From an uncultured Desulfovibrionaceae bacterium (lineage in GTDB: Bacteria; Desulfobacterota; Desulfovibrionia; Desulfovibrionales; Desulfovibrionaceae), in NCBI GenBank assembly GCA_944324045.1, contig CALUUT010000090.1, forward strand, positions 1 through 39,817: 39,817 nucleotides of DNA, read 5' to 3'. Both the position numbers and the translations under genes were made by a program. Under the pieces are notes generated by a model. The model saw nothing but the letters and a program-made list of their open reading frames with translations. It searched no databases and had not been told where the DNA came from. Of the stretch, positions 1 to 39,817 are shown piece after piece. The number at the start of each line of letters is the position of its first letter. Within the stretch, counting starts at the first letter, position 1.

Positions 1-126
1 CGTCATGCGGGCGTGACGCATTCCTTTGCGGCAACGACAGCGGCGGGGCAGGGCGGCAAGGTCATCCCTTTCCCCTCTCCCGACGGCGAAAAGGCCGTTG
101 TCCGTATTCGGCGCAAGACGGCCTGA
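1..126 (+). CDS. 3' end of an unidentified gene (partial)
   Basis: Frame 1 is open from the first base to a TGA at 124-126 and gives a 41-residue tail. It is rich in Ala, Gly and Thr at first and then has a basic end (RIRRKTA). No start is inside the window, so this could only be the C-terminus of a gene that begins upstream. The tail carries no motif I recognise. The next gene (tRNA-Glu) faces the opposite way and its terminator lies between the two, which fits a gene ending here. It could also be a chance open frame in GC-rich DNA. Confidence 0.4.
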   Translation, partial: RHAGVTHSFAATTAAGQGGKVIPFPSPDGEKAVVRIRRKTA

Positions 127-198
127 GGCAGGCCCGAAGTTATGGCAGAGGCACGGAAACAGGTGCTGAAAAACCGTTTCCGAAACCGTTTCCCAACG

Positions 199-231
199 AA
201 AAAAGGGCTACACCTTTCGATGTAACCCTTT
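199..231 (-). terminator. Rho-independent terminator of tRNA-Glu
   Basis: On the minus strand an AAAGGGTTACA arm pairs with TGTAGCCCTTT across an eight-base loop, with one G-U pair, and runs into a stretch of T. It begins about nine bases after the CCA end of the tRNA, where a tRNA terminator is expected. Confidence 0.75.
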
Positions 232-239
232 GAAATCTT

Positions 240-316
240 TGGCGTCCCCAAGGGGATTTGAACCCCTGTCGACGGCGTGAAAGGCCGTTGTCCTGGGCCG
301 GCTAGACGATGGGGAC
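240..316 (-). tRNA. tRNA-Glu (anticodon TTC)
   Basis: The minus strand folds into a complete 77-base cloverleaf with the CCA end encoded in the DNA. The acceptor arm is GTCCCCA paired with TGGGGAC, the discriminator base is G, and the anticodon loop CTTTCAC contains TTC. The T arm has the standard GGTTCAAATCC core. The 5' end (GTCCCCATCGTCTAG) is typical of bacterial glutamate tRNAs. It is a single-gene unit with its own promoter and terminator. Confidence 0.97.
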
Positions 317-351
317 GCATCATGAACCGCTCATGATTGCGGCGGAAATGA

Positions 352-380
352 TCTATACTTGCACAAAAGCCATTCGTCAA
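352..380 (-). promoter_or_regulatory. Sigma-70 promoter of tRNA-Glu
   Basis: On the minus strand TTGACG is followed after 17 bases by TATAGA. The -10 box lies about 36 bases ahead of the mature tRNA 5' end, so a short 5' leader is predicted. Confidence 0.8.
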
Positions 381-579
381 GTAAAAAAATGCCCAGTTTT
401 ACAATTTGCTTGCCGCAGATGCAAAAGCTAGGCAAACAGTTCGCGTTTCTGAGGCGGTTTGTCTTGAACTTGCATTATATTTGAACGCTCCGGCTCCAGT
501 TCGCTGAGTACAGCGCCATGAACGCGCTATACAAATGCGCCTTACGCAAACTTGCCCCGCGCAGTCACGGAAAACACAT

Positions 580-1878
580 ATGACCCCTTTTTCCTTTTTA
601 CATGCCGCCGACATGCACATTGACGCGCCTTTCAAAGGTCTTGGGAAAAACGCTCAATGGCTTTCTGAAGAACTTCGGCAGTCTGTATACACGGCCCTTG
701 AAAATATGGTTTCATTGTGCATCAAAAAAAAGCCGGACGCGCTCATTCTGGCCGGAGATTTGCACAATGGTCAGGAAAGCGGCATTCGCGCCCAATTTGC
801 ATTGCGCGATGCGTGCGCTGCTGTTGTTCAAGCCGGCGTTTCCGTTTTCGTGGCCCATGGCAACCATGACCCCCTGCATAGCGCGGTGCGGGGACTCTGG
901 CCGGACGGCGTCACGGTTTTCGGCGCCGATGCGGTGGAAACGCACGCGCTATGCCGCGACAGGGAGCGGCTTGCGCTTGTTCACGGCATCAGCCACCGTT
1001 CCGAAAACGAACGCCGAAATCTCGCGGCCCTGTTCCGGCGCGCGCCCGAAGATATCTGGCAAATAGGCGTGCTCCATTGCGATGTGGGCGGCGCAGGCCA
1101 GCATGGCCGGTATGCTCCCTGTTCTCTTTCCGACCTTCTGTCCACAGGCATGGATTACTGGGCACTGGGGCATATTCACAGGCGCGCTTGTCTATGCGAG
1201 TCTCCGCACATCGTATATCCGGGCAGCATGCAGGGACTGCACGCCAATGAAACGGGTTCGCACGGCGCCTGTTTGGCGCATGTTGATGAAAACGGCGAAT
1301 CCACGCTTGAATTTCACCGCCTTGGCCCTGTCGAGTGGCACGATCTGACTGTTCCGGTTTCCGGCTGTTCCCGCGTGGATGAACTGGAAGCGCGCATTCT
1401 CGATGCAAGCGCCGCTCTCCTTGACGAAATTCGTCCCGCACGCGGACTGGTCGTCCGGCTCATTTTCACCGGCAGCACGACGCTTCATTCCACATTGCGC
1501 GACCAAACGGCGCTCGCCGAACTGCGCGACCAGCTCAATGCGGATATGGAAACAGCCCGTTCCTCTGTTTTTGTCTGGTTTCAGGATCTTATTCCGGACA
1601 CTGCCCCGGAGCTGGACCTTGAGCTTTTACGCAAACGCGACGACCTGGTGGGTGAGACCTTGCGCTGTATCGCTGAAATCGAAGCAGACCCGCGTACCCT
1701 TCTGGAAGCGCTTCCGGATGTGCTTGACGAATTGTATGGAACGTCACGCATCCGCAAGATCGGGCTGTCTCTGCCGGATGAAGAACAAATGCGCGGGCTG
1801 ATCAGCGAAGCAACCTTTCTTTGTCTGGAAAAACTGGGGGCCTTCACAGACGCCGAACCTGATTCCGAGGCGCACTGA
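580..1878 (+). CDS. YhaO/SbcD-like metallophosphoesterase (DNA repair exonuclease family)
   Basis: This is a 432-residue calcineurin-like phosphoesterase of the SbcD/Mre11 superfamily. Members bind two metal ions and act as DNA exo- and endonucleases with a Rad50/SbcC-like ATPase. The metal-binding motifs are visible in order: HAADMH at residues 8-13, GDLHNG around 60, GNHD at 94-97, LHCD in the middle, and GHIHRR at 197-202. The N-terminal pattern (FLHAADMHIDAPF) fits the YhaO branch better than classical SbcD. The ATG at 580 is preferred over an in-frame ATG at 535, because homology begins right after it and the extra 15 residues are unlike the family. The ribosome binding site is weak. The stop overlaps the start of the next gene by one base (TGATG), so the two genes are translationally coupled. 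The substrate in vivo cannot be told from sequence. Confidence 0.88.
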   Translation: MTPFSFLHAADMHIDAPFKGLGKNAQWLSEELRQSVYTALENMVSLCIKKKPDALILAGDLHNGQESGIRAQFALRDACAAVVQAGVSVFVAHGNHDPLHSAVRGLWPDGVTVFGADAVETHALCRDRERLALVHGISHRSENERRNLAALFRRAPEDIWQIGVLHCDVGGAGQHGRYAPCSLSDLLSTGMDYWALGHIHRRACLCESPHIVYPGSMQGLHANETGSHGACLAHVDENGESTLEFHRLGPVEWHDLTVPVSGCSRVDELEARILDASAALLDEIRPARGLVVRLIFTGSTTLHSTLRDQTALAELRDQLNADMETARSSVFVWFQDLIPDTAPELDLELLRKRDDLVGETLRCIAEIEADPRTLLEALPDVLDELYGTSRIRKIGLSLPDEEQMRGLISEATFLCLEKLGAFTDAEPDSEAH

Positions 1879-4800
1879 TGTACATTAAAGACTTTTTCAT
1901 CAATGGTTTCGGCATTTTTTCCGCCCAATCCGTTTCTGATCTGGAAAACGGTCTGAATATTTTTTACGGACGTAATGAAGCCGGAAAAACCACCTGCCTT
2001 GAGTTTTTACGCGCCATGCTCTTTGGTTTTCCGCGTATGCATGCGACATACTACCCGCCTCTGCGCGGCGGCGCGCACGGCGGCAGCGTAACCCTTAAAA
2101 GCGATTCGGACAGCATACTGCACATAGAACGCCGTCCCGGGAAAAACGGTTTGCTGCTCACGAATGAGCATGGCCTGGCCGTGAATGCGGAAAACCTGGT
2201 CAGGCTCATGCAGGGCGTTACCCGTCAATTGTATGACAGCGTATATGGATTCGGGCTTAGCGAACTTCAGGAACTGAAAACCCTGAGCAACCCGGAAGTG
2301 CAAAACGGCTTGTACGGCGCTTCGTTCGGACTGGTTTCCCGGACCGTAAGTCAGGCGCCTGCGGCCCTGCAAAAAGAGATGCAGGATATTTACCGGGCTG
2401 GCGGCTCCACGCAGCCCATGGCCCTGCGCATTAAAGAACTTGAGCGAATCAGCCTTGAACTGAAACAAAAGCGCGCCGGAATTGAACAATACAACGAACT
2501 TGCGAGCCGCCATGAAACGCTGTGCGGGCAATCCGAAGTCCTGCGGCATGAGTTGGAGACGCTTGAGTTTCGCAAACGCACCCTGCGCCGCCATCTTGAA
2601 CTTAGAGACACATGGAAAGAGCATCGCGAACTTCTGCACCGTCTCAGTCTTATTCCTGAAAGCAACGCGCCCTTTGCCACGGACAGCCTGGAACGGCTTG
2701 AGCGGCTGTGCACGGAAAAAGAAACGCGCGCTCTGGATCTTGACAGAATTGCGGCCCGAATAGACCGCATCCGCGAAGAAATCGAGCAAACATGCCCGCA
2801 GCTTGGCATTCTGGAAAACGAATCTCGAATACAGGCATTAATCGAGGCTAAAGCCGCTCTTTTGAAACAAATTGAAGAACGCCCCCAATGCGCCGCGGAA
2901 CTGGAGCAAACCCGCGACGCTCTGCGGGATATTGCCGCAAACCTGGGACCGGAATTTGACGCTGCGCGTCTCGACAGCTTTGACGCCTCTGTAACGGCGC
3001 TTGACCGTCTCGACCGCTTTGAACAAGCTTTAAGCGACGCCGAAAATACGTTCAGGGCCGCGCAAGACCGGGAAAAACTCCAGGAAAACGCGCTACTTGA
3101 GGCTGCACGGGAAAAGAAACAGGCGGAACTTCTGCTTGCGCCTGAAAAAGGGCCTGACGGCAACGTTCTGATCACAGACAACGCCCAGCCCCTGATACAT
3201 GCCCGCGGCGCCATTGAACACTGCGCCCGGAGCATCCCCGACCTTCGCGCGACAGTGGAGCGCGGCCGCGCGGAATTGACCTCTCTGTTTCACGAATTAG
3301 GCGATGGGTGGACTCCGCATCGTGTGGAAAACTTTGATGTCTCAACGGCGTTTCGCGCCCGGGCCGGAGAACTGGAACGTGCGCTCACACGCGCCCGACG
3401 CTTTTATGACGATGCCGCTCTAACGCACGCCCGCGCAGAATACGCCTGGACCGGGCTTAAGGAACGGCTCGCCGCGCTTGAAAACGGCGCGACAGGCACA
3501 GGGTTCGGCGCGCGCGTCCTTTTGCCGATTCTGTCCGGATGCGGCGCGGCGGCAGGCGCCATTCTGCTCATCCTGGGAATTGTTCAAAAACACGGAATAT
3601 CGTTATTTCTGGAAAACCGGCTCGCCGCTTTTATTCCGGGCGGAATGCTGTTTCTGGCCGGTCTGACGGGCTTTGGGGCATGGGCTCTGTTGCGGGCCAG
3701 CCGAAATAACAGTCGGGAAACCCAGCTCAGGGAAAATCTGGAAGCAGCCCGGCGCGAACAGGAACGCGCCCAAATGCAGCTCGACGAACAGGAAGCGACG
3801 CTCAAAACGGCTGAAGGCAACTGGATGCGATGCATCGGCGCCATATGCCCGGAAGCCGGCTATTCCGTTGAGACCGTCCTTGAACTGATACGCAAGATAA
3901 CAGCCCTGAAAGGCCTGAACCGGGAGCTTCTGCCGCAGGCCGCGCGCCTGAAAGAGCTTGAGACCACGCTTGCAGGATATGCCCAGGATTTGGGATGCGA
4001 ACCGACCCCGGAATCCGTGCTCAAAGCTCTGGACAAGCTTGACGCCGCGTTTCGAAACAGACAAAGCGCGCTGGACAATCTGGCCCGCGCAAATGAACGT
4101 TTGGAGCATGTGCGCGCGACCCTTGACAAGGCTGGAAAAGAAACGATTGCCGCGCGCCGAAGCCTGGATGAACTCATGAACAGATGGCGGCAGTGGCTTT
4201 CCGAACTTGGTTTGAACATGGGGCTTCTCCCGTCGTCCGTCCGACGCATCTTTGCCGAAGTCATACGCGCGCGCGAGCTCATGAACAAAGCGCGACGCCT
4301 TGAACAAAGACTAAGCGACCTTACGCTGGCTGTGCAGCATTGCAAAGACACGCTCGACAGCATCCCGGGCTGCGCCAACTATGCGGATGAAAGCCCTGTC
4401 CGACGGATTGACGCGCTGGCGGCGACGTTACGCGCGGCAAAAGATGCAGCCGTGCGGCAACAAGAAAAAACGCGCGCGATGGATGAAGCCGTCATGCTTA
4501 AAGAAGAATGCATACGACGTCTTGAAGCGGCTGAAAATGCGCTCTCACGCCTTCTGGCCAGCGTGGGGGCTCCAAATGCCGAACATTTCCGGGCGGCTTT
4601 CGAATCATGGCGGCGCAGAAAAGAACTTGCCGCGCAATGCGAGGAGTTGCGCGCACGCCTTGAAACAGGCGCGGGCGAAGGCGGTCTTGCAGCATTGCAA
4701 GCCACGCTCAACCGCTTTGAAGAAAATCTGAATGCCGAGCCTGAAACGGAATTGCACGATCTTGAGCTTGCGTGTGCAGAAAGCGCAACGCGGTACCAGG

Positions 4801-5408
4801 AATGCCTGGAAGAAAAAGGCGGCGTGGCTGCAAAATTAAGGGATATGGAGCTGCATGGGGATGAGGGCCGGCTCCACAGGGAAAAAGCCGAACTGCGCGC
4901 CGAAATTGAAGCGCTTGCCAAGCGTTGGAGCGCCCTGGCCCTTGCGCGGCATTTCTTGCTCAAAGCCAAGGCAAAATATGAACTCGAACGCCAGCCTGAG
5001 GTCATGCGCGAGGCCGGAGAACTCTTCTCCAGCATGACCATCGGAAAATACAAAGGACTTGTGCCCACCGGCGCGGATGCGCAACTTGCCGTGCTCATGG
5101 CTTCAGGCGGCGTCGTGCCATGCGCAAGCCTTTCGCGCGGCGCGCGTGAACAGCTTTTCCTGGCCATGCGTATGGCCTACATCCGGGACCATGGGCGTCA
5201 TGCCGAACCTCTGCCGGTCATCATGGACGATATCCTGGTCAACTTTGATCCGGAACGGGCATACCGCACCGCGCAATCTCTGGCAAACCTTGCGGAAAAC
5301 CAGCAGGTGCTCTTTTTTACCTGCCACCCCCGCATAGCGGAACTGTTAAGCGCCTTTAAACACAAGGCGTTTGAAATAGAAGACGGCGTCATACACGAAA
5401 AAAAATAG
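1878..5408 (+). CDS. YhaN-like Rad50/SMC-type AAA ATPase with internal membrane hairpin
   Basis: This 1176-residue protein has the split ATPase head of the Rad50/SbcC class. Walker A is GRNEAGKTT at 31-39. Near the C-terminus there is an ABC-type signature (LSRGAREQ, about 1083-1090), Walker B (LPVIMDDILVNFD, about 1110-1122) and a switch histidine (FFTCHP, about 1147-1152). Between the head halves are long Glu/Arg/Leu-rich coiled coils. The usual zinc hook (CxxC) at the coil apex is not seen. Instead two hydrophobic segments lie at about 545-570 and 585-605, joined by a short polar loop, as in the YhaN family. The protein is therefore probably anchored in the inner membrane at the coil tip. 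The upstream nuclease is its likely partner. A role in DNA end processing or repair at the membrane is inferred from the family. Confidence 0.87.
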   Translation: MYIKDFFINGFGIFSAQSVSDLENGLNIFYGRNEAGKTTCLEFLRAMLFGFPRMHATYYPPLRGGAHGGSVTLKSDSDSILHIERRPGKNGLLLTNEHGLAVNAENLVRLMQGVTRQLYDSVYGFGLSELQELKTLSNPEVQNGLYGASFGLVSRTVSQAPAALQKEMQDIYRAGGSTQPMALRIKELERISLELKQKRAGIEQYNELASRHETLCGQSEVLRHELETLEFRKRTLRRHLELRDTWKEHRELLHRLSLIPESNAPFATDSLERLERLCTEKETRALDLDRIAARIDRIREEIEQTCPQLGILENESRIQALIEAKAALLKQIEERPQCAAELEQTRDALRDIAANLGPEFDAARLDSFDASVTALDRLDRFEQALSDAENTFRAAQDREKLQENALLEAAREKKQAELLLAPEKGPDGNVLITDNAQPLIHARGAIEHCARSIPDLRATVERGRAELTSLFHELGDGWTPHRVENFDVSTAFRARAGELERALTRARRFYDDAALTHARAEYAWTGLKERLAALENGATGTGFGARVLLPILSGCGAAAGAILLILGIVQKHGISLFLENRLAAFIPGGMLFLAGLTGFGAWALLRASRNNSRETQLRENLEAARREQERAQMQLDEQEATLKTAEGNWMRCIGAICPEAGYSVETVLELIRKITALKGLNRELLPQAARLKELETTLAGYAQDLGCEPTPESVLKALDKLDAAFRNRQSALDNLARANERLEHVRATLDKAGKETIAARRSLDELMNRWRQWLSELGLNMGLLPSSVRRIFAEVIRARELMNKARRLEQRLSDLTLAVQHCKDTLDSIPGCANYADESPVRRIDALAATLRAAKDAAVRQQEKTRAMDEAVMLKEECIRRLEAAENALSRLLASVGAPNAEHFRAAFESWRRRKELAAQCEELRARLETGAGEGGLAALQATLNRFEENLNAEPETELHDLELACAESATRYQECLEEKGGVAAKLRDMELHGDEGRLHREKAELRAEIEALAKRWSALALARHFLLKAKAKYELERQPEVMREAGELFSSMTIGKYKGLVPTGADAQLAVLMASGGVVPCASLSRGAREQLFLAMRMAYIRDHGRHAEPLPVIMDDILVNFDPERAYRTAQSLANLAENQQVLFFTCHPRIAELLSAFKHKAFEIEDGVIHEKK

Positions 5409-5921
5409 CGCAAGACGCTTTTCAACCCGGAAAAAATGCATAGCGCCACGCATTGACGTAATTAAAGATTCCTCAGCATGCTCTGATTGGCGAAAGACAA
5501 TTCTTCAAATCTGTTTGCGTCAACCGCATACGCCCCGAAATCCATGGAATTGGTGAAGTCAAAGGCAAGATTTTTGTTCAAGAAAAACATAAGCGCATCT
5601 AAAAAAACACAAAGACGCGATTGGCGAGCTTGCTATGGCCTTTCTTCCTTGCCGCGCCGCCTGCCGGGAAAAACAATTTTACAATAACCAATCTACCAAG
5701 CGTCAAATATAGCGGATACCATACAACGCCAAAAAACAAAAAGTGTGCCACATGTAAGCATTTGTTTTCTCTAGTTTAAAAAAACTCTAATTTCAAAATA
5801 TGTTACGTGTGCAAATATCGTCTTACGAGCGTATTGCATTAAAAAAATAAAAGATATCCGAAATAGATAAAAATTTTCAGGATCTGCGCCCGCAACCAGG
5901 CAATGGGGAGAATCCACGCTT
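5409..5921. other. Spacer with no intact gene, AT-rich in its second half
   Basis: This stretch of roughly 510 bases lies between the yhaN-like stop and the tRNA-Sec terminator. It holds one short open frame (5462-5590, listed separately). Bases 5690-5880 are strongly AT-rich with runs of A and T and no coding pattern. No clear rho-independent terminator for the upstream operon was found. Confidence 0.6.
5462..5590 (-). pseudogene. Possible remnant of a gene C-terminus
   Basis: The minus strand encodes a 42-residue frame from an ATG at 5590 to a TAA at 5462. The frame stays open about 36 bases upstream of that ATG. The product (starting MFFLNKNLAFDF, ending FANQSMLRNL) has ordinary protein-like composition rather than shadow-frame composition, but no ribosome binding site precedes it. 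It looks like the last part of a decayed gene. I cannot name the family, and a chance frame is also possible. Confidence 0.25.
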
Positions 5922-5960
5922 AAAAATAAGAAGGTCCGCCTGGCTCTGAGCCTTGCGGAC
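5922..5960 (-). terminator. Rho-independent terminator of tRNA-Sec
   Basis: On the minus strand GTCCGC pairs with GCGGAC and encloses an inner GGCT/AGCC stem. A T-rich tail (CTTCTTATTTTT) follows. It lies about 28 bases beyond the CCA end of the tRNA. Confidence 0.75.
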
Positions 5961-5987
5961 TTTCATAACGTTTTGGCGGATATATAT

Positions 5988-6081
5988 TGGCGGAAGCGTG
6001 CAGGAGTCGAACCTACCGACGAAATGCCATCCGTCCACCGGTTTTGAAGACCGGGCGCCGCACCGGCGACAATACGCTTCC
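5988..6081 (-). tRNA. selC: tRNA-Sec (anticodon TCA)
   Basis: This 94-base minus-strand tRNA has an acceptor GGAAGCG paired with CGCTTCC, discriminator G and encoded CCA. The anticodon loop CTTCAAA contains TCA. A long variable arm (GGACGGATGGCATTTCGTC) and the T arm GGTTCGACTCC are characteristic of bacterial selenocysteine tRNA. It is charged with serine, converted by SelA and delivered to UGA codons by SelB. Its presence implies that the organism makes selenoproteins; in relatives these include formate dehydrogenases and hydrogenases. Confidence 0.95.
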
Positions 6082-6088
6082 AAAACGG

Positions 6089-6117
6089 GTTATATAGGCG
6101 ACACCAGCGCGCGTCAA
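6089..6117 (-). promoter_or_regulatory. Sigma-70 promoter of selC
   Basis: On the minus strand TTGACG and TATAAC are separated by exactly 17 bases. The -10 box ends eight bases before the first base of tRNA-Sec, so transcription should start almost at the mature 5' end. Confidence 0.8.
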
Positions 6118-6145
6118 TACGGCGTCTCCAAAGCCTTAAAGACGT

Positions 6146-7534
6146 TTACCCTATCCGGGCCGCAAGTTCCTTCGCTGGAATAAGCCCTGTGGCCGCGGCG
6201 GAAACAATGTTCCCCGCGACGCCTGGTCCATCGCCAGCCACAAACAATCCTTTCAACGCCGTTTCAAGATTGCCGTCCGTTTCCACCTGAGTTGAAAAAA
6301 ACTTGATTTCCGGCGCGTACAAAAGGGTTTCCTCATTAGCCACGCCCGGAACCACCTTATTAAGCTGCGCCAAGCCCTGGAGAAGATTGGCGACAATTCG
6401 TTCCGGCAAAGCCATGGCGATATCGCCCGGAACCACATTTTTCAAGGTCGGCTCAATATACCCCTTGTTAATCCGATTCCAGGTGGAACGCCGGCCGCGC
6501 GTTAAATCTCCAAAACGTTGAAGCAGGGGTTTGCCGCCGCCGATTAGAGTCGCCAGTTTGCCTATGGCTGTCCCGTAGCCCTGATTATCCGACACAGGAT
6601 CAGTAAGCACGACTTTGGAAAGAAAGGCGAAATTCGTATTCTCCGATTTCACCCGCCGATACGCATGACCGTTTACGCACACAAATTCCTGATAATTTTC
6701 AAGAGCGATAAACCCTTCAGGGTTGGTGCAAAAAGTGCGGGTCTGATCGTCGTATTTTTCCGTCTGCACAAAAAAGGTGGGATCATAAATTATATTGGTG
6801 ACATCGGCCATGATATCTTTATGCACTTCCACGCGCACCCCGACTTCAATGCCGCGCTGACTCATATTCAGACCAAACTGTCGCGCAATTTTGCCAAGCC
6901 ATTGCGCCCCAACCCGGCCCGGCGCGAGAATGACCGCCTTTGCCTGATACGTGCCCTTGTCCGTAACCACTCCCTGCGCCCGGCCATTTTCCGCGAGCAC
7001 GGCCTCCACGGTTTCTCCGGTATGAATGGTTACGCCTTTGTCCCTAAGATACGCGCACATGTCCTGAATGTGCGCCGGCAGGCAATCGCTTCCAAGATGC
7101 TTTTGGCGTATAAGCAAAAGGTCTATGCCATGCATCTTGGCGCGTTTGCGCAATTCTCTGGCCGCCGCCATGTCTGACGGATAAACCGGCGCATCCATAC
7201 CGAACCGGTTAAACACCGCCTCGGTCTCCATGATCAAAGACTCAGCTTCGGACCGGCTCATAAACTGAGTCAAGTCCGTCTTGCCAAGTTTGTGAATATA
7301 ATTCAGCTTGCCGTCGGAAAAAAGACCGCCTCCGCCTATTCCGGAAAGGATATGACAGGGATTGCACCGCGCGCACTTCTGCGTCTTTCCAATCGGGCAA
7401 CGCCTCTGCCCTACCTCCAGACCTTTCTCGATAAGACACGTTGAAAGACCGGTATGCTCCGCAAGATAATACGCGGCAAACAAGCCGGCCGGGCCGCCGC
7501 CGACAATAATGACGTCAAACACGCTTTCGGCCAT
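6146..7534 (-). CDS. FAD-dependent dehydrogenase, COG2509-type (uncharacterised)
   Basis: This 462-residue flavoprotein starts with a dinucleotide-binding Rossmann motif (VIIVGGGPAGLF, GGGPAG at 12-17). A Cys-rich segment (CARCNPC) follows, then a Gly-rich loop (SGIGGGGLFSDGKLN) typical of the COG2509 family. The C-terminal FAD motif (GLFVAGDGPGVAGNIVSAAATG) is intact. The ATG at 7534 is chosen because GGAGG lies eight bases upstream and homology begins there. The reading frame stays open further upstream without family similarity. It is the last gene of the nifU-nifS-cysK-acetyltransferase run. Its substrate is unknown; the neighbours suggest sulfur or iron-sulfur metabolism, but this is context only. 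Confidence 0.85.
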   Translation of the reverse strand: MAESVFDVIIVGGGPAGLFAAYYLAEHTGLSTCLIEKGLEVGQRRCPIGKTQKCARCNPCHILSGIGGGGLFSDGKLNYIHKLGKTDLTQFMSRSEAESLIMETEAVFNRFGMDAPVYPSDMAAARELRKRAKMHGIDLLLIRQKHLGSDCLPAHIQDMCAYLRDKGVTIHTGETVEAVLAENGRAQGVVTDKGTYQAKAVILAPGRVGAQWLGKIARQFGLNMSQRGIEVGVRVEVHKDIMADVTNIIYDPTFFVQTEKYDDQTRTFCTNPEGFIALENYQEFVCVNGHAYRRVKSENTNFAFLSKVVLTDPVSDNQGYGTAIGKLATLIGGGKPLLQRFGDLTRGRRSTWNRINKGYIEPTLKNVVPGDIAMALPERIVANLLQGLAQLNKVVPGVANEETLLYAPEIKFFSTQVETDGNLETALKGLFVAGDGPGVAGNIVSAAATGLIPAKELAARIG

Positions 7535-7694
7535 GACGCTCCTCCACTCATTCAAAGCCATTGCCGGCGAAGCCGCACGCAGTGCCGCCCCAAGGTCCAC
7601 GCAGGCCGCAAGGGTGCGCCGACGCAAAAGCCGCACAATGCGGCTTGGCGTATTCACCCAAACTTCAGAAAAAATGCCTGCCTTTGGTTCGCCC

Positions 7695-8633
7695 TCAGGC
7701 TTTTTCCGCTTTCGGCGGCTTCGCGACAGGTTTGGGCCGCTCCTGCATGACCTTGGTTCCGGCGGCCACGTCGTGCGTAACCCATACATTCCCGCCAATG
7801 GTCGCCCCTTTGCCGATGGTAATGCGCCCCAGGATGGTCGCCCCGGCGTACACGGTCACATTGTCTTCCAAAATTGGATGACGCGCGATGCCTTTTATGA
7901 GCGTGCCGTTTTCGTCTTTGGGAAAGGACAACGCCCCAAGGGTGACGCCCTGATACAGACGGCAGTTGTCGCCGATGATGCATGTTTCTCCAATCACCAC
8001 GCCAGTTCCATGGTCAATGAAAAACTGTTTTCCGATGGTTGCGCCCGGATGAATGTCGATGCCTGTCTTTGAGTGCGCCATTTCACTCACAATACGGGGA
8101 ATAAGCGGCACCTCAAGGTCATACAGTGCGTGAGCAATGCGGTGATTGATCATGGCCGTAATGCTGGGATAACAGAATATGGTTTCGCCCGGCGAACGTG
8201 CAGCCGGATCGCCTTCATAGGCCGCCTGCACATCGGATGCAAGCAGAGCGCGAATTTCAGGCAGCTTTTGCAAAAAGGCCATGGCCATATCCCTGGCCGT
8301 GCTTTCGCAGGTTCCGCATTCCGCCGCAAAATCCGCGCAGGAAAAACAGGCTCCCCGTTTGATCTGTTCCGCCAAGATACGGTAAATGCTGTCCAGATTG
8401 GCCGACATGTGGTACCGCATGGATTCCACACGCACCTGTTCCGGACCGTAAAAACCAGGGAACAAAGCCGCACGGAGCCGCCCCATCAACTCCTCAAGCG
8501 CCTCAAGCGACGGCATGGCCGCGTCATGCAGGGGGCTGTGGTATACGGCCTCGTACGACTCCGGACGGCACAGCGCCTCAACGACAGCGTCAATCTGGGC
8601 GATGCGGGTAGGACGAATTTCTTTTTTACTCAT
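7695..8633 (-). CDS. cysE: Serine O-acetyltransferase (EpsC-like)
   Basis: This enzyme transfers acetyl from acetyl-CoA to L-serine, making O-acetylserine, the substrate of the cysteine synthase encoded just upstream. The protein has 312 residues. An alpha-helical N-terminal domain (about 1-160) precedes a left-handed beta-helix of hexapeptide repeats, visible as HPGATIGKQFFIDHGTGVVI, ETCIIGDNCRLYQGVTLG and NVTVYAGATILGRITIGKGATIGGNVWV. The catalytic His of the family (DHGTG) is present. A Lys/Pro-rich tail follows the last coil. The start at 8633 has AAGGAG seven bases upstream. The gap to cysK is 82 bases, which fits co-transcription. The longer N-terminus resembles the EpsC-type group. Confidence 0.92.
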   Translation of the reverse strand: MSKKEIRPTRIAQIDAVVEALCRPESYEAVYHSPLHDAAMPSLEALEELMGRLRAALFPGFYGPEQVRVESMRYHMSANLDSIYRILAEQIKRGACFSCADFAAECGTCESTARDMAMAFLQKLPEIRALLASDVQAAYEGDPAARSPGETIFCYPSITAMINHRIAHALYDLEVPLIPRIVSEMAHSKTGIDIHPGATIGKQFFIDHGTGVVIGETCIIGDNCRLYQGVTLGALSFPKDENGTLIKGIARHPILEDNVTVYAGATILGRITIGKGATIGGNVWVTHDVAAGTKVMQERPKPVAKPPKAEKA

Positions 8634-8715
8634 GAAGGCTCCTTGATCAGAACAAAGAACATGAGGCAATCTGTTCCGGATAGACTCCAAAAGAAAAGAC
8701 TCTTGCCGTCATGCT

Positions 8716-9639
8716 CTAGTTTTTGGGGAACAGCTCTGTACTGATATACCGGTCCGCGCTGTCGCAGACAATGGTCACAATACGCTTGCCGCGCATTTCC
8801 GAATGACGGGCAAGTTCCACCGCGGCAAACACGTTCGCTCCGGAAGAAATGCCGCAGGAAATGCCTTCCTCGCGCATCAAACGCCTGGCCATGGCCAGGG
8901 CTTCCCGGGTGGGCACGGCGATCACGCCATCGACCACGTCCGGCTCATACACCTTGGGAATAAAACCTGCGCCGATGCCCTGGATTCCGTGCATGCCGGG
9001 TTTGCCGCCGGAAAGCACGGCCGATTCCGACGGCTCAACCGCATATACGCGCATCATGGGATTTAATTCCTTGAGACGGGCCCCTGTTCCAATCACAGTC
9101 CCGCCGGTCCCGACGCCAGCCACAAAGGCATCCACTTTGCCCTCCGCATCGCGCCAGATTTCTTCGGCTGTGGTTTTCCTGTGCGCTTCAGGGTTCGCAG
9201 GGTTGACGAACTGCCCGACCAGCACGGCCCCCGGCGTTTCAGCCACAATGCGCTCAGCTTGCGCCACAGCGCCGGCCATCCCCTCTGACGCGGGCGTAAG
9301 CGCCAAGGTAGCGCCCATGCCGGAAAGCATGGCCCGGCGTTCCAGACTCATGCTTTCCGGCATGGTGAGCACCAGTTTCCAACCGCGCACAGCGCAGACA
9401 AAAGCAAGACCGATGCCGGTATTGCCGCTTGTCGGTTCCACCAGGATGGTATCCTTGCCGATGAGGCCCCGGGCCTCCGCATCCGCAAGCATAAACAACG
9501 CAGCCCTATCCTTCACCGAGCCGGAAGGATTTCGGGACTCAAGCTTGACTACAACTTCCGCCTGCGCGCCCTCTGTGACCCGATTCAGGCGTACAAGAGG
9601 CGTATTGCCCACCAGGGCAAGCATGTTTTCTGCTATCAT
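8716..9639 (-). CDS. cysK: Cysteine synthase (O-acetylserine sulfhydrylase)
   Basis: This PLP enzyme combines O-acetylserine with sulfide to give cysteine. It has 307 residues, the normal length. The PLP lysine is in NPSGSVKDRA (K43), the substrate loop is PTSGNTG around residue 70, and the phosphate-binding loop is GTGGT. The C-terminal GISSGANVFAA is also typical. There are two possible ATG codons, at 9645 and 9639. I prefer 9639 because an AAGAAG sits seven bases before it and only two bases before the other. The gene lies between nifS and the serine acetyltransferase, so cysteine production and the desulfurase that consumes cysteine share a transcription unit. Confidence 0.94.
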   Translation of the reverse strand: MIAENMLALVGNTPLVRLNRVTEGAQAEVVVKLESRNPSGSVKDRAALFMLADAEARGLIGKDTILVEPTSGNTGIGLAFVCAVRGWKLVLTMPESMSLERRAMLSGMGATLALTPASEGMAGAVAQAERIVAETPGAVLVGQFVNPANPEAHRKTTAEEIWRDAEGKVDAFVAGVGTGGTVIGTGARLKELNPMMRVYAVEPSESAVLSGGKPGMHGIQGIGAGFIPKVYEPDVVDGVIAVPTREALAMARRLMREEGISCGISSGANVFAAVELARHSEMRGKRIVTIVCDSADRYISTELFPKN

Positions 9640-9793
9640 GACCATACTTCTTTATTTTACGTTTCAAGCCATTGTGCTCTCCATCTTTTGACTGCCTTCC
9701 AGCCGGCGAATGGATCGCGGGTGGCCCATCCATGAGGGACAACAGTATAAACAGGGACATCATGACTTGCCTGACCAGGCTCAAAACCCGGAA

Positions 9794-9813
9794 GGGGAGG
9801 CCAAACCTCCCCC
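9794..9813 (-). terminator. Weak hairpin between nifS and cysK
   Basis: On the minus strand GGGGAGG pairs with CCTCCCC around a six-base loop in the 226-base gap after nifS. Only TTCCGGGTTTTG follows, so termination would be partial at best. It could reduce read-through from nifUS into cysK or protect mRNA ends. Confidence 0.35.
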
Positions 9814-9865
9814 CAAAACAGATAGTAGTGCGCCCCAAATCCATTTTTTCAGGGCGAAACAGATA

Positions 9866-11095
9866 TCACTGCCCGCAAATACGGGCGTTGCCGCACCCTT
9901 CGCAGGCATCTTTGCCGGCCTGTTCCATTTGCCTTGCATGCGCGGCAAAAGGCGATATTTCGCGCAGTCGGGCGATAATCGACGGCATCACACGCAATAC
10001 CGCGTCAATCTGCCCGTCTGTGGTGTACCGCGAAAGCGAAAACCGAATGGAGCCGTGCGCAAAGGTGAAGGGCACGCCCATGGCCCGCAGGACATGAGAA
10101 GGCTCAAGGCTGCCTGATGTGCAGGCCGAGCCGGAACTGGCGCAGATGCCATGCTCGTCAAGAAGCAGGAGAATGGCTTCGCCTTCAACATATTTAAAGG
10201 CGATTGAAGAGGTATTGGGCAAACGGTTTTCCGTATCGCCGTTGACGATGCAGTCGGATATGCGTTCAAGAAGTCCGTTTTCCAAACGGTCGCGCAAAAC
10301 GCGCACCCGCGTGCGCTCCTCGTTCATGTATTTTCCGGCAAGCTCGCAAGCTTTGCCAAGCCCCACAATATAGGGCGAATTTTCCGTGCCCGCGCGTCGG
10401 CCGCGTTCCTGATGTCCGCCTTTGAGCAAAGGCCGCACCGGGGTGCCCTTGCGCGCGTACAAAACCCCCACGCCTTTGGGGGCGTTCAACTTGTGCCCCG
10501 ACAAGGCCAAATAATTAACCGGCATGTCGGCCAAAGAAAACGGCGTCTTGCCCACAGCCTGCACCGCATCTGTATGGAACAAAACGCCCCGTTCCGCGGC
10601 AATGGCCGCTATTTCCGGAATAGGATACATATTTCCGGTCTCATTATTGGCATACATGACGCTCACAAGCGCTGTGTCCTTGCGGATTGCGGCGCGCAAC
10701 TCGTCAAGATCCAAGCGGCCTTTGGCGTCCACGCCAAGATAGGTCGCTTTATACCCGCGCTTCTCCAGATACTGAACCGTATTCAGCACTGCCGGATGCT
10801 CCACACGGGTGGTGACAATATGCTTTTTATCAGGCTGAGCCAAAAGCGCGGACTGAATCGCGGTATTGTCGCTTTCCGTACCGCAGGAAGTAAAAATGAT
10901 CTCCTCAGGGTGGGCTCCAAGCAAAGCCGCGACCTGCTCACGCGCGGCCGCGATATATTTTCCAACCTGGCCGCCGAAACTGTGCATGCTTGAGGCATTG
11001 CCGTACATGTCTCCAAAAAAGGGAAGCATCGCTTCAACCACTTCCGGGGCAACCATGGTCGTTGCATTGTTGTCCAAGTAAATCACATCGCTCAT
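9866..11095 (-). CDS. nifS: Cysteine desulfurase, NifS type
   Basis: This PLP enzyme removes sulfur from cysteine as a persulfide and passes it to the NifU scaffold. The 409-residue protein shows the N-terminal YLDNNATT motif, the PLP lysine in SGHKLNAPKG (K202) and the persulfide cysteine in SSGSACTSGSLEPSHVL (C325). The start at 11095 overlaps the nifU stop by four bases (ATGA), so the two are translationally coupled. In bacteria lacking ISC genes, NIF-type systems serve general iron-sulfur assembly; nothing else here points to nitrogen fixation. The end carries an extra Cys-rich tail (ACEGCGNARICGQ) outside the catalytic core. Confidence 0.95.
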   Translation of the reverse strand: MSDVIYLDNNATTMVAPEVVEAMLPFFGDMYGNASSMHSFGGQVGKYIAAAREQVAALLGAHPEEIIFTSCGTESDNTAIQSALLAQPDKKHIVTTRVEHPAVLNTVQYLEKRGYKATYLGVDAKGRLDLDELRAAIRKDTALVSVMYANNETGNMYPIPEIAAIAAERGVLFHTDAVQAVGKTPFSLADMPVNYLALSGHKLNAPKGVGVLYARKGTPVRPLLKGGHQERGRRAGTENSPYIVGLGKACELAGKYMNEERTRVRVLRDRLENGLLERISDCIVNGDTENRLPNTSSIAFKYVEGEAILLLLDEHGICASSGSACTSGSLEPSHVLRAMGVPFTFAHGSIRFSLSRYTTDGQIDAVLRVMPSIIARLREISPFAAHARQMEQAGKDACEGCGNARICGQ

Positions 11096-11949
11096 GCCCC
11101 CACCTCTTCAACCACAATATCCTGGTCCACATGGTCGCGCAAAGTCTGCTCGACCAAATTTTTAACGGTCACCTGACTTGACGGGCATGAAGTACAACGC
11201 CCACGCAAGGCCACCCGCACAGAAAGCCCGTCCACGTCCACAAGTTCGATATCGCCCCCATCCTGCTCCAGTCTGGGGCGGATTTCCTCATCAATGGTTT
11301 TCATGATGAGCTGCATACGCTGAATATTGGTCATTTTCTTTTTTGAAACCGGTTTTAGCTCCACAAGCTTTCCATCTGTTCCCGCGCCGTTTTCTTCTTC
11401 AAGAATGCGCCGGATTTCCGGAATGCACATGCCGCACGCCCCGCCGGCCTTGGTGTAATGTGTTACTTCCTCTACCGTGGCGAGTCTGTTTTCCCGAATG
11501 GCCCGCCGGATAGTCTCCTCTGTAACCCCAAAACACCGGCATATGATTTTTCCGCCGTGTTGCCCATCTCCTACAGATTTTCCCCGATACTGATTAATAG
11601 CCGCGGCAAGCGCCTCTTCTCCCATCACGGAACAATGCATTTTTTCCTTGGGCAATCCGCCCAGATATTCGGCAATATCTTTGTTCGTGACTTTAAGCGC
11701 TTCATCAAGCGTTTTTCCAATGATCAGTTCAGTCAACGCGGAACTTGAAGCAATGGCGCTTGCGCACCCAAACGTTTGAAACTTTGCGTCCGTAATGCGG
11801 TCGCTTTCTCTGTCAATTTTCAAATAAAGCTTCAATGCGTCTCCACAAGCAAGACTTCCCACCTCGCCCACAGCGTCCGCATCCTCTATCGCTCCCACAT
11901 TGCGCGGGTTCAAGAAATGCTCGCGCACTTTCGCCGTATAATCCCACAT
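11092..11949 (-). CDS. nifU: Iron-sulfur cluster scaffold, three-domain NifU
   Basis: This is the scaffold on which NifS-derived sulfur and iron are built into clusters. The 285-residue protein has all three domains of full-length NifU. The IscU-like N-terminus has cysteines 35, 62 and 106. The central BFD-like [2Fe-2S] domain has C137, C139, C172 and C175 (CRC and CGMC). The C-terminal Nfu domain has CTSC (C252, C255). The start at 11949 (MWDYTAKVREHFLNPRN) has GGAGG seven bases upstream and matches the family; the frame extends 11 codons further to 11982 without similarity. It is the first gene of the operon, preceded by a long leader. Confidence 0.95.
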   Translation of the reverse strand: MWDYTAKVREHFLNPRNVGAIEDADAVGEVGSLACGDALKLYLKIDRESDRITDAKFQTFGCASAIASSSALTELIIGKTLDEALKVTNKDIAEYLGGLPKEKMHCSVMGEEALAAAINQYRGKSVGDGQHGGKIICRCFGVTEETIRRAIRENRLATVEEVTHYTKAGGACGMCIPEIRRILEEENGAGTDGKLVELKPVSKKKMTNIQRMQLIMKTIDEEIRPRLEQDGGDIELVDVDGLSVRVALRGRCTSCPSSQVTVKNLVEQTLRDHVDQDIVVEEVGA

Positions 11950-12020
11950 GGCGCCCTCCGTACTCGTTAAAGCCATGTTCATGGTTCATGTCGACTGCCT
12001 TTTACGCCTCAGACAAGGAA

Positions 12021-12080
12021 GAGAATTTTTGCCGGGGGGGAAGAAAGGGAACGCTTCCCGCTCTTCCCCCCCGGATTCTC
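12021..12080 (-). repeat. Long G/C-rich hairpin in the nifU leader
   Basis: A 13-base arm CCGGGGGGGAAGA pairs perfectly with TCTTCCCCCCCGG, and an inner GGGAA/TTCCC stem closes on CGC. Outside it GAGAAT and ATTCTC extend the stem past a small bulge. No T run follows on either strand, so it is not a normal terminator. It lies about 70 bases ahead of nifU inside the predicted leader. It could be a regulatory RNA structure, a protein site, or one copy of a dispersed repeat. Confidence 0.7.
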
Positions 12081-12343
12081 CATGCCGGCGGGCTTCCTCA
12101 AGGAAAACCGCCGGACTTTTTCCATACGCGCGACGCGCGCAATGAGTTTTTTGCGTCGTCGCGCCAGGACTCGCAATTTCCGTGCCCACGCGCCGAAGCG
12201 TCGTCACCAGCGCATCCAAGCTCAAGGCAAGACGCGATCCCTTGTACCCGCCGCGAGCCCGGTTCGGATTCCAACACAGCGGGCATGTTGATTTTTTCCA
12301 CGCGTGATGCGCTGAAACAAATCCCTGTCGATCCCGCCCATAC

Positions 12344-12372
12344 AGGCTACGAGCCCTTGGCCATCCTGTCAA
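12344..12372 (-). promoter_or_regulatory. Likely promoter of the nifU operon
   Basis: On the minus strand a perfect TTGACA is followed after 17 bases by TAGCCT, a weak -10. It is the only good match in the 490 bases ahead of nifU and gives a leader of about 390 bases. A weak -10 suggests an activated or tightly regulated promoter. It is back to back with the SRP RNA promoter. Confidence 0.5.
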
Positions 12373-12441
12373 TGCCGGGAAGCTTCCGAACCGCAAAATC
12401 AATCACTTATGCTGGGAAAAAACAAATTCTACAGAGGATTG

Positions 12442-12471
12442 TTGACAAACCGGGCTACCGCCTGATATCTT
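12442..12471 (+). promoter_or_regulatory. Promoter of the SRP RNA gene
   Basis: A perfect TTGACA and a TATCTT -10 box are 18 bases apart. The -10 box ends 17 bases before the first paired base of the SRP RNA. Confidence 0.7.
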
Positions 12472-12488
12472 TACCTTTCAGTTTTACC

Positions 12489-12573
12489 GGAAGCCGGACG
12501 GCGGCGTCACCTGCCAACCCCGTCAGGTCCGAAAGGAAGCAGCGGTAACAGACTGCGTCGGGTGTCCGGCTCC
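12489..12573 (+). ncRNA. ffs: Signal recognition particle RNA (4.5S type)
   Basis: The RNA forms a single long hairpin, with GGAAGCCGGAC pairing with GTCCGGCTCC at its base. It contains the nearly invariant Ffh-binding element GTCAGGTCCGAAAGGAAGCA, including the GGAA-type tetraloop and the asymmetric bulge. Length is about 85 bases, the short bacterial form without an Alu domain. It acts with Ffh and FtsY in co-translational targeting of membrane proteins. Exact ends are estimated from pairing. Confidence 0.93.
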
Positions 12574-12574
12574 C

Positions 12575-12609
12575 AAAAACCCTGAGGTCAGATGACTTCA
12601 GGGTTTTTT
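12575..12609 (+). terminator. Rho-independent terminator of ffs
   Basis: The hairpin CCCTGA-GTCA/TGAC-TCAGGG is flanked by an A run before and TTTTTT after it, directly behind the SRP RNA. Confidence 0.9.
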
Positions 12610-12792
12610 CCTTTTCCCGCCTCAAATAAGAACCTTTTACGCAGGGCCTGTGGAGTTGCGGCCGGCGTTGTCGCGCGGAAGTCGACTCTTTTCTCACAAA
12701 AGAAGCCGACTTACCTCAAAAACAGCAACCTTCCCCGCGCATATTATAAGTCCTTTCAGTGCATGGTCAACCCGCGTTCCCCGTGTCTCCTC

Positions 12793-12841
12793 CAAAAAAC
12801 GCGTGTCGGAATCCTCTTTGATTGTAGAGGATCCCGACACG
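12793..12841 (-). terminator. Terminator of the ubiD-transporter operon
   Basis: On the minus strand CGTGTCGG pairs with CCGACACG and the inner ATCCTCT pairs with AGAGGAT around an eight-base loop. CGTTTTTT follows. It lies about 40 bases past the transporter stop codon and closes the operon. Confidence 0.9.
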
Positions 12842-12878
12842 TTCAAAAATCACCCAAAAAATCTAATAAAATCTGCAA

Positions 12879-14254
12879 TTACAGAAAACCAAACAACTTC
12901 CATAAGGGAATTTCAACCAGTAGAACCAAAATAAAAGGAATGACGCTCAGCGGCAGCCCCAGGCGCAAAATGTCCTTGTCGGTAAATCCGCCCTGTTTCT
13001 CGCCCACACCCACCAGGATATTCATATGATGGAAGGGTAAAAGATACTGACTGTACACCACAGTAAAGCAGAAAAGCGCGGGAATGAGTGGATTCAGCCC
13101 GGCCTTGACGCCAAACGCCACAAACGCGGGTATCGTGACGCTCAACACTGCCATAACGCTGCCTATGCACATGTGCAGAATAATGCCCACAACCGCGATA
13201 ATGGCTCCGAACAGGAAAATATTGTCAGGCGCGACAGAAGGCAGAAAAGAATTTGCTAGCCACATGTTCATTCCCGAAATATCGCCAACCTTTCCGATAC
13301 TCAAGGCTGCGAGCACAAACAGTAAAATCCCGAGGGGCACATCATTCCACGAAGCAGGCCCCACAGCACCGCCGACAAAGGGAAGGGCCATGAAAATCGC
13401 TGTGCCGATGCTTACCCATCCGGGATGAATCCCGTGCAGCGATTCCGTCATCCAGCCGACAACTGTAACTACGCACCAGAAAAGCGTGCGCCACTCAACA
13501 GGCTTAACCGGACCCATTTCAGTCAGCGTTGCGAGCATGCGCTCCTTGTTGGGTTGAAAATTGCCTCTGGGTTTATAAATTTTAAGATGCACAAAAATGG
13601 TTATCAGCGTGGCCACGATGCCGGGAATGCTCATATACTGCACCCAACCGACCCAACCCAGGCTCTGGCCGGACATACCAATAGCCATCATGCTCAAAAC
13701 GCTGTCGCCGGTAAGCAGAATCAACGAAACCGGAACAGAGCCGGCAAACACGGCAACCCCCAAATTCACGATATCAGGCGTAGGCATTTTGGCGTCCTTG
13801 GCAAGGATGACCAGAACCGACATGATAAGAAAACTGCGCGCAAACGACAGGGGAATGAAAATACTAAGCAAAAAGCCCAAAACATATGCTCCGATAATCA
13901 AGCTTGTATAGGAGCGGATATATCTTGTTGCATAAATATATGCCAGACGCTTGCCCAACCCGCTGCGGTTCACGGCAGAGGCCATGATATAGCTGCCGAT
14001 AATCAAATACATCATGGGTGTGGTCCACATGCCAAGGACCACTGCCGGCGGCGCGACTTTAAAAACAATATACCCAAGAAGCAAAAGAAGTGATGTATAG
14101 CCCGGATGCATGACCCCCCCGGTCCACCAGAACACGGCAAGAAGGCTCATGCCCATACAACGTCTTCCTTCCGGGGACAACCCCGGAATGTCCACAATGA
14201 ACAAAACGGCGGCGCAGACAATGCCAAGGATCAAAGTTATGAGTTTTTTTTCAT
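12879..14254 (-). CDS. DASS (SLC13-like) anion/carboxylate transporter, apparent frameshift at the start
   Basis: This is a polytopic inner-membrane protein of the divalent anion:Na+ symporter type, about 458 residues with 11-13 hydrophobic segments. It has a central PNKERMLATLTEMGPVKPVEWRTLFW cytoplasmic loop and LTGDSVLSMM- and LLPFHHMNILVG-type loops. These carriers import di- and tricarboxylates, sulfate or related anions. The downstream position after ubiD suggests uptake of the acid that UbiD decarboxylates. The natural start appears to be the ATG at 14252-14254, with AAGGGG seven bases upstream and reading MKKKLITL. The A8 tract after it is one base short, so that ATG runs into a stop after five codons. 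The main frame itself stays open upstream to an ATG at 14321, so a longer protein is possible. Confidence 0.8.
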
Positions 14255-14431
14255 AGGAAAACCCCTTTTCAAAAAATATCCCTTGGCGCGCGGCCCGGCC
14301 TTCAACACAGACCGCGCGCATTTCAAGACGTCCAAGGTTTGCGCGCTTTCATGACCCTGACGGGACTATCCCGCTCAAACGCACAAAACCTGCTCGCCGC
14401 TTACGGCGCTTTCCGGCATGAAACGGCAGAG

Positions 14432-15793
14432 TTAGGGCTTTGGGGTTTTCGCCAACACATACTTGTTTAAATTCACGTCGCGGAATGCCACCCGTCTGAA
14501 TCGTTCGGTTACGGGTACAGGACAGGTGCAATCAAAACCAATTTTGTTGACAAGACCGTTTTTGACCATAGGATTCAATTCATGCCCATATGAGCCGCGC
14601 ACAATCACCAAATCTTTTTCCGGGTCAAAGCGCGTGGAAAGAGCCCACTGGACCTCATCCTGACTGAAGATATCCACATCTGAATTCACCACAGTCACCA
14701 CCTGCAAAGGCGGAAACGCGGCAAACGTGGCCATGATAGCCTGCTTGGCAAAACCGGGCGCCTTGGGATCCATCTGCACCACAGCGGTGTATATGCCGCT
14801 AGGCATATACACATTTGAAATGCCCGACATCTGCTTGGAAATAGTGTCATAAATTGAAGCTTCCCCAGTCAGACCAACGCAGTTATAAACTTCCATTCCC
14901 GGCAACAGGCTGTGAATAATGGGATTTTCACGTCGGGTAATGGCCTTGATGTTCACCACCCAGCGTTCGTCCTGCTCGCCGTAGTAGCCGGCGACCTCGC
15001 CAAAGGGACCTTCAGGCTCGCGCGTATAGGGCAGAATTTCGCCTTCAATGATATACTGCGCGTCCGCAATCCCCTCAGGAGCAACCGTTAAGCTTTTGCT
15101 CAGGCGCACAGGTTCCCCCAGAATAACAGAAGCTATGCCCAATTCATCCGCATCCAAGGGAGCAGCGCCGCTGGGGCTAATGGCAGCCATGACAACCGCG
15201 GGCGAAACGCCGTTGTTGATGGTGATTTCAAGAGGCTTGCCCCGGCTTTCCGCACGCTCATAGTAATCGCGCAGGTGACGTCCCTTATCCATGAGCATAG
15301 TCAAACGATTGGGACCAGTGACCATAAAGCGGTGAATCGAAGCGTTGCGTACGCCGGTATCCGGATCCTTAGCGATAACCACGCTGTTGGATAAATAATG
15401 GCCGCCATCTTCCAGCGCCAAAATGGGGGTGGGCAAGGCGGTCACATCCACAGGATCAAGGCGCACTTCCTGGGCTGGTGCGTTTTCCGCAATAACCGGT
15501 TCAACTTCCGCGCTCCCGGCCTTAGCCCTCCACTCCGCAAAGGCCTGGCCAATGTAAAAAGGAAGATCCCGTGCGCTCTTGCCGAATATCTTGCCCAAAT
15601 TATCTCGCGACCACATAAGCCCAATCAGCACAGGAAAATCAAATCCCTTGGGTTTTTCAAAAAGCAGCACCTCCCGGCCTTCCATTTTCTTTGCAATGCC
15701 GGCCAGCTCATATTTCATATCCACTTCACTTTTTACCCTGACCAAGCGTCCATCCTGTTCCAAAATTTCCACACAAGCCTGTAAATCGCGCAT
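14432..15793 (-). CDS. UbiD-family prenylated-FMN decarboxylase
   Basis: UbiD enzymes use prenylated FMN to decarboxylate aromatic or alpha,beta-unsaturated acids reversibly. The 453-residue protein matches the family in length. It has the N-terminal MRDLQACVEILEQDGRL, an NASIHRFMV segment near 150-158 with the conserved Arg (R155), and the acidic region IIEGEILPYTREPEGPFGEVAGYYG (E250 and E261), as expected for the cofactor and proton-relay site. The start at 15793 has AAGGAG seven bases upstream. The longer frame upstream encodes a hydrophobic stretch that is really the promoter region. The UbiX prenyltransferase that makes the cofactor is not in the window. The substrate is unknown; the gene symbol ubiD is withheld because many members do not act in ubiquinone synthesis. 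Confidence 0.93.
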   Translation of the reverse strand: MRDLQACVEILEQDGRLVRVKSEVDMKYELAGIAKKMEGREVLLFEKPKGFDFPVLIGLMWSRDNLGKIFGKSARDLPFYIGQAFAEWRAKAGSAEVEPVIAENAPAQEVRLDPVDVTALPTPILALEDGGHYLSNSVVIAKDPDTGVRNASIHRFMVTGPNRLTMLMDKGRHLRDYYERAESRGKPLEITINNGVSPAVVMAAISPSGAAPLDADELGIASVILGEPVRLSKSLTVAPEGIADAQYIIEGEILPYTREPEGPFGEVAGYYGEQDERWVVNIKAITRRENPIIHSLLPGMEVYNCVGLTGEASIYDTISKQMSGISNVYMPSGIYTAVVQMDPKAPGFAKQAIMATFAAFPPLQVVTVVNSDVDIFSQDEVQWALSTRFDPEKDLVIVRGSYGHELNPMVKNGLVNKIGFDCTCPVPVTERFRRVAFRDVNLNKYVLAKTPKP

Positions 15794-15851
15794 GTTTTTC
15801 TCCTTATATTTTTTGGATGTTACAATGAATGGCGATAATGCACCTGTACAT

Positions 15852-15868
15852 AGCAAAAGCTCTGCCAA
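15852..15868 (-). promoter_or_regulatory. Sigma-54 (-24/-12) promoter of the ubiD-transporter operon
   Basis: On the minus strand TTGGCAGAGCTTTTGCT matches the RpoN consensus, with GG and GC exactly 12 bases apart and the flanking TTGGCA and TTGCT intact. The predicted start of transcription is near 15841, about 48 bases ahead of the ubiD ATG. A divergent gene for a sigma-54 activator lies next to it, which strengthens the call. Confidence 0.85.
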
Positions 15869-15930
15869 ACCAGCGGCAAAAAAGCAGTGAACCAAAAAAA
15901 TATAACCTATTGATATTTTTATATAAAAAA

Positions 15931-15954
15931 GACGGGCCTCCAAATGAGCCCGTC
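15931..15954. terminator. Terminator-like hairpin between the divergent genes
   Basis: GACGGGC pairs with GCCCGTC around a ten-base loop. On the minus strand TTTTTTAT follows directly; on the plus strand a T-rich stretch (ATTTTCTTATTTTT) comes after a short gap. It is upstream of the sigma-54 promoter, so it may insulate ubiD from leftward transcripts starting near the regulator gene. Confidence 0.6.
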
Positions 15955-15961
15955 ACGATTT

Positions 15962-16034
15962 TCTTATTTTTAAGACAAAACCCTGCAATTTATCTTGATT
16001 TTTAGATTTTTTTTACAATATCTCATTAACGAGA
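15962..16034. promoter_or_regulatory. Candidate upstream activator sites
   Basis: Two imperfect 14-base palindromes, TCTTATTTTTAAGA (15962-15975) and TCTCATTAACGAGA (16021-16034), lie about 127 and 186 bases upstream of the predicted sigma-54 start. That is a normal range for enhancer sites. They share TCTnATT and a terminal AGA. The second is 21 bases ahead of the regulator ATG, so it could also serve autoregulation. No binding evidence exists; the pattern is short and in AT-rich DNA. Confidence 0.35.
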
Positions 16035-16055
16035 CATTTAACAGGGGAGTATCCC

Positions 16056-19000
16056 ATGTCTGAAACGGCCCGACTCCGCACGGCAAAGCTGGCAGCACTC
16101 ATTGTAAGACTTCCGGAAGCCCACCCCAAGGTGTTGAAGGATCTTTCAGGTTGGAATCAAGAACAACTCAATGCAGCCATAAAAGCACTGCAACAAGAAC
16201 AGCTCATCGAAAAAAAAGCGGGGCTTTTCTTTGCTCCAGACCAATACCGACTTGCTCAGGCAGCCGCGCAAAACAGAGGCGGTTTTCTCTTCAAGGAAAA
16301 GGAAGGCTCCTTTTTTGAATTTCTTTCTCTTGAAGAGGATGAAAAACATGAGGCAGCCACGCGTGTGCTGCTGGAACTGCACGGCCGCCTGCGCTCAAGC
16401 GGGCGGGAAGCATCGCCGGCTTTGCTCTTTCATCTCTTTCTGCAAAAACTCACCAAGCTGATTCCAGATGAAAACGACAGTCAGGGAAAACGATTTTTTA
16501 TTGATTTGTGCATTGATATCCAGCCAGGGTTTTATGCAAGGCCAGATGACTTGCAACGCTTCCTGTATTTTTTGCAACAAGCGCGAACCATGGCCCAAAG
16601 TCTAGGAGACCGTCGCAGCGAACTACTACTGCATCTTGCGCTTGGCGCCACAAGCCTGCAATGTCGTTCCCAGGCATACCGTCCTGACATCCGAAAAATC
16701 ATGCAGCAAGGAGCGGACACGGTTCAAAAACTGGGAGACATGGATATCATGTCCCGCGTGGCGCCCTATATGTATTCCTATAATTTCTTTTGCGGCGACT
16801 TTCAGCGAATCCTTGGCAGCGCTTCCTTTTTGCCTGTTGAACAAGCACCGGGCAACGGCGTCAATCGACATATTGAGGGAACAAGGATTCTCTTCCGCAG
16901 TTCCTGCCTCGCAGCCATGGGAAAATTTTCCCAAGCTGTGGAGATGCTGCAGCAATCCACCTCCAGTCCCTTCTTAATGGAATCCGATGATATCAGCCTG
17001 CTTTTGCGCATCCATCTCGCCTTTCTGCTCCTTGCCAGCGGGCGCATGTCCGAGGCTCGTCCATTTATTGAAGAAGCCCGCCGTGCCATTGACAAGGATC
17101 CGTTCGATTTCTGCCATACAGGAGTCGCCGGAGCCGAGGCCTACCTGCATTATTTGCAGGGCAATATACAAGAATCCTACGCCATATATCTGCAGGCGGC
17201 CAGGGAGTCCACCCAAAAGGGCACCGCGTTCTGGCCGCTCTATTTTGCGCCGTGGTTTCTGGAAATGTGCGTCCGATATCGCCGGGAGGGCTTGCCGGCT
17301 CTGCCGGGCAAGGAAATCGACGATGTGCTCTTTTTTCAGACCAAAGGCGTCTCCCGCATGATTCAGGCTGTGGCCATGCGCCTGAGTGCGGAAAACATGC
17401 TGTTTGAAAACAACGGCAACATTGAGGCATGTAAAGATTTATGCCAACAGGCTCTGGCCATAGCCCAAAGCATAAATACGCCGGGGGAGACAGCCAAGCT
17501 GCATTGTCTCATGGCGCGGCTGCTGCTACGCGAAAAAGATCGAAACGAAGCGCGCAAGGAGGCGTTCAAGGCGGCTCACGCGCGGGCACAAACCCAAGAA
17601 GCCATCCCCTGGCCGGATGAACTAAGCGCCTTGGGGGTTATACCGCAAAGCAATGGAACCCTGGACGTCAAAGCAACGGACAACAGGCTCGCACGCTATA
17701 TCAAGGCCATGCTTGCGGTTAATTCCGCAGGCAGCCTAGACGAGGCATATAACAATATTGTTCGCATCTCCACCACGGAACTGGGCATGGACAAAGGTGG
17801 TCTTTTCGCGCTCCGGGCAGGCAATAATGAGTTGCAGCAACTTGCATGGCATCAGGTAAACCCACTGGACCAGCCTCTGCTCAACTTCACTGCCCTGCAA
17901 AAGGCCGTTGCCTCCAGGCCACGCGTTATCCGTATTCAGGATAAGGACAAGCAGGGAAACGCGCGCTTCATCCGGGCTTGTCTCATTCCTTTTTACTGCG
18001 ACGACAACACCGCTTATGTATTATTTCATGAAGTCTGCGGCCCTATAGATGAAACTACGTTCATGGATGAATCCTTTCTTGAAAGCATTGCCGAAACCCT
18101 CTCCGAAGTGCTGGTCAATGTGCGCAGGGTCTGCGCAAAAATCAACGAATACCGCGTTGCAGTAAGCCAGTCCGGAGCCCGTGAAGAAATGTCGGGAATT
18201 ATCTACAGCGGTCCCGAAATGGAAACTGTTCTCCGCCAGGCCCAATCTGTGGCGGAAACCGATGCTCCAGTGCTGATCATGGGGGAATCAGGAGTAGGCA
18301 AGGAATTGGTCGCGCGCTACATCCACCGGCAAAGTAAACGTAGCGGAGCATTTATTGCGGTGAATCTTTCCAGCATTCCAGGTGAACTTTTTGAATCGGA
18401 ACTGTTTGGACATGAAAAAGGAGCTTTTACCGGGGCGCACAGAAGCAAAGTGGGTTTTTTGGAACTCGCCCATCAGGGAACTGTTTTTTTTGATGAAATA
18501 GGCGACGTTTCTCTGCGTTTTCAGGTTAAACTATTGAGGGTTCTTCAGGATAAGCACTTTTCCCGCGTAGGCGGACGCCAGTCCATTAAGTCTGAATTTC
18601 GACTTATCTGCGCCACAAACCGCAACATAAAAGCACTTATTGAATCCGGGGATTTCAGGGAAGATTTTTTTTACCGCATCTGCGTCGTGCCGCTGCTTGT
18701 GCCGCCTTTGCGCAGTAGGCCTGGAGACATTCTGCACCTGACCGAACACTTTCTCAAAGTCTTTGCCCGCCACCACAACCGTTCCATACCAAACCGTCTA
18801 AGTGTGGCTCAGGCGAATATGCTCCTAAACTATTCTTGGCCCGGCAATATCCGCGAGCTGCGTAATATCGTGGAACGGGCAGTCATCCTGCATCACGGAG
18901 GTGAAGTGCATTTTTCCATCCCCACCTCCAAATCCGAAAAAAGGCAACAGCCCGTAACACTTCCAGACATTCCGACCTGGCTGAACCAAACCCGGCCGCT

Positions 19001-19262
19001 CTACCCAACCCATCTTCCCACAAATACGAACACACCGGCCCACCCCCTGCGTTCCGACATGCTCGGACCTGCGGATTTCTTCCAAACACTCCCTTCCCTG
19101 GAAGCCGTCCGCGCATACTATATCCGTTATGTACTGGAAAAAACCAAAGGCATTGTCGACGGGCCGCATGGCGCGGCTGAAATTTTGGGGCTTTCACGCG
19201 CCTCGGCATATAAGGCACTCAAAAAATACAATATCATCGCAAAAAAAATCAGGAGCTCCTAA
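16056..19262 (+). CDS. Sigma-54-dependent activator with large TPR-like and GAF-like N-terminal region
   Basis: This 1068-residue protein is far longer than typical enhancer-binding proteins (about 450-650). Residues 1-70 look like a winged helix. Residues 110-530 are helical and repeat-like, with TPR/MalT-like character (QAVEMLQQ, EARPFIEEARRAI, DLCQQALAIAQS). Residues 545-700 resemble a GAF domain. The AAA+ domain (about 715-945) has Walker A GESGVGKE near 743, the sigma-54 contact loop GAFTGA near 789, Walker B VFFDEIGD, and the sensor segment REDFFYRI. A Pro-rich linker leads to a Fis-type helix-turn-helix (AAEILGLSRASAYKALKKY). The gene is divergent from ubiD and its sigma-54 promoter, so it probably activates that operon. 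A GGGGAG ribosome site precedes the ATG. The ligand is unknown. Confidence 0.92.
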   Translation: MSETARLRTAKLAALIVRLPEAHPKVLKDLSGWNQEQLNAAIKALQQEQLIEKKAGLFFAPDQYRLAQAAAQNRGGFLFKEKEGSFFEFLSLEEDEKHEAATRVLLELHGRLRSSGREASPALLFHLFLQKLTKLIPDENDSQGKRFFIDLCIDIQPGFYARPDDLQRFLYFLQQARTMAQSLGDRRSELLLHLALGATSLQCRSQAYRPDIRKIMQQGADTVQKLGDMDIMSRVAPYMYSYNFFCGDFQRILGSASFLPVEQAPGNGVNRHIEGTRILFRSSCLAAMGKFSQAVEMLQQSTSSPFLMESDDISLLLRIHLAFLLLASGRMSEARPFIEEARRAIDKDPFDFCHTGVAGAEAYLHYLQGNIQESYAIYLQAARESTQKGTAFWPLYFAPWFLEMCVRYRREGLPALPGKEIDDVLFFQTKGVSRMIQAVAMRLSAENMLFENNGNIEACKDLCQQALAIAQSINTPGETAKLHCLMARLLLREKDRNEARKEAFKAAHARAQTQEAIPWPDELSALGVIPQSNGTLDVKATDNRLARYIKAMLAVNSAGSLDEAYNNIVRISTTELGMDKGGLFALRAGNNELQQLAWHQVNPLDQPLLNFTALQKAVASRPRVIRIQDKDKQGNARFIRACLIPFYCDDNTAYVLFHEVCGPIDETTFMDESFLESIAETLSEVLVNVRRVCAKINEYRVAVSQSGAREEMSGIIYSGPEMETVLRQAQSVAETDAPVLIMGESGVGKELVARYIHRQSKRSGAFIAVNLSSIPGELFESELFGHEKGAFTGAHRSKVGFLELAHQGTVFFDEIGDVSLRFQVKLLRVLQDKHFSRVGGRQSIKSEFRLICATNRNIKALIESGDFREDFFYRICVVPLLVPPLRSRPGDILHLTEHFLKVFARHHNRSIPNRLSVAQANMLLNYSWPGNIRELRNIVERAVILHHGGEVHFSIPTSKSEKRQQPVTLPDIPTWLNQTRPLYPTHLPTNTNTPAHPLRSDMLGPADFFQTLPSLEAVRAYYIRYVLEKTKGIVDGPHGAAEILGLSRASAYKALKKYNIIAKKIRSS

Positions 19263-19349
19263 CCTCGCATTTCCAACGGCCAAGGTATGAAACATGCCCT
19301 TCCGGCGCAAATAACTCCCTTTTTTATGCAACTAGTGAAGAAAACGTCC

Positions 19350-19994
19350 GCCCGCGCATCCGCACCCTCCATCGAAGCCGCGCCGCCGGGACTCAAGGCC
19401 GCCAGTGTAATCGCGGGGGCCACGCCGTTATTGATGGTTATCTCCAACGGCTTGCCCTGACGTTCCGCACGTTCGTAATAGTCCCGTAAATGGCGTCCTT
19501 TATCCATCAACATAGTCAGTCGTCCCGGCCCAGCCACCATAATCCGATTGGAGGGACGCGTTGCGTACCCCGGTATCCGGGTCTTGAGCGATAACCACTC
19601 TGTTTGACAGATATGGGCCGCCGTCTTCCAGGGCCAAAATGGAAGCAGGCAACGCCGTCATGTCAACCGGATTAAGACGGATTTCCTGGGCCGGAACTTT
19701 TGCGCGACTACAGGCTCAATTTCAGGATTTCCAGGCAGCCATGGATTCAGCGATATAAAACGGCAGTTGCCGCGCGCTTTTGCCGGATATGACGCCCAGA
19801 TTTTCGCGCGACCACATAAGCCCAGTCAAAACCGGAACATCAAACCCTTTGGGGCGTTCGAAAAGAAGCGCCTCTTTTCCTTCCATCTTCTTGGCTGTCC
19901 CGGCAAGTTCATATTCAAGAGCCGCTTTGCTTTTCACTTTTGCCAATCGGCCTTCAGCCTCAAGAATTCGTATGCACGCCTGCAAATCACGCAT
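19350..19994 (-). pseudogene. Truncated, frameshifted second ubiD copy
   Basis: The minus strand carries clear similarity to the intact ubiD at 14432-15793, beginning MRDLQACIRILEAEGRLAKV at 19994. The homologous segments fall in different frames: MRDLQ...AAWKS, then GNPEIEPVVAQ, then AQEIRLNPVDMTALPASILALEDGG...TGVRNAS, then MVAGPGRLTMLMDKGRHLRDYYER. At least three frameshifts are needed to join them. Similarity stops around the residue matching 213 of 453, so the C-terminal half with the catalytic acidic region is missing. The gene is convergent with the regulator. A GG-N10-GC pair at 20064-20077 sits where a decayed -24/-12 promoter could be. Confidence 0.9.
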
Positions 19995-20913
19995 GGGCTT
20001 TCTCTTTTTTTCGCTTCATGCATTGGGCAATGCCGTCGGTTTATACCGCGTCCGCGGCAAACAGCTTGCATGATTCCTTCGTTTTTTTAAAGAAAAAAAT
20101 ACAAAATGATAAATAAAAAAGTCAATTTTATGCACTACAGCAAACAGTAAAAAATCATATGGCAATGCAGCATGTTTGGCGACATATGAAGCGTATATTT
20201 TGCAACAGGCTGTTTTGCTATTGGCAAAACGAACAAAAATGATTAAAAGATGCTCATGCATATGGGAAAAGTAAAATATACAAAAGAGTTCTTCAAAAAC
20301 AAATCAATTTATCATGAGTTGCGTTGCATGTTTTCATATAAACTTGTGGAGACAGCGGCGTGCAGGTAAAGCATGACTGATTTCAACCGCGAAAATCGAC
20401 ATCCGCCTTACCTTGGACTATTCCGCCCAGAATAACGTATGAAAAAACGGCAAATTCGCTCAGATTCATCGTATGCAGACAAAGCAGGTATATGCCCTTA
20501 TTGAAATCCGTCTCCTAGGCGCACGGCAAACATGCCATATTTCTTTGCTGACCAGAACGACCGGTTCGCCGACACTGTCCGCGCAAACGCGCTTTGCAAT
20601 GCGGGAGCCCAATTTTCATGAACGGCCGCGTTCGCTTTTGGACAATATTATGATCAACCATTTCCGGCGCGCTCCTGAACTATGAAGATACGCGTCCGCA
20701 TGCCTTAAGTAAAAACGGCTTAAAAGATTGCCAAAGGCATCGGCAAACAGCCCGCCTTCCGCAACCAACCCCGTCCGCAAGCATTCAAGCCGAAACAGCG
20801 CCGCATACGGCTGTCATATTTTTTTAAGAATAGCCAAAGACAGTCATAAACTGAAAAACCATTCTCCGTTATCCGAAAGCAATGGAGATCACCTTTACAC
20901 AGCAGCAGTAAAA
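19995..20913. other. Long spacer without an intact gene
   Basis: About 920 bases lie between the ubiD relic and the MFS gene. The first 300 are AT-rich and contain a small hairpin (GTTTTGC/GCAAAAC, about 20210-20228). Bases 20470-20690 are more GC-rich with codon-like composition on both strands, but every frame is short and no ribosome site or family motif is visible. It may be a gene in decay. The last part leads into the MFS frame, which is open from 20728 without similarity before 20914. Confidence 0.5.
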
Positions 20914-22332
20914 ATGAAAAAAACGGCAACTAAATCAGGGATGGGACGAGAGCTTACGGCAATCATTATCGGCGCATTGATGCCGACAGTGGACACAACG
21001 ATTGTTTCTATCGGCATTGCTTCGCTGATGAAGACATTCAATGTAAGCGAAGCCGCGATTCAGTGGGTTTCCACCGCATACCTGCTGGCGCTTGCCGTAG
21101 CCATCCCGGCTACGGGTTGGGCCGAGGAGCGTTTTGGCGGGCGGCGTTGCTGGATAACCGGTCTTGCGCTTTTTCTTGTTGGTTCCATCTTGTGCGCGGC
21201 ATCACCGGGACTGGCGTCGCTCGTGGCCTGTCGTGTATTGCAAGGGTTCGGCGCAGGCGCGCTTCTTACGTTGCTGACCTCGCTGCCCGTTGAGATTGCA
21301 CGCAACAGGGGCATCACTGCCGTAGGCGGCATCATGTCCACGGTCATGCTTCCGCTTTCGCTCGGCCCGATTCTGGGCTCAGTGCTGGGCGGCATCGTGC
21401 TTTCCGTCGCAAGTTGGCACTGGCTCTTTTTAATCAACATTCCCGTGGGCCTTCTCGCAATCATCTTCTCAATACGCTGGCTTGGGGCTGACGCCGACGG
21501 CTTGCGTGGACAAAATCGCCGGCGTTTTGATTTCCTGGGGTTCATTCTCATCGCCGCCGCCATATCGGCGCTTTTGCTTGGCCTTACTGCCGTCTCCCAA
21601 GGGGAAAGCCTCAAGCAACTTGATGTATGCGCGCCCATAATTCTGGGAATACTGCTGCTTGCCGCATTCATAGCGCTGCCTTCCACACGCGACCCTGAGC
21701 GGACTATCGTCGATATCAGTTTATTTAAATACCGCGCGGTCGCCGTTGCGGCCATTGCCATGTTTTTTGCCGGCGGCACGCTATACGCGGCGCAATTCTT
21801 GTTTCCTCTGTTCTGGCAAAGCACGCTTGACACAAGCGCGCTTGATGCCGCCTTGATGCTGTTGCCGCAGGGCATCGGCGCATTGCTCACCCGTACCGCC
21901 GCAGGACGCCTGACCGATGCGCACGGCGGACGCGTAGTGGCGACAGGCGGATTTTTAGCCTGCGTCATCACTACTGCGCCCTTTCTGTTTTTAAAAAACC
22001 AATCGGGCTCGATTCTTCTGTATATTCTCCTTTTTGTACGCGGACTTGCAATCGGCATGCTTATCGTGCCCATCACCACGTCAGCTTTCCGCGGCCTGTC
22101 CGGCAACGCCGTATCGCGCGCCACGGTCATTATTCGAGCCTTTCAACAGATAGGCGGTTCATTCGGCACTGCAATAATTGCCGCCGCCATATCTTCAGCG
22201 CCGCAGAGCGCATCACAGATACTTGCCGAAAACCCTGGCTTCATGACGGCATTCATTGTCCTGGTAATGATCTCGGCAGCGGGCGCCGCCGCTTCACTGG
22301 CGTTTCCCCATAAAGAAAAATTAAAAAACTAA
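20914..22332 (+). CDS. MFS transporter, DHA2 (EmrB/QacA-like) drug:H+ antiporter
   Basis: This 472-residue protein consists almost entirely of hydrophobic helices, as expected for a 14-helix DHA2 exporter. The first helix carries the family pattern LMPTVDTTIVSIGIASL. The loop GWAEERFGGRRCW is motif A, and PLSLGPILGSVLGGIV matches the antiporter motif C. The partner membrane-fusion protein (EmrA type) is not adjacent. The start at 20914 (MKKTATKSGMGRELTAI) is chosen because the frame before it lacks family features; no strong ribosome site is visible, so an alternative start at MGREL (20941) is possible. Long gene-poor spacers on both sides make it an isolated gene, perhaps acquired. The substrate cannot be predicted. 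Confidence 0.88.
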   Translation: MKKTATKSGMGRELTAIIIGALMPTVDTTIVSIGIASLMKTFNVSEAAIQWVSTAYLLALAVAIPATGWAEERFGGRRCWITGLALFLVGSILCAASPGLASLVACRVLQGFGAGALLTLLTSLPVEIARNRGITAVGGIMSTVMLPLSLGPILGSVLGGIVLSVASWHWLFLINIPVGLLAIIFSIRWLGADADGLRGQNRRRFDFLGFILIAAAISALLLGLTAVSQGESLKQLDVCAPIILGILLLAAFIALPSTRDPERTIVDISLFKYRAVAVAAIAMFFAGGTLYAAQFLFPLFWQSTLDTSALDAALMLLPQGIGALLTRTAAGRLTDAHGGRVVATGGFLACVITTAPFLFLKNQSGSILLYILLFVRGLAIGMLIVPITTSAFRGLSGNAVSRATVIIRAFQQIGGSFGTAIIAAAISSAPQSASQILAENPGFMTAFIVLVMISAAGAAASLAFPHKEKLKN

Positions 22333-23936
<1,604 letters not shown>

Positions 23937-23937
23937 C

Positions 23938-24828
23938 GTGACTCCAAAACGCATATTTCTTTTTTTAACGGTAGCCCTGTTTATTTTTTTGGGGCTGTAT
24001 ACTTGGAACCGGAAAACAGACCACCTTGATTCCGCCGCAAACGCCACTGGTCTTGAAGCGACAGGACTGGTGCTTAAGCCCTATCACTGGATAGTGTCGG
24101 AAATAAAGGGAATCTGGGAGAATTATCTCGACCTTGTCGATATACGGGCTGAAAACGACGCCTTGCGCGTCGAGCTGCATGAAAAACAGGAATTAGTCAG
24201 TCGCCTGGCCGAAGACCGGGAAGAACTCTTGCGCCTGCGCAAACTTTTCCAGTTTTCCGAACGCCTGGAATGGAATAAAGTAGGGGCGCAGGTCATAGGG
24301 CGGCGCATGGGTCCGCTTGCGGTTCTTGAGAGCGTGATGATCGATAAAGGCGTTGCCAACGGAGCTCTTCCAGGCACGCCGGTCGTCACATACCGCGGAG
24401 TCGCGGGTAAAGTCCTGCGCGCCGGCGCGCGTTCGTCTACGGTTATGCTCCTCACCAATCCAGGGTTCAAAGTCGCTGTCGTCTCCCAGAGACGGCGGGT
24501 TCCGGCTGTTCTTTCAGGCGGCGGCCCCGGCGCCCCGCTTGAGGTAAAATACATCCCCGCGCATGCGGAACTTTTGCCGGGAGAAATGCTCGTCACTTCC
24601 GGCGTGGACGGCGGATTCCCCAAAGGCGTGCCTGTCGCCATAGTAACATCCGTAAATCCGCCGGCCGGCAATCCTTTTTTGGCTGTAACCGCCGCGCCCC
24701 TGGCTGAAATTGACCGCATGGAAGAAGTCCTCCTGCTTCAACGACCGCCTCACAGCGTCGGCCGGCCGGAAAAGCCCTCGCCGCTTGAAGAAGTCGAGAC
24801 CGCCGCAAATATGCTTGGAGCGGAATGA
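23938..24828 (+). CDS. mreC: Rod-shape-determining protein MreC
   Basis: MreC links MreB filaments to periplasmic wall enzymes and activates PBP2. The 296-residue protein has one N-terminal membrane segment (about 6-20, IFLFLTVALFIFLGLY), a coiled coil (about 65-100, LHEKQELVSRLAEDREELLRLRK) and the beta-rich periplasmic domain with GRRMGPL, YRGVAGKV and GEMLVTSGVDGGFPKGVPV. It starts with GTG one base after the mreB stop. No closer ribosome site is visible, which suggests translational coupling. Confidence 0.94.
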   Translation: MTPKRIFLFLTVALFIFLGLYTWNRKTDHLDSAANATGLEATGLVLKPYHWIVSEIKGIWENYLDLVDIRAENDALRVELHEKQELVSRLAEDREELLRLRKLFQFSERLEWNKVGAQVIGRRMGPLAVLESVMIDKGVANGALPGTPVVTYRGVAGKVLRAGARSSTVMLLTNPGFKVAVVSQRRRVPAVLSGGGPGAPLEVKYIPAHAELLPGEMLVTSGVDGGFPKGVPVAIVTSVNPPAGNPFLAVTAAPLAEIDRMEEVLLLQRPPHSVGRPEKPSPLEEVETAANMLGAE

Positions 24829-25010
24829 CGCACTCGCGTGACGTGACGCGCGCATAAATACCGACTGAATGGCTGCCATCTTGCAAAATACGCCTTCCAG
24901 GGCTGTCTTTGCAGACGTGAAAGCGGCGCATGGCTTCCCATGCGGTCATTCAACGAGGCATTCATGGTACACGCCTATTCCGGCCGGACGCCGAACTGGA
25001 ACAAAAAATA

Positions 25011-25475
25011 ATGCGCATCCGCAATATTATCTGGTGGACAGCCTTTTTTATTCTCGCCATTTTGGGCCAGATGCTGCTGCCCGGAATCGATCTGATGGTT
25101 GTGGGACTTATTATCGCCATGCAGGAACGAAACCCTCTGCAAATAATATGGGTGCTCATACTCTGCATGCTGCTTCAGGAAGGCCAGGGAACCATGGATT
25201 TCGGCGCATCATTTTGCTGGTATGGTTTGACCATGTTTATCTATTATATAGGCCGGGCGATTTTTGAAACGGAAAATATTTTTTTCATTCTTTTGGTTTG
25301 CGCAAGCCTTGGGGCGCTCCACTTTGGACTCATGTATATTTTTTCAGGGCTTCAGGGGGTGTCCGTGCCTTTTAAACGTCTTGCTCTTGAAAGCGTGGGC
25401 GAGATGCTGATTGTGCCCATACTGTGGCTTGCGCTGCACAGGCTCAGAGGGGGAGTCGCGCGTCATGCGGATTGA
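25011..25475 (+). CDS. mreD: Rod-shape-determining protein MreD
   Basis: This small inner-membrane protein of the elongasome has about 154 residues and five hydrophobic segments (IIWWTAFFILAILGQMLLPG, LMVVGLIIAM, IIWVLILCMLLQEG, IFFILLVCASLGALHFGLMYIF, LIVPILWLALH). MreD sequences diverge greatly, so the call relies on size, topology and position between mreC and mrdA. The ATG at 25011 gives the expected N-terminus; an in-frame ATG at 24930 would add 27 polar residues. A 182-base gap to mreC is unusually large for this operon. Its end overlaps mrdA by 11 bases. Confidence 0.88.
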   Translation: MRIRNIIWWTAFFILAILGQMLLPGIDLMVVGLIIAMQERNPLQIIWVLILCMLLQEGQGTMDFGASFCWYGLTMFIYYIGRAIFETENIFFILLVCASLGALHFGLMYIFSGLQGVSVPFKRLALESVGEMLIVPILWLALHRLRGGVARHAD

Positions 25476-27396
25476 GATAGAACCGGATGGGTACCAGCCG
25501 CCTAAGCATGGACTTATTCTATTGCAATGTCTGACTGCCGCCTTGTTTTTTCTTTTCGTCACGCGCTTTTGGTATCTTCAGATACTTCAGGGGGAAAATT
25601 TCGCCCGCATGGCTTCGGAAAACCGCTTGCGCAAAGAGCTTATCTATGCGCCTCGCGGCATTATCACCGACAGAAACGGCGTGCTTCTCGCAGAAAACCG
25701 CCCGGAATTCGGCCTGGGGCTCATTCGCGAGGAATGCCGGGACATTAACGCCACCCTAGCGCAGGTCAGTCTCTGGACCGACATCCCGCTCGCCCGACTT
25801 AAAGCAAAATATCAACATGACCGGGCCAAAGTAAAACAGTTTGAACCCATTATTCTGGCTTCAGACATACCTTTTGAAGAACTTGCCGTGGTCGAGGCGA
25901 ACCTCTACCAGTGGCCGGGCCTGTCCATCATTACCAGAACACGCCGCAACTATCCTTACGGAAAAGACTTTGCGCATGTACTGGGCTATGTCAGCGAAGC
26001 CAATGAAAGCGAGCTTGAAAAAGATAAAAACCTTTCGCTCGGCGATATTGTGGGCAAAGCCGGACTTGAACTCATTTTGGAGCAAAACCTGCGCGGCAAA
26101 AAGGGGCTGATGCAGGTTGAGGTTGACTCAAGAGGCCGTGAATTGCAGCGCAGACAGGCCAAAGCTCCTCAAAACGGCGACGCCGTGACCCTGTCCATTG
26201 ATTACAAATTGCAGGAGGCCGCCATCAGCGCATTGGGCGACAATGCCGGATGCGTAGTCGTCATGGAGCCGGACACAGGAAAAATTCTGGCGCTGGCTAC
26301 CCTTCCGGCCTATGACAACAACACCTTTGCCGGCGGTCTGTCTGTCAAGGAATGGGACCAGTTGCGCACCAATCCACGTTTTCCCATGCAAAACAGGGTC
26401 ATCCAAAGCACCTATCCCCCCGGTTCCGTATGGAAAATTCTCATGGCCGGTCTGTTGCTCCAGGAAGGCGTAAACCCCAAGGAGACCGTATTTTGTCCCG
26501 GAGCAATCAAGTATGGAAACCAGACATTTCGCTGCTGGCGGCGAGGCGGACACGGAAGCGTCAACATGACGCGCGCGCTCGTAGAGTCCTGCGACGTATA
26601 TTTTTATCAAATGGGCGAGCGTATGGGCATAGACCGCATTGAAAAATACGCCCTGGCCTGTGGTTTCGGGCAGCAAACAGGCATTGATCTGCCCCATGAA
26701 CGCTCCGGCCTTGTTCCAAGCAAGGAATGGAAACGCTCACGCCGCAAACAACCCTGGCTTAACGGCGAAACGCTCAATGTGTCCATCGGTCAGGGATTTA
26801 CTCTTGTCACTCCTGTGCAGGTCGCACGTTTCATCTCCGGCATTCTCAATGGCGGACGGCTGCTTAAGCCCAATCTTTTCCTGGATGAAGAACCCACTCT
26901 CCAGGGATGGTTGCCCATTACGCTCAAACAGCGTTTGTTCTTAAGCGAAGCCATGCGCCTGACCGTGGCCGGCGACGGCGCAACCGCGCGGGTTCTAAAC
27001 AGAAGCGACGCCATTGTCGGCGGCAAGACAGGCACGGCGCAAGTGGTGCGCATTGTGGGCGACGTGCGTTTAAAGGCCCATCAGATGGCGTATGAGCATC
27101 GCGACCATGCCTGGATGGCCTCATGGGCGATTCAGGGCGACAAGAAATACGTCATCGTGGTTATGGTCGAACATGGCGGCGGCGGAAGCAGCGTAGCCGG
27201 TCCGGTGGTCAAAAAGCTTTATGAACACATCTTCGGACCGGACAACGGTCCTTCTGCGGAATTGGCCGATTCCGATGCAGCCCGGCAAATACTCCATGAT
27301 ATCATTCTGGAATCCGAAAAAAAACAGCCGATGCCGCCAGTCCCGGCTTTAAAAAAACAAACCGGAAAAAACAACAACGAGCCGGCCCATGGGTAA
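25465..27396 (+). CDS. mrdA: Penicillin-binding protein 2 (elongation transpeptidase)
   Basis: PBP2 is the class B transpeptidase that cross-links peptidoglycan during rod elongation with RodA. The 643-residue protein has one N-terminal membrane helix (about 15-35), the pedestal motif APRGIITDRNG, and the catalytic motifs SVWK (S321, K324), SCD (S375-D377) and KTG (521-523). The second motif has Asp where many penicillin-binding proteins have Asn; this is normal for the PBP2 branch. The start at 25465 overlaps the mreD end and has GGGGAG upstream. The frame upstream belongs to mreD DNA. The stop overlaps rodA by eight bases. Confidence 0.96.
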   Translation: MRIEIEPDGYQPPKHGLILLQCLTAALFFLFVTRFWYLQILQGENFARMASENRLRKELIYAPRGIITDRNGVLLAENRPEFGLGLIREECRDINATLAQVSLWTDIPLARLKAKYQHDRAKVKQFEPIILASDIPFEELAVVEANLYQWPGLSIITRTRRNYPYGKDFAHVLGYVSEANESELEKDKNLSLGDIVGKAGLELILEQNLRGKKGLMQVEVDSRGRELQRRQAKAPQNGDAVTLSIDYKLQEAAISALGDNAGCVVVMEPDTGKILALATLPAYDNNTFAGGLSVKEWDQLRTNPRFPMQNRVIQSTYPPGSVWKILMAGLLLQEGVNPKETVFCPGAIKYGNQTFRCWRRGGHGSVNMTRALVESCDVYFYQMGERMGIDRIEKYALACGFGQQTGIDLPHERSGLVPSKEWKRSRRKQPWLNGETLNVSIGQGFTLVTPVQVARFISGILNGGRLLKPNLFLDEEPTLQGWLPITLKQRLFLSEAMRLTVAGDGATARVLNRSDAIVGGKTGTAQVVRIVGDVRLKAHQMAYEHRDHAWMASWAIQGDKKYVIVVMVEHGGGGSSVAGPVVKKLYEHIFGPDNGPSAELADSDAARQILHDIILESEKKQPMPPVPALKKQTGKNNNEPAHG

Positions 27397-28495
27397 ACGT
27401 CTTCTCATGCACATGAACTGGGGCCTTATCATTCTCACGGTGATTCTTTTTTTCATCGGAGTGGCCAATCTTTACTCTGCAAGCGCCTTTCGCGTGGAGG
27501 GCGGACTTGCCGATACAGGCTTCTACCAGCGCCAACTTCTATGGGGTCTCATTGGTCTTTGCGGCATGGTTTGCGCCATGATTTTCGACTACCGGCATCT
27601 GCGCACGCTTGCAATCCCCTTTTTTATTCTTACTCTTTTGCTTCTCATCGCCATTTTTCCGCTTGGGATATCCGTGAATAACGCCCGACGCTGGCTGTCT
27701 TTCGGCTTTTTCAATCTCCAGCCCAGCGAACTGGCCAAAATCAGCATTTTAATCATCGGCGCGCATTTTCTTTCTCGGACCAAGTCTCCCCTTGGCTGGA
27801 GAGAACTCATCACCATACTCTTCATTGGTCTTTTGCCCGCCGTGCTCATCCTAAAGCAGCCTGATCTTGGCACGACGTTAAATTTGCTCCTGCTTCTTGC
27901 AGGCATTATCCTGTTCCGGGGGCTCAAGCTGCGCGTATTCATTCCCATTTGTCTGCTTTTGCCTGTGGCCGTGTTCATAGGCTGGGAATTTATGCTTCCG
28001 TACCAGCAACAGCGTGTTCTCACATTCTTAAACCACACCGAAGACCCCCTTGGCACAGGCTGGCAGATAAAACAGTCGCTTATTACCGTAGGCTCAGGTC
28101 AGCTCTGGGGCAAAGGCTTTCTTGCAGGCACGCAAAACCAATTGCGTTTTCTACCCGAAAAACACAGTGACTTCGCCGTGGCCGTGTTCGGCGAAGAATG
28201 GGGATTTGTCGGATGCGTCGCGCTTATGGCGCTGTTTTGCCTCTTTCTTTTAAGCATCTATACAACCGCGCGCGACGCCAAAGATAGATTCGGCTCATTT
28301 TTGGCCGCAGGCGTCTTTTTCTATTTTTTCTGGCAGATTCTCATTAACACCGGCATGGTCTTAGGGCTCATGCCAGTTGTAGGCATCCCCCTGCCCTTCA
28401 TCAGCTATGGCGGCAGCGCCACTTTAGTCAACTTCTGCCTGATCGGCCTCGTACTTAATGTATCCATGCGTCGTTTCCTGTTTAAAAACAAATAG
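27389..28495 (+). CDS. rodA: Peptidoglycan glycosyltransferase RodA
   Basis: RodA is the SEDS-family polymerase that makes glycan strands from lipid II together with PBP2. The 368-residue protein has about ten membrane helices. It carries the family motifs NNARRWLSFGFFNLQPSELAK, KQPDLGTTL (with the essential Asp) and NTGMVLGLMPVVGIPLPFISYGGS. It overlaps mrdA by eight bases, so the two partners are translationally coupled. The ATG at 27389 is the only start before the first helix. Confidence 0.97.
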   Translation: MGKRLLMHMNWGLIILTVILFFIGVANLYSASAFRVEGGLADTGFYQRQLLWGLIGLCGMVCAMIFDYRHLRTLAIPFFILTLLLLIAIFPLGISVNNARRWLSFGFFNLQPSELAKISILIIGAHFLSRTKSPLGWRELITILFIGLLPAVLILKQPDLGTTLNLLLLLAGIILFRGLKLRVFIPICLLLPVAVFIGWEFMLPYQQQRVLTFLNHTEDPLGTGWQIKQSLITVGSGQLWGKGFLAGTQNQLRFLPEKHSDFAVAVFGEEWGFVGCVALMALFCLFLLSIYTTARDAKDRFGSFLAAGVFFYFFWQILINTGMVLGLMPVVGIPLPFISYGGSATLVNFCLIGLVLNVSMRRFLFKNK

Positions 28496-28613
28496 TTTTG
28501 ATGAATGCACGCATTGAAATAAAACCGGAATTCCACGTTTTCCTCATTGACAGGGCGAAAATTATATTTTTACATTCCGCATGATTCTTTTTGCGCTAAG
28601 GAGAAACCAGAAA

Positions 28614-28973
28614 ATGGCTAGAGATGAAATCAATGCCTTTCTCGGGGCAGGCACGGAATACCGCGGCGATTTGTCCTTCAAAGGAGCTGTGCGCATTGAC
28701 GGCGCATTCGCCGGAACCATTACCTCGGAAGGAACGCTTATCGTGGGACAGGACGCTCATATTGAGGGAACCATCATGGTCGCAACCCTCATCTCCAGCG
28801 GATGGATTAAAGGCGAAGCCGCCATGTCTCAGCAAACCGTGTTCCATAAAACAGCCCGCTTTGAAGGCCTCCTTACCACCCCCAGCCTTTCCGTTGAGGA
28901 AGGAGCGCAGATTGACGGTCAAATTACTATGAATAAAGCGGACAATCGTCAAAACGCAGTCGAAGAAAATTGA
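28614..28973 (+). CDS. Bactofilin (polymer-forming cytoskeletal protein)
   Basis: This 119-residue protein is built mostly of a beta-helical bactofilin core (FKGAVRIDGAFAGTITSEGTLIVGQDAHIEGTI and repeats thereof), flanked by short polar tails. Bactofilins self-assemble into filaments without nucleotides and act as scaffolds for wall-modifying enzymes. The ATG at 28614 (MARDEINAFLGAG) has AAGGAG ten bases upstream; an in-frame ATG at 28581 adds unrelated residues. The gene follows rodA by 118 bases, so it may be part of the shape cluster. Unlike some bactofilins, no M23 peptidase gene is next to it. Confidence 0.92.
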   Translation: MARDEINAFLGAGTEYRGDLSFKGAVRIDGAFAGTITSEGTLIVGQDAHIEGTIMVATLISSGWIKGEAAMSQQTVFHKTARFEGLLTTPSLSVEEGAQIDGQITMNKADNRQNAVEEN

Positions 28974-29003
28974 TAAAAAAAAATTGTTCATGCGCTTACT
29001 CCC

Positions 29004-29026
29004 TATAATATAAAGTCATTTTGACT
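29004..29026 (+). promoter_or_regulatory. Candidate promoter/operator ahead of the atp operon
   Basis: A perfect TATAAT (29004-29009) is followed by an inverted repeat AGTCA-TTT-TGACT at 29014-29026, where the transcript should begin. No good -35 lies at the right distance, so an activator might be needed. It is one of two candidates for the atp operon. Confidence 0.35.
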
Positions 29027-29077
29027 ATAAAAAGCGCAAAGTCACCCTAAAAGCTTCCATTAAGATGCGTTCATCCT

Positions 29078-29106
29078 TTGACACGCAGGAAATTATTGGT
29101 TAAGTG
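29078..29106 (+). promoter_or_regulatory. Candidate promoter of the atp operon
   Basis: A perfect TTGACA is followed after 17 bases by TAAGTG, a poor -10. It would give a leader of about 40 bases ahead of the b' subunit gene. Confidence 0.4.
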
Positions 29107-29151
29107 ACAACGGTTTGCTGCATTTGACCTTATACCGGAGAAGGAGTTTCC

Positions 29152-29568
29152 ATGATAAGCCTGGACATCACTCTGTTCATCCAGATGATCAATTTCATCG
29201 TGACTCTGGTGTTAATCAACTTCCTCCTTGTCAGCCCAGTACGGCGCATCATCCAAAAACGCAAGCAGCTTATGCAAAGCCAAAAAGCCGAAGCCGACAG
29301 CCTGTTCAGCGACACGGACAAGCTTCTTGCCGATTACGAAGCGCGGCTTCAAAGCGCTCGTCAGGCGGCGATCGCCCGACGCAATGAACAACAGGAAAAA
29401 ACCCACCAAGAAGAGCAAACGCTTTTGTCCCAGGCTCTGAGTGAAGCCGAAGCCTATCTGCGCAACGCGCGCGCAGAACTCAAAAACGAAGCGCAAACCG
29501 CTCGAGAAAAACTCAAAGCGGATGTGGACGGTCTGGCGACAATGGCTGTCGCCAAAGTTCTGAACTAA
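29152..29568 (+). CDS. ATP synthase F0 subunit b'
   Basis: This is one half of the heterodimeric peripheral stalk that holds F1 to the membrane. The 138-residue protein has a single N-terminal membrane helix (about 7-28, LFIQMINFIVTLVLINFLLVSP) and then a long charged coiled coil. A GGAGAAGGAG ribosome site lies just before the ATG. The gene is followed by the second b subunit gene 54 bases later. Paired b'/b genes occur in deltaproteobacteria, cyanobacteria and alphaproteobacteria. Confidence 0.9.
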   Translation: MISLDITLFIQMINFIVTLVLINFLLVSPVRRIIQKRKQLMQSQKAEADSLFSDTDKLLADYEARLQSARQAAIARRNEQQEKTHQEEQTLLSQALSEAEAYLRNARAELKNEAQTAREKLKADVDGLATMAVAKVLN

Positions 29569-29622
29569 ACTGTACCTGTTTTTTCGCGAATCATTCCAAG
29601 GCACAGGCAAGGAGTTACGGTA

Positions 29623-30225
29623 ATGAGGGTTATACAAAAAATTTTCCAAAAAGCGTTGCGCAAAAACGCTCCCATCCTTCCAGCAGCGTTTATCATGACG
29701 TTGCTTTTTTCCGGAGTCGCCTTTGCATCCGAAGGGACGGGCACAGGCAACCAGTGGATCAACCTGGGATTGCGCATCATCAATATCCTCATTTTCGTGG
29801 GCATCATCTGGAAATTCGGCGGCAAGGCCATAAAGGGCGCTCTATGCGGGCGCAAGGAAAAACTTGCCAAGGAACTCAAAGACCTTGAAGAAAGAAAAGC
29901 CCAGGCGGCAGCAGATCTTGCCGCCATGAAAGAGCGCGTAGCCAAGGTCGAGGCGGATTGCGAAGCTATTATGGAGGAATTCAGGGTTCAGGCCGAGATG
30001 CAGCGCGCCGCCATTCTTGAAAAGGCAAACGCCACAGCGCGGCAGATAACCGCCCAGGCAAAGCGCACCGCCGAATCGGAAATGCGTCTTATTGTAGCCC
30101 AGATGCGCGCTGAACTCGCGGAGCTTGTGGCTGAGGCCGCAGAAAAAAAGCTTGAGCAAACTTTGGATAACGCGGAACAGGAAAAGCTCATTGATAAATA
30201 CCTAACAAAGGTGGTGCTCAATTGA
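29623..30225 (+). CDS. atpF: ATP synthase F0 subunit b
   Basis: This is the second stalk subunit, 200 residues. It has two N-terminal hydrophobic stretches: a signal-like segment (about 17-35, PILPAAFIMTLLFSGVAFA, ending in AFASE) and the anchor (LRIINILIFVGIIWKFGGKAI). A coiled coil then runs to the end. The first segment may be a cleaved signal peptide, as in other deltaproteobacterial b subunits. The gene ends inside the next one by a four-base overlap. Confidence 0.93.
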   Translation: MRVIQKIFQKALRKNAPILPAAFIMTLLFSGVAFASEGTGTGNQWINLGLRIINILIFVGIIWKFGGKAIKGALCGRKEKLAKELKDLEERKAQAAADLAAMKERVAKVEADCEAIMEEFRVQAEMQRAAILEKANATARQITAQAKRTAESEMRLIVAQMRAELAELVAEAAEKKLEQTLDNAEQEKLIDKYLTKVVLN

Positions 30226-30773
30226 CTGTCGACATCATCGCCCGACGTTATGCGGAAGCTCTTCTGTCCCTTGGCAAAAAGGGCGGAGATGCCGAAATCG
30301 ACCGTTATGCCGACGAGCTTGCCGCAATAACGGATATTGAAAAACAATCGCCTGAACTGGCCATGTTTTTAAAAAGTCCGGCCTTCAGCAGTGCCGAAAA
30401 GTGCCGTGTGCTGGTGCCCATTCTGGAGAAATTGGGCGTCTCTCCCATAGTGCGCAATTTCTGCATGCTGCTGGCCGAAAAAGAACGCCTTGGCGCCCTG
30501 GCCCAGATTGCGCAAGCATACAGCGATCTGCGTGACGTGGCCAACGGAATTGTCAGAGGTGAACTGCTGACGGCTATTGAACTTACTGCGGAAAAAAAGG
30601 CGGCGGTGAGTTCGCAGCTTGAGCGGCAGTCAAAGAAGAAAATTGCCCTGACCTATGCCGTTGACCGGAATATCCTTGGCGGCGTGGTGCTGAAAGTGGG
30701 CGATATGGTGCTGGATGCAAGCTTAAAGGCGCAGCTGAACATCCTGAAGGAAACCATCAAGAGGGGTGAGTAG
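30222..30773 (+). CDS. atpH: ATP synthase F1 subunit delta
   Basis: Delta joins the stalk to the top of the F1 head (OSCP homologue). The 183-residue protein has the typical N-terminal [13 protein letters not shown] and the C-terminal signature [40 protein letters not shown]. It starts with TTG, overlapping the atpF stop as TTGA. This rare start with overlap suggests coupled translation that limits output to stalk stoichiometry. Confidence 0.95.
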
Positions 30774-30777
30774 GGCC

Positions 30778-32286
30778 ATGCAGATCAAAGCAGAAGAAAT
30801 CAGTAAAATTATAGAGGGACAGATACAAAACTACGAGCAGCGTGTCGAAATGACGGAAGTCGGCACCGTGCTGTACGTAGGCGACGGCATCGCCCGCGTC
30901 TATGGCGTGAAAAACGCCATGGCGATGGAGCTCCTGGAGTTCCCAGGCGGGCTGCTGGGTATGGTTTTGAACCTCGAAGAGGAAAACGTGGGCGTGGCCC
31001 TGCTCGGCGACGACACCGGCGTTAAGGAAGGCGACGCGGTCAAGCGTACAGGAAAAATCTTTTCCGTGCCTGTAGGCGATGCCGTCATGGGCCGGGTATT
31101 AAATCCGCTTGGGCAGCCCATTGACGATAAAGGACCTGTCGAAGCCACGGAATTTCATCCGGTTGAAAGAAAGGCGCCCGGCATTATCGCCAGAAAATCC
31201 GTGCATGAGCCGCTGCACACCGGAACCAAAGCCATTGACGCCATGACGCCCATTGGCCGCGGCCAGCGTGAACTGGTCATCGGCGACCGCCAGGTCGGCA
31301 AAACCGCAGTCTGTATCGACGCTATTCTTGCCCAAAAGGGGTCCGGCGTTCATTGTTTCTATGTGGCCATAGGGCAAAAGAAATCCACGGTTGCACTTGT
31401 GGCTGACGCATTGCGCAGGCATGGCGCCATGGAATACACGACTATTATTTCCGCAACCGCTTCCGAGCCTGCCCCCTTGCAGTTCATCGCGCCGTACACC
31501 GGCTGCACCATGGCCGAATATTACCGCGACAACGGCAAACACGCGCTCATTGTATATGACGACCTCTCCAAGCAGGCCGTAGCCTATCGTCAGATGTCCC
31601 TCCTGCTCCGCCGTCCGCCGGGACGTGAAGCATTCCCGGGCGACGTCTTTTATCTGCACTCCCGTCTGCTTGAACGTGCGGCGAAACTTAACGACAATGA
31701 AGGCGCAGGTTCTCTGACCGCACTGCCCATCATTGAAACGCAAGCGGGCGATGTGTCCGCATATATTCCGACCAACGTCATATCCATTACGGATGGTCAG
31801 GTTTATCTTGAGCCCAACTTGTTTAACGCAGGCATTCGTCCCGCCATCAACGTCGGCCTTTCCGTGTCTCGAGTCGGCGGCGCGGCGCAGATCAAGGCAA
31901 TGAAACAGGTGGCGGGCACGTTGCGTCTTGACCTTGCCCAGTACCGCGAACTTGCAGCTTTTGCCCAGTTTGGCTCAGACCTTGACAAGGCGACTCAACA
32001 AAAGCTCAATCGCGGCGCACGTCTTGTCGAGCTTCTCAAACAGCCGCAATATGCGCCTGTTCCGGTTGAAGAAGAAGTCGCGTCCATCTACGCGGCGAAC
32101 AAAGGATACCTTGACGATGTAAGCGTTGAAGAGGTCAATCCGTTCATAGCGGGCTATCTTGCTTTCCTGCGCACAGAAAAAACGGATATTCTCAACGACA
32201 TCAAGACGAAAAAAGTGCTTGACCAAGACCTTGAAAAACGCATGACGGACGCCATTGTCGAGTACAAGAAGTCTCTTGGCGCTTAA
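30778..32286 (+). CDS. atpA: ATP synthase F1 subunit alpha
   Basis: Alpha is the non-catalytic nucleotide-binding subunit of the F1 hexamer. The 502-residue length is standard. The P-loop GDRQVGKT is at 169-176, and the region [26 protein letters not shown] near 345-370 contains the conserved Arg finger of the family. The ATG at 30778 ([12 protein letters not shown]) is chosen; a GTG at 30766 in the same frame overlaps the atpH end and adds four residues. Only four bases separate atpH and atpA. Confidence 0.98.
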
Positions 32287-32350
32287 ATCCTCCCGACGAA
32301 TGCGGGATACGGACAATCTGCCGTTTTCATGACAGTCTTGGAGGAAGAAG

Positions 32351-34662
<2,312 letters not shown>

Positions 34663-34674
34663 GGAGCTGACGCC

Positions 34675-35079
34675 ATGACAAAGCCGCTCCACTTGGAGAT
34701 AGTCACCCCGGAAAAGGTTGTGGTCAATGAGACCGTTTCCTATGTGGCTGGACCGGGGATTTTGGGGGAATTTGGCGTTTTGCCCGGACACCTTCCCCTG
34801 CTCTCTGCGCTCGTGCCCGGCAAGGTGACCTATCAAGTCGGCGACAAGCGCAAATATGCCTTTGTGGGTGGAGGCTTTGCCGAAGTCGCGGATAACAAGA
34901 TATCCATCTTGGCCGAATCCGCGGAACAGCTTGAAGATATTGATGTCGAACGTGCGCGCCGCGCTTATGAGCGCGCACGCAAGCGCCTTTCCGCGCCCAC
35001 ACCTGATATCGATATCGTCCGTGCTGAAGCCGCGCTCAACCGCGCTATACAACGCCTCAATCTTGTGGCCATGAAATAG
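34675..35079 (+). CDS. atpC: ATP synthase F1 subunit epsilon
   Basis: Epsilon couples rotation of gamma to the c-ring and can inhibit ATP hydrolysis. The 134-residue protein has the N-terminal beta-barrel ([40 protein letters not shown]) and the C-terminal helical hairpin ([14 protein letters not shown]). AAGGAG lies upstream of the ATG. It is the last gene of the operon; genes for subunits a and c are not in the window. Confidence 0.97.
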
Positions 35080-35103
35080 CTGGTCAATAAAAGACTGTCC
35101 CCT

Positions 35104-35144
35104 ATGCTCCTGTTGAGCGCCTCAGCTGCGCTTGACAGGAGCAT
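35104..35144 (+). terminator. Terminator-like hairpin after the atp operon
   Basis: ATGCTCCTGT pairs perfectly with ACAGGAGCAT, and an inner AGCGC/GCGCT stem is present. It begins 24 bases after the atpC stop. The T content behind it (TCATTTG) is modest, so efficiency is uncertain. Confidence 0.6.
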
Positions 35145-35381
35145 TCATTTGTCCGCTCAAACCGATATTTCAAAAAAGGAAACATATTTTGCCCCTCTCC
35201 CCATTGCGCCATGGCGCGCTCTTTTCCGTTTCATCCGCTTGCGCATCCTCATTATGAAAGATGCAAGGCGCATGCATGTTTTTTTACGCCTAGCCTCTCC
35301 TCTCCCTTTTCTGGACAAAAAGATCAAGTCATCGTATTCTGCGGCACTTCATTTATAGCAAACGCTCTGGGGGATATGCTG

Positions 35382-36746
35382 ATGAATCTTGGCGCATTAA
35401 TTCTTGCAGCGGGCAAGGGAACCCGCATGTATTCGGAAACTCCCAAGGTTCTTCAGACCTTGCTGGGCGAACCGATGCTGTACTACGTACACGCCGCGCT
35501 TTCCGGCGTGGGCGACCTCCCTTTCTGGACGGTTATCGGACACGGCGCCGACATGGTGCGCGCAGCCTTCCCGGAGCATGAAGCGTATTTCATTTTTCAG
35601 GAGCAGCAGCTTGGGACAGGGCACGCCGTGAGCATCGCCATGCCGGTGCTTGAAAAAAACGGCATCGACGGACTTTTGGTGGTCAATGGGGATACCCCTC
35701 TTGTTTCAAGCGATATCATATGTCGTTTTCTAACGCTCATGGAGCTTAACAGCACAGCGCTGGGATTCATCAGCATCATGCTTGAAGATCCAAAGGCGTA
35801 TGGCCGGGTTGTGCGAGACAATCTTGGCCGGGTTCGCGGCATTGTTGAATGCAAAGACTTTAATGCCGCGGAGCATGGAACGGCAAGCGGCGAGATCAAT
35901 ACCGGCATTTACTATTTTTCCTTAAAGATATTGCAACATCTGCTGCCGCAATTGACAAACAACAACAAAAGCGGAGAATATTACATCACAGATCTGGTGA
36001 CGTTAGCCGTTCAAGAAGGACATAGGGTTGAAGCCGTAAATTTTGGCGGCGAGCCATGCCTTTTAGGCGTCAATACGCCACTAGAGCTCTCTGACGCCGA
36101 AAACTGCCTGCGCCGCAAAATCAACCGGCAATGGATGGAACGCGGCGTCATGCTGCATATGCCGGAGATGATCACCATCAGTCCCCGGGCCGCTCTTGAG
36201 CCGGGCGCATGTGTCTACGGCCCGTCTGAAATACTCGGGAAAAGCAAACTGCATCATGGAAGTTGCGTTGAATCGCATTGTGTTGTACGAAATACAGACA
36301 TAGGAACCGGCGCGATTGTGCATAGCTTCAGCCATCTTGAACATGCCAAAATCGGGGAAGGATGTTCCGTGGGTCCATATGCGCGGCTCAGACCAGAATC
36401 GGTAATGGAAAAAAATGCCCGAATCGGCAATTTTGTCGAGATGAAAAAAGCAGTCTTGCGTGAAGGAGCAAAGGCGAATCATCTAAGCTATCTTGGCGAC
36501 GCCGATATCGGAGCCCATAGCAACATTGGCGCGGGCACGATAACCTGTAATTACGATGGCGTAAGCAAGCATAGGACGCAAATCGGCGAACGGGCATTCA
36601 TTGGCAGCAACACTGCGCTTGTTGCTCCTGTAGATGTGGGACCAGGCGCGCTTATCGGCGCAGGCTCGGTCATTACCAAAGATGTTCCCGAAGGGATGCT
36701 TGCGCTTGCCAGAGCAAAACAAACGATGCTCCCGCGTCGGAAATAG
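35382..36746 (+). CDS. glmU: Bifunctional GlmU: GlcN-1-P acetyltransferase / GlcNAc-1-P uridylyltransferase
   Basis: GlmU makes UDP-GlcNAc, the precursor of peptidoglycan and lipopolysaccharide. The 454-residue protein has the uridylyltransferase signature LILAAGKGTRMYSETPKVLQ (about 6-25) and the metal/sugar motifs VVNGDTPL and GEINTGIYYF. The C-terminal half is a left-handed beta-helix (IGTGAIVHSFSHLEHAKIGEGCSVGPYARLRP...) with the acetyltransferase active-site segment NFVEMKKAVLREGAKANHLSYLGDADIG and GAGTITCNYDGVSKHRTQIGERAFIGSN. The ATG at 35382 has GGGGG eight bases upstream; another ATG at 35376 is too close to that site. The open frame before these codons is not GlmU-like. Confidence 0.96.
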   Translation: MNLGALILAAGKGTRMYSETPKVLQTLLGEPMLYYVHAALSGVGDLPFWTVIGHGADMVRAAFPEHEAYFIFQEQQLGTGHAVSIAMPVLEKNGIDGLLVVNGDTPLVSSDIICRFLTLMELNSTALGFISIMLEDPKAYGRVVRDNLGRVRGIVECKDFNAAEHGTASGEINTGIYYFSLKILQHLLPQLTNNNKSGEYYITDLVTLAVQEGHRVEAVNFGGEPCLLGVNTPLELSDAENCLRRKINRQWMERGVMLHMPEMITISPRAALEPGACVYGPSEILGKSKLHHGSCVESHCVVRNTDIGTGAIVHSFSHLEHAKIGEGCSVGPYARLRPESVMEKNARIGNFVEMKKAVLREGAKANHLSYLGDADIGAHSNIGAGTITCNYDGVSKHRTQIGERAFIGSNTALVAPVDVGPGALIGAGSVITKDVPEGMLALARAKQTMLPRRK

Positions 36747-36774
36747 CGGCAAATGGATTTTTATCAGCAAAGAT

Positions 36775-36803
36775 TCTTGATTATGAATCAAGATGTGTAT
36801 ACT
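36775..36803 (+). promoter_or_regulatory. Perfect palindrome next to a -10 box ahead of the zap genes
   Basis: TCTTGATT-ATG-AATCAAGA (36775-36793) is a perfect 8+3+8 inverted repeat, followed after four bases by TATACT (36798-36803), a good -10 box. A TTGATT in the left arm is a possible -35, at a short 15-base spacing. The palindrome covers the promoter spacer, so a repressor could block it. It has no T run, so it is an unlikely terminator for glmU. Confidence 0.5.
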
Positions 36804-36822
36804 ATAAAAGCAGGTTGAAACC

Positions 36823-37056
36823 ATGAATATGCTTGATGATCTTGAGACTCGAGTCCTGGCGCTGGTAGAGCAGATAGCCAACCTTAAAAATGAAAACAAG
36901 CGCCTGCTTGAGGAGAATGAAGTAAAACTCCAGAATATGGCGGAAGAAAACAGCCGCCTGAAAACCGCTTTGGACGAAGAAGCTGCGGCCCGCCAAAAAG
37001 TGCTGGAACGCATAACTTCCCTGCTTCAGCTTCTCGACGATCAGGCAAAAGAGTAA
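36823..37056 (+). CDS. Small coiled-coil protein, ZapB-like
   Basis: This 77-residue protein is predicted to be a continuous coiled coil with heptads of Leu, Ile and Val (LETRVLALVEQIANLKNENKRLLEENEVKLQNMAEENSRLKTAL). It resembles ZapB, which binds ZapA and stabilises the FtsZ ring. The call leans on size, coiled-coil nature and the position nine bases before zapA. The start may be 36823 or the ATG at 36829. Coiled coils are easy to misassign, so the gene symbol is left blank. Confidence 0.75.
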   Translation: MNMLDDLETRVLALVEQIANLKNENKRLLEENEVKLQNMAEENSRLKTALDEEAAARQKVLERITSLLQLLDDQAKE

Positions 37057-37065
37057 CAGGCTCAA

Positions 37066-37344
37066 ATGCGTGAATATTCTTTCACCATCCTTGGCCACCC
37101 GGTACTGTTCAAAGCCGATGTTGAACCGGAAAGAGTCGATGCGGCCCGGGCCCTGGTGGAAAAACGCTATGAGCAGCTTCAGGCGCACGGCAGACATCAC
37201 AGTAGGGAAACATTACTGACATACTTGGCATTAGGACTGGCTGACGATCTTTTGCAGAACCGTATTGAAACGGATAGCATGACCCAACGTGTGGAGCGTT
37301 TACTCCAACTATTGGAAAATACGGCGGACTCCGCTAAAAGTTAA
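37066..37344 (+). CDS. zapA: Cell division protein ZapA
   Basis: ZapA cross-links FtsZ protofilaments at midcell. The 92-residue protein has the family beta-hairpin start (MREYSFTILGHPVLFKADVEPERVDAAR), a central helix ending in LLTYLALGLADDLL, and a C-terminal coiled coil (VERLLQLLENT). The gene directly follows the ZapB-like gene and is followed by 6S RNA, the conserved zapA-ssrS order of many proteobacteria. Confidence 0.9.
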   Translation: MREYSFTILGHPVLFKADVEPERVDAARALVEKRYEQLQAHGRHHSRETLLTYLALGLADDLLQNRIETDSMTQRVERLLQLLENTADSAKS

Positions 37345-37355
37345 TATATTTGTTT

Positions 37356-37540
37356 GAATCCCTGGGACGTACGTGCTGGTCGGTCATTGCTGACCTCACA
37401 AACATACAATATAGGGAATCGGCATTGAACGGCCGGTGTGCAGACCTGTTCGCAGGCAGCCTGAACGCTGTTTCCGAGATTCCCACCTGGAATAAACGCC
37501 AGGTCCTGCTTTGACCTTCCACACGGCGTTCTGGGGCATC
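37356..37540 (+). ncRNA. ssrS: 6S RNA
   Basis: 6S RNA binds sigma-70 RNA polymerase and reprograms transcription in stationary phase. The region begins 11 bases after zapA, the usual location. The ends pair (GAATCCCTGGGACG with CGTTCTGGGGCATC, ten consecutive pairs including G-U). Inner arms pair as well, including CAGACCTG...CAGGC and ACCTGG..CCAGGT, around a G/A-rich central region. The length of about 185 bases fits. A TATATT -10 box at 37345-37350 supports a start near 37356. The call rests on structure and position, not on a covariance search, and the ends are estimates. Confidence 0.8.
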
Positions 37541-37644
37541 TTGAAATATAACGCAACTGGTAGTTTGCCGTGTCGCTATGCAAGCCATACTTGGCATCAC
37601 GGGCTTTTGCAGGCGGCATGGTCATTCCAAGCGCGGTTTTCCAT

Positions 37645-37760
37645 AAACCCGATAACCACTTGGCGACTGCTTTGCGGGGGTTGGCGGGTTTTTCTTTGCG
37701 CCGTGCCTTGGTGTGCTTTCTTCCGTTCGGAACAGTCGCTTTCTGCAAACGGACTGTTCC
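37645..37760 (+). other. Hairpin-rich spacer between 6S RNA and rny
   Basis: The 397 bases between 6S RNA and rny hold no gene I can support. In relatives a formyltetrahydrofolate cyclo-ligase gene often follows 6S RNA, and none is seen here. An AACCCG/CGGGTT hairpin with TTTTTC behind it (37645-37695) looks like a terminator for the 6S transcript. A second perfect stem GGAACAGTC/GACTGTTCC (37729-37760) has no T run. Confidence 0.5.
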
Positions 37761-37937
37761 GCCATGTCCCAGCCTTACTCATAACCTTCCGGCGCAACGG
37801 CTCAGTACAAACGCGCCGGACATGTCGTCATCCCTCTCTCGTCTCTCCGTGCCTTCGGAATCGCAGGCGACACGCGCACGCCTTGCGGTTGTTTTCCGAC
37901 CGGACAGGCGCGTCCGCGAACATATGAGGAGAGGAGA

Positions 37938-39497
37938 ATGGATATACTCCATTACCTGCTGGTTATCGTCGTTTTGCTGATCGGCGGACTGGCAGGATAT
38001 GTCTTGCATCAAAAAGTGGGAAAAAAACGGCTCAATGATGCCCAAGAGTTATCTAAACGCATTGTCGAGGAAGCCCGCAAAGAAGCTCAGGCGCAAAAGA
38101 AAGAACTGCTGCTCCAAGGGCAGGATGAAATTTACCGAATGAAGCGCGAGCGCGAGCAAGAGCTCAAAGAAATTGAGCGGGATCTGAAAATCCGCGACCG
38201 CAAACTCCAGGATCAGATGGAAAAACTGGAAGAAAAACTCGAAAAGGCCACGGAAAAAGAACATGAGCTTCTCGCCATGGAAAAGGAACTGACCCGCAAG
38301 GAACGTTGCCTTGACGAGCGCGCGGAAGAACTTGAAACCACAATCAATGAACAGGAATTAAAGCTTCAGGCCATTTCCGGCCTGACCGTTGAGGAAGCAA
38401 AGGCCCAGCTTTTTGCAGACCTTGAATCCAAAAGCCGCCATGAAGCCGCAAGAATGGCCCGTCTAATTGAGGCTGAGGCAAGGGAGACCGCCGACCGCAA
38501 GGCTAAAGAAATCCTTGCCACCGCCATTCAGCGCTATGCCGGAGACTATGTCTCCGAACAAACCGTGGCGACTGTGGCTCTGCCCAGCGAAGATATGAAG
38601 GGCCGCATCATCGGACGCGAAGGTCGCAATATCCGTGCCCTTGAAGCGGCTACCGGCGTTGACCTCATTATTGACGACACGCCGGAAACCGTAATCGTTT
38701 CCGCCTTTTCTCCCTTGCGCCGCCAGATTGCAAAAATGGCTCTGGAACGGCTTATCAGCGACGGCCGCATCCACCCGGCGCGCATTGAGGACATTGTCAA
38801 AAAAGTGGAACAGGAACTGGATGTCCAGCTTCGGGAAGTTGGAGAACAGGCCACATTTGATGTAGGCGTGCATGGCATTCATCCTGATATCGTAAAATTG
38901 ATCGGACAGCTCAAATACCGCACGAGTTTTTCGCAAAATGTGCTCCAGCATTCGCTGGAAGTTGCCTCTTTGTGCGGCATAATGGCTGCCGAACTTGGGC
39001 TTGACGTTAAAAAGGCCAAACGGGCCGGCCTGCTGCACGATATAGGCAAGGCCGTGGATCATGAAGTGGAAGGGCCTCACGCGGTCATAGGCGCAGACCT
39101 GGCCAAAAAATATGGCGAAAGCAAGGAAATTATCCATGCTATTCAGGCGCACCACGAAGATATCCCGCCCAAAACAGCTTTGGCGGTTCTGGTTCAGGCC
39201 GCAGACGGCCTTTCTGGGGCCAGACCCGGCGCGCGCAAGGAACTTCTGGAAAACTATGTCAAACGACTTGAGGATCTGGAAAATATCGCCACCTCCTTTG
39301 ACGGAGTGGCCAAGGCATACGCCATTCAGGCCGGACGCGAAATCCGTGTGATGGTCAACTCCGATACCGTGGATGACGATACGACCTTCCTGCTCTGCAA
39401 AGGCATTTCCGAAAAAATTGAAGAAAACATGACGTACCCCGGACAAATTCGCGTGACCGTCATTCGTGAACGCCGCGCAGTGGGCTTTGCAAAATAA
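37938..39497 (+). CDS. rny: Ribonuclease Y
   Basis: RNase Y is a membrane-anchored endoribonuclease that starts mRNA decay. The 519-residue protein shows the full architecture. There is one N-terminal membrane helix (about 5-25, HYLLVIVVLLIGGLAGYVLH), a long charged coiled coil (about 30-150), a KH RNA-binding domain (VALPSEDMKGRIIGREGRNIRALEAATGVDLIIDDTP, about 214-250) and a metal-dependent HD domain with the HD pair in LLHDIGKAVDHE (near 367). GGAGAGGAG precedes the ATG closely. It is the only ribonuclease gene in the window. Confidence 0.97.
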   Translation: MDILHYLLVIVVLLIGGLAGYVLHQKVGKKRLNDAQELSKRIVEEARKEAQAQKKELLLQGQDEIYRMKREREQELKEIERDLKIRDRKLQDQMEKLEEKLEKATEKEHELLAMEKELTRKERCLDERAEELETTINEQELKLQAISGLTVEEAKAQLFADLESKSRHEAARMARLIEAEARETADRKAKEILATAIQRYAGDYVSEQTVATVALPSEDMKGRIIGREGRNIRALEAATGVDLIIDDTPETVIVSAFSPLRRQIAKMALERLISDGRIHPARIEDIVKKVEQELDVQLREVGEQATFDVGVHGIHPDIVKLIGQLKYRTSFSQNVLQHSLEVASLCGIMAAELGLDVKKAKRAGLLHDIGKAVDHEVEGPHAVIGADLAKKYGESKEIIHAIQAHHEDIPPKTALAVLVQAADGLSGARPGARKELLENYVKRLEDLENIATSFDGVAKAYAIQAGREIRVMVNSDTVDDDTTFLLCKGISEKIEENMTYPGQIRVTVIRERRAVGFAK

Positions 39498-39518
39498 CGT
39501 GGACGCATTTTTCAGACT

Positions 39519-39549
39519 GAGGGAAAGAAGGCCAACTCTCCTTTCCCTC
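39519..39549 (+). terminator. Hairpin between rny and the pseudouridine synthase gene
   Basis: GAGGGAAAG pairs perfectly with CTTTCCCTC around a 13-base loop, 21 bases after the rny stop. No T run follows, so it may protect the mRNA end or end transcription only partly. Confidence 0.4.
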
Positions 39550-39592
39550 TTGACTCTCCCACAAAAGAGATGCCCAAGGCGGAGATGCCTTA

Positions 39593-39817
39593 ATGGAACC
39601 TTTCTCCCTTGACCTTCGCATTCCTCCAAATATGAACGGCCGCCGGCTGGATGCGGCGCTGGCTGAGCTGCTCCCGGACATGGGCGTACGCACGGCGCGC
39701 CGGATTCTTGAAACCCATGCGGCGCTTCTGAATGGAAAGCCCGCTTCTAACGGTCAAACTCTTCACGCGAATGACCATTTAAACGGGGCTCCTCTTCACG
39801 ATATCCTATTCCCTGAA
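39593..39817 (+). CDS. RluA/RluD-family pseudouridine synthase, 5' part (partial)
   Basis: The frame from the ATG at 39593 stays open to the window edge and gives 75 residues (MEPFSLDLRIPPNMNGRRLDAALAELL...). These match an S4 RNA-binding domain as found at the start of RluD-type enzymes (GRRLDAALAELLPDMGVRTARRILETHAALLNGKPA). The catalytic HRLD motif lies beyond the window. GGAG sits eight bases upstream. The family isomerises uridines in 23S rRNA or tRNA; which site is modified cannot be told. Confidence 0.75.
   Translation, partial: MEPFSLDLRIPPNMNGRRLDAALAELLPDMGVRTARRILETHAALLNGKPASNGQTLHANDHLNGAPLHDILFPE

Follow-up and report, generated by a model that had tools for sequence, protein, structure and literature searches.

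An A8 tract at the probable start codon places the start and the body of a DASS-type transporter gene in different reading frames in an uncultured Desulfovibrionaceae bacterium

Short A or T runs in the first codons of a gene can decide whether the gene is expressed, and 5' poly(A) tracts are documented as off-switches (PMC2831843). The account given there describes such runs in Listeria monocytogenes inlA, Bacillus subtilis swrA, and Campylobacter coli flhA. In inlA, the wrong tract length results in a peptide of 8 amino acids, several lengths are described in strains and fusions, and the length of the 5' poly(A) varies often, ~1000-fold above the average point-mutation frequency. Poly(A) phase variation is also described for p78 of Mycoplasma fermentans, where the length of the A run decides the frame and switching is reported, in a treatment that lists A runs longer than seven as slippage sites (PMC3711429). 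Out-of-frame tracts can also be read through. In the insect endosymbionts Buchnera and Blochmannia, frameshifted genes with poly(A) are rescued by RNA-polymerase slippage (PMC5009743), and in the plastid atpB mutant I-iota of Oenothera, an indel in a 5' oligo-A is partly corrected by recoding (PMC8254509). Ribosomal -1 frameshifting on A_AAA_AAG (dnaX) or A_AAA_AAC (in an IS cluster; PMC4066793) combines the exact heptamer with an upstream Shine-Dalgarno sequence.

The locus described here lies in a stretch of 39,817 nucleotides (the window; positions 1 to 39,817 of contig CALUUT010000090.1, assembly GCA_944324045.1). The start codon and the A tract are on the minus strand, a point on which the sequence-only reading that had drawn attention to the tract was silent. 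The features of the start region are as follows.

12879-14254, minus strand: DASS/SLC13-type anion transporter gene, whose body is shifted by -1 from the frame of the ATG (Pfam PF00939; aligns with relatives to the C-terminus)
14244-14254, minus strand: ATG followed by A8, the ATG frame reading MKKNS-stop (from the sequence)
14243-14249, minus strand: slippery heptamer A_AAA_AAC, exact, of the -1 type and in the phase of the ATG frame (from the sequence; motif class as described in PMC5009743 and PMC4066793)
14262-14267, minus strand: Shine-Dalgarno sequence AAGGGG, 7 nt 5' of the ATG and 12 nt 5' of the heptamer (spacing from the coordinates)
14286-14319, minus strand: strong hairpin lying between the transporter gene and ubiD; it begins on the last base of the ATG at 14321-14319
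14319-14321, minus strand: the only upstream in-frame ATG, a rival start (opening energy, 25.2 kcal/mol)

After the ATG (14254-14252) come exactly eight A (14251-14244) and then CTCATAA, letters from which the predicted encounter with a TAA after five codons can be read directly. The transporter frame lies at -1 relative to this ATG, reads ...GFSYEKKLITLILG..., and comprises 457 otherwise open codons up to a stop that ends at 12879; upstream, it is open to 14348. The sequence-only reading had held that the two frames would join only if the run held nine A. Eight A are indeed out of frame, but the statement was too narrow, as any length of the same phase joins them. Its suggestion that slippage on A8 would restore the frame also stands, and the tract contains an exact A_AAA_AAC that had gone unremarked.

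Compared with the described systems, the transporter gene resembles inlA, swrA, and flhA in having a short run in its first codons, and the resulting peptide would be 5 rather than 8 amino acids long. In contrast to the several lengths described for inlA, one state is known at our site, and the gene encodes a transporter beside a decarboxylase. As in p78, tract length near the start sets the frame, provided that translation begins at 14254; switching is reported for p78, whereas our site has been read in a single genome. The endosymbiont tracts are described as long runs in genomes of >70% A+T with 12 to 50% of the transcripts corrected, compared with A8 and a GC content of ~54% (genome sample) here. 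The heptamer and its upstream Shine-Dalgarno sequence recall dnaX and the IS elements as these are described, but the heptamer occupies the third and fourth codons, is of the type weaker in E. coli, has no unusual structure, and is not conserved. The I-iota mutation differs in its eleven A, in being an insertion, and in affecting a plastid gene. Judged by its anatomy in the sequence, the site belongs with the 5' poly(A) frame switches already described, a kind defined by variation in the tract; a single tract state is known here. No start-codon poly(A) switch in a DASS transporter turned up in the open-licence literature searched, which is a weak negative.

We characterized the gene through its relatives. 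Pfam PF00939 matched the transporter with 87.9 bits (cutoff, 27), while the match to NCBIfam TIGR00785 did not reach its cutoff (86.1 versus 198.6 bits). By profile comparison, this marks the protein as a DASS/SLC13-type transporter that is related to, but outside, the curated TIGR00785 subfamily; a PDB sequence search likewise matched DASS-type transporters (best E value, 3.8e-09). Counting its own genome, homologues with E values of <=1e-60 were present in 3 of 288 genomes of the family and in the same 3 of 348 genomes of the class. The best identity among the genomes scanned was 52%. Scanning genome contigs returned 3 loci at 41 to 51% identity, of which one (L003) is apparently the same stretch as another homologue (L008), and scanning viral contigs returned no matches to the transporter.

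In the same genome, a paralogue (L002; 50% identity) starts ATGAAGAAAAAACAATTGATC downstream of GAGGAG; it reads MKKKQLIGFVVGIV (MKKKQLIGF). Two other genomes of the family contribute four homologues (L006 to L009), which apparently start no more than a few residues from the same position in the alignment. All five starts were assigned by eye, and the ATG at 14254 aligns with them. The upstream frame is closed by a stop within 5 to 21 codons in L002, L007, L008, and L009; it is open for 93 codons in L006, and L009 has an extra in-frame ATG 10 codons upstream. The transporter body contains no internal stop. Counting from column 30, 140 alignment columns are invariant across six other homologues, and the body keeps 107 of them. 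By the same measure, L002 keeps 107 of 121 and a planctomycete homologue (L004) 107 of 158; a partial match of 183 residues (L005) was left out of the alignment of starts and body, and the duplicate L003 was left out of the column count. A long-dead gene would be expected to carry stops by now, while a gene broken only recently would resemble this body. At one motif, the transporter reads IPLSFAR where six other aligned homologues read IPHPWPR, a change that may reflect either another substrate or relaxed constraint.

We next compared the site with all others of its kind in the genome. The whole genome contains 25 matches to ATG-A8 (24 with exactly eight A and one with nine), compared with 2 for the reversed control pattern, indicating that starts in this genome commonly have A-rich second codons and that ATG-A8 by itself is unremarkable. 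In five of the 25, the ATG frame is closed within 30 codons and the -1 frame is open for at least 60. One of these is the transporter site (L030), where the Shine-Dalgarno sequence is the strongest of all 25 and the closest in-frame start upstream is 67 nt away. The other four (L016, L021, L025, and L029) have weak Shine-Dalgarno sequences (+0.6 to -3.9) and either in-frame starts 10 to 49 nt upstream or a frame that has long been open already. We had considered L016, which precedes a frame judged by eye to encode an ArsR-type regulator, as a second case; it was rejected as ordinary, as it has in-frame ATGs with good Shine-Dalgarno sequences 10 and 16 nt upstream.

The Shine-Dalgarno score at the ATG at 14254, -7.5 kcal/mol, bears out the good ribosome site that had been claimed for it. 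It is matched by 2.1% of 3000 sample ATGs, and also by 15% of 142 likely starts. The opening energy of the start region was 8.0 kcal/mol, compared with a median of 10.6 kcal/mol for 116 likely starts. Both sets of likely starts were compiled mechanically (long open reading frames, first start near a stop), and some false genes in them are inevitable.

To gauge how well the assembly resolves such tracts, we scored homopolymers in a sample made up of the window and 16 further stretches, which together cover 356,589 bases or 14% of the genome. Among 195 distinct homopolymers of at least six bases that could be scored inside coding frames (16 of them on both strands), 190 were in frame, 2 were ambiguous, and 3 were flagged. 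The three flagged runs, six or seven bases long, all proved to be ordinary gene junctions. All 15 scorable A8/T8 tracts inside genes were in frame, with 40 of the 55 in the sample unscorable, and 0 frame changes in 15 still permits an error rate of up to ~18% (usual 95% bound). The genome contains 43 A9 tracts, compared with 355 A8 tracts; of the 30 A9 loci fetched, three (L072, L074, and L096) were clearly inside genes, with good coding scores on both sides, and were in frame. Because scorable tracts of both lengths keep the frame, a general homopolymer undercall in this assembly is disfavoured.

The reading to which we give slightly better than an even chance is that of an out-of-phase allele of a recently functional transporter gene, which is off or leaky. 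It draws on the strong Shine-Dalgarno sequence and low opening energy at the ATG at 14254, on the agreement in start position of L002 and L006 to L009, on the stop-free body with its conserved columns, on tracts of the same and the next length being resolved inside genes elsewhere in the assembly, and on the precedent of 5' poly(A) off-switches (PMC2831843). Against it, the minimum-energy fold of 14195-14340 partly pairs the Shine-Dalgarno sequence and the ATG; the closest homologue found has 52% identity; the transporter frame is open upstream to an in-frame ATG, so that annotation software could report the gene as intact; and L006 also has a long open upstream frame and L009 a further ATG. 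If translation instead began farther upstream in the main frame, whether from the ATG at 14321 or from a rare non-AUG codon in between, the protein would carry an N-terminal extension of ~23 residues and nothing would be broken. The Shine-Dalgarno sequence at 14321 scores -3.4 kcal/mol, close to the median of -3.3 kcal/mol for the 142 likely starts, weak ones being common here, and is matched by 28% of the 3000 ATGs; the four ATG-A8 look-alikes, moreover, probably lie inside ordinary frames. The open stretch is no evidence either way, since an open run of 32 codons has a chance of 0.43 here, and the total codon score of the 32 codons preceding the tract, 1.38, favours neither coding nor noncoding. 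However, the ATG at 14321 runs into the hairpin, and its opening energy is matched by only 1.7% of the 116 likely starts. The extension has no counterpart in the aligned homologues, and a start there would leave the strong Shine-Dalgarno sequence at 14254 unexplained. Taken together, the Shine-Dalgarno scores, the opening energies, and the start positions in relatives make 14254 very probably the ancestral, natural start of the gene and 14321 a poor but not impossible one, a weak candidate that is still alive; that nothing is broken we consider unlikely, with an appreciable chance nonetheless. A sequencing or assembly error within the tract, with the true gene in frame, had been raised in the sequence-only reading. 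Homopolymers are the usual place for such errors, and A9 is scarcer than one would extrapolate from the falling counts between A6 and A8. The homopolymer survey counts against this as a general problem, so that what survives of the suggestion is an error at this single site, and we judge an error quite unlikely.

Two further readings accept the tract as it stands and let ribosomes cope with it. The tract length could be kept so that -1 slippage, aided by the Shine-Dalgarno sequence, sets a low level of the transporter. Such programmed recoding would fit the exact, in-phase heptamer and a Shine-Dalgarno spacing of 12 nt that is near the 10 nt of a known stimulator, and one IS element is reported with a single Shine-Dalgarno sequence in both roles (PMC5009743). 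Yet the paralogue L002 begins ATGAAGAAAAAACAA, in frame, L006 to L009 are in frame at their apparent starts and lack such a tract, and the folding of 14200-14300 is not unusual (z, -0.17). We therefore regard programmed recoding as improbable, and its elaborated form, in which slippage is programmed in the first codons, one Shine-Dalgarno sequence both initiates translation and stimulates the -1 shift, and the tract also switches the state of the population, as very improbable. Alternatively, ribosomes could finish the five-codon minigene and restart at the TTG at 14234 beside the stop. This TTG is 2 nt after the TAA and in the transporter frame, and translational coupling is one of the classes of reading-frame transitions set out in PMC3711429. 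It has no Shine-Dalgarno sequence (0.4 kcal/mol), however, and a restart there would forfeit the basic N-terminus and, as judged by eye, the beginning of the first hydrophobic stretch; such a restart is scarcely to be expected.

The out-of-phase allele would work as follows. Ribosomes would begin at the natural ATG at 14254, and the length of the A tract would make them terminate after five codons. This state may have arisen when strand slippage altered the tract in a gene that had been functional until recently; the allele would then be either off or much reduced, still yielding a trickle of full-length protein in the latter case. The trickle could come from -1 ribosomal slippage on A_AAA_AAC, which lies 12 nt after the Shine-Dalgarno sequence and makes it plausible, or from RNA-polymerase slippage on A8. 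Replication slippage on the same tract should make the state of the allele easily reversible. Given the heptamer and the published cases of poly(A) slippage and length variation, an allele that is off with some leakage, and reversible, is the natural expectation. Against slippage, PMC5009743 names runs of nine for bacterial RNA polymerase and describes A_AAA_AAC as much less shifty than A_AAA_AAG in E. coli, and constructs with one- and two-base deletions are described as retaining ~5% residual activity in E. coli (PMC8254509).

The surroundings of the transporter gene comprise the following features.

14432-15793, minus strand: UbiD-type decarboxylase gene, upstream of the transporter gene and in the same direction (PF01977, PF20695, PF20696; start taken as the ATG at 15793)
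15853-15867, minus strand: sigma-54-like promoter TGGCAGAGCTTTTGC, ~60 bp before the ubiD ATG (1 mismatch to the consensus, which was sought in three regions)
16056-19262, plus strand: divergent sigma-54 activator (PF00158, 214.5 bits)
19357-19995, minus strand: decayed second ubiD copy, with stops, a frame change, and homology ending well before the C-terminus (71.1% DNA identity to 15145-15794)

The ubiD open reading frame is listed from a TTG at 15943, and the ATG at 15793 has a strong ribosome site (-8.2 versus -2.5 kcal/mol). In two other genomes of the family (G034 and G269), DASS homologues adjoin ubiD homologues or lie ~0.6 to 1.1 kb from them, and the paralogue L002 has a ubiD homologue ~1.2 kb away. 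The UbiD proteins near those DASS homologues share 27 to 33% identity with the UbiD of our locus, and the order there is DASS first. The stretches fetched around the five closest ubiD homologues in other genomes (L052 to L056; 54 to 65%) contained no DASS match. Hence the DASS-ubiD association recurs in the sequences compared, without conservation of this particular pair.

Were the allele leaky or reversible, a cheap genetic switch of a sort known mostly from surface and motility genes would control uptake in a decarboxylase-linked pathway, whose substrate we infer to be an organic acid, and the site would offer a compact setting in which to test frameshifting in the first codons of a gene. 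A fixed loss would make the gene an ordinary early pseudogene. A gene caller choosing the ATG at 14321 would hide the case from annotation.

The decayed ubiD copy, which sits just beyond the sigma-54 activator, indicates that gene loss has happened in the transporter locus. The hairpin between ubiD and the transporter gene has a centroid energy of -25.6 kcal/mol for 14255-14340, with a z score of only -1.7 for the stretch, and is followed at a distance by T6; as modelled, it could be an intercistronic stabiliser or an attenuator. An inverted repeat at 12575-12608, with a stem of 15 pairs, is a possible terminator.
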